Both the position numbers and the translations under genes were made by a program. From NCBI GenBank assembly GCA_963854735.1, contig OY978102.1, positions 1,240,001 to 1,304,000 of the forward strand: DNA of 64,000 nt, in the 5' to 3' direction. Below the pieces are notes generated by a model, which saw only the letters and a list, made by a program, of their open reading frames with translations, was not told where the DNA came from and did no database searches. The stretch is from Marvania coccoides (lineage: Eukaryota; Chlorophyta; Trebouxiophyceae; Chlorellales; Chlorellaceae). Positions 1 through 64,000 of the stretch are shown in pieces (within the stretch, counting starts at the first letter, position 1; the number at the start of each line of letters is the position of its first letter).

Positions 1-497
1 ACCGCCCTCCAACCCTCGCAGCGACCATTTGTAATCTGAAAACAGAGAAAGAGGCAGGGTTCAAAGATTAAAACAGGTGGAAGGAGTGGAGTGTACTAAG
101 AGCGGAGCATACTGGGCATATGCAAACTAGAGCGGCGCCGGCGAAAGTTGACCTCGCCCTGGCAGCGAGTTGCATGGGTCCTAATGCGCAGGACCGCTTT
201 CTTCGCAAATACGCGGCACTGTGCGAAAAAACAGGTCTTACCTATCACTGTCGCGGCTCCTCCGATCACATCCCTCAATAATCGCAAGGGCAGGACGCTA
301 ATGGTGAACGCCACCCGCTTGGAACGCTCATCATAGACGGTGGCATACACGCCGATCGCCGAGGGAAAGAAAACCAGCGCCGCCCTTCTGGCAAGAACTC
401 CTCCGGCGGCAGCAGCAGGCGTTGAGAAATTTCTGGAAGAGCTCTGGCGCTGCCGCTGGCCTGCTCGGGCCGCAGCGATGACAAACGACCTCAGCAT
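1..497 (-). CDS. ABC1/UbiB-family atypical kinase (ADCK1-like), 5' part only, cut by window edge
   Basis: Two exons are visible, 497-242 and 35-1. Translation starts at the ATG at 497. The intron has a GT donor at 241 and an AG acceptor at 37-36, and its phase (1) closes to give Asp-Tyr-Lys-Trp-Ser-Leu-Arg-Gly-Leu. The protein starts with a basic, Ser/Ala-rich leader of about 35 residues that could be an organellar targeting peptide. A hydrophobic stretch follows (VLARRAALVFFPSAIGVYA), then LPLRLLRDVIGGAATVI-DYKWSLRG, the block that precedes the kinase core in ABC1K/ADCK1 proteins. Members are atypical kinases or ATPases of mitochondria or plastids involved in quinone and lipid homeostasis. 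The catalytic part lies beyond the left edge, so the subclass (ADCK1-like) is an inference from about 95 residues. Confidence 0.7.
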
Positions 498-875
498 TAA
501 TTTTTAAATATGGCACTGCGTTTCGCGGGTTCCGGCACTATAATGAAGTCGTCTTTCCTCCCCCCGGCGCCTTGTCAATAAAAAAAATTTTTTACAGGTA
601 AACAAGTGCTTTAGAATACAACAGTAGTAATATCGCATCGTTCATTCGAAACAGTGGGTGAAAGGGGGGGATCAGGAGTCATTCAAAATGAAAGCAAGCA
701 AGCCAGCAAAGCTTGCATTGAAGTTGAGTAGGGTCGGCGGAACAAGAGAGGGCGGAGAAAAAAAAAGTTACGCTTGCTTGCCAGCCGAGTCAAACAAAAT
801 GTGCACTAATTTTCTTGGGCATTCATCATCACTTCCCACAACACGGCGAAAATAAAGTAGGGTTTCTCCCTGTCC
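498..875. other. Intergenic, AT-rich
   Basis: This lies between the start of the ABC1 kinase gene and the stop of the glutaredoxin gene, both on the minus strand, so it should hold the kinase promoter and the glutaredoxin 3' UTR. Short A runs are present. I see no gene. Confidence 0.6.
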
Positions 876-1522
876 TTATGAGTTCAAGGCCGCCTCCAGT
901 GTCTCCGCCAGCTCTCCGCTCTGGTAGGCTGCGATCATGATGTCGCACCCCCCGAAGAACTCCCCTTCGATGTAGACCTGGGGAAAGGTGGGCCACTGCG
1001 AGAACTCCTTCATGCCGCTCCTCAGCAGGTCGTCTTCCAGGATGTTAACAGCCACGAAGGGGACGTTGATCGTGTTGAAAATCTGGACGCAGGTGTTGGA
1101 AAAGCCGCACATGGGCATGTCCTTGGTGCCCTTCATGAACAGCACCACCTTGTTCTCTGCCACGAAGGCCTCGATGGCGGAGCGCAGCTCAGGCTGCAGC
1201 CCAGAGCCGGACGCTGCACAAATGGAACGGCAAGGTTGAAGGACAACGGAGGCAAAACGAGTCAGGTTTTGAGGGGAATGCATAAGAGCGGGGCTGAACG
1301 AGGGAAAAAGCTAGAAAGGAGGGCGTTTGGGAGAGCAAAACAGGTGGAAAACCACCCACCTTGGCTGACCGCTCGCACGGCGAGCCTGTGCTCACGGCGC
1401 ACGCGCTGCTGGAGGGGTTTGCAAGCGAGGCCGCGGGCAGCAGGTGCACGAGGATTGCCGACGAGGCTTGAGGCCTGAGGGCGGGGAGAGTTGAGAGTCG
1501 CGTGGGTGAAGATTGCTGCCAT
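876..1522 (-). CDS. GRXS14: Plastid monothiol (CGFS) glutaredoxin
   Basis: Two exons, 1522-1360 and 1213-876, give 166 residues. Exon 1 is almost entirely a transit peptide (MAAIFTHATLNSPRPQASS, Arg/Ser/Ala-rich, no acids near the start). The phase-1 intron joins ...RAVSQ to ASGSGLQPELR. The mature part is a complete single-domain monothiol glutaredoxin with KGTKDMPMCGFSNTC (CGFS active site), the cis-Pro block WPTFPQVYIEGEFFGG and GGCDIM. Plastid CGFS glutaredoxins bind a labile [2Fe-2S] cluster with glutathione and pass it to acceptor proteins. The single domain plus transit peptide points to the GRXS14/CXIP1 class rather than the multidomain cytosolic GRXS17. It is transcribed divergently from the prenyl synthase gene. 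Confidence 0.93.
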
Positions 1523-1901
1523 GGTGAGATTCTTTACAAACTAGCTTGCCGTCCGACCGGGCACCCAGTCTATGAATCGAAAGGATACGGATTTTGGATT
1601 TAATCGATTGAATACTGTTTAGGTTTGACGCACTCTTAAAGCTTCGAGTTGAGCTGGCGCCATTTTATTTTTCACCCACAAATTTTTATACCAAAATACC
1701 AAATGCGCGAGTATAAATAATTCAGAAACCTTCTTAGAACTTAATCTGTTTGAATCCGTGGTGACCAATCGACATTGAAGCGAGAAGGAGTCGATTTCTG
1801 TCGTCCCTCTTCACTCTCACCACACGAGTGATAAAATCGCGCATTTCCCCCACCCCCTCCACATTTAAACTTTAATCTTGTTGCCAAAGCCAGAAGTCAC
1901 A
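1523..1901. promoter_or_regulatory. Divergent intergenic promoter region (glutaredoxin / solanesyl-PP synthase)
   Basis: These 379 bp separate two divergent plastid-protein genes and must contain both promoters. The DNA is AT-rich, with an A/T-rich patch around 1665-1720 and a C-rich 5' leader just before 1860. I cannot assign a specific motif. Confidence 0.5.
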
Positions 1902-3723
1902 ATGCTTTCCGGCCGGTGCCACGCTCGCCCGGGCCCTTCGATGGCAACCCCATCTCACACCACCACCAGCCACAGAATGCGCGCCTCCCGGCCCGCCCGC
2001 GCCCAGGCCCTGGGCTCCTGGGACGCCGACGACGCCGACTCCAAGCGCACCCCACCCCGCGGCAGCGCAGCAGGCCCCCTCCGGGTGCTCACACCGCTGC
2101 GGGAGGCCTCTGCCGCCCTGGCCAACACCCTCCAGGAGATGGCCTCCACCTCCGGCCTGCTGTCCTCTGACAAAGTATCTCTCAGGAACATCCGCGCGCC
2201 CGTGGACAGCGACATGGAGATCTGTCGCCGCAATCTTGTGGACGTGGTTGGCAAGCGCCACCCGCTGCTGCGCGCCGCGGCGGACCAGATCTTCAGCGCG
2301 GGGGGCAAGCGGCTGCGGCCGTTGATAGTGCTGCTGGTGGCCCACGCCACGCTGCCGGTGACGGGCATGGAGGCTGTGACGGAGAAGCACCGGCGCCTGG
2401 CTGAGATCACTGAGATGATCCACACCGCGAGCCTGGTGCACGATGACGTGCTGGACGAGTGTGACATCAGACGGGGTGAGTTACTATGATCGCCACTTTT
2501 TTTCGGGGCGTTTTCCTCGATATTTTGGGATATTTCTTGAGTGAAAATTTGAAGGGCGTGCCTCTTTGGGGTTCCATTAATGCATCATTTCGCCTATAAA
2601 TCGCCCCAAAAACTTGATTTCACATCACAGAACAGCATCCTCCATAGCGTGCACACCTCATTTCCCTGTAATTAACCATATATTCCTTATTTATTTATTT
2701 ATTGCAGGCAAGAAGACAGTGAACAATTTGTACGGTCCCCGCGTGGCCGTGCTGGTGGGCGACTTCCTTTTTGCACAGTCATCGTGGTACCTGGCCAACT
2801 TGGAGAACCTGGAGGTCATTAAACTAATCTCGCAGGTCATTGCCGACTTTGCTGACGGAGAAATTACGCAGGCAAGCTAATTTGTTATTGGATATTTTCT
2901 AGAGTTTTGCGCTGAATTATTAATGCGCACGCATTATTAAGTATGCTTCCAGAAAGTGCATTGAGATCTACTCGGAGTACTCTGCCTCTTTTCATCTCGT
3001 TCGCAACGACCATTTTTTTCCCATCATTGCATTTCCCCTTTTACTGACACTGTTCTCTGCTGTTTTTCTGTGTGCAGGCTGCCTCCCTCTTTGACTTTTC
3101 TTTGACCCTGGATCAGTACCTTGACAAGAGCTTCTACAAGACGGCATCGCTCGTCGCCGCCTCCTGCCGAGGCGCAGCCGTGTTCTCTGACTGCAACGAA
3201 GAGGTCAAAACCGCCATGTATGACTACGGCCGCCACCTGGGACTGGCGTTCCAGGTAAGATAACCCAGCCGCAGCTCAGTTTTATTGCCAACGCCACCCT
3301 CTCTTGCACTTATTTTTATTGCTGTATTTATTGTAGCCATTTTATACCCTTTCCCCCTTGTTTCACTCGCGCCTGCAGATCGTGGATGACATCCTCGACT
3401 TCACGCAGTCCACAGAGGCGCTGGGCAAGCCGCAGGGCCAGGATCTGGCTTCTGGCAACCTTACCGCCCCCGTGCTGTACGCGCTGAAGGACAAGGCTGT
3501 GGGCGACCAGCTGCTGGCGCTGGTGCAGTCCAAGTTCAAGCGGAAGGGGTCCCTGGAGGAGGCGGTGCGGCTGGTAGAGGTGGGCGGCGGCATCGAGCAG
3601 GCCCGGCTGTTGGCGCGTGAGGAGGCGGACAAGGCGTTGAGGACGCTGCAGGTGCTGCCGCAGTCGCCAGCGCGGCAGTCGATGGTGGAAATGGTGGATT
3701 ATGTGTTGGACAGGCTGCACTAG
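1902..3723 (+). CDS. SPS: Plastid long-chain all-trans prenyl diphosphate (solanesyl-PP) synthase
   Basis: Four exons (1902-2475, 2708-2871, 3078-3254, 3379-3723) close in phase to 419 residues. The first ~85 residues are Ser/Arg/Ala/Pro-rich and resemble a plastid transit peptide. The catalytic domain has [12 protein letters not shown], the first aspartate-rich motif in HDDVLDE, GDFLFAQ, the GEITQAASLFD block, and the second aspartate-rich motif VDDILDF. The enzyme elongates allylic diphosphates with isopentenyl-PP to make the side chain of plastoquinone. Intron 2 is a GC-AG intron: CAG|GCAAGC at 2871/2872, acceptor ending 3077. Using GC restores GEITQ-AASLFD, the conserved family sequence, and no GT alternative does so. 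The ATG at 1902 is the first good start in frame. Chain length (C45 or similar) is inferred from resemblance. Confidence 0.93.
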
Positions 3724-5011
3724 TCGGCTGGCTGGATTTGGATTAGATTTGATTGGAGGAGATTCTCACCTGTGTGTGTCTGTCGTATTCTTTATTTGAG
3801 CAGGGCTCTGAATTTTGCTGCTTGCGCTAGGTTTAGTAGTAGTACTACCTAGATGTGAATGTTTAGTAGGTATCGTATTGTTTTGAGGGTACCGCAGAGT
3901 ACCTTTTTACCCCGCTCAACGTTCTTTCCTTTTTCCTTCCCTTCTTTCTTCCCTTCTATTTTTCCTTCTTGTTGAGGGTTTCCAGCGCTATGAATTCTTT
4001 AATTTTCAATTATGGTGTAGCGCAGTTGCCCTCTCCTCTCGTGGAACTGTACAGTAGCAATTCAGGGCGCTGCATTTTGGCCCCCACCCGGCCCCCCGAG
4101 ATTCTTCCTTTCTCTTTCCCCTTTTTTAACTTTGATTCTTATGTTTCCGATTGTCCTTGCCTCCTAGTGACGCCCCCTGGCGGGGCGTGCATGCGCGAGA
4201 TACCACACCCAACATGCCATGAAACAACAACAACAACAACAACCAGTTCTTTCTGCCCCCTTTGCCTTGCCTCTGAAGATTATCTTATAAAACTGTAACC
4301 ACCACAGTTTGTCACCATTTCTTCCCACAGCTCCACCCTCCCAAAGCTGCCCCAGCGCCCTGACGGCAGGAGCTCTAAGAATGACTCAAATCCCAAAGTC
4401 TGGCGCTGGCAGGGAGTGAAGCAGTCGTGGCAGCGCAGGTCCTGATTGTGATGCTTGTAGGATTTTGAAGCTGCTGTTGAGCAGTGAAATTCTTACCCAC
4501 CCACCCCCCTCAAATAAATACCCTCTCGCTCTCAATGCTTTCCTGAATACAATGTATTAATAACGCTTTACAAGACGTTTAAGCATATTTTAACGATAAA
4601 AGTTCTTCTCGCATTTTTTTTTAATCCAAAGGATCAAATTTCCATTGCTGGCGCCCTCAAGAGGGGCCCAGCCTCGCCGCACCGCAGCAAAACCAACCAA
4701 AAATTTTCCATGTAAGTGGGTAGTATAAAATTCCCCCCCCCCCCTTCCTGCTGCAGCCAAAACACAGCCGCCCTTCACTTTTCAACGCTTCACCATCTCT
4801 CGTGGTATGCAAAAATTTCGTGCGAAAAAGAAAGGAGCGCCCGCTTCAGTGAGCAAGGGGGGGAAAAGAAGGCATAAGGTGAGGTCAAGAAAAAAAGAAA
4901 TAGCCTAGGTGAAGAAAACTAAACACAAATCGCTCCCCATGCCCGACGGAAATATTAAATTGTGTGGCAAGGGGGGGGGGGTATGGCGACTGTGTGTGCA
5001 GTGCAGCTCGT
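3724..5011. other. Convergent intergenic: 3' UTRs of the SPS and ATPG genes
   Basis: 1.3 kb lie between two convergent stop codons. It contains pyrimidine-rich stretches, a short CAA repeat at about 4226-4242 and a TGTAA element near 4294, the polyadenylation signal commonly used in green algae. A C run (about 4732-4744) and a G run (about 4970-4980) are present. No gene is seen. Confidence 0.55.
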
Positions 5012-6068
5012 TTAGACCTTGACGCCCTCGGGCAGCACGCGGGAGAGGATCTCTGCCGACAGCTTGGTCACCTGGGAGTCCAGGCCCTTGAGGGCGGCGT
5101 CCTTCTCCGACTCCAGCGTTGCCAGAGCGCGGGCGAGCTCGGCGTCCACCTTGGCCTTGGCGGCGGCCAGCTCCTTGGCGGCGTCAGCGGAGACGACCAT
5201 CTTGGCGTCAGCCACCTGCTTCTGGGCGGCGGAACGGGCCTCAGCAATGACCTTCTCGGCCTCGGCCTGCAGCTTGTTCACCTCGCCAGAGTTGTCCTTG
5301 ACGATCGCGAGCTTGTCGCGCAGCTGGCTATCACGGTCGTCAAGCAGCTTGCCGACGGGGGTGAACCAAGACTTCTCCAGGAACACCATGAGGAGCAGGA
5401 ACTGGCCGGCCATGATGGGGAGGGTGAAGTTAAAGTCGAAGATCTTTCCGGCCTCAGCGTGGGCGCCGAACGCCAGGACGGCGTTAGACAGGACGGTCAT
5501 GGCAGCGGGCTTCAGCAGGGCGGGAAGGGGACTGCGAATTGGGGAAAAGAGAGAGAGAAGAAAAATAAGATGGGTGATCGAGTGAAAGAGAAGGAAAAAA
5601 GGCGAGCCCTCCACCCCCAATGCCCGAGCGCCACGATACTGCAATATCCGCTGATGTCTGGAGACGCCCCTCAAATTGAATAGCGGGGGCCCACGCCGAT
5701 GCAGCCGCAAGATAGGGATATAAACTCCAGTTGAAAAACTCCACGATGCGTGCTGCACGCGGCCCAAAAGACGTCCAATTGGTGCGCGAAACGCAAATGT
5801 AGTCCAATCGGGCCGCCTCGTGGCCCCAGGCCCGCAAAACCGGCGATTGAATGCGTTGCTGACTCTTTTTTGCTCCTGCAATCGCCCCAGCTCGCTCCAG
5901 GCTGCCACATTTGCTCCCAACATTCGCTCCCAGGTGTTCCACCCGCTGACTGCCCACTTACGTCTTCTGTGCCTCAGCCCGGACCACCATTGACATGGCC
6001 CGCTTGGCGGGAGCCACGCGAGCCGCCGAAAAGGGGCGGACGCTCTGCTGAACAAGTGCGGTCTGCAT
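5012..6068 (-). CDS. ATPG: Chloroplast ATP synthase CF0 subunit b' (subunit II), nuclear encoded
   Basis: Two exons, 6068-5962 and 5531-5012, give 208 residues. Exon 1 is a plastid transit peptide (MQTALVQQSVRPFSAARV... to AEAQK). The phase-2 intron (GTAAGT donor) leads into TPLPALLKPAAMTVLSNAV, which can serve as a thylakoid-transfer segment. After it come IFDFNFTLPIMAGQFLLLM (the single membrane anchor) and a long Ala/Lys/Glu coiled coil to the C-terminus ending LPEGVKV. This is the b' subunit that pairs with plastid-encoded b to form the peripheral stalk of CF0CF1. The length and the split between transit peptide and mature chain match the family. Confidence 0.95.
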
Positions 6069-6276
6069 GTTGAAGATTCTGAGAGAATGATGAATGCGGT
6101 CGAGCAGCAGGAGTCGATTTATTGCTCGCTCTTAAAAAGAAAAGCCGGGCGGGGTCTACTAAAAAGGTGTTTGTGTGAAAAATAGGCACCCGTTTTATAA
6201 TCGCTTTACACGGCATACATCATCTGTACCAGACCTATCGGCTCAGCAGCCAAACTCGCCGAATTAAAAAAACACA
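6069..6276. promoter_or_regulatory. Divergent promoter region ATPG / NSUN2
   Basis: Only 208 bp separate the divergent start codons at 6068 and 6277, so both promoters are compact and partly shared. The DNA is AT-rich, and I cannot recognise a specific element. Confidence 0.5.
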
Positions 6277-9098
6277 ATGGGCAGGGGAAGAGGCCGTGGG
6301 GTACGCTTTTTCATGTGCAATTCCGCAAACTCGCATATGCAAATCGATCCACACTCCCCGATACATGCATAGCCGCGCCCACGCACCACATTCCTCACAT
6401 CCCACCCCACCACACATGCATTACATTTTTTATTTTTTTATTCCCCCTTCATTTTCCTAACCTGCAGAAGAAGCGCGTGTACAGCCGCGACTTTGGAACG
6501 CGCGGGGGGCGGGAGGACGTCTGGGATGCCAACAAGAGGGCCAAATCGGGGGGCTACGAGCCGGTGGTCCAGCACAATGCCGCCTTTGAAGAATACTACA
6601 AGGCACAAGGCATCTGTCCTGAGGACCAGTGGGAGGATTTCATGGCCACCCTGCGCCGCCCGCTGCCCCTCACCTTCCGCATCAACGGCGGCGGCCGGTT
6701 CGCCACCGCCCTGCGCACCAAGCTGGAAGCCGATTTTTTTGCCGACTTTGCCGCCGGCCCCATTTTCATCGACGGAGAGACGCTGAACCCGCCCCAGGCC
6801 CTGCCGTGGTACCCCGACAACCTGGGGTGGCAGCTGGAGTTCTCCCGCACCCAGCTGCGCAAGCTGCCGGCCCTGGAAGCACTGCACGAGTTCATCAAGC
6901 GGGAGACCACCGTGGGGGCAATCACTCGCCAGGAGGCGGTGTCCATGGTGCCCCCGCTGTTCCTGGACGTGGCGCCGCACCACCGGGTGCTGGACTCCTG
7001 CGCTGCGCCCGGGTCAAAGACTGCGCAATTGCTGGAGGCGCTGCACGCTGGGCCCGCCGAGCCGACGGGCGTTGTGGTGGCCAATGACGCCGACGCGCAG
7101 CGGTGCAACATGCTGTCGCACCAGACGCAGCGTATCCGCAGCCCTGCGGTGCTGGTGACTAACCACGAGGCCCAGAACTTCCCTTTGCTGTGGGATTTGG
7201 ACCCCGCCTCGCCGGACGCTAAAATGCAGTTCGACCGCGTGCTGTGCGATGTGCCATGCTCCGGGGATGGCACCCTGCGCAAGCAGCCCGATATATGGCG
7301 CAAGTGGACGGCGGCCAACGGCAACGGGCTGCACCTGCTGCAGCTGCGCATCGCGCTCCGCTCGTGCTGCCTTTTGAAGGTGGGGGGGCGCATGGTGTAC
7401 TCCACCTGCACGTTCAACCCCATCGAGGACGAAGCAGTGGTGGCAGAGGTGCTGCGCCGCACGGGGGGCGCCATGCGGCTTGTAGACGTGTCTGCAGAGC
7501 TGCCGGCGCTGAAGCGGGAGCTCGGAATGCGGCGGTGGAGGGTGCGGGAGAACGACACGTGGTACGATAGCTGGGAGGAGGGTAAGAGCGGACGGAAGCT
7601 GCAGCCCAGCATGTTCCCTGGCCCTGAGACCGAGGACTTCCCTCTGGAGCACTGCATGCGGTTTCTGCCGCAGGCCCAGAACACCGGAGGCTTCTTCGTG
7701 GCGGTGCTGGAGAAGGTGAGCGCGCTGGACGACGTGGTGGTGCCCCAGCCCTACGAGAAGCCGCCGCCGCGGGGCACTGAGCAGCCCAATGCGGAGGCGG
7801 AGGTGGAGGCGGTGGGGGGAGAGGAGGAGGGTGCTGCTGCTGCTGATGGTGATGCTGCTGCTGTGGAGGCAGAGGGGGTGGCCGTAAATGTGGTGGAAGA
7901 AGCGCCAGCTGCTGTTGCTGCTGCTGCCGAGCCAGAAGCGGCGGCCCCTGAGGTGGCAGAGAAGGAGACAGTGAGGGGCCGCCCGCGCAAGGTGCTGCCG
8001 GAGTGGGGCGCCGTGCGGGGTGGCGGCTGCCGCAACACCGAGCCCGTGGAGCCTGCTGCCGCTGTGGAAGCTCCGCCAACAGCAGCAGCAGCAGCAGACA
8101 ACAGCGAAGCTGCCGCCGGCGATGCCGCCGTTCCAGCCGCCGCTGCCGCTGCCGCGCCTATCAGAGAAAACCCCAACCGGCGCGGGCGGTGGCGCGGTAT
8201 CGACCCCATTGTGCCGTTTGTCAACTCCGCTGAGCTGGCTACAATTCGGAAGGCGTACGGCCTCGGCCCTGAGTGCCCCATCCCCGACCGCCTGGTGGCT
8301 CGCTCCCTGGAGGAGCGCCCCAAGCGGCTGTCGTACATTGGCGCGGGGAGCAAGCAGCTGCTGCTGATGGACGTGCGAGAGCAGCTCAAGGTGACCACTG
8401 CCGGCGTGAAAATGTTTGAGCGGCAGGAGAACCGGGAGCAGCTGCTGGCGTGCGTGTACCGCGTGTCGCAGGAGGGGCTGCCGCTGCTGCTGCCCTACAT
8501 CACGCGGCAGCGCTTCCAGCCCACCGCCGAGGAGTTGATCAAGATTTTGACGTTGCGGGCGGTGGGGCTCCCTGAGACGCTCAAAGTGCACATCACGGCT
8601 AAAACGGAGGGCGAAGGGGGTGCGGCTGACGAAGATGCGGCCAAGGAAGGAGAGGCGGTGAACGTGGAGGCGGCAGTGGCTGCAGCGGGAGAGGCGGCAG
8701 CGGCAGAAAATGGGGAAGGGGCGACAGCAGCAGCGACGGCTGCTGGCGGAGAGGCTGTGGCTGAGGCGGCGGAGCCGTCGCCGCAGAAGAAAGAGGTGCC
8801 TCGTTTCTTCCTCGCGGACTCTTCCACCCTTGAGCAGCTCTCCACCTCTGTAGTCTATGGCTGCTGCATCGCCACGCTGCGGCAGGAGGACGTGGCGTCG
8901 CTTGCGCTGGCGGCAGACGGCGTAGAGGGCGGCGTGGCTGCCAACGCCCCCATCTGTGTGACCTGCTGGCGGGGTCGCGGCAGCTTGAACGTGCTGGTAT
9001 CAAAGGAAGAGTGCTCGCAGATGGCGGAGAGGCTGCAGGCGGCGATTGACGCGCGGGCTGCTGCGGCTGTTGCCCAGCCAGTGGAAATTGCCGGTTGA
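6277..9098 (+). CDS. NSUN2: NSUN2/TRM4-type RNA cytosine-C5 methyltransferase
   Basis: A 24-nt first exon (6277-6300) encodes MGRGRGRG, a Gly/Arg start also typical of plant TRM4. It joins in phase 0 to exon 2 (6468-9098), giving 884 residues. The Rossmann MTase core (roughly residues 130-400) has the SAM-binding CAAPGSKTAQLLEAL and the two catalytic cysteines, in CDVPCSGDG (motif IV) and YSTCTFNPIEDE (motif VI), followed by the PUA-like C-terminal part. Family members methylate C5 of cytosines in tRNAs and other RNAs using S-adenosylmethionine. Two Ala/Glu/Val-rich low-complexity inserts (about residues 480-610 and 750-820) interrupt the C-terminal region and are probably disordered linkers. 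It starts 208 bp from the divergent ATPG gene. Confidence 0.93.
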
Positions 9099-9583
9099 AT
9101 GCAGGGGAAAAGTGAATTTTTGGGGCAGTAAATTGCGTGGGATGAATTATAATTTGTTTAATGATGAAGGCAGTGAACGTCGCATTTGAGTGTTGTAAAA
9201 AGTGAATGAAGGGACTTGAAGCTTTAGAAAGGAGGCTGAAAGGGTGAAAGGTGCTAGCATGGGGCTTCATTTTTAAAGCACGATGTTTTTGTAAGCAACG
9301 CTAATTTTCAACGCACACAGACTTCTTCGCAATTGATCAAGAGGCTGAATGCGCAGCTCAAATGCATTTAAATGCTGCCTTAATGATGCCATCCCGGAGC
9401 CCAGCCAAGCCTGGCCCAGGCAGTCCCTGCCACAGAGCCCTCAGCGCTACGCACAAATTCCTGCAAACTCACGTCGTCGTCTTCCAGGTGGGAGAATATC
9501 GCTGACATGTTGGCCCACACCCCGTTATAGCGGAACCCCAGAAAAACCAGCGTGGCATGGTCCTCCGGCAATAATTTCCCTGT

Positions 9584-10474
9584 TCATCTGTGGAGCTCTG
9601 CCCCCGCCTCAACCAGCTGCCTCGTTAACGCAGGGCACTCGTGCAAAATCACAATTTCATGCAGCAACGAGCGATCTGACAGGCGGGCCTCTGTGATTCG
9701 GATCAAGCGCCGGCCTTGAGAAGAGCGCCCTCCAGCCTGGGTAATTGCTCGCTCATTTTCCGATGACTCCAGCAGCAGCTGCAGCACATCCATCCGTCCA
9801 GTAAAGGGAGCGGAGTGCAGAGCCGTCAAGATGCCCTCTGCTACCGCTTCTATGTCTGCTCCAGCAGCCAGCAGCGCCCTGGCGACGCCCGTGTGCCCTC
9901 TTCTGCAGGCATAGTGGAAGGAGGTGCAGCCCCGCATGCAGGCGGGGCTGCACCTCCTTTCGATCTCACCAGGCGCCGCTGCGATCAGCACCGAAGCCGC
10001 AGTGTCGTGGCCGCACTCTGCCGCCATCGCAAGCGACGGACGCCCTGCCAGCGCGATTCTGCGCCACAATTATTCCTATTTGGACAGGAGCTGCTGCCAG
10101 TAGTGCTTTCATCAGGCCAACGTGGTTGACATAAGCAGCGCAATGAATGGCAGAACATCGCCCAGAATCTGCAGCGGTGGCGCCAGCCCCGCTTTGGAGT
10201 AGGGGGTGTGGCCAGCCTTGGCGGCAAGCAACAGGGCCGTGCGCCTGTAGCTGCCAAAGTCGTTGTAGGTGTCGTTAAGAGATAACGAGAGCGAGAATGC
10301 GGCATCGTCTGGACGCTCCGCCTCCCACTGCTGCTGGGAAATGTTTGCTTCCGAAGGGCGGGAAGTGTTCACGTCCGCAGCAGAGGCTGTTAGCAGCAGG
10401 TGCTCCACTGTAGTCAAGTCGCCTGCAGCTGCGGCGCGGTGGAGGTCGGTGAGACCCTCGCCGTTGTTTTCCAT
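9584..10474 (-). pseudogene. Ankyrin-repeat protein gene, frameshifted
   Basis: The ATG at 10474 (preceded by a plausible 3' splice site of a leader intron) opens MENNGEGLTDLHRAAAAGDL, a clear ankyrin repeat, then TALLLAAKAGH. The ankyrin similarity then moves to another frame (LLQSGAGATAADSGRCSAIH, CAAYVNHVGLMKALLAAAP) and back to the first for PSLAMAAECGHD, GCTSFHYACRRGHTGVARAL and LHSAPFTGRMDVLQLLLES, ending at a stop at 9584. No splice sites resolve either shift. The first occurs at a C run near 10207-10212 and also seems to lack about four residues of the repeat. Either this is a recently damaged gene or the assembly has two indels. An open stretch at 9380-9571 in the same direction may be a further C-terminal exon, but I could not join it. 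Confidence 0.6.
9918..9959. repeat. Perfect 18-bp inverted repeat (hairpin) inside ankyrin gene
   Basis: AAGGAGGTGCAGCCCCGC at 9918-9935 is exactly complementary to 9942-9959, with a 6-nt loop. It sits between two ankyrin repeats and looks like a small inverted duplication of the coding segment for RGCTSF. It may have contributed to instability of the gene. Confidence 0.85.
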
Positions 10475-10819
10475 CCCTGCACAAGGTAAACACGCAAGAA
10501 CCCAAAGGAGAAATATTTTTAATTTTATAATCTGATTTGAAACTTTAACGACCTATAACGACCACAGCTGCAGCATTTCTCATTTACTCACCTTCACATA
10601 TAACTTAAAATCTTTAAAACAGGAGCAAGAGGAGACGGCCAAGTGCGAAAGTTTCAGGCTGGCTGGCACTGCCTTTCAAAAGTTTCACATCAAGCAAGCC
10701 ATTAAATACGCATTAATTTATATAATACTTCGCCATTCAAACTCATCAGAGCCCCGAAAGTTTCGTGCATTGTCTTCCACGCAAAATTAAAAATAAAATA
10801 AACAATTACTTTTTCCACA
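10475..10819. promoter_or_regulatory. Divergent intergenic region
   Basis: 345 AT-rich bp lie between the ankyrin gene (minus) and the CxxCxxCC gene (plus). The segment just upstream of 10474 looks like a short leader intron acceptor (TTTACCTTGTGCAG on the minus strand). Nothing else can be assigned. Confidence 0.45.
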
Positions 10820-11801
10820 ATGGCAACCTCGCGCTGTTCTCCAGCGTCCTTCACCCAAAACGCACAATTCATGCGACCACTGGGGCCCCGCAGCGGCTGT
10901 TCCCTCCGTTCTGCCGCCGCCAGAGCCAAGAAGCCGGCTCTCAGCGAGGATGTTTTTCAGCTGCCGCCACTCAATCAAGACGCGGCTGTTGCTGCGCTGG
11001 TGCCCCTGGTGGAGGGAAAAGTCTTTACCTGCACGGAATGCGGTTAGTTCAACGTCACTCAGCGTTTTTTATAAACAAATGGCCTGCACCAATAATTGGC
11101 GTCTCTGCAACCATTTTCCGAGCTTTTTTTCATTCAACAATTCACCTGTTGTTCAATTTTCAACACGCTGCTTTTGTTTCTCTCAGGCAAATGCTGCACT
11201 GGCAAGGGTGGGGAGGTGTGGGCCAACTCTGCAGAGTGCACCTCGCTTGCCCGCTATTTGGGCCTCTCAGAGAAGCACTTTATGCGCAAGTACATCAAAA
11301 GCTACAACAAACGACCAGGGTGGTACATGCTGCAGACCACCAGTCCCACAGGCGACTGCGTGTTTTTGAAGGATAAGAAATGCAGCGTGTACGGTGCTCG
11401 CCCCCTCCAATGCCAGACCGTGAGTTTTCCAGCCAAGTATGACACCGTTTTCTCGCTTCATTTCATTGAATCTGTGCAATATATGAGCTCAGGGAAAAAA
11501 ATGGCTGTAAAATTATGTGTTTAGCGTCAAACCAGCTTGATTTTGCTAAATTGTTTGATCAGTGAACCGACGCTTTTGCAACCCTCTCTCTCTCTCGGCA
11601 TTGCAGTACCCTTGGTGGCCTGAGCTGATGGGGGATGCTGCCTGGTCGGACGAGGCGGAGTTTTGTGAGGGCATCAACCACGAGACGGCTTTGGAGGTGG
11701 ATGCCCAGCAGGCGGCCAAGCAGCTGCAAGCGTCTTCAGTGTACACGGCCGCTTTTGACGAAGCAGGGGCGGCGAGATCAGCAGCCAGGAAGAGGCGGTA
11801 A
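10820..11801 (+). CDS. CxxCxxCC (YkgJ/UPF0153-type) putative metal-binding protein
   Basis: Three exons (10820-11042, 11187-11419, 11607-11801) close in phase to 216 residues. An Arg/Ser-rich N-terminus of ~45 residues could target an organelle. The core has CTECGKCCTGKGG, then LARYLGLSEKHFMRKYI, CVFLKDKKCSVYGARPLQCQ and TYPWWPELM. This is the family's cysteine pattern (CxxCxxCC, then C..L...C.vY..RP..Cr.yPwwp), thought to chelate Zn or an Fe-S cluster. The reaction is unknown. In bacteria, relatives are described only as zinc/iron-chelating domain proteins. The C-terminal ~50 residues are Ala/Gln-rich. Confidence 0.85.
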
Positions 11802-12369
11802 CACTTGATTGCCAAGGGGAAACGGACGGAAGAAACAAAGTGGTTTGAATGAATCATGAAATCGAACTCGCTCCTAACTAACTGCCAGTGTACATATTTA
11901 TTTACACACAACGATGAGTTGTTAGACAGTTACAATTTATATATTTTTTGCTGATCCGTGGTCGCCTGATACTGCCGGGACGATACTGCCAGCAGGCCTG
12001 GCGAGATGTTGGAGCGATGGTGGTAATGATGGCGGTGATTCGAATGTACCGATTGATATGCTGAGCTCATGAAAATTTACACATGAGCTGGATTTTGAGA
12101 CTTGTTTAGCCATCGTTCCAAAAAAAAAAACGAACCGTGGTCAAATAATTCATTTCGTAATTCAAATATACTTTCTTATTTTTGAAAATTAGGGGGATGG
12201 TACTTCCAATTTGAAATAAAGGACCGCGCATTGAACAAGAAAAACGAAATAAAACTCAATTTGGGGCCTAGAAGAAGGGCAAGCGGTCCATTCAAATTTC
12301 GTTTCGACTTTCAAGAGATTTGCCCTCCTCCGAGGAGTCCTCAAATCAAGGGCTACGCGAAACGGAAAT
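11802..12369. other. Intergenic
   Basis: 568 bp lie between two plus-strand genes: the 3' UTR of the CxxCxxCC gene and the promoter/5' leader of the coiled-coil gene. It includes an A run at about 12120-12130. No gene is seen. Confidence 0.5.
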
Positions 12370-14020
12370 ATGATGCAGCTAGATGAATTTGTCAAGCGCT
12401 TTGAAGAAGAAGCCGGCTCCGGTCTCTCCGACGTGGAAGTAGTGTATGTGGTAGGTGACATTTTCCCCCCACAAAATGTTCAGTTGCAAGTTGCTATACC
12501 TGGATTCTTCCCATTATAATGTATTTTCACGATGTTTTGTTCATATTATATTGCAGAAAAGCTTGTACGAAAGAGTACAAAGCCGCTTGGTCAACCAAAG
12601 TCGCCTCATCTCCACCGACGTCCAAATTCTTCTTGAAGACCTCTCCAAGAATTTTGTGCCCGCTCCAGCCACGCCAGAATCCAAAACACACCCATTCAAA
12701 TGCAAGCCAGACAACAAGAAAACCAATAGCTACGACCGAACCATCCGCCACTCCCTGAAACGGCTCAGCCTTCCAGTTCCCAAGGGTTTCAAGGAAGAAG
12801 CGCAGGGCACCTCAACCGCTCAAGGTAGCAAAGCGCCTCCTATCCAAGCAGCTACCGCAGCTGGAGGTGGCAGCAGCAAGCGGCGCGGCGGCAATCCTGC
12901 CCACCCTTCCAGACTGCACAAGCGCCCGCGCGGGCACGCACCTGTGGAAACCGCAGAAAAAATCCGAACGGCAGATGAAGGGCAGCAAGATAAAGAGGAA
13001 CGGGATGCTCGGGCGCAGGCCCGCAGAGCCCACCAGCCACAGTCCTCTCCCGCTGCCGCCGCCGCCGCCAACCCGACAGCTGTTATTACCCCTCCAAACC
13101 CAAGGCCCCTCTCGGCTGCAGCTGCCTCCCGCTGGCTATACCGCACCAAGGCTCCTCGCGCGCCTTCTACAACTGTGTTGCGGGCTCCTGCCGCCACGCC
13201 AGCCTCAGAGTCAGCTGCCGGAAATGTGCCAGAAGTGCTGCCGGAAGCAAGGCTGCCGGAGCTCAAGGAGCTGGATGCGCGCATGGAAGAAGAGATCAAG
13301 CTCCAGGCTGCAACAGAGGCAGAGATGCAAGCGCTGAATGATGACGTGGAGTGGCTGAAGCAGCAGCTGGCAGAGAAGGCGGAGACGATGAAGGCACAGT
13401 CGGAGCGGCTAGAGCAGCTGAAGCGGCTGCGGCAAGCTGCAGCAGAAAGGGAGGTGCAGGCTGCAGCAGAGGCGGCAAAGGTGCAGGCGCTGAATGATGA
13501 AGTGGAGGCGCTGAAGGAGCAGCTGGTAGCAGAGAAGATGGAGACGATGAAGGCAAAGTCGGAGCAGCTAGAGCAGCTGAAGCGGCTGCGGCAAGCTGCA
13601 GCAGAGAAGGAGGTGCAGGCTGCAGCAGATGCAGCAAAGGTGCTGGCGCTTGAGGATAAAGTGGAGAGGCTGGAGCAGCAGCTGGCAAAAAAATCGAAGG
13701 AGGTTAAATCAGTGGTCTTGAGGGCTGCAGAAGCGGAGTCTCTGGCAGCTAGGCTGGACGCGGTGGCGGAGCAGAATGCCCATCGACTGGCAAGGTACTC
13801 TCCTGAGCATATTAGATTAGCGATCTTGAATGTTTTAGAAAGACAGGGGCCATTTAAATTTGAAAATTTGATGGCGCAACTGCATGACGACCACGCCGCC
13901 GCAGCTGCAGCGGAGGCAGCCGCCAATGAAAATGAGAACACTGTCAGAACTGTGCTGCTTGCGATGCAGGGTGATGGCAATCTTATGGTTGAAAATGATG
14001 AATACTTTGGTTCATTTTGA
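12370..14020 (+). CDS. Coiled-coil protein with Pro/Ala-rich linker, unrecognised
   Basis: Exon 1 (12370-12450) starts with tandem ATGs (MMQLDEFVKRFEEEAGSG) and joins in phase 0 to exon 2 (12557-14020), giving 514 residues. The N-terminal ~70 residues look helical (KSLYERVQSRLVNQSRLIST). A basic Pro/Ala/Ser-rich, probably disordered region follows (to about residue 280), then a long coiled coil built from tandem repeats of 52-53 residues (repeat starts near nt 13331, 13487 and 13646; core LNDEVEALKEQL...EQLKRLRQAAAEKEVQ). The last ~75 residues (YSPEHIRLAILNVLERQGPF...) have a winged-helix-like helix pattern. I do not recognise the family. A structural or nuclear scaffold role would be a guess. 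Confidence 0.75.
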
Positions 14021-14819
14021 TGATAATTGCATGTAGGGGAAATCTCTCGATGTGAAAACGACATTTATGACTTTTTTGCTTTCTCTTTCAAGACTATTTT
14101 CACAAGTAAATTGCATTTGCATAATAGCTTCATTATATTTTCGCAGTGGAAGAGTAATTTGTGACAGATTGTTACCTGTCGGTAGAAACCCACTCTTCTT
14201 TCTTTAGCCCCGCTGCAGCAGCACACGCGTCCACCTAAGGAACGTCTGTACTTTCAGCTGGTAACACGTCGCCCGTTTTCTCCCCTCCCTGTATTTGTTT
14301 TCTTCTAGAGCATTGTGTATATTCTGGAAACTTTAAACCGTATAATTCATGTGTGTGTTTACACTTCTTTACAAAAAAGCAAGAAACGCATGGAATAAAA
14401 CAAAACAAGGTAAATCACGACTTATATTATCTCGGCCAGTCCGCTTTCGAAATCTTCCACTTCTTTTTTCTCCTCCTTAGCAGCAACAGCAGCCTGCCAG
14501 CTGCTCCTCTCCCTCAGCAGCCTGCCCTCCTTTGCAGGACACGCTGCTTCCTCCCCCTCCACAAGAGCATCAGCGCGCTCTTCCTCCACTCCAGCAGCAG
14601 CAGAGGCGGACTCCGCAGCTTCCCCCTCTACATCAGTCACAGGATCAGCCTGCACCTGCTGCGCCTGCTGCGTGAAATGAACGCCGTCGTTCGATGGCCC
14701 TAACAAGAAGAAAATATTGAAGTGCAAATTGAAGAATAGCTTAAATGCCAAACAACCCAACATGTAGCCAGATCAAAACGCTGGATTATTCAGCTATCCA
14801 CCCACCGCCCTCATAAATA
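14021..14819. other. Convergent intergenic with gene debris
   Basis: Between convergent genes. It holds a decayed copy of the methyltransferase 3' coding end (14190-14250) and, on the minus strand, a Glu/Ala-rich open stretch (about 14703-14422) that follows a possible splice acceptor but has no start, so I do not call it a gene. Confidence 0.5.
14190..14250 (-). pseudogene. Decayed fragment duplicated from the METTL26-like gene
   Basis: The stretch CTCTTCTTTCTT.AG.CCCGCTGCAG.(A/T)GCACACGCGTC matches 14868-14930 of the adjacent methyltransferase gene over about 60 bp with scattered differences. It corresponds to the part encoding DACAAAAGLKKEER. It is a short, decayed tandem duplicate with no open frame. 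Confidence 0.65.
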
Positions 14820-15736
14820 CTACAGCTTGCCATACACCAGCATGAAGTTATTGGCGGGCATGGCAATGCGCTCTTCTTTCTTCAGTCCCGCTGCAGCTGC
14901 ACACGCGTCAATCTCCGCAATGTCTCTGTACCCCCACTCCGGGTTCTGAGCCCTCAAGGTGCGGTCGAACGCGGCATTCGATTCCGTGGTAGGCTTGCCG
15001 TCCACTGAAAAGGGACCGTACAGAAACAACCGACCACCGCTCTCCAACGCTCTAGCTGCGCCCGCCAGCAGCCCCTGCGTGCACCTCCAGGGGCTGATGT
15101 GCGTCATGTTGGCGCACATCACCGCGGCGCAGGACCCAGCGGCCACCGGCCAGGCTTCTGCAGGGGCAGACGCGTCCAGCATAATGGGCGGAAGAATTCG
15201 CAAAGGAGCGTCGGCTGCCCAGGCGGCGATGCTCTCCATGGCTTCGGGGTACGCTTCGCTGGGCTGCCAGGTGAGGTGCGGCATGGATTGGGCCAAGAAA
15301 GCCGCGTGCTGGCCGGTGCCAGAGGCTATTTCGAGTACAAGCGAAGAAGAAGGGCTGGCGTCAGTGGGGAGGCGCTGCTTGAGAACCTCCAAGATGGGCT
15401 CTTTATTCCTGCAGACATTTTTAGTGGGGATTTTTGGGTGTAAAAATGGTGCGGTGGGAGTGAAAACAAATGTTTGAAAGGGCTTGTAAATTCCCAGACC
15501 CAAGGGCACTCCCCCTAGCATAGGGGGGTAGTGAGAGGGGCTTGCCTGTCGGCGGCGGCGGCGAACCTCCGCTTGCCCTCCAAGGAGCTGTGCGTGTCCA
15601 TTGAGCGCATCTTGCTCGTCGGTTTGATTTGATTTCGGCCCTTGAGTTGGGGTTTCGCTGCGCGAGGTTGCTGCGAGGAATATTTGAAAGATGAAGCTAT
15701 TGGGATTTTTGGGGGGCTCAATTTGCTTGCCAGCAT
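14820..15736 (-). CDS. METTL26/UPF0585 (DUF938) SAM-dependent methyltransferase-like protein
   Basis: Two exons, 15736-15546 and 15408-14820, give 259 residues. The intron is GC-AG: ACAG|GCAAGC at 15546/15545, acceptor ending 15409. Only this junction yields RRFAAAADRNKEPILEVL, the conserved start of the family. The SAM-binding motif is LVLEIASGTGQHAAFLA; further family blocks are WQPSEA, CANMTHISPW, GGRLFLYGPF and NPEWGYRDI. I start at the ATG at 15736 because the extra ~42 Lys/Ser/Pro-rich residues look like a targeting peptide; a start at 15610 would give the plain family length. The biological substrate is unknown. Confidence 0.88.
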
Positions 15737-16698
15737 TAGTTCAGTGCGTGTATCGCGAAGCTTGCGATGTGCTTGAATTTTTTATAAATTGAATAGCAAT
15801 GAAATTGCGAATTTTAAAGCGTAAATTGGTGTTGCAAAAAAAAAAATTAGCAGGTTTTGCTTTGAGTATTCGTACTAATTATAAATAAATAAATCAAATG
15901 TAAAGCCGCTGCAGAATCTGCGCTTTTGATGCCACAATGGACTCTTGCATTTTGTTGTTCATTTTTCAAAATATTTTTTCAAATCATAATCAATTTTGCA
16001 ATGAATCCCACCGCAAATGCAAATTTATTCAAGAACAGCTCTTCTAGATTAACCAAAATGGCTGCGCATTTTCCGCCACTGCGGGCCCGAAACGACAACG
16101 TGCTGATTGAACCTTGTGCAAGCTTTGAACGACCGCCGCGTTCCCTTGGAAAAAACGGCATTCGTCACTATCGTACCTGCCAGCCGTCTTCCCCTGGCAG
16201 GCATGCGGCGCATATTTGGCATACGGGAAAAGACGAGGCAGCTCGAGACTCGTACTGCCCTGCTTTGCCCGCTGTGCTGCTTGCCACGTGGGGTCACAGG
16301 CGCAGCTGTTTATAATTATAAATTGTTGTGGCGGCATTTCATACTGCTGCTGCGCCATAAAACCATTGACGTTTAGACAATATGACAGGCGCATGCAATC
16401 CTGCCGAAAAGAAACAACAACGCAGCAGCTGGTTTTGGCGGGTTTTGTTTGTTGCAGCAGAGTAATGTCCTCACCACTGTGGACGCGTCGACTTGCAAAA
16501 CATCGACGCTTTACAGTTGTTTATTTTGCATTTGGCCAACTTTTCGTTCCCTTTTAGCAGCGGTCCAAAGATATTTGGACCTTCCGAGGGGCCGGGCCAA
16601 TGCATGGGAGGGTTCATGTGAGCTGATCCCTTTCCCCCATTTAATTAATTTAAATCAACTTGTAAGAATTGCGCTTTTAAATGTTAGCGAGACCCAAG
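15737..16698. other. Intergenic, no gene seen
   Basis: 962 AT-rich bp with short GC-rich islands (about 16080-16310), between a minus-strand gene start and a plus-strand gene start. Small open frames on both strands have no recognisable motifs, splice signals or codon bias. Confidence 0.5.
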
Positions 16699-18004
16699 AT
16701 GCAGGCTTCTAAGGCAGTTATTTTGTTGGTGGCGCTCCTTGCTGTCTCTGAAAAAAGTAGGGTTATATATCGTCAAGCGCGAGTCTTTCTGTGCCAGAAT
16801 GCATTTTAACGCTCCTCTGTATCATTCTGACCTGCAGGCGCCAATGCCTCCGGCCTCTCCAGCCTTCTTGGTAAATTCCTTTGACGCAAAAAAAATGGAA
16901 TCTCGAATTTTGTGGCTTAAAAGCATTTTAAGCTCGTCTCCGCAGGATTGAACAGCACCGGCAGCGCGTCATGGGGCGCAGGTGGCTTCAGCATGGGTGG
17001 CTCTGTTCTCAACGCCACTGGTCACGGCATTCTTTTCAACCATACCGCTCTGCTGGCGTTTTTGACTAAACCTCCCCCCCCTAGCGCGGCACCCGTGCCT
17101 CCAGTCACCCCTACCCCTCCCTCCCCTCGCGCTCCCTCACCTCGCTCTCCTTCCCCCTCCCCCGCGCCGTCCAGCGGCTTTGCTAGCATTGCTGAGGCCG
17201 CTGCAGCCACCCCCGAGCTCTCCACCCTCGTCGCCGCCGCCACCGCGGTCGGCCTGGCCGACGCGCTGACCAACCCCAACCTGGTGGCCACCCTGCTGGC
17301 CCCCAACAACGCTGCCTTCACCGCGCTGCTGCAGCGCCTGGGGGTCACCCCTGACGCGCTGCTGGCCAACCAGGACCTGGTGACCACCGTGCTGTCCTAC
17401 CACCTCGTCCCGGGGGTGGCTGCTAGGGCGGCGGACCTCACGAACGGTCAGTCGCTGCCCACCGCTGACCAGGGACAGAACCTTACTGTCATCAAGTCAG
17501 GATCCAGCGTGTCCTTCAAGTACGTCTTCATATAAATTGGTTTATTTGCTAAACATGCATTGGTTTATCTTGCTTTATTACTCTTTTACATACTTTTCCC
17601 CTCTGTGGCATTGCGTCTCTCGCAGGCCCAGCGCCGCCGGCGCCCCCAACGCCAAGGTGGTCCAGGCCGACATCGCCGCCGGCAAAGCCATCATCCATAG
17701 CATCGACACCGTGCTCATCCCTGCCAACGCCCAGATCCCTGGCGGCGCACCCCCCTCCCCCGCAGCTGCCAATGCTACCGCAGCTCGTGCTCCTCCTCGT
17801 GCTGCCACCACCACCGATACCACCGGCACCGGTGCTGTGGGCACCGGGGTTGCTGCCCCTCGCGTTGGTGGCACCGAGCAGCAGGTCACCGCCCGCAACA
17901 TCGGCGGCGAAACTAACTTGGTCGGGGCAGAAGCCGCTGGGGGTGCCGCCGGCGTGGAAACGACGAGGGGAGGGCAGGAGGTGACCACCGTCTCCCGCGG
18001 CTAA
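16699..18004 (+). CDS. Secreted fasciclin (FAS1) domain protein
   Basis: Four exons (16699-16756, 16838-16870, 16946-17519, 17626-18004) give 347 residues with consistent phases (1,1,2). Exon 1 encodes a classical signal peptide (MQASKAVILLVALLAVSEKS). A Pro/Ser-rich hydroxyproline-type linker (PSPRAPSPRSPSPSPAP region) precedes one FAS1 domain: FASIAEAAAATPELSTLV, VATLLAPNNAAFTALLQRLG, VLSYHLVPG (the conserved YH box), then NAKVVQADIAAGKAIIHSID and VLIPA. The C-terminal ~80 residues are Ala/Thr/Gly-rich. FAS1 proteins are extracellular or wall-associated adhesion proteins. There is no clear GPI tail, so it is probably secreted. The 33-nt exon 2 is notable but keeps the frame. Confidence 0.9.
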
Positions 18005-18282
18005 GCCCAACCAGCGTCTCACAAAAAGGGTCTTAATCCGACAAACAGCTTTTACACCCTCTCCATCAAGGAGACCCTCTTTATCTGGATGCAAAAATAC
18101 ATCAATCCATCTCTCTTTCCTCTTATTTCGCCCATGTCCACTTCCCCTTGTCTATATATCCCCTCCCATCTGCACTCAATTTCCCTTTCTCTCTACCGTT
18201 CACAAGTTCGAATAATTAAATAAAGAATGTTAATAAGAAAGCCAAAGAGGAAAAAATGCAGAGTTTCATTTCACTCTACTGT

Positions 18283-19248
18283 TTACCAGGGCTGTGCCGC
18301 CTTTCCTTGCGCCCTCAGCGTCTTCAGCAGGTTGGCAGTCTCGATGGCAGTCACTGCCGCCTCTCCGCCCTTGTTGCCAACTTTGCCGCCCGCCCGGTCC
18401 AGCGCTTGGTCCATGGTGTCGCAGGTGAGCACGCCGAAGATCACGGGCACGCCAGAGTCGGTGGAGGCGCCCAGAACTCCGGAGGTGGCACCGCCGACGA
18501 CCGCATCGTAGTGGGCAGTTGCGCCGCGCACCTGCAGATCAAATGACAATTACGTACATGAAAAAAATTAGTTATTTTTTAACTAAACTTCAATGCTATT
18601 TCGAGGGCGATAAACCAGTGAGCAGTAGTGACAAATTAAAGCAGCAAATTATTTATTAAAAAAACATCGGGGGAGAGAAGAAAACTTGTTGAAGTACTGT
18701 ACTGTTTGAAATTAGGGACTCACCACGACGCCGATGGCGATGACCGCGTCGTACTTGCCACTCTTGGCCATGGCTTTGGCCACCACGGGTAGCTCGAAGC
18801 TGCCGGGAACCCAGGCAACGTCCACGTCAGTCCTCGCCACTCCATGCCGCTCAAAGTGCTCCAGAGCGCCCTCCAGCAGGAGCTTAGTGACAAGGTCGTT
18901 AAAGCGCGCCACCACCACCCCGAATTTGAGCCCACTGCCGATCAAGCTGCCCACGTACGCCTCGCCGGAGGCGGAGCAAACTGCGGTGGAGCTGCGACCA
19001 GCCTGGCGGGCGGGGCGGGTGTCGGGCCGCATCTCTGCATGTTAAAAGTGTGAAATGTGGGTGTTTGACGGTGAGATCAGGGAAATCGAAGACAAAAAGT
19101 GGGGCATGTGGGGATTAATTCGACACTCACGAGGGGTGGAGACGCGAACACGCCCTGCAAATCGCGCCGGCATGGCCATCACGCATTGCTGCTTGGCTGC
19201 CTGGCGGGTGGCGCGCTGGAAAGAGACGTTGAGCTGCATGGTGGCCAT
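18283..19248 (-). CDS. RIBH: 6,7-dimethyl-8-ribityllumazine synthase, plastid
   Basis: Three exons (19248-19131, 19034-18724, 18531-18283) give 225 residues. The first ~70 residues are Gln/Arg/Ser/Ala-rich, lack acids and look like a transit peptide. The catalytic domain has [55 protein letters not shown] with the catalytic His, and [21 protein letters not shown] followed by NKGGEAA. The enzyme condenses 5-amino-6-ribitylamino-uracil with 3,4-dihydroxy-2-butanone 4-phosphate in the penultimate step of riboflavin synthesis. Family length and motifs are complete. Confidence 0.96.
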
Positions 19249-19588
19249 CGCTTTGATTTATATTTTGCAAGCGATTATACTAAAACAGGGTGCCGGCGCC
19301 TCGGTGCGATGCAAAGATGGGTTGATTTTGATGGTAAAAATACATGCAACCAGCGAAATGGTGGCCTGATCAACACACATCGACATCCGAAGTTCGGATG
19401 ACCTCAGCCAATATATAATTTGTTTTGATGAAGCCTCGAAACTGATTTTGAAATTCAATTTTTAATTTATGTATATATTCACTTTCAGTCCACTACCATT
19501 AATGTGTAAAACCATCAATTATACGAGAGTTTATAAAACAACTATTTAATTGATTCAAAAATCTCTCCAGCAACCAACACGTCCCTGG
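19249..19588. promoter_or_regulatory. Divergent promoter region RIBH / hydroxyacid oxidase
   Basis: 340 AT-rich bp between divergent starts. One neighbour makes the flavin precursor lumazine, the other is an FMN enzyme; co-regulation is only a possibility. No motif is assigned. Confidence 0.45.
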
Positions 19589-20985
19589 ATGAAAATCAAC
19601 GGCAAGGCGTACGCCAGTCTTGGCGACCTGGAGGAGGACGCCAGGCAGCTGCTGCCGCCCACAGCCTACGCTTACTACGCCAGCGGGGCCGAGTCTCAAC
19701 TGACAAAAGCAGACAACCTGGCAGCCTTCACCCGTTGGCGCTTGCTGCCACGCTGCCTGGTGAACGTCGAGCACGTCGACACCTCCTGCCGCCTGTTCGG
19801 CACCTACCTTTCTTTTCCTGCCATCATAGCCCCCATGGCCATGCAGCGGATGGCGTGGCCGGAGGGAGAAGTCGCCATGGCAGCTGCCGCAGCCGCCGCT
19901 GGTATCCCAATGGCCCTTTCCACGATGGCCACATCGTCAATAGAGGAGGTGGCGGGCGCTGCTGGTGGTCCTGCGCTGTGGTTTCAGATGTACGTGTTGA
20001 CACGGAGAGACGTGAGCCAAGCCATGGTGCGACAGGCTGAAGCAGCTGGATTCAAAGCCCTGTTGGTCACAGTGGACGCGCCCCGACTAGGTGAGTTTTA
20101 TGTCTTTTTGGTTCCTATGGGTCATTCGATTTATAACCGGCATTATAATAATTTGATAGGAACTGTTTTCTCTGCGTGGAATGCTGAGATGCAGGTAAAA
20201 GAGATGCTGACGAGATCAATAAATTCACGCTCTCCGCTGGGCTGTCGTTGAAGCTGCTCGACCGCATGTCCGCTGCGGCAGCGAGCAGCAGCGGCGCTGG
20301 CGACCACGAGCCAGCTGACGGCAGCAAATTTGGGCGGCATTTCACGGACTTGATAGATGGGAGTCTAACCTGGGAGTTCCTTGCGTGGTTGAAAACCATC
20401 ACAAAGCTCCCCATTATCCTCAAAGTGAGTATTTTTCCAAATTGCGATTTTAAGACGGTAAATGCAGTTCTATTACTACGCTACAAATGTTAACCAATTC
20501 TGTTCAACAATAATTCTGAAAACGCGAACCTTTATCGCATCCGTATTTTTGCTTTTATTTTTCAGGGCATTCTCTCGCCTGACGACGCTCGAAAAGCGGT
20601 GGAACTGGGCGCCGACGGCATCGTCGTGTCCAACCACGGCGGCAGACAATTGGACACCTGCCCGGCATCAATAGACGTATTACCCTTCATTGCAGCCGCT
20701 GTGGCCGGCAGGGTCCCCATTTTGGTGGACGGGGGCGTGAGAAGAGGGACAGACGTGATCAAGTGCATGGCGTTGGGGGCGAGCGCAGTGCTGGTGGGGA
20801 GGCCGCTGCTGTGGGCGTTGACGCTGGGCGGGAGGGACGGCGTGGTGGCTGCCCTGGAGAATTTGAGGAGCGAGGTCGAGCTGGGGATGGCGCTGCTGGG
20901 GTGCCGGAGCGTGGCAGAGGTGACGGCTGATTTTGTGATTCCGCCGGAGCAAGGGATGCTGCGGCTGCCAGCGTGTAGGCTGTGA
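19589..20985 (+). CDS. FMN-dependent 2-hydroxyacid oxidase (glycolate/lactate oxidase family)
   Basis: Three exons (19589-20090, 20195-20424, 20566-20985) give 383 residues. Family landmarks in order: AYAYYASGAESQLT, FPAIIAPMAMQRMAWPEGE, ALSTMATSSIEEV, WFQMYVLTRRDVS, LLVTVDAPRLGKRDAD across intron 1, [14 protein letters not shown] across intron 2 (catalytic-loop Lys), [10 protein letters not shown] (catalytic His and Arg), [15 protein letters not shown] and VGRPLLWAL (FMN phosphate). The chain ends in Cys-Arg-Leu, which resembles a PTS1 peroxisomal signal. It oxidises an L-2-hydroxy acid with O2, giving the 2-oxo acid and H2O2; glycolate versus lactate cannot be told by eye. The 3' end of this gene was copied into the palindrome at 30.6-31.5 kb. 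Confidence 0.93.
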
Positions 20986-21042
20986 AATCAAGTAACGAAA
21001 TTATTTTCTTTTCAGCATTGGCGAAAGGCGAGGTTCAGGCAC

Positions 21043-21075
21043 AGAAGCCTTCTGTGAAGTTCTCAGAAGGCTTCT
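21043..21075. repeat. 12-bp stem hairpin in the oxidase 3' flank
   Basis: AGAAGCCTTCTG (21043-21054) is complementary to CAGAAGGCTTCT (21064-21075), loop 9 nt. It lies 58 bp after the oxidase stop codon. The copy in the palindrome spacer keeps it with one mismatch. It could be a 3' UTR RNA structure. Confidence 0.75.
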
Positions 21076-21371
21076 CATTATAGGCGCCGCTTTCGAGGAG
21101 GCAGAGCTAATCTTGTCAAATTTAGTTGCGGAATGTCAATTTCAAAATAATTATACCAAGTAATGACAAAGTCTGATCACTATGCTGCGATCAGGAGTCT
21201 CGCCAGGCCAAGCGTTTGTTTGTGGGCAATCTAGTTTTAGCCACATGTCTGCCAATTTGGGTAAAAACCCACGAAATTCGTCACGTGCGCAACGACGAAT
21301 GGTATCTGCGAGCCCTAACGATGACAAAGAGGGCACTCCGCTAGGTCAGACGTTCTCTCGATCACATTCAA

Positions 21372-22459
21372 ATGTTACGATCTCCACGCAAGCAAAATTG
21401 GCTGAGCTGTTCTTCAATCGCACGTGCAGCTACGTCCAATGCCGAGGCCACGCCTGGGCCTTCCTTCTCGGCCGTGGATCCGGTGCAGACGGTGGCTTGG
21501 GGAGGCACTCTCCCCAGTCGACGTAGAGCCACAATCGGTGGCCTCACCGGCCTGGGCATCATTCTGGGAGGCAATCTTTTTGGCGTGACGTCATTTTTAC
21601 TGGGTCTGGACGGCGGGAAGACCGCTGGCAGCCTGCGCCTGGACGCCCTGGTGCCTGTGCGAGGCTACAAGCGCTGCATTGACTATCAAAATGGATACGG
21701 TGCGTGATGCATGGGTTTATTAGGGAAATGAATCCGAGTTTCTGTATATACCCTATTATTGCGTTGATACAAGAGGTAACATATAATTGGCTATACCTTT
21801 ATTTTTTATTTCCTCCTATCAACCTCCGAAACGTTTTATAATATAAGTTATATAATCGTCGCCGCGAATTTTCAACACCGTGCGCAGAGTTTCTGTACCC
21901 CGCGTCTTGGCTGGCGGATCAGCGGCTGTACCGCCGCTATGCCGAGCGCATGGAGCGGGAACGCGCCCTGGACCCTCCCTCCCTGCGCCAGCCCCGCAGA
22001 ATTCGGTCCGAGGCGCCGGAGCCCACCGCCGCCTTCGGGCCTGCAGGAAGCACCGGTGAGGACAACATCTCGGTCATTGTAGCGCCCATCCGCGACGGCT
22101 TTGCGCTGCGCAGCATGGGGACCCCTGCAGAGGCAGCACAGCGATTTCTTTCCACCACGGTCGCGCCGCCAGGGTCAAATAAGATTGCAACGCTGCTGGC
22201 GGCGGGGTCGCGCCGGGACGCAGTGGACGGGGAGCTGTACTACACGATGGAATTCACGGTTGAAGCGCCAGGCAAGTTTAAGCGGCACAACGTTGCCGCG
22301 TACGCCACCAGAAACGGGCTGCTGTACACGCTGAACGCGCAGGCGGCGGAGGAGCGGTACACGGCAGCGCTGGGGGAGGCGTTTCGAGAGGCTGCGGCGT
22401 CGTTCAGGATGACCTCTAGCGGGGCCAGCAGCGCGGCAGGCTTTCCGCAGCAGCTGTGA
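21372..22459 (+). CDS. PsbP-domain protein, thylakoid lumen (PPD type)
   Basis: Exons 21372-21699 and 21888-22459 (phase 1, E of YGEFLYP completed across the intron) give 299 residues. A transit peptide is followed by a twin-arginine thylakoid signal (PSRRRATIGGLTGLGIILGG then a hydrophobic stretch). The PsbP-like fold shows RCIDYQNGYGEFLYPASWLA, AFGPAGSTGEDNISVIVAPI, the YYTMEFTVEAPGKFKRHNVA block and LYTLNAQAAEERY. PPD proteins are lumenal paralogues of the PSII extrinsic subunit PsbP and often act in assembly of photosynthetic complexes. The order of motifs most resembles the plant PPD7-like group, but the subgroup is uncertain. Confidence 0.87.
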
Positions 22460-23394
22460 GAGGGGGCATTGGGCTGTAGAGGAAGAGATATGCCACCGTC
22501 ATAAAGAGATGCTTGCATTTGACAGTTTTTATAATTTAATTTAAAGAATCTGAGAAGAATACACACCACAGAAGAATTGGAATCGGTCTTTGATTGTGGT
22601 ACACTCGATAAGCGAATGGACGAGGCAACCCTTTTTTTTGAGTTGGAACTGTGCACCTAATTTAGGGCGTCCTCCCCCTGGGGTCTCTTTAAATATTATT
22701 TTTGTTGAGAAATAAGACTGACCTTAATTATCCTCGGTGCTTATTGGGCATATGAAAAAAATACTACCCTGTGTCGTAGAAGAAAGAAATCCATCGACGG
22801 ACCAAAATATGGGATAGGGGCGTTGGGCTAGATGTAGCGGCAGAAGGTGGCGGTAGAAGGTGCCCGTCACCACCCGCTGCTTGATTGCGCATGTAGCAAT
22901 GCGCTTGCCGCATTCTAAAGGATGTCCCTCTCTCAATATGAATTGAGCGCTGCTGCCTTCGTCTACAGGTTTGGAGGTTTACATATGGTTGTAACGTCTA
23001 CCACCAAGGTTGGTGCAAGCCGACGTGCCACTCACCCCACCACAGTAAGGCGGAGTACCCCCTTCTTTTATTATTATTGTTACGAGAGGTAAAGAGCCCC
23101 TGCTTGCGTTCTTTTTGCCTTTCTATCGCTGCATGTTTTATCCCCCTCATCAGCAAGTTTGCCAAAGCAAGTTCGCATGATTATACACGGAGGTGGATCG
23201 CGGGAATGTGTGAAGCAAAGTGTCGCAAGTTCGCATGATTTCTGCAAGTTCATACATTACATACATACATACATTACAGGGGTTTTAAGTCCGCAGAAAA
23301 AGGCAACTAAGGCCCCATAGCAGACTGGCACGCTAGTGAGAGCCGTGCGCGTAGGAAATAAATAAATAAAAATAAGTGGAGGCCTACGCAAATG

Positions 23395-23720
23395 CGCTTC
23401 CGTAAACGGAAGAAGAGTATCAGGGTATATGCGGTAAAGTATAAGAACCCTTGAATATGCGGTGATGTAATTTATATGCTTGATGTGCATGCCGTCAATT
23501 CAAATATGCACGGATATAAACTAAGAAAATAAATATGTGAACGGTGTTGAAAATGCACTGTATCCGTTCGCTAATGGAAGAAAAATATCAGGTTGTATGC
23601 GGTAGAAAAATCTTTATATGCCGTGAGGTTCGTATATGCTTGATATGCATGCCGTCAATTCAAATATGCAACGATAGAAACTGTGAAATGTGAAAATAAA
23701 TATAGAACCGTTGTTGAAAT
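23395..23720. repeat. Imperfect tandem repeat, unit about 160 bp, two copies
   Basis: The block TGCATGCCGTCAATTCAAAT begins at about 23487 and recurs at about 23647. Flanking segments (GGAAGAA...TATCAGG.T.TATGCGGTA before, and ATAAATAT.. after) align in the same order with mismatches. AT-rich and non-coding. Confidence 0.75.
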
Positions 23721-23852
23721 GCATAATATTCATTCAATCCATGCACTAATCGCCATTCACCACTCGCTGTCACACCGCTGCACAAACGAATGCCCAAGCA
23801 CACCACCACTGTCGCACCTCACCACCTCATGCCCACCAAATAACCTGTTGTT

Positions 23853-24082
23853 CTCAAGGAAAAAGCCGAATACAAATGGGACGCAGCGGAGCCCCTAAGC
23901 CGAAAGCGAGAAAAACAGGACATTAATGATGTAAGATGTCGAAATCAACAGAGCACCAGCAGCGGGTAACCCAACTCCAGGAACTCTGCATCATTCGCCG
24001 TCTGTCTCCAACCATCGCTCACTCAAGGAAAAAGCCGAATAAAATATGGGGCGTCCCTGCGCCCCATAAGCCGAAAGCGATG
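23853..24082. repeat. Direct repeat pair with internal hairpin, spacing about 168 bp
   Basis: CTCAAGGAAAAAGCCGAATA occurs at about 23853 and again at about 24019. Both copies are followed by a GC-rich core and then TAAGCCGAAAGCG. The second core contains ATGGGGCG/CGCCCCAT, an 8-bp stem. This looks like a small structured repeat family; its origin is unknown. Confidence 0.65.
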
Positions 24083-25675
24083 TATAAATAAACGAGTGAC
24101 AGAAGGGGAAGGAGAAGACGGTGAAGGCACCAGCGGCGGCACAGTCGACCAAGTCACCGCCCATCAGAGAAGCAAAGAGCGGCAAATATGCGCTTAGTGC
24201 ATGATTTGATGAACACATTAGCATAGAACGCGGTTAATTTATCATATTTCACAGGGAGAATAAAAAGGTCGGTTGGTGAAGATCTAACATCTAAATGTAA
24301 AAAGTGGTGATATTTGCTGAAAAGTGTTCACGCGTTGAAAACATGCAAAATATGCTGTGATATAGAAGAGAAAAGACCAAAAATAAAGCTATTCTGAAAG
24401 TCGAAAAAAGATGTTCGCATCTGCCAACTGTTCGACAAGACCCGAAGGTCCTGAAGAGTAGCTGGCTGGTGGGATATGATATATTACATCATTTGATATT
24501 AAAATCGATGATTCGCAAGTTCGCCCAACAAGCCACGACTTTGGATGCATCGCTTCCCACACAGCCAGGGTTGAGTGACCACTGTAGAAGAGAGGGGTGC
24601 TGGGGCGTCCCCGCATTGCCCAAGCGTGTACCTTGACCGGACGGTTCGCGTTCTCGCCGTCCGGAGCGTCCTTCATGCCTTGCATTACTGCATGCACCCG
24701 TGCCTGTTTTTGCACATTTATTTTGCTCTGCACCTGTTTTGTGTGTCGGTCGAGCCGTCGGGGACTCGGGGGCAGGGGCCAGAGCCCAGAACTGAGTTTG
24801 ATCCTACAGATAGAAGGGAGGCTTTGCCTTACTATGGCGGGGTTTGTGGCACGTCCACTTGCGATTCTCTACAGGGGCGACTTCGGTAGTAGACGCCAAA
24901 CCATCTGTAAAACCTTGAAACCTCTACATATGTGGTTCCGGAAATTTGCAATAGAAGGACTAGTTCTACTATTAGTGCGAGTGTTTACAGCACTAGATTA
25001 TAGGGATGCGCTAAAAGGAAGAATACAATTGGCATTGGGTGTGAAGGGGAAAGTGGCAAAACTTGCCATGCAATGGGACTCACAGAGAGATAGAGATATA
25101 TTCGGAATGCTTATTGATTCTTGAAAATGCTATTAATGCGATTGATACTAGAAGAAACGAAGGAGTGCAGCTTGTGCTGCTACAAAATTGCACCCCCCCC
25201 GCGTGAATATAGAGAAATTGCAATAAAAACAATGCAGGCGGATGACGAAAACAAGCAAATGGCCCCCACCAGGGTGCATAAAGAAACAGTGCGTAAAACG
25301 TGCGCCGCTTACAATATACTGCGCCAAGGTCAATGTTCAAGACATCGTAGTGCTCCAGGACATGAACGAGTTCCGGAGAGCAAGATCTTGCCGTCATTTC
25401 ATCCAAATATAAAGCGCATGATGGGCTATTGGGTGATGCGCCCAACAAAGCAGTGCATACAGCAGAAAAGTTGGCAGCAGCCTAAGAAAGAAACGCGACG
25501 GAAAGATGTAGGAATTCAAAAAAAATAAAAATAAAAAAAAACGAACTTGGTGGATGCCAACATAGAAAGGTGAAAAAAAAAAAACGGTGGCTGGAGAAAT
25601 TCATTAACACACAAATAGTCATTGGTATTACAATTCAAACTGTGGATGGTACCACATCCCCCAGGTTCCTGCAAC

Positions 25676-28600
25676 TCACTCGTCTACTACCGAAGGGGAT
25701 ATCTGTCTCAGTATGGCCATGACTTCAGGGAAAGAAGGCCTTTGTGCTGGGTTCTGGGCCCAGCAGCGCTGCATGAGCTCCACGTAGCGAGACAACCCAA
25801 GCCATGCGCCGCTATTGGGGCCAGGCAGCTGGTGGGGCAGTGGAATAGGCAGCCTGTCGCCAACTATGACGCTGTTGGCTATATGGAAAGGAGACCCAGG
25901 CACCCAAGGCAGTCTGAAGGTGAGCATCTCCCAGAGAACAACTCCAAAAGCGAAAACATCCGACGCAGGGGTAGCGGGATGCCCCTGCAGAACTTCTGGG
26001 GCCTGCATACAGCGGAACAAAAGAACAATCCGGGTAAGAGCCAGTTCTAAAATTGAAGCAAGAGCATGGGCGCAGCGCGTGAAGCCAAATTACAAAATGC
26101 CGTTTCACATATATATCAACTGCCGTCAATCACAAATTTGAGCGAACTTGCCAACCAGCGGGGGTTCATGGCCTGGACACTGGAAGATTGCGCCATGTAG
26201 GCTTCCAGGAACACCCGAGACAAGTTGAAATCCGCAACTTTGACAGTCCAGTGTCTGCACACGAAGGAAATCAAGTTCCTATCAGAAATTTCAAAACACA
26301 AGCAACGCGCAAGAATGGGCAGGCCTGTGAACACTCTCAGCCCACTATGGCTGCCTGGTTGGTAGATCAACAGCCATGCCCTGGATTAACTAATATTAGT
26401 TCAGCGCACCTAGTGACCAGGAGATTCGGGGATTTGAGGTCGCGATGGATGATGGCAGGGGTGCGCGAGTGCAGGTAAATCATCCCGCGCACGCAGTCTG
26501 CAGCCATGCCCATGCGACGCTCCCAGGTCAGCTCGGCAGCTCGTTCAGGCATCTCCAAGGCCTTCCGCAGCACCCCGGCCAGGCTTCCCTTTGCACAATA
26601 GTCAGTGACGATGGTGGCTGGCACCCTGGTGATGCCCAGGAATTGCACTGCATACATATCGTAAGTAGAAATTATATGTGACCGCAACTTCAATTAGCTA
26701 AATTCCTGTTGTTCATGTCAATCAACCGACCTATGTTTGGGTGGCGCAGTTCGGCCATGATGGAACATTCCTGCATCGGAACTCAAAACAGGAAGGGAAT
26801 TAATGAAATTTCATTTTGCCACCCCTCCAATGGCATGCACAATGGCCGCTAGCAAGTTAAAGCTCAGTTAGTCTGTAACCACACTCCATTCTGGACAAAT
26901 ATTTATTTCATTTATGACAGGAAAACCTTGGTGTTCACTGACTTGGATCAGGTTTTGCATGATGGGACTGGAGACTTGCACGAGGGCTGACTCAGTCGCG
27001 GCAATCGCGGTTTGCGAGGTAGATGAGGGATCTAGCAGCACTTTCACAGCGACATGCGTGTCGTGATACTTTGCAAGGTAGACACGGCCCCAAGAGCCAA
27101 TGCCAATGGCGTTCTTCAGGTGGAAGTCTTCAAACCGAAGCTCCCAGCTGGCGAGAGCGTCGCGGGGGGTGGTGTGGGGCCCTGTCCCGATGAGTAGGAG
27201 GATGGGGTCAGACGTGAGATCCCCTGAAGGCAGCGAAACTGTGCCTGAACTCATGTCAGGCGGGTCAAAATGCCCAGCAGACTGTCTTTCACGCAAAGAT
27301 GTGTCATCCAGAGGCTGGCTTGATTGAGAGGCAGGCGGGAGCAGCGAAAGTCCCATTTCAGCGTAGACTTCAGGGAGCGCGGAAGACAGCTGCGATAATT
27401 TGTATTCGTCGTATGGCTTGGTTTCTGGGTACAGATCAGGGTCGATGGGGGGAAAGGGGGTGGCCGAGGGTGGATATGGAAAGTCAACCGGGGCCGGTAT
27501 AGCCACCGCTGCTGTCTCTCGCTCTATCTTTTTCTTACGCACCATAAAATATGAGAATGCCCCAGCAATTGCGCCTGCATCGACGCGAAAAAACGCGCAG
27601 TTGAGGAGGATTGCTTATCAGTTTGCAGAGCTCGATTTACGAATTTCCAGTTTGTAGTACGTACGTACGTACGTATGTATGTATGTATGTATGTATGTAT
27701 GTATGTATGTATGTATGTATGTATGTATGTATGTATGTATGTATGTATGTATGTATGTATGTATGTATGTATGTATGTATGTATGTATGTATGTATGTAT
27801 GTATGTATGTATGTATGTATGTATGTATGTATGTATGTATGTATGTATGTATGTATGTATGTATGTATGTATGTATGTATGTATGTATGTATGTATGTAT
27901 GTATGTATGTATGTATGTATGTATGTATGTATGTATGTATGTATGTATGTATGTATGTATGTATGTATGTGTGCTCGCAATAGGCATTTGCTGCTCAGGG
28001 ACAGAGAAAGAAAATTCTCTCACCTACGCCGAGCACGGCGGCGACCACTGCTCCGGCTACTACGGCGGTATTTGTAGACGGCGCAGGAGATGGCGGTGGA
28101 GGAGGAGACGCAGGAGGTGACGGTGGAGGAGGAGACGGCGGGCGAGGCGGCTCCTGGGGAGCAGTAATTGAATTGAAGGAAAAAAATGTTATCCACACAC
28201 CATCTACAATATTATAAAACATAAGCAACGCGAATTGCACGGAGAGAAAACAAAAATGCAGGGGGACCAAAGGAAATTCAACAGTGTCCAAAGTATATAA
28301 ACTCACTGAACTTGGTCCCGCGATGGTGAGAGAGCAGTATGAAAACGTCTTCCCGATGCCGATTCCATCATCGGAGAGAAACTCCTCCGTGACAAAGACA
28401 AAAAGTGAGGAGCAAACTGCAATGAGTGCAATACATCACAGATGAAGGACACGGGTCAGCAGAGAGTGACACAAACCAACGCAAATGGGACAGACACCAG
28501 CATGTGCAGGGCATGTGCAGGGCCCTGCAAACACCAGATGCCACAGGTGTGGCGACGGCTCGTACCTGGAGAGGTGTCCAACGCAGCTCTGCAGGCCGTG

Positions 28601-29951
28601 GGGCAGGTCCCAGTGGTTGCACCAGAGCTTGCAATATCCAAAAGGCCTGTTGTGCAAGACACAAAGCCTTCAGGGTTGTCATTCAGCCAGAAGTCGGTAC
28701 AGTTTGGGTTCTGGAGAGGGGGTGCTGGACTTGGCGAAGTGGCCTGCACGCAGCATGCCGCCGTGGGTTTTTATTTAATTGTCGTTTAGACCAAGTATTT
28801 GTATTGGCAGCAGCGGGGTGATGCTGCCATAATGATAGTAATAGGAAGAACATGCTTCATGGTATACAAACTCACTGAAGGTGGTCCCGCGATGGTGAGC
28901 GAGCAGTACGAAAACGTCTTCCCGATGCCAATGCCCTCATCGGAGAGAACTTCCTCCATGACAACGTCAAAAGCTGAGGAGCAAACTGCAATGAGTAATA
29001 CAACACAGATGAAGCGCACGGGTCAGCAGAGAGTGACACAAACCAACGCAAATGGGACAGACACCAGCATGTGCAGGGCATGTGCAGGGCCCTGCAAACA
29101 CCAGATGCCACAGGTGTGGCGACGGCTCGTACCTGGAGAGGTGTCCAACGCAGCTCTGCAGGCCGTGGGGCAGGTCCCAGTGGTTGCACCAGAGCTTGCA
29201 ATATCCAAAAGGCCTGATGTGCAAGACACAAAGCCTTCAGGGTTGTCATTCAGCCAGAAGTCGGTACAGTTTGGGTTCTGGAGAGGGGGTGGTGGACTTG
29301 GCGAAGTGGCCTGCACGCAGCATGCCGCCGTGGGTTTATTTTACTGTCTTGTAGACCAGGTATTTGTATTGGAAGCAACGGGGTGGTGCCGCCATAGTGA
29401 TAGTAATAGGAACTGAAGCAAATGTTGCACGGTATACAAACTCACTGAACGTGGTCCCGCGATGGTGAGAGAGCAGTATGAAAACGTCTTCCCGATGCCA
29501 ATGCCCTCATCGGAGAGATATTCCTCCACGACAACGTCAAAAGCTGAGGAGCAAACTGCAATGAGTACAATACAACACAGATGAAGCGCACGGGTCAGCA
29601 GAGAGTGACACAAACCAACGCAAATGGGACAGACACCAGCATGTGCAGGGCATGTGCAGGGCCCTGCAAACACCAGATGCCACAGGTGTGGCGACGGCTC
29701 GTACCTGGAGAGGTGTCCAACGCAGCTCTGCAGGCCGTGGGGCAGGTCCCAGTGGTTGCACCAGAGCTTTCAATTGCAAAGAGGCCATCTACGCATGACC
29801 TGAAGCCTTCAGGGTTGTCATTCAGCCAGAAGTCGGTGCAGTTTGGGTTCTGGAGGAGCGCACGCCCCAAAGCGGACCGCACAGTGGGGGCGGCGTGCGC
29901 GGTTGTTGCAATGAACGCACAGATAGCTAGCGCTATCCAAAGATTGCGGGC
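25676..29951 (-). CDS. Receptor-like TKL kinase with three six-cysteine ectodomain modules
   Basis: Twelve coding exons close exactly in phase to 800 residues: 29951-29705, 29555-29446, 29310-29133, 28985-28876, 28743-28566, 28416-28307, 28153-28024, 27574-26943, 26770-26731, 26647-26410, 26254-26152, 26002-25676. Order: signal peptide (LWIALAICAFIATTAHA), three ~96-aa modules (motifs NPNCTDFWLNDNPEG, TGTCPTACRAAL, VCSSAFD, GIGIGKTFSYCSL), a PPSPPPPSPP stalk, a TM helix split by an intron (NTAVVAGAVVAAVLGV|GAIAGAFSYFMVRKKK), then a kinase: IGIGSWGRVYLAKY, VAVKVLL, ECSIMAELRHPNI, IIHRDLKSPNLLV, DFN in place of DFG, WLAPEVLQG, and ASDVFAFGVVLWEML. All catalytic residues seen are present, so it is probably an active Ser/Thr(Tyr) kinase. 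The last intron is GC-AG (TTG|GCAAGT at 26152/26151). The initiating ATG is not certain; an ATG-only exon at 30034-30032 would fit (80-nt intron). The ectodomain family is unrecognised; the ligand is unknown. Confidence 0.88.
27655..27971. repeat. Tetranucleotide microsatellite (GTAC)n-(GTAT)n, about 78 units
   Basis: Roughly 310 bp of almost uninterrupted GTAT units, with a few GTAC units at the left end. It lies in the intron that divides the transmembrane helix of the receptor kinase (between exons 28153-28024 and 27574-26943). The long reading frames it creates in both directions are artefacts of the repeat. Confidence 0.98.
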
Positions 29952-30445
29952 CTGTACATGTATGTATCACGGGGTGTATGATAAAAAGTCCTTGAGCCGC
30001 GTCACGTGGATAGGCAGTTCGTTCGTATAACCATTGTACGCTCGGAGGTCCCGGGCAATAATGCAACAATAACAAGCTGTAAAAACATGTGAAAATGGAG
30101 GGCGCGGCATGGAAAACGCACCATTCGTCTGCAGTTCGCACTCGACAATCCCTAGCGCACAAAACTGCTTGGATATAGTCAGGGGGCCAGGAGGCGTCGC
30201 ACGGTCCAGATGCAGGCCAGAGTACAACTGCAGAGTTTAATACAACGGCCTTTTCTCCCAATAGGGTTGGCGACTCGCATTGAAGCAGGCGAGTTGCCCG
30301 GGGACTAGAATTTATCGCCCAAAAAAAACAAAAAAGGGAAAGAGGGCGGCCGGACGCCTGCTCTGCACTTTAATACAAGTAAGCCATAGAAAAAAGTGTA
30401 CGCCATGCAGGAAAACGCGTGTTTTGTTTGCCAGGCGTCCGTACG

Positions 30446-30634
30446 ATGATCCCCCTCACAATCGTGGCTCTCTTGTGCTGCGGTTTCGTCCAGCTATCCA
30501 GGGGATTGATGATTGAAAATGAATGTGTGGAAGACGTCGATGTCTTTGTGACTGCCACAACGCCTGTGGTCGATCGAGGCAAGCCGTATTCCATAGAACC
30601 CTCTGAACTTCTGCGCGGCCGTCATCACGTTTGA
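30446..30634 (+). CDS. Small secreted-peptide open frame, left-arm copy
   Basis: Sixty-two residues from the ATG at 30446: a strong signal peptide (MIPLTIVALLCCGFVQLSRG) followed by ENECVEDVDVFVTATTPVVD and an RGKPYSIEP segment, to a stop at 30634. Upstream, GTTTTGTTTGCCAG resembles a splice acceptor of a leader intron. It may be only the first exon of something larger, since sequence 3' of it is a transplanted oxidase fragment. I do not recognise the family. It is divergent from the kinase gene and points into the palindrome centre. Confidence 0.45.
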   Translation: MIPLTIVALLCCGFVQLSRGLMIENECVEDVDVFVTATTPVVDRGKPYSIEPSELLRGRHHV

Positions 30635-30663
30635 TATATATATATATATGGTTTATTTTTCAG

Positions 30664-30931
30664 GGCATTCTCTCGCCTGACGACGCCCGAAGAGCGGTGG
30701 AGCTGGTCGCCCGACGGCATCGTCTTGTCCAACCACGGCGGCAGGCAATTGGACACCTCCCCCGCAGCAATAGACGTATTACGCTTCATTGCAGCCGCTG
30801 TGGCCGGGGGGGTCCCCATTTTGGTGGACGGTGGCGTGAGAAGAGGGACAGAAGTGATCAAGTGCATGGCTTTGGGGGTGAGCGTGGTGCTGGTGGGGAG
30901 GCCGCTGCTGTGGGCGTTGATGATGGGCGGG
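30664..30931 (+). pseudogene. Truncated copy of the hydroxyacid oxidase exon 3 (left arm)
   Basis: It matches the oxidase gene from about 20555 (last ~11 nt of intron 2 plus its AG) into exon 3, then stops abruptly at the spacer boundary. A one-base insertion in CTGGTCGCCCGACGGC (parent CTGGGCGCCGACGGC) shifts the frame after AVEL, so SNHGGRQLD is out of frame with the start of the exon. The long overlapping frame-shifted reading is not credible as a protein. Confidence 0.9.
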
Positions 30932-31230
30932 CAACTAAATTTGACAAAATTAGCTCTGCCTCCTCGAAAGCGGCGCCGCCGCCTATAAAGAGAAGCTTTC
31001 TGAGAACTTCACAGAAGGCTTCTGTGCCTGAACCTCGCCTTTCGCCAATGCTGAAAAAAAATAAACGTTACTTGATTTCACAGCCTGGATGCTGGCAGCC
31101 TCAGCATCCCTTGCTCCGGCGGAATCACAAAATCAGCCGTCACCTCTGCCACGCTCCGGCACCCCAGCAGCGCCATCCCCAGCTCGACCTCGCTCCTCGA
31201 ATTCTCCAGGGCAGCCACCACACCATCCCT
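30932..31230. repeat. Palindrome spacer (299 bp): oxidase 3' sequence in reverse orientation
   Basis: Read on the minus strand it continues the right-arm oxidase copy through the stop codon (31080-31078) and 3' flank, including the hairpin, to the sequence TTAGTTGC, matching the parental gene down to about 21129. It is present once and so marks the asymmetric centre of the palindrome. Confidence 0.9.
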
Positions 31231-31498
31231 CCCGCCCATCATCAACGCCCACAGCAGCGGCCTCCCCACCAGCACCACGCTCACCCCCAAAGCCATGCAC
31301 TTGATCACTTCTGTCCCTCTTCTCACGCCACCGTCCACCAAAATGGGGACCCCCCCGGCCACAGCGGCTGCAATGAAGCGTAATACGTCTATTGCTGCGG
31401 GGGAGGTGTCCAATTGCCTGCCGCCGTGGTTGGACAAGACGATGCCGTCGGGCGACCAGCTCCACCGCTCTTCGGGCGTCGTCAGGCGAGAGAATGCC
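31078..31498 (-). pseudogene. Copy of the complete hydroxyacid oxidase exon 3 (right arm), frameshifted
   Basis: The whole third exon of the 19589-20985 oxidase gene plus the end of its intron, with the same single-base insertion as the left-arm copy (near 31450). After the insertion the frame is open to the stop ([33 protein letters not shown]) and ends in Ser-Arg-Leu, a canonical PTS1 tripeptide, where the parent has Cys-Arg-Leu. Exons 1 and 2 are absent, so it cannot make an oxidase. Confidence 0.92.
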
Positions 31499-33859
31499 CT
31501 GAAAAATAAACCATATATATATATATATATCAAACGTGATGACGGCCGCGCAGAAGTTCAGAGGGTTCTATGGAATACGGCTTGCCTCGATCGACCACAG
31601 GCGTTGTGGCAGTCACAAAGACATCGACGTCTTCCACACATTCATTTTCAATCATCAATCCCCTGGATAGCTGGACGAAACCGCAGCACAAGAGAGCCAC
31701 GATTGTGAGGGGGATCATCGTACGGACGCCTGGCAAACAAAACACGCGTTTTCCTGCATGGCGTACACTTTTTTCTATGGCTTACTTGTATTAAAGTGCA
31801 GAGCAGGCGTCCGGCCGCCCTCTTTCCCTTTTTTGTTTTTTTTGGGCGATAAATTCTAGTCCCCGGGCAACTCGCCTGCTTCAATGCGAGTCGCCAACCC
31901 TATTGGGAGAAAAGGCCGTTGTATTAAACTCTGCAGTTGTACTCTGGCCTGCATCTGGACCGTGCGACGCCTCCTGGCCCCCTGACTATATCCAAGCAGT
32001 TTTGTGCGCTAGGGATTGTCGAGTGCGAACTGCAGACGAATGGTGCGTTTTCCATGCCGCGCCCTCCATTTTCACATGTTTTTACAGCTTGTTATTGTTG
32101 CATTATTGCCCGGGACCTCCGAGCGTACAATGGTTATACGAACGAACTGCCTATCCACGTGACGCGGCTCAAGGACTTTTTATCATACACCCCGTGATAC
32201 ATACATGTACAGGCCCGCAATCTTTGGATAGCGCTAGCTATCTGTGCGTTCATTGCAACAACCGCGCACGCCGCCCCCACTGTGCGGTCCGCTTTGGGGC
32301 GTGCGCTCCTCCAGAACCCAAACTGCACCGACTTCTGGCTGAATGACAACCCTGAAGGCTTCAGGTCATGCGTAGATGGCCTCTTTGCAATTGAAAGCTC
32401 TGGTGCAACCACTGGGACCTGCCCCACGGCCTGCAGAGCTGCGTTGGACACCTCTCCAGGTACGAGCCGTCGCCACACCTGTGGCATCTGGTGTTTGCAG
32501 GGCCCTGCACATGCCCTGCACATGCTGGTGTCTGTCCCATTTGCGTTGGTTTGTGTCACTCTCTGCTGACCCGTGCGCTTCATCTGTGTTGTATTGTACT
32601 CATTGCAGTTTGCTCCTCAGCTTTTGACGTTGTCGTGGAGGAATATCTCTCCGATGAGGGCATTGGCATCGGGAAGACGTTTTCATACTGCTCTCTCACC
32701 ATCGCGGGACCACGTTCAGTGAGTTTGTATACCGTGCAACATTTGCTTCAGTTCCTATTACTATCACTATGGCGGCACCACCCCGTTGCTTCCAATACAA
32801 ATACCTGGTCTACAAGACAGTAAAATAAACCCACGGCGGCATGCTGCGTGCAGGCCACTTCGCCAAGTCCACCACCCCCTCTCCAGAACCCAAACTGTAC
32901 CGACTTCTGGCTGAATGACAACCCTGAAGGCTTTGTGTCTTGCACATCAGGCCTTTTGGATATTGCAAGCTCTGGTGCAACCACTGGGATCTGCCCCACG
33001 GCCTGCAGAGCTGCGTTGGACACCTCTCCAGGTACGAGCCGTCGCCACATCTGTGGCATCTGGTGTTTGCAGGGCATGCCCTCCACATGCTGGTGTCTGT
33101 CCCATTTGCGTTGGTTTGTGTCACTCTCTGCTGACCCGTGCGCTTCATCTGTGTTGTATTGTACTCATTGCAGTTTGCTCCTCAGCTTTTGACGTTGTCA
33201 TGGAGGAAGTTCTCTCCGATGAGGGCATTGGCATCGGGAAGACGTTTTCGTACTGCTCGCTCACCATCGCGGGACCACCTTCAGTGAGTTTGTATACCAT
33301 GAAGCATGTTCTTCCTATTACTATCATTATGGCAGCATCACCCCGCTGCTGCCAATACAAATACTTGGTCTAAACGACAATTAAATAAAAACCCACGGCG
33401 GCATGCTGCGTGCAGGCCACTTCGCCAAGTCCAGCACCCCCTCTCCAGAACCCAAACTGTACCGACTTCTGGCTGAATGACAACCCTGAAGGCTTTGTGT
33501 CTTGCACAACAGGCCTTTTGGATATTGCAAGCTCTGGTGCAACCACTGGGACCTGCCCCACGGCCTGCAGAGCTGCGTTGGACACCTCTCCAGGTACGAG
33601 CCGTCGCCACACCTGTGGCATCTGGTGTTTGCAGGGCCCTGCACATGCCCTGCACATGCTGGTGTCTGTCCCATTTGCGTTGGTTTGTGTCACTCTCTGC
33701 TGACCCGTGTCCTTCATCTGTGATGTATTGCACTCATTGCAGTTTGCTCCTCACTTTTTGTCTTTGTCACGGAGGAGTTTCTCTCCGATGATGGAATCGG
33801 CATCGGGAAGACGTTTTCATACTGCTCTCTCACCATCGCGGGACCACGTTCAGTGAGTT
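31231..33859 (-). repeat. Right arm of 2.63-kb palindrome
   Basis: Inverted counterpart of 28302-30931. Outside the outer boundary (about 33859) the two sides are unrelated in colinear terms: to the left the stalk, TM and kinase exons follow, while to the right another module copy, a stalk and a GPI-like exon follow. The different flanks argue against a simple assembly fold-back. Confidence 0.95.
31530..31718 (-). CDS. Small secreted-peptide open frame, right-arm copy
   Basis: Same 62-residue product as the frame at 30446-30634, with no amino-acid difference visible. Signal peptide, then an acidic segment with one cysteine. It is separated from the following oxidase fragment only by a short AT repeat. 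It converges on its twin across the palindrome centre. Confidence 0.45.
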   Translation of the reverse strand: MIPLTIVALLCCGFVQLSRGLMIENECVEDVDVFVTATTPVVDRGKPYSIEPSELLRGRHHV

Positions 33860-34846
33860 TTTATACCGTGCAACATTTGCTTCAGTTCCTATTACTATCA
33901 CTATGGCGGCACCACCCCGTTGCTTCCAATACAAATACCTGGTCTACAAGACAGTAAAATAAACCCACGGCGGCATGCTGCGTGCAGGCCACTTCGCCAA
34001 GTCCACCACCCCCTCTTCAGAACCTAAACTGTACCGACTTCTGGCTGAATGACAACCCTGAAGGCTTTGTGTCTTGCACATCAGGCCTTTTGGATATTGC
34101 AAGCTCTGGTGCAACCACTGGGATCTGCCCCACGGCCTGCAGAGCTGCGTTGGACACCTCTCCAGGTACGAGCCGTCGCCACATCTGTGGCATCTGGTGT
34201 TTGCAGGGCATGCCCTGCACATGCTGGTGTCTGTCCCATTTGCGTTGGTTTGTGTCACTCTCTGCTGACCCGTGCGCTTCATCTGTGTTGTATTGTACTC
34301 ATTGCAGTTTGCTCCTCAGCTTTTGACGTTGTCATGGAGGAAGTTCTCTCCGATGAGGGCATTGGCATCGGGAAGACGTTTTCGTACTGCTCGCTCAACA
34401 TAGTCGGACCAAGCTCGGACCCAGTGAGTCTGTATGGGTTTAATGGTAGAGTGTTTACATTTTTCTTCTTTTTTTCTGCATTCCCCCCCTGCATTTTTCT
34501 TGCGTCCCCCCTGCAATTCTCTCTATTTTGGGTTTATAATTTTGTAGTTGGTGTTTGCATTAAAAACGATTCTCAATTCAGTATTTGCTTCGACTTGTAG
34601 AGCTCGCCACCAACCCAAACACCATCTCCCGTGCCAAGTACGTCACCACCGTCCTCGTCAAGCCCCCCATGCACTGGCGCCAATGGCATACTAGACTGTG
34701 GACCGCCTGTTGACACGGAGAACGCCCCTCCTGTTGAACCGCTAAACGTCCCGCCTCCACCTCCCAAGTCCAAGAGCAACGCACCTGGGAAATGGCAGGC
34801 CGTAGTCTCTTCCACCTTGCTCGTCGCATTTTTTTTTATGGTTTAA
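32213..34846 (+). CDS. GPI-anchored ectodomain paralogue of the receptor kinase (four modules, no kinase)
   Basis: Nine exons close in phase to 490 residues: 32213-32459, 32609-32718, 32854-33031, 33174-33283, 33416-33593, 33743-33852, 33988-34165, 34308-34423, 34601-34846. The first six are the palindromic twins of the kinase-gene exons: same signal peptide and three six-cysteine modules, including NPNCTDFWLNDNPEG and FSYCSL. A fourth module lies outside the palindrome. The last exon encodes a Ser/Pro-rich stalk (SSPPTQTPSPVPSTSPP), PPPPPKSKSNAPGK and a hydrophobic end (WQAVVSSTLLVAFFFMV), the layout of a GPI-attachment signal with a small-residue omega site near SNA. It should be a surface or shed protein with the same binding face as the kinase, possibly a decoy or co-receptor (inference). 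The start codon is uncertain; ATG 32130-32132 as a tiny exon fits. Confidence 0.85.
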
Positions 34847-35133
34847 ATTCTTTCATTCTCAACAAAGATAGCCTACTGTCTTTGCGTTCATTCTCTAATA
34901 TGTTGCATGTTGGACGATGAGTAGAGCCCCGCTGGCGGCCGCTTGGAGGCGGCCGGGGAGGTTACTGCACCCTTTCATTCGCTGGGATCTTGCTGCCGAT
35001 TGCTATGTGGCGGGGCCACCGGGCTAAGTAATTCCCTGTTTTTCTTAAATCACTACTGTCCTAGTTTCCTGTGCTCGTCTTTTTCTTCAAGAATCTTTTC
35101 GTTTCCAATCACTTTCGTTTCCCATCCGGCCAG

Positions 35134-35231
35134 CTGCTCTGGCTGCGCCTGGAACTACGTGTTGTTTTGTTTTGACTCCAGCCCACCAGCTCCCACTGGG
35201 GGGGAGCCGGTACAGCTGCTGCACCATGTTG
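35134..35231 (+). other. Possible exon remnant, Cys-rich
   Basis: After a good acceptor (CCATCCGGCCAG) the frame reads CSGCAWNYVLFCFDSSPP followed by APTGGEPVQLLHH. Base composition is exon-like compared with its surroundings. I could not link it in phase to the exon at 35719, and no start is visible. It may belong to a decayed gene. Confidence 0.3.
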
Positions 35232-35718
35232 AATACTCCCGTGTCCCGTGTTTGTGTCCACGGCTGGCAGCAATGGGTTCTAGTATTCCTGTACCAGCAC
35301 CAGCTACACATCTACATTGCTTTTACAACCGCTTGTACAAAATATTCATGCCTATTCGCATTTCAAGTACGCCTTTGGCTTCCCTTGATTCCCATCGCAT
35401 TATTAGCTATGCCGTCTTTCCCCTCCTTGGCAAACGTCAACTTCACGTCACTATGTGCCTTGCCCTTGCATCCAAGACCTCGTCTCCTTGCCCGTTCTGG
35501 GGGGGTAACTATGAATTAGTATACCTCTGAATCCATCTTGTAACTCACACAACTAGTAGAGTTGGTCACACTAACTACTACACTGCCCGTTCTTTTTTCT
35601 ATATTTCTATTCTAATAAATGGACCCTGGGTCCCGTCCCGCCTGCTGGGACTTGGGCATGTACCACCCTCGTCATCAGGCATGGCCCCTCAGCATAGCCA
35701 TGGTTCTTCTCTTTTCAG

Positions 35719-35826
35719 GGTTCTGCAGGCACGACTGGCTTCCGCATCAAGGTTGGGGCCAAGGAGAGGGTGAAGCCCTTTGTTGATTGCTTGGTGGACG
35801 CTGACGGCGCCATCTTAAGTTGGTAG
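35719..35826 (+). other. Possible terminal exon, orphan
   Basis: Following TTCTCTTTTCAG, 36 codons read GSAGTTGFRIKVGAKERVK then PFVDCLVDADGAILSW and a stop. The composition and clean acceptor suggest a real last exon, but upstream exons are not identifiable. It could be a relic of another secreted protein related to the small peptide in the palindrome arms, which is speculation. Confidence 0.35.
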
Positions 35827-35933
35827 CGTGTGTGCTTTATTCTTGTCCCTTTAGGGTGCGGCAAAATTCCATCTTTATAAAAATTAAATTTAAACTACTC
35901 GTGTTGCAGTATAACTGCCTGTATTTTCCAGAT

Positions 35934-36639
35934 TCATTCATCGCTGTCAGACTCGGAGATTTCATACTCAATAACCCTTCGATTCTGTATTCGCGTAATG
36001 GGAGGGAGGTCGTCATCACTGCTGCTGTACTCTTCATTTACTTCCGCCCCTTCACCTGCCACTTCGGCTGCTGCTGCTGCCCCATTGCCTTCATTTTCAA
36101 CCGCTGAAGCTGTACCGCTTTCACTCAACCCCAGCTTCACCAGCTGCTCTGCTGCCTCTCCCACCTCCCCGCCACTCTCTGCAACCACCACCGCCACCGC
36201 TTCCTCTTCCTTGCCGCTGCCGCTCGCTCCTTCCTCAAACTCTTTAGGCCACGCCCCAGGGATCTTTTTCATCTGCTTGACGTGATCGGCGAACAAGACG
36301 TGCACGATCTGCCCAGACACCGCAGCGTCAGTGCCCTCCTCGCTCTCAACGATCAGGTAGTTGCCGCGCTTGATCCACAGCTTCTTGTGGAAGCGAGCAG
36401 GCAGGAGGCACAGCGTCCTTCGCCCGTCGGGGTATTCAACCTGCAAAAATTGAGGGTGCGTTCGTGTTTATTTGCATATCGAGGTGAGAGAATGGAGGCT
36501 TCTCGTTGGTTTTATAGCCCGGAAAGCTTGCCTCGATGAGGTTGCTGCCTCGACTGCCCACAGCCATGACAATGTGCTGGCCTTCCCCAGGGGGTTCGAC
36601 GTCCGCTTGCAGTGCGTTGAGTAGCACGTGTTTTCTCAT
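35934..36639 (-). CDS. EIF1AD: EIF1AD-like protein (eIF1A/S1 domain)
   Basis: Exons 36639-36532 and 36440-35934 give 204 residues. The intron is GC-AG: GAG|GCAAGC at 36532/36531, acceptor ending 36441, which restores GSRGSNLIEVEYPDGRRTLC across the junction. The N-terminal OB fold (residues ~1-85) has MRKHVLLNALQADVE, LLPARFHKKLWIKRGNYLIV and GQIVHVLFADHVKQM, the eIF1A-like pattern of EIF1AD. The C-terminal half is acidic and Ala/Glu-rich with SSSDDDLPPI and a final SESDSDE. EIF1AD is a nuclear RNA-binding protein linked to ribosome maturation. It is divergent from the ARC5-type gene. Confidence 0.9.
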
Positions 36640-36994
36640 TATTATTCAGATATAAAGAAGGTGGTTTTGCAATGGCATGCGTCGAAAATTAATTGAAAAT
36701 GTTGTGAGAAACGCGGTGCTGTGTTGTTCTGGGTGAATGCAGTTGCTTGTTGGGCTTCCGATGATTAATCGAACGGTGGTATCCACCCCTGTTTTGCCCA
36801 TTTATTGCTCCCTTTCTACCTCAACCAAATATTAAAACTGCTTCAAACCGTCGCTCGACAGAACACCCCCCTGCGCACTCGCCGGCTATATATATTAAAA
36901 TATTTATTTTCAGAAATCTGCAACCCCATCGCCGATACTATAGCACCGTAGCGCACGCCCGCGCGCGAGACTCCCGGGCATTTCTAACGACTAA
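36640..36994. promoter_or_regulatory. Divergent promoter region EIF1AD / ARC5-like
   Basis: 355 bp between divergent starts, with a TATATATA stretch at about 36890-36897, roughly 100 bp before the ARC5-like ATG. Nothing else is recognisable. Confidence 0.45.
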
Positions 36995-39900
36995 ATGGCG
37001 GAGCGTTGGTTGGCCATGCACGCCACCAACAGCTCCCGGTACCCTCGGGCATCTCAAGATACACACCTCAACTCTGGCGTGGACGCGGAGGAGAACCGCA
37101 CGCCGGCCTCTATGCTCCGTGCCAGCATGCGAAGCGAATTCCCGCAGGAGATGTCCCCCGGCCGCTCCGATCGCGCCTTCCGCAGCGGCAACGAGCGTTT
37201 GTACGAGGCCTACAACGACTTGCACTCGCTGGCGCAGGACTTTGAGAAGCCGTTTGACGCCCCGGCCATTTTGGTGGTTGGCCATCAAACTGATGGCAAA
37301 TCAGGTGCGTCACAACAAGTATTCCCCCCCTCCTACTGCCTGCATATATACAATACTGAAGTTACATTTTCGTTGAGTTGCGCAGCCCTGGTCGAGGCCC
37401 TGATGGGCTTCCAGTTCAACCACGTCGGGGGCGGCACCAAGACTCGCCGCCCCATCACGCTGCACATGAAGTACAACTCGGCGTGCGTGCAGCCCAACTG
37501 CTTCCTGGTGAGCGAGGAGTTTGGCGAGCAGGAGCTCTCCCTGGAGGAGCTGCAGGTGCGTCTTTCCATACATTAAATGAAAACCGCGGCGGCGCCCAAC
37601 CGTCGCGGTGCTGACGCAGTTTTGAAGCTTTTTGGCTATTTTCATGCAGCAAGTTTTCTCCTATGATTAACTCACAGCCCCGGAGTGCTCCAACCAGCCT
37701 CCTCGCTTGCAGTTTTAATAGCACGTTATTTTCACGTTATTATCAGCCTTCAACTCACTTCTCCCTCCCTTCAAAATTCTCCTCCCACCCCTTCTCTTCA
37801 GGACTACATCGAGAACGAGAACGCGCGGCTGGACCGCGAGGGCCAGTTCTGGTCCAAGGAGATCGTGGTGAAAATCGAGTACAAGTTCTGCCCCAACCTC
37901 ACCATCATTGATACGCCTGGCCTCATCTCCGCCGCCCCCGGCAAGCGCAACTCCTCCCTCCAGAACTCCTCCCGCCAGGTGGAGGCCATGGTGCGCGCCA
38001 AGATGGACCAGAAGGAGTACATCATTCTGTGCCTTGAGGACTCTAACGACTGGAGCAACGCCACCACCCGCCGCCTGGTGATGGCAGTGGACCCCTCCCT
38101 CTCGCGCACCGTCATCGTCTCCACCAAGCTCGACACCCGCATCCCGCAGTTTGCGCGCCCTCACGACGTGGAGACCTACCTGCGCCCCCCCGCGCGGCTG
38201 CTGGAGCCCACCATGCTGGGTGGGTCGCCGTTCTTCACGTCGGTGCCCTCAGGTCGCGTGGGCAACTCTCGGGACGCGATTTTCAGGTCAAACGAGCATT
38301 TCCGCATGGCAGTGGCGGAGCGGGAGGCGCTGGACGTTGCAGAGCTGGAGGCGCGCATGGGGCGTAAGCTGGAGCGGGCCGAGCGGGCACGCATCGGCGT
38401 GGGCCAGCTGCGCCGCTTCCTGGAGCACTTGCTGCAGCGGCGGTACCTGGAGAACGTGCCTACCATCGTTCCCGTGCTGGAGCGGGAGTACCGCATCGCC
38501 TCGCGCCGCCTGGAAGAGACCCAGGTTAGTTCAGTTGTTTCTTATTGAGAAATAATAATTTAGCAAGGATGTGCATGTTCAATGCTCTTTAATACACGAA
38601 TGCTAAGGCGTGTATTTCTTTAATTTAATAATTTCATTTTTTGGCCTTGCAACAAATAAGTAAAACTGACCACCTCTCGTTTCCCCCCCCTCCCTCCCCC
38701 AAACTAACAACAGGTGGAGCTCAACGACCTGGAGTCGGAGAAGCTCAAGGAGCGCGGGCGCGTGTTCCGCGAGGCCTTCATCGCCAAGCTGGGACTGCTG
38801 CTGCGCGGCACCGTGGCCGCCCCTCCCGACCGCTTTGGCGAGACGCTGGCTGACGAACACATCCGCGGCGGCGCTTTCGTGGGGCCCGACAACCGCCCAC
38901 TGGGAGTGGACGCACAGCTCCCCAACGCCCACATGCGTCTGTTTGGTGGCGCCCAGTACCACCGCGCCATGGCCGAGTTCCGGACCGCCATTGGCACAAT
39001 GACCTGCCCCGACATCTCGCGCGAGGAGATCGTCAACGCCTGCGGCATCGACGACTTCCACGACGGCGTGAACTACACCCGTACCGCGTGCGTCATCGCG
39101 GTGTCCAAGGCCCGCGACATTTTCGAGCCGTTCCTGCACCAGCTGGGCTACCGGCTGGCGCACGTGCAGCGCCGCATGCTTCCCATCGCCATGCACCTCC
39201 TGCAGAAGGACGGATCTTTTCTGAACGGGCACGACCTGTTTTTGAAGCGGCTGGGCGCGGCGTACCACGCCTACATCGAAGAGATCGAGCGGGGGACAAG
39301 GAGCAAGTGCCTTGAGGACCTGCAGTCCACCACGCGCTACGTGACGTGGTCGCTGCACACCAAGAGCCGCTCATCCCTGAAGGCCATGTTGTCAAAGGTG
39401 ACGGGGCCCGAGGCGGCGGCGGCAAAGGGGGCGGCCGCTGCCGGCGGAAAGGGCGGGGCCAACGCCGACAACAGCATGCTGGAGGTGAGCTTATTTCTTT
39501 TGCTGGAAGTATTGAGTGTGTTTAAGTTAACCCTTCTACTGATTTCAATACTGCTACGCATGATGAGTAATTTGTGATTACCTTTGCCGGCCACACATAT
39601 TATTATTTATTATTTAATAATAACATTTCTGCCCTGCCTCCCCCTCCCTCCTTCCAGGTGCTGGAGAACACGCTGTGGAACCGATCTCTGGGGGCCATGA
39701 GCGAGGAGATCGTGGCTGCGCTGGTGTGCCAGATCTTTGAGGGCATCCGCGACCACTTCGTGCAGAGCGTGGAGCTCAAGTTCAACTGCTTCTTCCTCAT
39801 GCCCATCGTGGACGCCTTCCCCACCCGCCTGCGGGAGGAGCTGGAGTCCGCCTATGAGGAGGACCTGGACGAGGTGTTTGACGTGGCTGCTGTGCGTGCT

Positions 39901-40287
39901 GCGCTGGAGCAGCGTCTCAAGTCGCTGGAGTCGGAGCTGCACCAGGTGGAGCGCCTGCAGCGCAAGTTCGCCATGATCCACACCACCCTGGCGCAGCAGC
40001 AGACCAACGGGAAGCCCGACGCCGCGCCCACCGCCGGCGCAACGACAGCCGGTGGTGGCGCTGCAAACGGCGGCGGAGTTTCGACCAGCCAGATCGACCC
40101 CAGGATTCTGCGGGAGAGCCACGACGCGCTGAACCCTTTGTCCTTCGCGCGGGCCTCCACCGCCAGCCAGGGCGTCGGCAAGACCGAGGCGGCAGTGAAG
40201 GCGGCGGCAGCCAAGCTGGCGGCGTCGATCGACCTCAACGGGAAAGGCGGGGTGTCGGGCTCGACTCGGCTGAACACCCTCCGGTGA
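36995..40287 (+). CDS. ARC5: ARC5/DRP5B-type plastid-division dynamin
   Basis: Five exons (36995-37304, 37386-37555, 37802-38524, 38714-39484, 39658-40287) give 867 residues. The GTPase domain has VVGHQTDGKSALVEALMGFQ (P loop, split by intron 1), FNHVGGGTKTRRPITLHMKY (switch I), TIIDTPGLIS (G3) and VSTKLDTRIPQF (G4, TKLD). This P-loop/switch-I sequence is characteristic of ARC5 rather than classical dynamins. The stalk follows with DDFHDGVNYTRTACVIAVSK and FEPFLHQLGYRLAHV. The C-terminal ~170 residues are Ala/Gly-rich. ARC5/DRP5B assembles on the cytosolic face of the chloroplast envelope at the division ring and constricts it. No GED-type motif is clear by eye, as in plant ARC5. Confidence 0.94.
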
Positions 40288-40839
40288 TGGCTGCGAGGGG
40301 CGTAGTCGTACAGCGCGATCGTACGACAGCAGCGTATTTTGCGTATAGTACAAGTGGAAAGTATGATGGTGGTGAGTTTTTAGAGCGATTAGAGCGTAGT
40401 AGTGGACGCGACGGCGGTGGCGATGCTGGATTTAGTAGTAGTTTGAGGCGGTGGCGGCGGGTTGCATTGTTGTTAACGGCAGGAGGATTGGGTTTATTGG
40501 CGACGACGTCCACCTGGCCTCTCTCTCCCCTTTTCGTATTCTGGATATGTTTCTGTGTGATTGATGCTATTCTTACTTTTTCTGGGCTGTGACGGGGGGT
40601 CTCTCTGGCTGAGGAGGGGCTGCGATTTACGCCCCCCTGCTGGAAGCCCACCTCCCCAGTAAAACCTTGTGTTTTTTTTGACGAATGATTTATTTTCCCT
40701 GCATGCTTTGCTTCTTCTTTTTATTTTTAATTTTCTATACTTTGTACTTGAATCCTTAATGTAATTGCTGATCGAATATCCGCTATTTCAAGCACGAAAT
40801 TTTCAACTTGGATCATATCGAAAAATAATTATAAGTCTA
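40288..40839. other. Intergenic, 3' UTR of ARC5-like gene
   Basis: 552 bp between two plus-strand genes. A 102-codon frame begins at an ATG overlapping the ARC5 stop, but it lacks any homology signal and is treated as chance. AT-rich toward the next gene. Confidence 0.5.
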
Positions 40840-41741
40840 ATGTCCGTGCCGCCAACGATCCAGCAAGCGGCGGAGGCGGCACGGGAAGGCAACGTCCAGC
40901 TGTTTGCGGAGCTGAGCGACGCGGCGCTGCAGCAGCTGTGCGCCAAACGGGACGAAGATGGCCGCTCCCTCTTCCACACAGCCGTGGCTGCTGGCAACCA
41001 GCAGCTGGCGGAGCTGCTCCTGGCGAGGGGTGGGGCTGCGGCGACGGTGGACGCCCAAGACGAGGCGCAGTGGACGCCGCTTATGTCTGCAGTGAGCGCC
41101 GGCCATGAATCTCTAGTGCGGCTGCTGCTGTCGCTCGCCGTTGACGTCAATAAAACCACCGCGCAGGGCCGCACAGCGCTGCACTACGCCGCCTCCAAGG
41201 GCCGCGTCGCCATCATACGGCTGCTGATCCAAAATGACGCTTCCTCCGCGAAGCAGAAGGACTGCACGGGGGCGCTGCCGCTGCACCGTGCTGCGAGTGC
41301 TGGGCATGCTGAGGCTGTCAAGGCGCTGCTGGGCAAGGGCGCCACTCCGAAGCACATGGTGGACGCGCGTGACGGCTCCAAATCGACGGCCCTGCTGCTG
41401 GCGTGTGGCGGAGGGCACCAGGTTAGAAAAAGAAATAAATATAAATGTGCACTGAACGGTGTTTTTTTTCAGTTTCAAAAGCTCCTTATTTTGAGTTTGC
41501 GTACAATAAATGTTTTGTGAAGGACAACGCATTATTTTTGAACTCGTTTATTTTGCTTGCATCATTGCTGCAGGCGGCGGCGGCGGCGTTGGCTGCTGCA
41601 GGGGCGGACGTCGAGGCGGAGGACGCCGAGGGGGTGACTCCGCTGGCCGCTGCTGCGGTGCATGGCAATCTGCGGCAGATTCTGGCGGGGCTGGCATCTG
41701 GCGAGATGGACATTGATGAATTGGATCAACGTGGAATTTGA
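40840..41741 (+). CDS. Ankyrin-repeat protein, gankyrin/PSMD10-like
   Basis: Exons 40840-41421 and 41574-41741 (phase 0) give 249 residues, close to gankyrin length and made almost wholly of ankyrin repeats. Repeats include DEDGRSLFHTAVAAGNQQLA, QWTPLMSAVSAGHESLVRLL, GRTALHYAASKGRVAIIRLL, ALPLHRAASAGHAEAVKALL and EGVTPLAAAAVHGN. The uninterrupted 6-7-repeat layout without other domains resembles the proteasome assembly chaperone PSMD10/Nas6, which binds the Rpt3 ATPase C-terminus. Ankyrin repeats alone do not prove this, so the specific assignment is tentative. Confidence 0.8.
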
Positions 41742-42374
41742 AGGAAGAAAATTCAAGTTCTTTAAAGCGAGATCTTAATTATAACAACGAGGGGTTACAA
41801 GAGGTATTTTAGATGCGTAAGAAGAGATAGGGATAGGCTGAATAGCAGGGCAGTCTGTCTGGAGAGAGGGATACAAATCGCAAGCTCTTGCCCCATGCGC
41901 ATAAATTCCTAGAGAGACTTAAAAAAATATTTTTGCGCTTTCAAATACGTATCTCGAGATCGGCCAATCTATCTGTCGCGCTGTTTGTTCCTGTTCCACC
42001 GCTGCCGCTGCCCGACAATTAAAGTGCACAAGCCTCAGGTAATGGCCTCATTATGAAGCCCTGAAATTCCTCAACGCAGCCATATCTAGCTCAGCATTCT
42101 CGTTTAAGCTTTCTAAACTGGTCCCTTTCTGCTGGTAGTACAAATGAATGGAAGGGGAAATATGAAAAGATTGAGTTAGTTGCAAATCTGTCAGAATATG
42201 GCTGTATATATAATGCACATTGTATTTGAAATCGTGAAAAAGGAGGGAAATAGTAACAATGAAAGGGTTCAAGGGTTCAAGGTTTCAAGGTTTTGCAAAA
42301 CACAAAGTTTTGTAAAACACAAAGCAAAAGTTTCGCTGTCCTTGTTGCTGCATGGAGGTCAAAACCAAATATCT
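41742..42374. other. Convergent intergenic
   Basis: 633 bp between convergent genes. It contains a short direct repeat near 42260-42325 (AAGGGTTCAAGGGTTCAAGG and ACACAAAG twice). No gene is seen. Confidence 0.5.
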
Positions 42375-43697
42375 TCACTTCAGGAACGCCAGAACAGCAT
42401 TTAGAATATCCATGGGGTCCCCGGGCAGCAGCTGCGCCGCGGGGCCTGCGTTGAGAAAGGCACCCCTCTTCAATTCAAAATATATATACACACACACACA
42501 CACACACATAACATATATATGTTACTCACCAGCGGCGCTGTCTTCGTCCTGCTCCATGGCCAGCGCCGCCTCTGCCTCCTCCAGCATCTGCGTTACACTC
42601 CGAGTTGCAGCTGCGCCAATGGAACGCTTCGCCTTCTGCACAGCGTCGTACAGCGCCTTCATGCCCATATCCGAGGCCAGCGCAGCAGCGGCAGGCGCGT
42701 GCAGCGGCGCATGCGCGGGGGCACGCATGAGGCGACTACCGACGCGCTCAAGAGAAGAAGACGCGGCGCGGGCAGCAGCGGCCCTGCTGTCCCTGCCCCC
42801 CATGGCGCCTGCAGCCGCCATCGTAACCAAGTGCTCCGCCGCCTTCGCCGCCTCCTCACTGTGGGCCTCTCGCTTGCGTTGAGAGCGGCGCAACGGGGAA
42901 GCCAACAGATGCTCGGCAGAAGCGACTGGGCGCTCCCGCTGCTGTCGGTCTTCGGTCTCTAACGACAGATCCTCGTGCCCCTCTTTCCGCTCTTTCTTTT
43001 CCTTCTTTCTTTCGTATTTTCTTCCTCCTGCCTGGAAGCCGTTTGAGCGGTGCAGCATCACGGATATGGGGGTGGAGAAGGAGGAAAAGGAGGTGGCGGA
43101 CTCACGGCGCCGCTTAATGCCGGTGCGGCGCCGCTTCTGAGCTGGGGCGGGCTTGAGAGGGGGCAGCTCCTCCAGCGGGACTCCGCTCTCCACTACAAAA
43201 ATAAAATTCAAGGTTTTAAGGGCAATTACTGCGTTTTAATAATTGATATTAATTTTAGCAGGAATAAAGCAAATTATATTAAAACCAACCTCCTCAAAGG
43301 GCAGCAGCAGGCGCTTGTACAGTTTTTTCACCGCGAAGCTGGCGTTGGTCATGGAGGAAGGAGCGCCCAGGGCGCGGGAGATGGAGGCCCACTGCTTGTC
43401 AACGACCGCCTGAAGAGGTGGGAAATACTTGCGTTTGGTATCTGAAGCGCGAGCAATGTCAGTTAGTTAAACTTGTTAAATTGTTAAATTAGAAAAAGTG
43501 GCATGCACCTGAGCATAGCCCCCGCGGCGCTGCACGTTTGCCCAGAGCTTTGCAATGTCGAGAGGAGCCCTGTTGAATGTAGGGACGGCGAGCTCCTGGC
43601 TCCTGGCTTCATAAAAATCCTGAAGTTCTTCCAAGAATGAGTGAGTGCCTAAGGGGTGCTCCTGCTCCATGCTGGACTGATTTCCGCCGGAGTACAT
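42375..43697 (-). CDS. ARID/BRIGHT DNA-binding domain protein
   Basis: Four exons (43697-43509, 43409-43286, 43192-42526, 42465-42375) give 356 residues with phases closing (0,1,2). The ARID domain (residues ~10-105) has HSFLEELQDFYEARSQELAV, FNRAPLDIAKLWANVQRRGG, YAQAVVDKQWASISRALG and FAVKKLYKRLLLPFEEV, the standard helical pattern. C-terminal to it are a likely NLS (KRRRTGIKRRR), Lys/Glu-rich and Ala-rich disordered stretches, and a short conserved-looking end (LLPGDPMDILNAVLAFLK). ARID proteins bind AT-rich DNA, often in chromatin-remodelling complexes. No HMG box or ELM2 domain accompanies it. The intron-3 donor is GTAACA, the acceptor GAAGAG; these two junctions are the least certain. 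Confidence 0.85.
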
Positions 43698-45594
43698 TAT
43701 TAAGAACACGATAATGGTTTGAAATTGCGCTCAGATAGCTTTGAGAGAGGCTGCTTGCTCTGTAATAAACAAAATGCTCAAAGGGAGAATGGCAGCTGAC
43801 AACCTTGTAGGATAAAACAAGTGCCAATCGAGGCCTATTTTTTTTACGTGTGATATAAAGGGAAAGCTTTCGCATATTCTCCAATTTTTTGCGGCCTTTC
43901 GAGTTGGACGCCACTTTCCACCCTAATTTTATTTATTGCAATGCAATATGTGCGCGCGATTCTTGAATCAGAGGAGGGGGCGGTTATTGCTCGCTTTATT
44001 ATTCACACCATTCGTATGATGGCGGCAGCATTAACTGCGGTGCCCAAACATTTTTGTCAGGGTGCTTCAAACACAATGTCCGCTGCACTTTCTGAAGCCC
44101 TCAGAAGTGCGAAATGGGCATGGGTAAAATATAGACGTGTCGACTCTGCTTCGCAACTTCCAGCAGTAATGAAAATGCAGCTTATGCGGGGCGCTCAATT
44201 TTGCCGCTCGTGCAATGGCGGGTAGAGTTCTCTCCTCCTGATGGAATGCATGTAGAGTTGGAAAGATGTTGATCTCCTTTTTATTTCCGCAGTTTTAAGC
44301 TTCAAGCACGCACGGTTGCGGAAAGGTACAGCGTGGTTGATTTTTTCATGCAGCCCCCTCAAATATTAATTCATATTATTAATATATTAACATACTATAG
44401 TAATAATAAGAAGCATGCCCAAAGTCGAGGTTTTACTTCACGCTAATTTCACTCTCAGTGTGAACAGCTGTAGCTCAAAACATGCCAAGGCCAGAGCTCG
44501 CCGTCATCTGAATAATGTTTTTTTTATATGCCCAATATACTCCGAGGATGATTAAGCTCGTCCTATTTCTAAACAAAAATATGATTTAAGAGTCCCCAGG
44601 GGGAGGACGCCTGTAGAAAAATGATTGTGTGAAATCACAAAATGTCGGTAGTATTGCCATTGCATGCTCGCTAAACTGGGCCAAGAGCAGGCTGATAATC
44701 CCATCAGCGATCCTCTCATGTTGGAATCCCAGCATCTGAGGAGCGTTTTTATTTTGAACTGGTCAACAGTCGCTGGGTGGCGTGGGTGCTGCCAGCCAGC
44801 GCCGTGGAAGCTGGGCTGGGCTCCTTGGGCGAACTGTTCATGCTATCTGTGTGCTGCTCGGCGTCTAGAAGAGCGAACATGCGCAGGCACACGGTGTACT
44901 TTGAAATGTTTGTTCTGAACGGGTCTACCCAGCTTTATTCGTACGATCCGGCCCCTGCCCCTACCAAAATGACAGCATTGTGTATATATGCACTTTAATA
45001 GTTTAAAGTAAAGTAAAATGCTACTTCTTTCGTCCCACGCTTTTGGATTTGGGTCCTTTTTTTTTAACATTAAAACAAACATTATAGTAGCTTGAAAACA
45101 TCCGCAATTGGGTCAGAAAACATCGTGGAAAAATAGAAAAAAATAAGCCGATTGTTTCGGGAGTGATTGCAGGCATTAGGTCGAGCAAAACACGTTTGTT
45201 GGCCTCCTGATGCCAAACATCTTTCAACATTGTCGGCGTAAGCCGCCATCGAACGAAAGATGCGTTCTTTTATTCCTGGTTCGCTTCTACTTGGGGTTTT
45301 AAACCAGGTTCTCGGGGCTGGGATTATTCATATGCCCACCAAGCACCGAGGATTATGCACCTTCTGCGTTTCAAGGGTTTCAAGAAATCGGAAACTGTCG
45401 CCATCCCCCTCGAGTTGCAGGACCTTTCTCACTGTCGAAGCCGCAAGTGTATTACAACAAATGTGGGTGGGGCGAAGAGACAGAGAAGGTGAATTTCGCC
45501 CTTAAACGCTTGATAAGTAGGGGAAAATTGCCGACCACATGAAATGTTCGTCCTTCAGGGGTGAAAAAAGGTATCTGGCTCGAAACCTTTGAAT
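43698..45594. other. 1.9-kb intergenic region
   Basis: AT-rich, between the ARID gene start (minus) and the tRNA gene. Apart from one GC-rich coding-like island (44704-44997, listed separately) I see nothing assignable. Confidence 0.5.
44704..44997 (+). pseudogene. Orphan coding-like island
   Basis: In an AT-rich region, about 290 bp are GC-rich and open, reading EERFYFELVNSRWVAWVLP, ASAVEAGLGSLGELFMLS and RRHTVYFEMFVLNGSTQLYS. Third-position bias looks coding, but there is no start, no convincing splice sites and no family I recognise. Probably a surviving exon of a dead gene. Confidence 0.3.
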
Positions 45595-45665
45595 GCTCGT
45601 GTAGTGTAGTGGTTAGCACTTGAGACTCTGAATCTCACAACCCCAGTTCAAGTCTGGGCATGAGC
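45595..45665 (+). tRNA. tRNA-Gln (anticodon CUG)
   Basis: A full 71-nt cloverleaf: acceptor GCTCGTG/CATGAGC (one G-U), D arm GTGT-AGTGGTTA-GCAC, anticodon arm TGAGA-CTCTGAA-TCTCA giving CTG, variable CAAC, T arm CCCAG-TTCAAGT-CTGGG. The D arm and anticodon loop match nuclear tRNA-Gln. A T-rich Pol III terminator follows at 45670-45675. No intron is present. The acceptor stem differs from the usual GGTTC..-type stem of plant tRNA-Gln. Confidence 0.9.
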
Positions 45666-46267
45666 TAGTCATGTTTTTCTTTTATTTTTTCATTATTTGC
45701 CGAGAAACAAACAAAACTTTTGCTGGACGGTGAAATCCGCAATCTCCGCATTTCTACTGCATCAGCTTGCCATCCGCTGTAAACCATGCCCACCCTCCTG
45801 GGCCCCCTTGGGTGCGCGGCACCTTGAGGGTACGTACACTGATGAACCCAAGATAATTGTTATGAGAATAGATTGGTGGCCACCGCCAAATATTCCACGC
45901 TGTCGCTCTGCAGCCTGAGCCGCAGCTGGCCCCGAGCACTTAGCGCTACCCGTAAGCACTACCCTGAACCCAGACATTGAAAAATAATACGTAAAAAATT
46001 GCAGCATTGGTACGTTTTGCCGAAAAGCAGCCGAGTGAGAAAGTCCTCTGCGCGCCGCCACGAGCGAAACATGCAGCACCCAGCTTATTTTTAAACATTA
46101 ATAATTCAAAACGCAACGTTGCGCATATTATAAGCGTCCAGACGTGCGCGGCTCACCCTCCGCACACCAAGATGCAAAAAAAATAAAAAAAAACTGCATT
46201 TAATTTTTTCTTCAACGAGATTGAATTCGAATTTTGTATATTCCAATCTCATTAAAACTGCAGAAAT
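45666..46267. other. Intergenic between tRNA-Gln and SDA1
   Basis: 602 bp, AT-rich near 46080-46260, with the tRNA terminator at its left end and the SDA1 promoter at its right. Nothing else is assigned. Confidence 0.5.
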
Positions 46268-47486
46268 ATGGCATACAGCGGCGCAGACCTGCTGGCATTG
46301 CAGGTGAGCAGTGGATGCATTGAAATTCCTCTCTCCAGCCTTGGCCCACTTGATTTTTCGCTCAATCTCCCACTCATCCCACTCCCGCACTCCTCCAGGG
46401 CAACATCAAGCGCGACCCGCAGGGCTACGGCGACGAGTTCGGCCTGCAGTGGCGCCACTTCAAGGCCACGCTGGCGCTGTTCCTGCTGTCCCCCTCGCAG
46501 GGCTCCCAGGAGTTTCAGGACCTGGTGACTTTTCTGTCGCACACGGTGGGGTGCTACCCCGAGGAGACCTCCTCTTTCGCTGCGGACGTGTCTGAGCTGC
46601 TGGACAAACATGGCTCGGTGCTGAACCCCCCCCTCAGAACCTCCCTGGTCAAAGCGCTGATCTTGATGCGCAACAAGCGCCAGCTCGCGGCCACCGACCT
46701 CATGCCGCTGCTGTTCCGGCTGTTCAAGCTGCCGGACAAGGCGCTGCGGCAGCTGGCGTTTCGGCACATCACCGCCGACATCAAGGCCGCCAACAAGAAC
46801 GGCCGCGCGGACCGCCTCAACCGCGCCGCGCAGAGCTTCCTGTACAGCGTGCTGGCGGAGGAGCACGAGGGCACCGCCAAGCGCGGGCTTGCGGTTCTGA
46901 TAGACATGTGGCGGCGACGGGTATGGCGGGACGCCCGCACAGTGAACGTCATCTCCTCTGCGGTGTTCCACAAGAGCCCCCGCATCATGCTGGCCGCGCT
47001 GAAGTTCTTCATGGGGCAGGATGTGGCGGAGGACGGCGGAGAAGACAGCGATGATGAAGGCGGGAGGGGCAGAAATGAAGACGACAGCAGTGGGAAATCC
47101 CCTGCGGCGGCGCCCTCGCGGGAAGACATGTACAAGGCGTTCCACAAGGGCACGGTGGCGAGCAAGAAGAAGAAGCAGAAGAAGATCAAGCGGGCGATGC
47201 TGGCAGTGAAAAAGGCGGCAAAGCGGGAGGAGGGGGGCAGCGGGCAGGCGTCGTTCGCGGCGCTGCAGCTGCTGCACGACCCGCAGGGGTTTGCGGAGAA
47301 GCTGCTGGCGCGGCTGCGTGCGGGCGGAGAGCGGTTTGAGACCCGGCTGGCCATGATGACTGTGCTGTCACGCGCTATCGGTGTGCACAAACTGCTGCTC
47401 CTTAACTTTTACCCCTTTTTGCAAAAGTACATCTCTCCGTCGCAGCGCGACGTCACCGTGGTCCTGGCAGCCCTGGTGCAGGCGCG

Positions 47487-47517
<31 letters not shown>

Positions 47518-49037
47518 TTTTTACTTTTATCCTGGGCTACGTGCTGATGTTTACATGGATGCGCGTGTTTTTTTCCTCCGCAGGGTTGCCACGAGCTGGT
47601 GCCCCCTGAGACCCTGGCCCCTGTGCTGCGCCAACTGGTTGACCAGTTTGTGCACGACAAGGCGCGGCCCGAGGTGATGACTGTGGGGATCAAGACGGTG
47701 AGGGAGGTGTGCATCAGGGCGCCGCTGATCATGACGCAAGAGCTGCTGCAGGACCTGGTGGAGTACAAAAAATTCAGGTAAATACAATTGTTGTTGTTGT
47801 AATAGTTGGGAACTTTTTGTTACCTACCTTGAGTTTCCCCTCTTATTTGCTCTCAATTATTTTCATGAATTCTTATTACTAATTAAATTAATAAAAATTC
47901 CCACGATTTTTTATTTATTACAATTTTTGTAGGGACAAGGAGGTGTCGTCTGCTGCGCGTGGCCTGCTGGGCCTCTTCCGCGAGCTGGCTCCAGGCATGC
48001 TGGCAAAGCGCGACCGCGGGCGCGGCGCGGGCGACGGCATGCTGGCTGGCAAGGCGTACGGCCAGTCCAACATCGCTGATCGCATTGAGGGCGCTGACAT
48101 GCTGGAGGAGGCACTGCGGAGGGGGCAGGTCGGCGCTGACGGGGAGCTGCTGAGCGAAGAGGAAGGGGAGGAGGGAGACAGTGATGGAGAAGAAGAAGAT
48201 GGGTTTGAGGAGGGTAGCAGCGTTGAGGCGGGCGTGGAGGGCGGCAGCGATGAAGACGGAGAAGGAGATGAGGAGGAAGTCGATGGCAGCGATGTGGAGG
48301 TGGGCAGCGACGAGGAAGAGGAGGGTGCTGAGAGCGGCGAAGATGAGGAGGAGGAGGCATTTGAGGCGCTCAGCGGGAGCGATGGGGAAGGGGAGGGAGA
48401 AGAAGCGGAGGACGACGACGCGGTGCGCGGTGGTGGTGGCGGCAGAAAGAAGCGCAAGCGGCTGGCTCCTCAGGATGACAGCCTGGCTTCGCTGAAAAAG
48501 CGGCTGACCGCCAACAAGACAGGCGGCGCTGCTGCTGCCGCTGTTGAGGACGACGGCAAGACCGTGCCGCTGGATTGGGGCCGCATCCTGTCGCAGGAGG
48601 ACTTTGAGGCCATCCGCCAGCTGAAGCACCGCCGCATGGTGAATGAAGCGATGCAAAAAGTGGGACTGAAGTCCGCTTCCAAGCGCGCCAAGGCGCGGGT
48701 GGCGGCGGAGGAGGACGCAGACGAGGCCATGGAGCTGCAGGCGCGCCTGGGGGTCATGCACGAAGAGCGCGTGGACCCTCTGTCACTGCTTGGCAAGCGG
48801 CGGGGGCGGCGGGACAAAGAGGAGCGCATGGCCACGGTGCTGGAGGGCCGCGAGGGCCGGGAGTTTGGGGCAAAGAGCAAGATCAAGAAGGACAAGCAGG
48901 GCGGGCTGAGCAACCGCGAGAAGGACCGCCGAAAGAACCTGCCGTTTGCTGCGCGAGCGGGGCAGGTGAAGCGGCGCCTGGACAAGAATAAGCTGAAGAG
49001 CTCGAAGAACTTCAAGGGACACGTGAAGAAGCGGTGA
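46268..49037 (+). CDS. SDA1: SDA1-like 60S ribosome biogenesis protein
   Basis: Four exons (46268-46303, 46399-47481, 47584-47777, 47933-49037) give 805 residues. Family blocks: NIKRDPQGYGDEF, FLSHTVGCYPEET, LRTSLVKALILMRNKRQL, SFLYSVLAEEHEGTAKRGLA, LLLLNFYPFLQKYISPSQRD, VQGCHELVPPETLAPVLRQL and EVMTVGIKTVREVC. The C-terminal half is highly acidic (Glu/Asp/Ser runs) and then basic, ending KNFKGHVKKR. SDA1 is a nucleolar/nuclear factor for pre-60S maturation and export. Intron 2 appears to be GC-AG (CAG|GCGCGT at 47481/47482) followed by a long T tract; a GT alternative 6 nt later breaks the frame. Confidence 0.92.
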
Positions 49038-49702
49038 TAGGAACGGGGCGCGTGCATTGTGGTGTTGGAAATGGAATTTATCGAGAATTTGCGGTTTGTA
49101 ATAAAAGCACACATCTGTAGTGAAATAAGGGGAGAAGTAGCGTGCTGCTTATAGCGGAGAACCGCGAATAAAGAGGAATAAATGCTGGAAAATTGCAGCA
49201 TATGGGAATGCAGTAGTGCGTGCATGTGTAATGAGCTTCTTCCGGTATTGTTTGTGCCGTTGTTTTAACAGCTAGCTGTATATTTTGAATGTCAGCCCAG
49301 CATACCTCTTCTTCAAAACTGTAGGCTAAGTTTAGCACATGCTGAACGTGTAACTTACACTGCATTCGCACACTGAATAATCAGCATGGGGACGTTTCAG
49401 CGTCAACGACAATAACACACTGAGGCAAAAGCGTGTGCCATAAGGTGGCAGGCCCGTACTGCCCAGACACGCAGCAGCATCTATATGCAGCGCCTGCTGT
49501 CAGGTGGGCAACGCACAGAGAGCAGAGCATGCTCCGAGTATTGCATGCTCTGGAAGGCAGGCTGGAAGAGAATTCGCGTTGCAAGTTAGCCACACCTTAT
49601 TATATAATTGTTTTATACACGAAAAGAGCAAAGCTGCAAATTTTGGCACGCCGCTCAGCTTGCAGAAATGATGATTTAAAAATAAATCTTTGAATTTCAA
49701 AC
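49038..49702. other. Intergenic
   Basis: 665 bp between two plus-strand genes. A TGTAA element (about 49097) fits a green-algal polyadenylation signal for SDA1. No gene is seen. Confidence 0.5.
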
Positions 49703-50614
49703 ATGTTCGGAAGACGAAAAAAGCAAAAGAACGATATTTTCAAGATGAGCAGCGACGCGGACTTTCTCCTGCACGACAACCAATCCAGAGCCGACCAAAT
49801 TGGGCTCCACCCGCGGCTGTGGGCCGCCCTGGGCGTTCTTTTCGTCGTCCTGGGCATCACCGAGGGTGTGCTGGCTGGGCTGGTGTGGCACTGGCTGGGG
49901 CTGGCCGTAGGTTTCGGGCTCGCTAAAACAGGGACCACGCTGGTGGGAATCGGCGTCACGGGCGGCCGCCAAGCGCCGCTCCCCCCCGGCGCATCCTTCG
50001 GGCAGCACTGCCGCCACGCCTGCTCCGCTATCGTCCTCTGGGGCTCCTCCAAGTTCCAACGCCTGCTATACGCGCTGCGCTGGGCGTTGATAGGCTACGG
50101 CGCGTTCGTAGCGCTCCTGATTGCCATCAGAATTTACAGCCCAGACCCAGCCGTCACCGCCTTCCCTTCCGGCTGCCCCCTCGGCAACCGGCTGGGCTGC
50201 AGCCGCGTGGCGGACTCTGCGCCGCAATCCGCGCGCAAACTGCAGCCGTTGCGCATCCCAGCGTCCCTGAACGCCACGCAGGCGGCGGTTGAGGCTTGGA
50301 TCGAGGACCAGTCGGGGACAACAATTTTGAGGTCTTCGCAGGGCTTCGTGCACGCCCGGGTGTTGACCCCGATGTGGGGGTTTGCGGACGACATTTTCGT
50401 GGGCCTGCGGTGCGATAAAGACGCGGACTCTGTGGTGGTTGAGGCGCAGGGCCAGCTGCGGCTGGGGCAGAGCGACCTGGGTGTGAACGCACGGCGAAAT
50501 CGGCGGTTTTTCGAGTGGATGGCGGCCAACTCGGGGCAGCTGCCGCAGGGAAAGTGCGAAGGGGGAGACGGTGGTGAAGGCGGGGGGGATGAAAAAAAGC
50601 GCGGCGCTTTATGA
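49703..50614 (+). CDS. DUF1499-domain membrane protein
   Basis: Single exon, 303 residues. It has a basic N-terminus (MFGRRKKQKND), then probable membrane helices at about residues 40-85 (LWAALGVLFVVLGITEGVL... GLAVGFGLAKTG) and 125-145 (LIGYGAFVALLIAIRIY). The soluble C-terminal part carries the DUF1499 signature: GFVHARVLTPMWGFADDIF, VVVEAQGQLRLGQSDLGVN and ARRNRRFFEW. DUF1499 proteins occur in cyanobacteria, plastids and bacteria; the function is unknown. The C-terminal end is Gly/Glu/Lys-rich. The absence of introns is unusual for this window. Confidence 0.85.
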   Translation: MFGRRKKQKNDIFKMSSDADFLLHDNQSRADQIGLHPRLWAALGVLFVVLGITEGVLAGLVWHWLGLAVGFGLAKTGTTLVGIGVTGGRQAPLPPGASFGQHCRHACSAIVLWGSSKFQRLLYALRWALIGYGAFVALLIAIRIYSPDPAVTAFPSGCPLGNRLGCSRVADSAPQSARKLQPLRIPASLNATQAAVEAWIEDQSGTTILRSSQGFVHARVLTPMWGFADDIFVGLRCDKDADSVVVEAQGQLRLGQSDLGVNARRNRRFFEWMAANSGQLPQGKCEGGDGGEGGGDEKKRGAL

Positions 50615-51102
50615 TACGTACATGCAATGGTTTTTGCAATGGTTTGTTTGTTTTGTTGTTTTATTATTTAACTTTTGACGCAACCACCTTTGAAATGCCG
50701 TGCGTTTTAATTGAGCGGCGGAATTTGATATTCAGCGATTCAGGCTCAACAGCGTGACGTGTGGGCAGGCTCCATCCTTTCTGCAGTTGCAGCCTGGCAG
50801 GGGCAGCGGGGAGTTGAGTTCAAGTTTACCTCAGCATTGGCAAGCGGTGCACTTTGGCGATGCTAATAGACGACGCAAACAATTCTGCCACACCTCAAGT
50901 AAAGAGAGCCGTGGAGGAGCCGTTTTTGGGGGGTTTTTCATGAACAAAAAAATTCCTCATTTCAGTTTTTCATAATTTCAAGCTTTTCAACACGCAAACC
51001 AACAGCATTAAAAATTATAAAGGCGCATATTTTCTCATCTAGTCACCGAGAACGCCCCTGAGCACTCGCTTTTCAGTTGGCTTTTGATCGAGTTGAGCTG
51101 TT
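50615..51102. other. Intergenic
   Basis: 488 bp between plus-strand genes, AT-rich at both ends. Nothing recognised. Confidence 0.5.
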
Positions 51103-51607
51103 ATGCAGCCAGCGCCCCACGGCGGTCCAGCAGCTTATTCTGGCCAAGGTAGCACGATATTAAATTGATGTCTGGCCATTGTTTGGTTGCAAAGACTCAT
51201 TAATTATCTTCTTTGGTTCGCTTCGATCAATTGCAATTTTGTTGTGTGCAGGTCGACCAACATTCAATCCCCCAACAAACGCAGTTCCTAACAAGACCAC
51301 CCAGAGCCCCACAAACAGAGGTAGGTGTTGGAAGGAGGCTGTTTTGGCTTTGTCACACAAGGAATTTTATATACTTTTTTTTCACCGCTGCCGCCTCGCT
51401 TATTCCATTCCTTATTTTGCAGCCCAGCTGGAGGAGAGCCTGAACAACCTCCGCACCAATATCGTTGAAATCGAGAAGGACGAGTAAGGCAAACCCACCA
51501 ATCTTTGCTCTCCTGCAATTATTCAAAGTTCTTACGGACACTCATTCATTTTCTCTTCTGTCGCCCGCAGCTGGATGTTCGTAACCCCCCGCCATACCCA
51601 CAGCTAG
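51103..51607 (+). CDS. Small (70-aa) four-exon protein, unrecognised
   Basis: Exons 51103-51148, 51252-51320, 51423-51483 and 51571-51607 have canonical GT-AG introns whose phases (1,1,2) all close, which makes a real gene likely despite its size. The N-terminal half is Pro/Thr/Asn-rich (PTFNPPTNAVPNKTTQSPT). The C-terminal half is a helix QLEESLNNLRTNIVEIEKDD followed by WMFVTPR and HTHS. The pattern (short amphipathic helix with a DDWMF tail) suggests a small subunit of a larger complex, but I do not recognise the family. It lies about 100 bp upstream of the prenyltransferase gene on the same strand. Confidence 0.7.
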
Positions 51608-51707
51608 AACCTTCCCATTCTACCCCTCACATCTAGCTCTCTACTTTTTTTTCTCTCCTTGACTCCTCCCTTCCCCGCCACATCCTACCGCTCGAACTCC
51701 AGCCCCA

Positions 51708-52868
51708 ATGGAGCCTTCCTCCTCCAACGACTCGCTCGAGTTTCAAGAGGAGCGCTACGTGCCCATCACAGAGCGTCCAGAATGGGCTGATGTGGCACCG
51801 CTCCGCCCCCCACCAGCTTCTCTTGAGGTGGTGGCCATCCAATCTGACGCAGACCACGCAGACCTGCTGGCCGTCTTCTGGGCGGCGCTCACCGCCGGCG
51901 AGCTGTCCTCCCGCGTCCTGGAGCTCACCGAAGAGATCATTCTAAATTTCAATTCTGCTCATTTTAGTGTGTGGGAGTGGCGGTGGCGGTGCCTGCAGGC
52001 GTTGGGCGCGCTGTCCACCCCCGAGGGGCTCGCTGCAGAGGCGATGCTGCTGCGCAGGGTGGCCACAGACAACCCGAAGAACTACCAGCTGTGGAATCAT
52101 CGTCGAAAATTTGCTTTGGCGCGTGGATCAGGCCACGTGTGGGAAGAGATGGAGTTTGCTGCCGCGTGCCTGAGCTTTGATGCCAAAAACTACCACGCAT
52201 GGGCGCACCGGCAGGCTGTAATCACTGCGTTTGGAAGGGGAGAAGCAGCGGCGGCGTCGAAGGCAGCAGCAGCAGGGGCGGAAGCTTTGTGGGGCGAGGA
52301 GCTGGCGTACACGGAGCGTTTGCTGCGGGAAGACCTGCGCAACAATTCAGCGTGGAACCAGCGCTTCTTTGTGCTGAAAAACGCGCCATATGGGTGCCTG
52401 GGGGGTGAACATGAGATTTATCTGCGGGAGTTAGATTTTGCGCGCGTAAAGATCTCTTTAGCCCCCCACAACGAGGCTGCATGGGGTTACCTGCGAGCTG
52501 TGGCGACGCTGGGACCGGGGGCGCCGACAGCTGCGCTGGGATTTGAAAATTCAGTGAGGGACGTGTGCATGGAGACGCTGAAGAAAGATGCCTCCAACGC
52601 GCCTGCGCTGCTGCTGCTGGCGGACTGGTACGCAGGCAGAGCGGCCGTGCTGCGTGTGCTTTGCCAAGAACGCGGAGTTTCCTCTGCAGCTGAGGCCGCC
52701 AGGGAGAGCCGAGGGAAGGCGCAGGCTGCGGCAGTAGAGGCTGCTAGGGAGCTGCTGACGAGGCTGCTGGTGGCAGACCCAGCGCGGGCGGCGTACTGCG
52801 AGTATCGCCTGAGCGCGCTTTTAGAAGAAAAAGCGATGCAGTACCCAGCATCAGCGGTTGATGATTGA
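51708..52868 (+). CDS. FNTA: Protein farnesyl/geranylgeranyltransferase type I alpha subunit
   Basis: Single exon, 386 residues. The PPTA helical-hairpin repeats are evident: FSVWEWRWRCLQAL, YQLWNHRRKFALAR, YHAWAHRQAVITAFG, NSAWNQRFFVLKN and EAAWGYLRAVATLG. Each repeat has the Trp and Arg core typical of the family. N-terminal ERPEWADVAPLRP is a conserved start of FNTA. The subunit pairs with FTase-beta or GGTase-I-beta to attach farnesyl or geranylgeranyl to CaaX cysteines. An Ala-rich insert (about residues 180-195) and an Ala/Glu-rich C-terminus are lineage-specific. Five PPTA repeats and the N-terminal block favour FNTA over Rab GGTase alpha, which is longer. Confidence 0.93.
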   Translation: MEPSSSNDSLEFQEERYVPITERPEWADVAPLRPPPASLEVVAIQSDADHADLLAVFWAALTAGELSSRVLELTEEIILNFNSAHFSVWEWRWRCLQALGALSTPEGLAAEAMLLRRVATDNPKNYQLWNHRRKFALARGSGHVWEEMEFAAACLSFDAKNYHAWAHRQAVITAFGRGEAAAASKAAAAGAEALWGEELAYTERLLREDLRNNSAWNQRFFVLKNAPYGCLGGEHEIYLRELDFARVKISLAPHNEAAWGYLRAVATLGPGAPTAALGFENSVRDVCMETLKKDASNAPALLLLADWYAGRAAVLRVLCQERGVSSAAEAARESRGKAQAAAVEAARELLTRLLVADPARAAYCEYRLSALLEEKAMQYPASAVDD

Positions 52869-53686
52869 AGCTTGGAAAGACAGAAAATATTTGTTTCCAT
52901 TGACGTTTACTTGACTAGGGTTTGCATTTGAACCTGGAATAAGTTGGAGTAGTCAATTTGGTATTAAAAAAGTAGTACTCGAAAGCAAAGAAAATTAAAC
53001 ATATTAAGAAGCGGCTGCCGCTGATATACTGCTATATATACGCTGGTGAAACAGCAATACAGATATGTGTGGAACGTTCACACATTGAACACTTCACTCC
53101 CCTTCCCTACTAGCATCTTATTGGAGAAATTTTCAGCGCCTCGGGCACTGCCGCCTTGGCACAGCACGTTCAGCGCTCTGGCGCTGCTGTACGGGCTTTC
53201 CAGGGAGACTGGAATGGTTGACTACCTGGTGCGCTGCCTGCGGGCGCTGCTGCTGGGGTCCTGCGGCGCAAAAATGATTGCGCTGTGCGGGGAGCTGGCG
53301 GCAGATGATGCGGCCAAGCCGCGCGCCCTGTGCGATTCTTCGAGGTGCGTGACCACTTGATTCGGGCGCTCATTGCGGTAAGAAACTGAAGGGACCTTTG
53401 AAGGGGTGAAGTGAAGGGGGGGGGCAGAAAACGGGAGGAGCTGAAGGGAAGTATGTTTGCATAAAGGGGCGCGTAATCTTGGCGTGATTTTTTTTTATAA
53501 ATATAGATAGATCAAATGTATTAGTATAATCATAGACTAAATGTAATAAATGCAATGATCAACATGAGGAATTTATTGAACATTAAAGAAAGGACAATGG
53601 AGACGAAATATATTTTTCACGCCAAATTCAGACGACAAGGTTCATTTTGTTTGCATTCTTAGAATTTCTGAAAGGTTAGGACCGAA
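52869..53686. other. Intergenic with a coding-like relic
   Basis: 818 bp. At 53118-53345 the plus-strand frame reads LLEKFSAPRALPPWHSTFS, ALALLYGLSRETGMVDYLVR and CLRALLLGSCGAKMIALCGE; it is GC-rich against AT-rich flanks and may be an old exon, but it has no start and no recognised family. The remainder is AT-rich. Confidence 0.4.
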
Positions 53687-55373
53687 ATGCTTGCAGCAGA
53701 TTCCGAGGACAAGGGCCCAGGCAAGCCTTAGACTCACTCGAATATTATGAAAATGTCAACAGCTTGCAAATCGCGCTTATAGTCGATTAAATAACGCCCA
53801 AATTTTCTCTGCAGGGAACCGAGATCTTCCCGTATGGCGACAGTCACCACTGCAGCTGCCGCCGCCGCTTCCAAACCTTGACACCTTGCCGCTTGAACTG
53901 GCAATGAACATTCTTCAAAGTGCAGACATAGACACTCTGATCGCTGCAAGCAGCATTAGTTCTTCCATGCGTGGAGCTGCGCTCCCCTGCCTGGATGCCG
54001 CATTGCCTTGCCCGAGCGAACTCTCCCCTCAGCAACGCCGCAATGCCACTGCTGATCTGTGTTTCAAACTTCTTAAAGCTGGCAGTAAAGGATGCAGTGC
54101 AGCATTCAAGCTCTTAGCAAGCAAATCCAGTTCGTGTGGCGGGTTCTTACCCAATAAAGAGCGTTGGATTGGTTTCATCTTGCGCTCCGCTGTGCTTGGC
54201 AGGTCTACATCGGCTGTAAAGGTCGCGATAGAGCTTGCGCAGCTCTGGTCGGTCAATATAAGTGAAGGATATGTCGATCACTTTATTAAATTCGGCATTG
54301 GCGCGTCGAAACCAATTATAAGGCTTCTGATGGATTATTTTGTCTCTCCGCCCCCCTCAACAGTAGCTTGGCTTATCGACAACGCGCCCATCGCTGAAAT
54401 ATTGTATGGATTTACTCCATTAGAAATGTATCTGCAGCGCATCGCCCCCCGTCAGGCCCCTCAAGCTGTTGCCGGCCTTCTCCCGGAGGCCGCCCGCTGC
54501 GAGAAAATGCACCTTCTGCCTCTCCTCCTTTCAAGCGGCGCAGAAGCCAACGACCAAGACTCTCGTGGATGGAGCGCCCTCCACTGGGCCGCCTTTCAAG
54601 GCCGCCTGGACGCTGTTCAAGCGCTGCTGGCTGTCTCTACCATACAACTCAACGCGCAAACCATCGCCTCCAAATCTACCCCGCTTCACCTGGCTGCCAC
54701 TTTACAGGGCTCTACTGAAGTCCTCCAGGCGCTGCTGGTTGCTGGCGCAGACCCTCAGGTGCTCAGTTCCCCGCTGGGGACTGCAGGAGGCGAAGCTGCT
54801 CTGCCGCTGCAGTTTGGGGCGCCTCCCGAGGTGCACGTCGCTGCCGAGCGCTTTGGCGGTGACGTTCTACCGCAGAACGGCGAGTTTGGGGGGTGCAGGG
54901 CCATAGAAATCGCTGCGGTGGCCGGCAACGCAGACGCTGTGCGCCTGCTTGGTCTGGCGGCGAAAACGAAGCTGGGACAGCAGAAGGAAGCTGCAGGCGA
55001 ACCACAGTCAGAAGACATGGAAGAAACAGCGCCTAAAGAGCCGTATGGGCCTCGCTGGGACGCGCTAAAGCATTCCATCGAGCGGGGCTGGCTCGAGGTT
55101 TTCGAGGCACTGGTGGAGGCTGGGGCGAAAGTGGAGGGGATGCGGGACGCGCAGGGACACACGCCCATGCATTGGGCCATCCGCGCGTGTCAAAACAACC
55201 TGTTGGCTGGGGGCGGGACGCAGAATGTGGCGGTGGCAAGAGCAGTGCTGAGGGCGGGGGCTGAGCCGCTGGGGGGAGAGGTGGGGGAGCTGGAAAGGGC
55301 GCTGGATGGGAGCCCCGACGAGCAGGTGGCGGACTTCAGGCGGCTGCTGGCTACTGAGCAGAAGGAGGCATGA
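53687..55373 (+). CDS. Ankyrin-repeat protein with F-box-like N-terminus
   Basis: A short exon 53687-53720 (MLAADSEDKGP) joins exon 2 at 53815-55373 through a GC-AG intron (CCAG|GCAAGC at 53720/53721), phase 1, giving 530 residues. Exon 2 is open upstream to its splice acceptor, which supports the model. Residues ~33-60 (NLDTLPLELAMNILQSADID, then TLIAASSISSSMR) resemble an F-box. Ankyrin repeats follow in the second half: GWSALHWAAFQGRLDAVQAL, STPLHLAATLQGSTEVLQAL, AIEIAAVAGNADAVRLLGLA and GHTPMHWAIRACQNN. If the F-box is real it may be a substrate adaptor of an SCF ubiquitin ligase; this is an inference. Confidence 0.75.
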
Positions 55374-55480
55374 GGCGACAAAAAAAAAAAAAAAAAAAAA
55401 CTTAAAATTTAATTAATATTGAGCATTCATCACATAGCAAAGCATCTTAAGAAAATGTGCAGTGTTTGTGATTTTTCATT

Positions 55481-57032
55481 TCACGACACCGACAGTATTA
55501 CGTTGGTCAGGTACTGCCCTTCAGGGTAGCCAGGGTCCAACGGATGATCAGCTGCCGCCCCGCCGCTCCGCACCACGCTCACCCTCCGCTTCGCCCGCTT
55601 TGCTGCGCGCTGCAGCATGGGCAAAAAGTCCTTGCCTTGCGCCACCGCCCCGCTGCAGCTGCAGGTCATCAGCAGGCCGCCCTCAGGCCCTATCAGCCGC
55701 ATCGCCGCGGCATTCAATGCCTCGTACTTTCTTAACGCGTTCTGCAGGGACTTGCGGCTGGGTGCGAGCTTAGGGGGGTCTAGCACGATGATGTCGAACT
55801 TGCGGCCCTCGGCCCCTGCGCGCCGCATGAACTCAGCAGCGTCTGCTTTTTCAAACGCACAGCGGTCAGCCACCCCGTTGAGCTCCGCGTTTTGGCGCGC
55901 CAGATCCAGCGCAGCGACGGAGGAGTCTACGCCCAGCACGCTGGTGGCCCCTCCCAGCGCCGCGTTCAGCGCGAATCCCCCCGAATAGCAGCACATGTCC
56001 AGAACGTCCTTGCCGGCAGTCAGCATCCGAATGTACCCTCGATGCTCCCGCTGATCAGCGTAAAACCCGGTCTTCTGGCCAAACGGGTCCACCGCCAGCT
56101 TCAACCCCCCCTCCACCACTACCACCTGCTGCGCAGCTTCTTTCTCTTCCGCCGCCGGCCCTGTAGTAGTTTCTCCAACCTCTGCCACTGTCTCCTCTGT
56201 GAGCCACCCCTCCTCTGCAGTCAGCTCCGACGTCCGCCGCCACACAATCTCAGTCACCCCTGCCGTGTGCTCTTTGAGCAGAGATTCTATCAGAGGGCGC
56301 CGCTGTTCAACCCAGGCTGCCGAGGACTGAGCCACTGCCACGTGGCCCAAAACGTCGACGACGAGGCCCGAGAGGCGGTCGCCCTCGCTATTGACCAGTC
56401 GGTAGACGGAGGTGGCGGCGGAGGGGAGGTTGAGGGAGGCACGCAGCGCCACCGCACGCTTGATTCTGTGTGAGGAAGGAAACGCGGGTTTAAATAAACG
56501 AGAACAGGAATTCTTGATTTATACATTACAGGAGAAAATGCAAGGAATACGAGAGACACATCAGGTGCTTTCTTGACTATTGCAAAGGTCAAATATAAAA
56601 ATATCATTCTTACCTGGCGGTTAAAATGGCGGCGGGGTTTGCTGCTGCCAGGGCTTCCGCAGGGACGTCCTCCAGGGTCTGCAGGATGCGTACGCGGTAC
56701 ATTGACGCAGGGTTGAACATTCCCCAGGCAATGGGCGCTTCCGAGCCATCACACACAAGCACCGGGTCACCTGCTTGAGGGCCAGGGCGCCCCACGACGC
56801 GGTCAATGGCGCCAGAGTACACCGTAGGGTTTCCCAGGTCTGAGAACAGCCTGGATTTGCCGCCCTTGAGGACCACGCGCGGAAGAGTGGAGGAGACGGC
56901 AGCGGGGGCGGCGGAAGAGCAGCGCGCAGTGCTGAGGCGGGCGGTGCGCGCGATGTGGGGAAGGTGGCGCAGGACACGCATCCCGAGGAGCGGTGAACAG
57001 CCGGAGAATGAAGAGGTTGAGGAAGCCAACAT
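55481..57032 (-). CDS. RlmI-like (PUA + class I) rRNA cytosine methyltransferase, organellar
   Basis: Exons 57032-56614 and 56465-55481 (phase 2, canonical) give 467 residues. An N-terminal Ser/Arg/Ala-rich ~45 residues look like an organelle-targeting peptide. The PUA-like part has VVLKGGKSRLFSDLGNPTVY and PVLVCDGSEAPIAWGMFNP; the central part has VNSEGDRLSGLVVDVLG and DPFGQKTGFYADQREHRGYI. The Rossmann MTase has VLDMCCYSGGFALNA, FDIIVLDPPKLAPSRKS and LLMTCSCSGAV (catalytic cysteine region). Bacterial RlmI makes m5C1962 of 23S rRNA; the plastid or mitochondrial equivalent is inferred. Confidence 0.9.
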
Positions 57033-57270
57033 TACAAGTGCATGCCAAATGTTCAAGTTGTGAAGAAATGGGAGGGCAGGCGACACAATTGAAGAGTCGC
57101 GATTTTAAATATTTTTTTATAATGCAAAAATAGCAACAAAGCTTTGAATTTGGAGTCTGATGTCCGGGCAAGCCTCGACTCCAGTGAAGCATTTTTTTCC
57201 TCTCAGCCCCACCTGCATTGGTTAAATTTCAAATATATCATCAATTTTCCACGCTGAACAGCCTGCAAAA

Positions 57271-58423
57271 ATGCGGACGCTTGCTTCCCACCCTCACAAT
57301 CACATAAATCAAACTACACATTTTTCAACCCCTCGCCCCCTCGCATGCCCTTTTACCCATCGCCAGACCCCCCAAAATACCGCCAACCCTACAATCAGCG
57401 ACCGTGCCCGCCTGCTGAAGCGCATTTTGCCGCTGTGCTCCGCCACCGCCACCGACGCTTCTCCCTCCTCTGCTGCGCCAGCCCTCACTTACACGAGCTA
57501 CGAAGGCAACAGCTGGCGGTGCGAGCTGGCTGTCAGCGGCGTCAAGTTCCTGGTGGACCCATGGCTGGTCTCTACCCTCACGTTTGGCAGTCTTGATCGT
57601 GTCTACTGCGGAACTAAGAAAGTAGTCAAGCCTGAGACCATCAACCTCGAACGTTTAGTCGCCGAAACCGACTTTGTGCTGCTGACGATGGGCATCGACG
57701 ACCACTCCCACAAGCCCACCCTCAAACGCCTCGCGCAAATCAACAATTCGCTGCCGATTGTGGGCTCGCCCAGCGCCGCCGCCGTGGCCCGCTCTCTGGG
57801 CTTCACAGCCGTCACCGCGGTAGACCACGGGCAGGAGGTGACAGTGTGCGGCGGGAAGATCCGCGTGCGCGCAACCCAGGGCGCGCTGGTGGGTCCCCCG
57901 TGGTCAAAACGAGAAAATGGATTTGTCGTGTCGGAGGCGGTACAAGGCGGGGTGAGGCTGTACTACGAGCCGCATGCGGATTACGTGGTGACGTCGGTGG
58001 CGGAGGTGGGCAGTGTGGACGTGGTGGTGAGCCCTCCCTCCACGCAGAGCTTGCTGGGGTATGAGCTGGTGAAGGGGGCAACAGCCAACGTGCCTCTGCT
58101 TAAACTATTGAAGCCCAAGGTGAGAAGTGGAAGACGGATATATGCAGTTGATTAATTTATATGTGGTAGAATTCGCTTGTTTTCACCTGAAAAATTTGAC
58201 TGATTGTGACCTTCATGCCACCTTAATAATAAGAAATTGTTTTCCGCAGGTTGTCATTCCGTTGATGAATGCTGAGTTTGATGCCACAGGGCCGCTGAAC
58301 GACCTGCTGTCGGAGAGCGGGGGGCCTGAGGCCTTGAAAAGGCAGCTGGCAGGGGACCCACAGTGCGCCAGCATGAAGGTGCAGCTGCCAAAAGCTGGCA
58401 TCCCGATGACGGTAGTACTGTGA
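57271..58423 (+). CDS. Beta-lactamase-fold (UlaG-like, Lactamase_B_2) protein, probably plastid
   Basis: Exons 57271-58119 and 58250-58423 (phase 0) give 340 residues. The first ~70 residues are His/Thr/Pro/Ser/Arg-rich and look like a transit peptide. The core starts LTYTSYEGNSWRCELAVSGV, FLVDPWLVSTLTFGSLD, then FVLLTMGIDDHSHKPTLKRL, where the metal-binding HxHxDH motif of the superfamily is replaced by DDHSHKP. Later blocks: LPIVGSPSAAAVARSLGF, LYYEPHADYVVTSVAEVGSV and DVVVSPPSTQSLLGY. Similar proteins of unknown function are encoded in plants and cyanobacteria. With the altered metal motif, hydrolase activity is not assured. Confidence 0.82.
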
Positions 58424-58591
58424 GGGTAAGATTTCGAGATATTTTTCCTTTATTTAATTCAAAGTTTCTTTGATTCTGTATTATTGATTGAACTTTAATC
58501 TGGCTGGATAAACGCCCTGTGCAACAAAGTGTTTTCCTTCCGTGTGAAAACGGCTTTAGCGGCAATAGCGTGTGCAAGACAGTATCTTTCT

Positions 58592-58901
58592 TTATTCACC
58601 GCGCTCCATGGTGCGCCCCTTGTATGACATCTCCTCCATCTTTCCTGGGCCGACGAGGCCCTCTTTGGCCACGAGAGCAGCCTCGGACATAGCTTTGACG
58701 TTGGTGAGCTGGGACTCTCCTGTGCCCTCCGGCTGGGGCGCTGCTTTTTCCTATACACGATTTAGAAAGGAAATTATACATATTATGAGTGAGAGCGGAA
58801 AGAGGGTAAGAGAATGCCCCGCAACTTGCCTCTGCTGGCTCTTTTCCAACGTTAGCTGGCACGCTCTTGGAGCGGGAGGTGCCTCCTTCTTTTGGGTCCA
58901 T
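58592..58901 (-). CDS. Small (76-aa) hydrophilic protein, unrecognised
   Basis: Exons 58901-58830 and 58750-58592 are joined in phase 0 by a GC-AG intron (GAG|GCAAGT at 58830/58829; acceptor CGTGTATAG). The product reads MDPKEGGTSRSKSVPANVGK, then KAAPQPEGTGESQLTNVKAM and ends GKMEEMSYKGRTMERGE. It is Lys/Glu/Gly-rich, without membrane segments or cysteines, and is probably unstructured. I do not recognise it. The gene-like codon use of the second exon, the clean frame and the donor type shared with other genes here support it being real. Confidence 0.6.
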
Positions 58902-59053
58902 GTTTACAGAAAATAGACATGCAAAAAAAAAAAAACCCGAAGTTCGTCGGCACTAAGCTAAAACATTAGAGAGGAAGCCGTCGAGAAGGTCGTCCTCTTC
59001 TTTCTTCTTTCAGAGCGTTTAAGGGGGAGAATCCCTATATTATTTATTATTAA

Positions 59054-59078
59054 CAGCACACCAGTACCTGGTGTGCTG
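59054..59078. repeat. 11-bp perfect hairpin with 3-nt loop
   Basis: CAGCACACCAG at 59054-59064 and CTGGTGTGCTG at 59068-59078. It lies about 95 bp downstream of the HPPK-DHPS stop codon (minus-strand sense) and upstream of the 76-aa gene, so it may sit in the HPPK-DHPS 3' UTR. Confidence 0.75.
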
Positions 59079-59172
59079 GCCAAAGTTGTTTGTTGCTGCA
59101 TGCGCAGCTTTACAACTGTAAAATAAAAAAATATATATAAGAAATGGGCAGGCAATCTCTGGATAATAAAAT

Positions 59173-60823
59173 TCACAACTCTGCATCTTTCGTACCCCCT
59201 CCGTGCTGCAAATAAGACGACCCTGCCCTGCTTTCTGCAGCCTGCTTTCTCACAGCGTCCGCTAGAAGCACAGCATCTCTCATACCAGCAACATTGTGCG
59301 TCCTCACAATTGCAGCCCCAGAGCGCACACACAGCGCCGCCGCCGCCGCAGTGGCCCAATCTCGCTCCGCCGCCACGTTTCTGCCCGTCACCTTGCCCAA
59401 AAACCCCTTCCGCGAGGGCCCCACCAAGATGGGTATCCCCCTCAGCGGCGGCTGCAGCGTGCCCAGCAGCCGGTCCAGTTGCGCAATCAGCTGCAGGTTG
59501 CCTTCCACCGTCTTCGCAAATCCTAACCCTGGGTCCAAAATCAACCGCCAGGGCTCAATGCCAGCTGCCACCGCCCGTTGGCCTGCCGCCTGCAGCGCCG
59601 ATGCCACCTCCGCCACCACATCGCCGTAGCTGGTGTTGGTCTCCGACTGCATGGTCTGCGGGGTGCCCCGCATGTGCATCAGCACGTACGGCACTCCAAG
59701 CTTCGCCACTACACTCAACATTCCAGGGTCGATTGTCCCGCCTGACACATCATTGACCATGGTGGCCCCTGCCGCCACTGCCGCCTCCGCCACGTCCGCA
59801 TAAAACGTGTCGATGGAGAGCGGGACCGTGGAGGTGACGGGGTCGGAGCGCAGCGCGCGCAGCACAGGCAGCACACGCTCACTTTCTTCCCCCACACTTA
59901 ACGTTCCTGCCCCGGGTCTAGTGGACTGCCCTCCCACGTCTATCACGTCAACCCCCTCCGCCACCATCTCCCGCGCGCGGGCCACCGCTGCCTCGGCGCT
60001 GGCATGGCGCCCGCCATCGCTGAAACTGTCGGGCGTGACGTTCAAAATCCCCATAATTTTGGCGCGGTCCTGCCAGGTCCACAGTCCCAGCCGCCCCATG
60101 GGCAGCACGCACCGCAGGTCGGGAGTCCCCAGCTGCTGCTCCCCGCCCTGCCCGGCCCACAGCTGCGCTGCAATATTGAGGCGCTTGTCTAGTGGAGTTG
60201 GGCGAGGGGCGGAGAGGGGCGGGGCGAGGTCTGCGAGTGGCGCGATGACAAAATTACGCTCTTGCCATCGTGGATGAGGCACAATCAACCGCTCAGCTTC
60301 GCGGACTTCGCGGTTTTCGTAGAATATGATGTCAAGATCAATGGGTCGGGGCCCCCATCGCCGGGCGTCCAAATCCCTCCCCAGCTTGACCTCGATGTCT
60401 TTAAGAGTTTTTAACAGCTCCAGGGGGGGCAGCGAGGTCTCCACGGTGGCGGCAGCGTTGAGAAAAGCAGGCTGGTCGGTGACGTAGGCGGGGGCGCTCT
60501 CATACAGCCGAGAAAGCTGGAGGACCTATTTGAGGGGCAATCAACGAAGCACATTAATATTTATGTTTTTTTGGGGTGTTAAAAGCGCAGAAATTGAGGC
60601 AATACCTGCAAATTTGCTACCCCCAGAGCCTTGATGGCTGCGAGCAAATTGCCGACTCGGTCGCCCTGCACGGGTTTTTGAGTTGAAGATTTGATATGCC
60701 TATGCAGTTCGAACGAGTAAATGTAGATGCATTTTGCGATTTCAAAGTGATCAATAATCAACAATAATCATCTCTCACCAAATTAGTGCCCAGCGCGACT
60801 GCGACACGCGCTTTGGATCCCAT
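59173..60823 (-). CDS. Bifunctional HPPK-DHPS (folate biosynthesis)
   Basis: Three exons (60823-60779, 60665-60606, 60525-59173), all phase 0, give 485 residues. The HPPK half has VAVALGTNLGDRVGNLLAAI across intron 1, SRLYESAPAYVTDQPAFLNA, RWGPRPIDLDIIFYENREV and HPRWQERNFVIAPLADL. The DHPS half has KIMGILNVTPDSFSDGGRHA, DVIDVGGQSTRPGAG, INDVSGG-like MVNDVSGG, MHMRGTPQTMQ, LILDPGLGFAKT and VGPSRKGFLGK. HPPK pyrophosphorylates 6-hydroxymethyl-dihydropterin and DHPS condenses it with p-aminobenzoate. The fusion order is the plant one. Plant enzymes are mitochondrial, but no presequence is visible here before MGSKARV, so the location or an alternative upstream start is open. Confidence 0.96.
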
Positions 60824-61215
60824 TGCAGCATAAATTTTCGTGCAACGCGAATATTTAATTAATAATATATTTGTTGCGAAGAGCCGCCCACATCAACTGT
60901 CACACCAGCAGCAGCGGAGGTGTACCTCTCTCTTTCTCTCCCCTCCTTCTCACAGCCTGGGTTTAATTGATGTGGTCAAGTCTGTTACACTCTTGTTTAC
61001 TCACGTCAGTCAGTCAGTTTATTAATTCGTCATTCGTCAGAGCATGGGGCGCTGCCTCCAGGGAGAAAATTGGCGGCGCCTCATTATTCATGTAATCAAC
61101 TTTGTTCGAAGCAGCTGTGCATCCTTTCCAAAGGTTTTGGGGCCACCCGCCATAATCTGGAAGGGGCCCCAGAGTTGCCTAAGCCGCCACTCCAGCCAAA
61201 CCGCCATCTTTTCTA
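60824..61215. other. Intergenic between HPPK-DHPS and PHF5A
   Basis: 392 bp: promoter of HPPK-DHPS and 3' UTR of PHF5A, both on the minus strand. Nothing else is recognised. Confidence 0.5.
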
Positions 61216-61839
61216 TCATCGCTTTGCAAATCCATACCGCTTCTTATCATAATGCAGATCTGTCCTTGCGCTGCCTAGGTTGATAATCTTGGGGCAGCCA
61301 TCCCTCTGCAGAAACAAAAAGTGTAAGAAAAAAGGCATCAGCGAACACGCCATAACAACCTTGCCTGCCCCCCACGCCCCCCCTCCCCCCCCAAAAAAAA
61401 CCCCGCAAAAGTAACTCACGTCCTTCTCCTGGATGGTGCACTCTTTGCAGTAAAAGGCGTCTGAGACTCCAATGCCGCCGCAGATGACGCACCGCCCTGC
61501 GTAGCTTCCGTAGTTGCATTCGTCGCACACCCGCACCAGGGTGGCAGGCCGCACAAGGCTGTCGCACACCACGCACTTGCCGTCACCTGCGATGAAAGGG
61601 AAGACTAGCCGTGAACCACAGCACATAGAAAAAGAGAGACGGGATGAGATCAAGCATAAAGGCGAGATGGGCTTACACTTTTCGCAGACGCGGCCGATTG
61701 CTGCAGAAATAGAGAGCGAGAGCTTGTCAGAATTGGTATGACGGCGCATTTAATAGCGAAATTGCTCGACAAAATAAATGTTCTCACCGATTCCTGGTTG
61801 TTTCCGGCACATAATTAAATCCGGGTGGTGTTTTGACAT
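61216..61839 (-). CDS. PHF5A: PHF5A / SF3b14b splicing factor
   Basis: Four exons (61839-61788, 61700-61677, 61586-61420, 61305-61216) give exactly 110 residues, the length of the family. [20 protein letters not shown] and [15 protein letters not shown] are followed by [40 protein letters not shown] and [14 protein letters not shown]. The CxxC pairs bind three zinc ions in a knotted fold. PHF5A is a core SF3b component of the U2 snRNP that helps recognise the branch point. The 24-nt exon 2 is very short but keeps the frame. Highly conserved, so this is among the safest calls. Confidence 0.98.
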
Positions 61840-63739
61840 CGTGATACGTGTCTATAATTTGTTTTACTCGCGAACACTTGCGTTGCTTCTAGGAAGTTTT
61901 GATTTAAGTTGATTATAGTTTTTTTTATTTTTTCGAAGGCGGGAAAGAGAGCCTTTGAACGTGGTAATGCGAACGCTGCGTGTATTCTTCTATTTAATTA
62001 GTCAATAATTAAAAACGCAGCCTTGGGCGAAGGAAATGTCTGCCTGTGCCTTAGTAGAAAGTAGCATTGGGCGCCCATTAACTAACACACACCCATAACT
62101 ACTGCTGCTCGCGAATCAATAGCATGCTGGATGCTGCCTCATAACTTTGCCGACCTACACACTCTTCACGCACTCGTGGTTTTATTTTTTTCTTCTTCTC
62201 TTTTCTCCTCTTCCTCTGCACGGGTACGCCGTGGCCATCTCTAGGGCCTGCGAAGAAGACGTCGCTGAAGCTTGCATCAGGGCAGCAGCTGACGGGGTGT
62301 TCTTCAGCTACGGCCTTCCCCGGCTGCTGGCTATTGCAAGAGAAGCTGGATTGGCGGCCCCCGCAGCTCGTCTGAGTGGCAGGGCGCCGGAGTCGGTGAT
62401 TTTGTCGACCCGGCGGAGGATGAAGAGGATGAGGAATCCCTTGAGGGCTCAGAAGAAAAAGTCGTGAGGGGCAGGGATTTCCGAATCGCCAAGTCACGAT
62501 GCCGTATACTCTGAATTCTTGCATGGATGCGGCGAAGAATGAGCTCATGGTGCATTTGGGGCTTGGATGGGGGTTCAATGCACAGACGCCGTTCTATGTG
62601 AAGGAAGAAATGTCCCAGAACGGATGGATCGCGCCATAATAAGACGGAAATTGAACCCATGACTGGGTGAATGGCATTTATTTATTTAGTTGGACGCGGT
62701 CCCAATACAAAACAACACAGGGCCATTGAGGTGACGAAATTGAAGCTCAGCAAATACTTACTGTTAAGATGCCAGATGCTAGGATAAGCATCCCTTCGAA
62801 GAATAATAATCAGGTCGCTGGCGGTCACCATGGCGAGGAAGCAAAGCTTGCAAAATTAATTTATTTTTCAAGAGGTAAATAGGAGCAGCACTACTCGAAA
62901 TCATTTTCAGCACTGAGCAGGGCTGCTTGCACCCTTCATTCCTCAGCTGATTTTATCGTCTTTCCGGCAGTTCAACCAATCCACGTGTTGGAGATATATT
63001 TCTTGGAAACTAATGAAGGACGCGCCCTCCGCCGGCTGAGAGCAAACTCTTTAATTTCATTTTCACGCGGGTTGCGACCGAATCTACTCCCTCGTGCTAT
63101 GTTCCGTCCAGTGCTCTACTTCACTGAAGCAAGCTTGAGTTTGCAATCGCGGCAGCGATTTTTTCGAGAAGATTTTTTTTGTGAAATTCCCCCCCACCAA
63201 AAGAATGAAAGAAGGGCCCTCTATGGTTAATGTCGACTACATTTATACTTTTAATGCCATTAACTAGCTATTTACGATTGAAAAGCCGCAATGCAGGCAG
63301 GGAATTTTGAATTTGTTAATTTCACTGAAGAACTGAACTGAGTCAGTTGCACAAACTTGCATCCGTCGACAGAAGCTGGTTAACTTTTTGGCAAACCATA
63401 GAAATTATAGCACGACTAAACATAAAACCTGCGATTTCTGTAGCTGATAAAAAGCCCTGATAGATATTCTTTCTATACATAATATATATATGGAATAATA
63501 GCACTAAAATTTCAAAAAAAAAAAAGTGTATTCGCTGTGATTTTGAATTTAAAGAGGTTCAGTGGCTTGCACCATCAATTTTTGTTTTGAGTTCATCGCA
63601 GTCTTGTTTGTTAGCCCAAACTTTTTTTATTATTTTCGCAATCGTGTGGGGCCTTTCCCCTGCAGACACCTGTTTGTTTCTCTTTCTCCATCATCCATGT
63701 TTTATTTCTAGATGCCATCCAGGCATGCGCCCTTGCTAG
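61840..63739. other. 1.9-kb intergenic region with one coding-like island
   Basis: Mostly AT-rich. A GC-rich island at 62210-62466 reads on the plus strand YAVAISRACEEDVAEACIR, AAADGVFFSYGLPRLLAIAR and EAGLAAPAARLSGRAPESV before a basic tail and stop. It could be a last exon or relic, but I found no partner exon or family. The remaining sequence shows only A/T runs and a TATATATA stretch near 63484. Confidence 0.4.
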
Positions 63740-64000
63740 ATGAAACGAAAGCAAACTATCAATCCTAAAATTCTTTTGTTTTTGGTCTGCATCGCTCTCT
63801 ACTTCGTCTTCAGCGGCTCTTTCTTCAATTTGTTTGGGGCGATCAGCCGCAGGGGGCGCGCCTACTTTCGCCAGGGCAACTACATGATTTATTATACCGT
63901 GGGGGGCTCCGACTTGAACTATCTCGAGCTCCTACGTTTCCAGCTCAGCACGCTCCGTTCTTTCCCTGAAAATGACAACATAGATGTGTACGTCCTGGCT
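63740..64000 (+). CDS. Type II membrane glycosyltransferase-like protein, 5' part (cut by window edge)
   Basis: An open frame from the ATG at 63740 runs through the right edge (87 codons). A basic start (MKRKQTINPK) is followed by a membrane anchor (ILLFLVCIALYFVFSGSFF) and then a lumenal stem. YMIYYTVGGSDLNYLELLRF and QLSTLRSFPENDNIDVYVLA resemble the first beta strand and helix of GT-A glycosyltransferases that act on a nucleotide sugar in the Golgi. The catalytic DxD lies beyond the window, so the family assignment is tentative. The upstream T-rich segment fits a promoter/5' leader. Confidence 0.6.
   Translation, partial: MKRKQTINPKILLFLVCIALYFVFSGSFFNLFGAISRRGRAYFRQGNYMIYYTVGGSDLNYLELLRFQLSTLRSFPENDNIDVYVLA

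What the first reader, a model, noticed from the sequence alone, without database searches (positions are those of the whole stretch)
25676..34846. One palindromic locus encodes a receptor kinase and a GPI-anchored copy of its ectodomain, head to head
The two palindrome arms each carry the signal peptide and three six-cysteine modules. Leftward these splice to a TM helix and TKL kinase domain; rightward they splice to a fourth module, a stalk and a GPI-like tail. Both reading frames are intact across 12 and 9 exons. This is the architecture expected of a receptor plus a matched decoy or co-receptor made by inverted duplication, and it would keep the two binding faces identical by arm-to-arm gene conversion. 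I know of no described system of this kind in green algae. The functional pairing is inference; the gene structures are read directly.
Basis: partly seen in the sequence, partly recalled or inferred. Interest (0 to 1): 0.93.

Follow-up and report, generated by a model that had tools for sequence, protein, structure and literature searches.

The report
Receptor kinase paired with GPI twin
In a single-celled green alga a receptor kinase sits back to back with a gene for what looks like a lipid-anchored copy of its own outer part; a similar, diverged pair lies elsewhere in the genome, and at the first locus one gene's outer part seems recently to have been copied over the other's.

Summary
An imperfect palindrome (arms 28307-30931 and 31231-33852; 4 substitutions and 3 indels in 2,629 columns) holds the shared 5' halves of two open, divergent genes: a receptor kinase (801 aa; three six-cysteine modules, TM helix, CTR1-like kinase) and a GPI-like protein (491 aa; four modules, stalk, hydrophobic tail). 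Their shared ectodomains differ at 2 of 312 residues.

New here: (1) contig 3 has a second head-to-head kinase/GPI-like pair, diverged, not palindromic, with a related tail, so the pairing is not a one-off. (2) An intron block just outside the arms is homologous but only 58/74 identical, so an older inverted pair was homogenised recently; a copied oxidase fragment in the centre points to copying from the GPI-like gene onto the kinase gene. (3) The module has no credible Pfam or PDB match but recurs singly in Chlorella and Micractinium receptor kinases. (4) The two pairs carry kinases of different clades (AU p 2.6e-6).

Function is inferred: two surface proteins with one recognition face, analogous to Brassica SRK/SLG, not homologous. 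Gene models lack RNA support. New variant of a known kind.

The parts
25676..30124 (-). Receptor kinase gene, 13 exons (30124-30122, 29951-29705, 29555-29446, 29310-29133, 28985-28876, 28743-28566, 28416-28307, 28153-28024, 27574-26943, 26770-26731, 26647-26410, 26254-26152, 26002-25676), 801 aa: apparent signal peptide, three six-Cys modules, Pro-rich stalk, TM-like segment cut by a phase-1 intron, CTR1-like kinase (HRDLKSPN, DFN)
32040..34846 (+). GPI-like gene, 10 exons (32040-32042, 32213-32459, 32609-32718, 32854-33031, 33174-33283, 33416-33593, 33743-33852, 33988-34165, 34308-34423, 34601-34846), 491 aa: apparent signal peptide, four modules, Ser/Pro stalk with CTGxxGxLDC motif, hydrophobic C-terminal tail
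28307..30931 (-). Left palindrome arm: oxidase fragment, 5' flank, first seven exons of the kinase gene
31231..33852 (+). Right palindrome arm: oxidase fragment, 5' flank, first seven exons of the GPI-like gene
30932..31230 (.). 299-nt asymmetric centre, contiguous with the right arm's oxidase copy
30931..31510 (-). Copy of the last exon and 3' flank (20554-21129) of the hydroxy-acid-oxidase gene, 93% identical; ends at the fold-back junction; 280 nt of it repeated at 30652-30931 in the left arm
28191..28265 (-). Block of the intron after the last module of the kinase gene, homologous to 34485-34560
   Evidence: 58 of 74 ungapped columns identical; score 56 against 43 for the best of 500 dinucleotide shuffles
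34485..34560 (+). Matching block of the intron after the last module of the GPI-like gene
32990..33161 (+). Tract in module 2 of the GPI-like gene that departs from the left arm at five places; at three of them (two substitutions, the 7-nt gap) it agrees with module 4, while the left gene agrees with modules 1 and 3: sign of exchange between modules after the arms became identical
33853..34423 (+). Extra, fourth module of the GPI-like gene (with the intron before it), mostly like module 2 but with a distinct, GPI-specific end

Best explanation
The locus is an old head-to-head pair, a receptor kinase and a GPI-anchored relative of its ectodomain, whose 5' halves were recently made identical by a copying event. 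Most likely a one-sided, break-repair-like event used the GPI-like gene as template: it overwrote the kinase gene's promoter and first three modules, ran on into the oxidase fragment that lay between the genes, and was closed by end joining, leaving a 299-nt asymmetric centre. The result is two genes with the same 5' flank (predicted co-expression) and the same recognition face, one signalling through a CTR1/Raf-like kinase and one held on the outer membrane leaflet by a GPI anchor. I think it likeliest that the GPI protein takes part in perception of the same ligand as the kinase, as co-receptor or competitor. Shown: open frames, near-identical arms, more diverged outer flank, second pair. 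Inferred: splicing, anchoring, direction of copying, co-expression, shared ligand.
For: Open 801-aa and 491-aa frames. Arms: 4 substitutions in 2,629 columns including introns and 5' flank, against 58/74 identity in an intron block just outside and a sharp identity drop inside the last module exon of the GPI-like gene: a patch of recent identity inside an older inverted repeat. Oxidase fragment contiguous on the right arm and centre, truncated on the left: donor is the right arm. Second head-to-head pair on contig 3, both frames open, tails related (core score 62; best of 2,000 shuffles 50); the modules of both pairs are split by a phase-1 intron and both TM segments by a phase-1 intron (exon lengths). 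No head-to-head ectodomain pair in the 20 other kinase loci fetched and scanned (L017-L036; rows so labelled at L027 are antisense shadows of a tail-to-tail pair). The survival of an open, strongly diverged GPI-like gene on contig 3 argues that such genes are used.
Against: No RNA, protein or read data. GPI anchoring and signal peptides were judged from hydropathy and composition only. The contig-3 ectodomains have diverged and the kinase gene there has two modules against four, so matched faces are not kept in general. Some models need GC donors (one intron here, two on contig 3). A by-product is possible: I recall that Brassica SLG has been treated as a pseudogene preserved by conversion (of that paper only the title was seen, in a reference list). 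The outer-flank homology rests on one 77-column block. Two pairs do not prove that the arrangement is selected. The module-bearing kinase on contig 7 has no such partner. About 50 of some 70 kinase places were not fetched.
Confidence: 0.6

Rival explanations
1. A single recent inverted duplication of the 5' half of a receptor kinase captured a GPI-type 3' end; no older pair and no conversion.
For: Arms almost identical and ending sharply at the centre.
Against: Homologous but diverged intron block outside the arms; distinct GPI-specific end of module 4; second pair on contig 3 with a related tail.
Confidence: 0.17
2. The GPI-like gene is a by-product of duplication kept similar by conversion and has no role of its own, as I recall has been suggested for SLG.
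For: Precedent of linked SRK/SLG (PMC10316313 passages); a paper title on a pseudogene preserved by gene conversion (reference list), recalled to concern SLG.
Against: Both GPI-like genes are open, the contig-3 one after deep divergence, and the tail motif CTGxxGxLDC is shared.
Confidence: 0.2
3. Assembly artefact: a fold-back or chimeric join made one arm.
For: Near-identical arms are a classical assembly trap; reads could not be inspected.
Against: Arms lead into two different open, frame-compatible genes; extra module, 4 substitutions and 3 indels between arms; asymmetric centre explained by the oxidase copy; natural precedent on contig 3.
Confidence: 0.07
4. The two proteins are homophilic adhesion molecules (cell-cell or cell-wall contacts, for example in mating or aggregation) rather than ligand receptor and co-receptor.
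For: Repeated small Cys-rich modules on stalked surface proteins, near-identical in both partners.
Against: No credible homology to known domains, adhesion domains included. A glance at the window's ORFs of 230 aa or more showed no mating-type or adhesion gene that I recognised, but they were not searched against families.
Confidence: 0.2

Closest known systems
Brassica S-locus SRK/SLG pair
   Same: Linked genes: a receptor kinase and a separate protein highly similar to its extracellular domain (PMC10316313, passages). Gene conversion between them is recalled, not read here.
   Different: Here the kinase is CTR1/Raf-like, no S-domain was found, the partner ends in a GPI-like tail, and the genes lie head to head as a near-perfect palindrome.
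Single-module receptor kinases of Chlorella and Micractinium (P0070, P0119, P0069, P0065, P0057, P0108)
   Same: Module whose six cysteines align, then a TM-like segment, then a kinase with DFN.
   Different: One module instead of two to three; no GPI twin known to me. Only the 120 listed of 2,261 kinase hits were scanned.
Palindromes with arm-to-arm gene conversion (mammalian sex chromosomes, willow)
   Same: Arms over 99% identical, attributed to conversion (PMC8981503 and PMC7023750, start of abstracts in the listing).
   Different: Arms here are 2.6 kb, and the two genes have different 3' halves, so conversion homogenises only the 5' flank and ectodomain half.
GPI-anchored decoy and co-receptors (DcR1, CEBiP/CERK1, LORELEI/FERONIA; all recalled)
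   Same: GPI-anchored protein works with or against a membrane receptor.
   Different: No sequence relation tested or claimed; no binding data.
SPARK-domain receptor kinases (PMC11287157, passages)
   Same: Green-lineage receptor kinase with a small extracellular domain.
   Different: No SPARK match among Pfam results for the modules; a remote relation is not excluded.

Membership tests
TKL (CTR1/Raf-like) receptor kinase | Protein kinase domain with catalytic K, HRD and D | tested here: met
   Pfam PF07714 E 6.5e-50; best solved relative CTR1 3ppz E 3.6e-55; VAVK, HRDLKSPN present; DFG reads DFN, as in all 16 relatives printed
TKL (CTR1/Raf-like) receptor kinase | Signal peptide and single TM helix before the kinase | tested here: met
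   19-residue hydropathy peaks at 7-25 and 343-361, the latter followed by MVRKKK; a weaker peak lies inside the kinase domain; no dedicated predictor was run
GPI-anchored proteins | Signal peptide plus small-residue omega site and hydrophobic C-terminal tail without cytosolic end | tested here: inconclusive
   SNAPGKWQAVVSSTLLVAFFFMV* fits by eye, 15-residue hydropathy 2.40; no predictor and no biochemistry
SRK/SLG-type pair | Linked receptor kinase and ectodomain-only gene of high similarity | tested here: met
   310 of 312 shared residues identical
SRK/SLG-type pair | S-domain (B-lectin/SLG/PAN; recalled) ectodomain | tested here: not met
   No such Pfam match in either protein or in the modules. 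Hence analogue, not member
SRK/SLG-type pair | RLK/Pelle-type kinase | tested here: not met
   Nearest solved relative is CTR1; no kinome classification was run
Converting palindrome | Arms near-identical in non-coding sequence | tested here: met
   4 substitutions in 2,629 columns, introns and 5' flank included
Converting palindrome | Older divergence outside the converted tract | tested here: met
   58/74 identity in a flanking intron block; sharp drop inside the last module exon
Converting palindrome | Concerted evolution shown across strains | not testable with these tools
SPARK-domain proteins | SPARK domain | tested here: inconclusive

The most novel reading that the evidence does not exclude
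Divergent inverted repeats serve this alga as an ectodomain-transplant device: a GPI-anchored gene acts as donor cassette whose recognition modules and promoter are copied onto a neighbouring receptor kinase. The two pairs share ectodomain type, tail and orientation but carry kinases of two different clades, so recognition modules appear to have been moved between signalling domains while a matched GPI partner was kept.
Probability: 0.27. Interest if true: 0.82.

Novelty: new variant of a known kind. Interest (0 to 1): 0.66.

Why it matters
RLKs are described as few in chlorophytes (none to about four per genome in the rows and passages I saw of PMC10868138; that count may leave out CTR1-like kinases). 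This small genome holds many related kinases (106 exon matches, about 70 places by hand count; a crude TM pattern upstream in 17 of 25 examined), and two loci pair one with a GPI-like twin of its ectodomain. It would be a separate green-lineage parallel to SRK/SLG. It makes testable how a receptor and its partner can be kept matched by DNA geometry: a palindrome whose arms cover only the promoter and recognition half. The six-cysteine module is also an uncurated domain shared with Chlorella-type receptor kinases.

Tried and rejected
Simple fold-back artefact: judged unlikely from the different open 3' halves, arm differences and asymmetric centre. Known fold for the module: Pfam gave three families, each in one of the 14 members (best Hydrophob_seed E 0.0015), and for the contig-3 GPI-like protein SLR1-BP at E 0.1, below its cut-off; the only PDB sequence match up to E 10 was E 0.11, none with the first profile. 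The six-cysteine spacing recalls elicitins, LTPs and LORELEI from memory; none was supported. Homologues of the whole GPI-like protein or of the contig-3 kinase ectodomain: none at E <= 1 among the 8,000 candidates scored in each search. The Chlorella modules appeared only by scanning the 120 listed kinase hits with a module profile (reversed-sequence control best 0.73); P0009 stayed doubtful (E 0.0018, and 0.0029 with the enlarged profile). The module tree has no starred branch and was not used. A pair duplicated as a unit is not simply supported, because the kinases are not sisters. The first opposite-strand scan was cut and was redone with a filter (E <= 1e-3, 30 aa or more). Literature searches listed no description of such a pair in green algae; I saw listings and passages only, of open-licence papers.

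A crude TM pattern marked 17 of 25 kinases; it misses TM segments cut by introns (for example L037) and may include false ones (L017, L021 and L031 look doubtful).
Full report
Setting. The window is contig 6, 1240001-1304000, of a 22.46-Mb genome in 15 contigs, unnamed. Among the 120 listed relatives of the kinase domain many rows carry no name; the named ones are nearly all trebouxiophyte green algae (Chlorella, Micractinium, Nannochloris, Auxenochlorella, Parachlorella, Prototheca and others), with one row whose label (Phypoly) suggests a slime mould; the first 15 rows are 44-57% identical. The host is therefore probably a trebouxiophyte.

Observation. An inverted repeat is present with arms 30931->28307 and 31231->33852 and a 299-nt centre. 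Over 2,629 aligned columns there are 4 substitutions and 3 indels (a TA-repeat difference of 2 nt, then 7 nt and 2 nt). Three of the four substitutions and two indels lie within 29174-28998; the fourth is five bases from the end of the arm. About 1.47 kb (30649 to 29175), including 5' flank and introns, has no substitution.

Gene models, from sequence only. Left gene: 13 exons, 801 aa; right gene: 10 exons, 491 aa. Both start with MARNLWIALAICAFIATTAHA, an apparent signal peptide whose ATG is alone in exon 1. Each six-cysteine module is coded by two exons split by a phase-1 intron. Left: three modules, SPPPP-rich stalk, TM-like segment cut by a phase-1 intron, then a kinase domain (Pfam E 6.5e-50) whose closest solved relative is plant CTR1 (E 3.6e-55). 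It has VAVK, HRDLKSPN and DFN; all 16 relatives printed also read DFN. One left intron needs a GC donor. Right: four modules, a Ser/Pro stalk with CTGANGILDCGPP, and the end NAPGKWQAVVSSTLLVAFFFMV, which fits a GPI signal by eye. Over the 312 shared residues the two proteins differ at 2.

A second pair. A module query found, besides 14 exon matches at this locus, one weak match on contig 3 (E 7.3e-4). That place (L016) holds another head-to-head pair: a kinase gene (+, 6039-9059, 9 exons, 730 aa, two modules, TM-like segment, kinase with DMG) and a GPI-like gene (-, 5436-3625, 5 exons plus an unpinned start, four modules, tail CTGSGGSLDCTP...VWLAALAASSLAFICLT). Two of these introns need GC donors. 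The tails are related: the core scores 62 against a best of 50 in 2,000 shuffles, the whole tail 89 against 77. Its modules are cut by a phase-1 intron as well. It is not a DNA palindrome (one low-complexity 24-nt match), and its six modules are 20-40% identical to a module of this locus. So the paired layout exists in a diverged form. A third module-bearing kinase on contig 7 (L027; E 3.6e-4) has one module and no GPI partner; it lies tail to tail with another kinase. One search gave 106 exon matches to the kinase, about 70 places by hand count. I fetched 20 stretches of 9-10 kb around the best of them besides the two pairs. In none of the 20 (L017-L036) did the scan show a head-to-head ectodomain pair; the rows labelled so at L027 are antisense shadows of its tail-to-tail kinases. 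L037, fetched later, was not in that scan.

Old pair, recent identity. A block of the intron after the last module is homologous between the two genes (28265-28191 and 34485-34560; 58 of 74 ungapped columns). Its score of 56 compares with at most 43 in 500 dinucleotide shuffles and at most 28 in 1,818 control comparisons elsewhere in the window. Inside the last module exon of the GPI-like gene identity to module 2 is complete for about 90 nt and then falls sharply. Hence an older inverted repeat has an inner part that was made identical recently. Module-to-module exchange seems to have continued: of the five differences between module 2 of the two genes, three (two substitutions and the 7-nt gap) have the right gene agreeing with module 4 and the left gene with modules 1 and 3; one is private to the right gene and one to the left.

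Direction. The window also holds a longer hydroxy-acid-oxidase gene (ORF 19550-20251 and last exon to 20984 seen, not modelled in full). Its last exon and 3' flank (20554-21129) recur at 31510-30931, 93% identical. This copy is contiguous across the right arm and the centre, and its similarity stops at the fold-back junction; the left arm holds only 280 nt of it. The simplest reading is that the right arm with its flank is the original and the left arm the copy: the kinase gene received promoter and ectodomain from the GPI-like gene. The join shows about one shared base if the copy once ran on like the oxidase gene, as in end joining. This is inference from one junction.

Kinase clades. A tree of 25 kinases puts this locus's kinase and the contig-3 kinase in different clades, and the AU test rejects them as sisters (p 2.6e-6). 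The contig-7 tail-to-tail kinases likewise share an ectodomain type (31% identity, E 1.3e-22) but not a kinase clade (p 1.6e-7). Cautions: both groups were named after the tree was seen; 9 of the 23 chained rows contained stops (read as X) and so intron residues; only 9 of 22 inner branches are starred. It suggests that ectodomains and kinases have been reassorted, which underlies my most novel reading.

The module elsewhere. Direct protein searches with the GPI-like protein and the contig-3 ectodomain found nothing at E <= 1 among the 8,000 candidates scored in each. A module profile run over the 120 listed of 2,261 kinase hits found it in P0070 (Chlorella ohadii, E 6.3e-6), P0119 (C. sorokiniana, 2.2e-5), P0069 (C. 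vulgaris, 6.3e-4), P0065 (Micractinium, 0.002), and more weakly in P0057 (0.012) and P0108 (0.061), with P0009 (0.0018) doubtful because its cysteines fit less well; the best reversed sequence had 0.73. All six cysteines align in the six named proteins, P0108 with a long insert (five of the six, which left P0108 out). The high scores are by construction, since these sequences were then in the profile. No curated Pfam family and no PDB chain was a credible match.

Function. What follows directly: two predicted surface proteins with the same recognition modules and the same 5' flank of about half a kilobase, one with a kinase and one with a probable GPI anchor. Inferred: co-expression, and a shared ligand or mutual contact. 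Among roles I rank participation in the same perception event (co-receptor or competitor) first, then homophilic adhesion and by-product about equal. The contig-3 pair, where both frames are open though diverged, speaks for use of the GPI-like gene but against a general need for identical faces.

Known parallels. SRK/SLG of Brassica is the nearest described architecture (passages of PMC10316313). It differs in kinase class and ectodomain, so this is an analogue and not a member. Converting palindromes are known from sex chromosomes (start of abstracts). A review gives few RLKs in chlorophytes (passages of PMC10868138), and a survey found no LRR-RLK in five green algae (passages of PMC5296948). 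My searches for a described receptor-kinase/GPI pair in green algae listed none among open-licence papers; passages of PMC5002434 did not mention one.

Verdict. Observation confirmed; interpretation partly supported and sharpened. New variant of a known kind, with a second locus that raises its interest and with the functional pairing still untested.

Noticed in passing
window 20554-21129 and 31510-30931: Last exon and 3' flank of a hydroxy-acid-oxidase gene copied in inverse orientation about 10 kb away into the palindrome centre, 93% identical; the fragment's frame ends in SRL (a peroxisomal signal, recalled), the gene's in CRL.
   Followed up: yes
window 27660-27968: About 300 nt of tetranucleotide (ACAT) repeat inside the intron that cuts the kinase's TM segment.
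   Followed up: no
L027 (C7:723000-732900): Two tail-to-tail receptor kinases share a 'NECP' ectodomain (31% identity) although their kinase domains belong to different clades; related ectodomain ORFs also occur at L035 and L017.
   Followed up: partly
L018, L019, L021, L022 (ends of contigs 12, 13 and 3): Near-identical kinases lie within about 15 kb of contig ends (two pairs with branch lengths of 0-0.02), suggesting subtelomeric spread.
   Followed up: no
C7:631554/641139, C4:1873841/1883973, C6:724589/728392: Pairs of kinase matches 4-10 kb apart with equal or nearly equal scores, not aligned to each other: probably further recent local duplicates.
   Followed up: no
P0026, P0029, P0039, P0042, P0050, P0078: Parachlorella and Micractinium proteins listed with LRR and kinase domains, three of them (P0042, P0050, P0078) with a TM-like helix, whereas an earlier survey found no LRR-RLK in five other green algae.
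   Followed up: no
kinase domains of the window gene, L037, L016 and 16 printed relatives: DFG reads DFN in the window kinase, in L037 and in all 16 relatives printed, DMG in the contig-3 kinase; L027's + strand kinase keeps DFG.
   Followed up: partly
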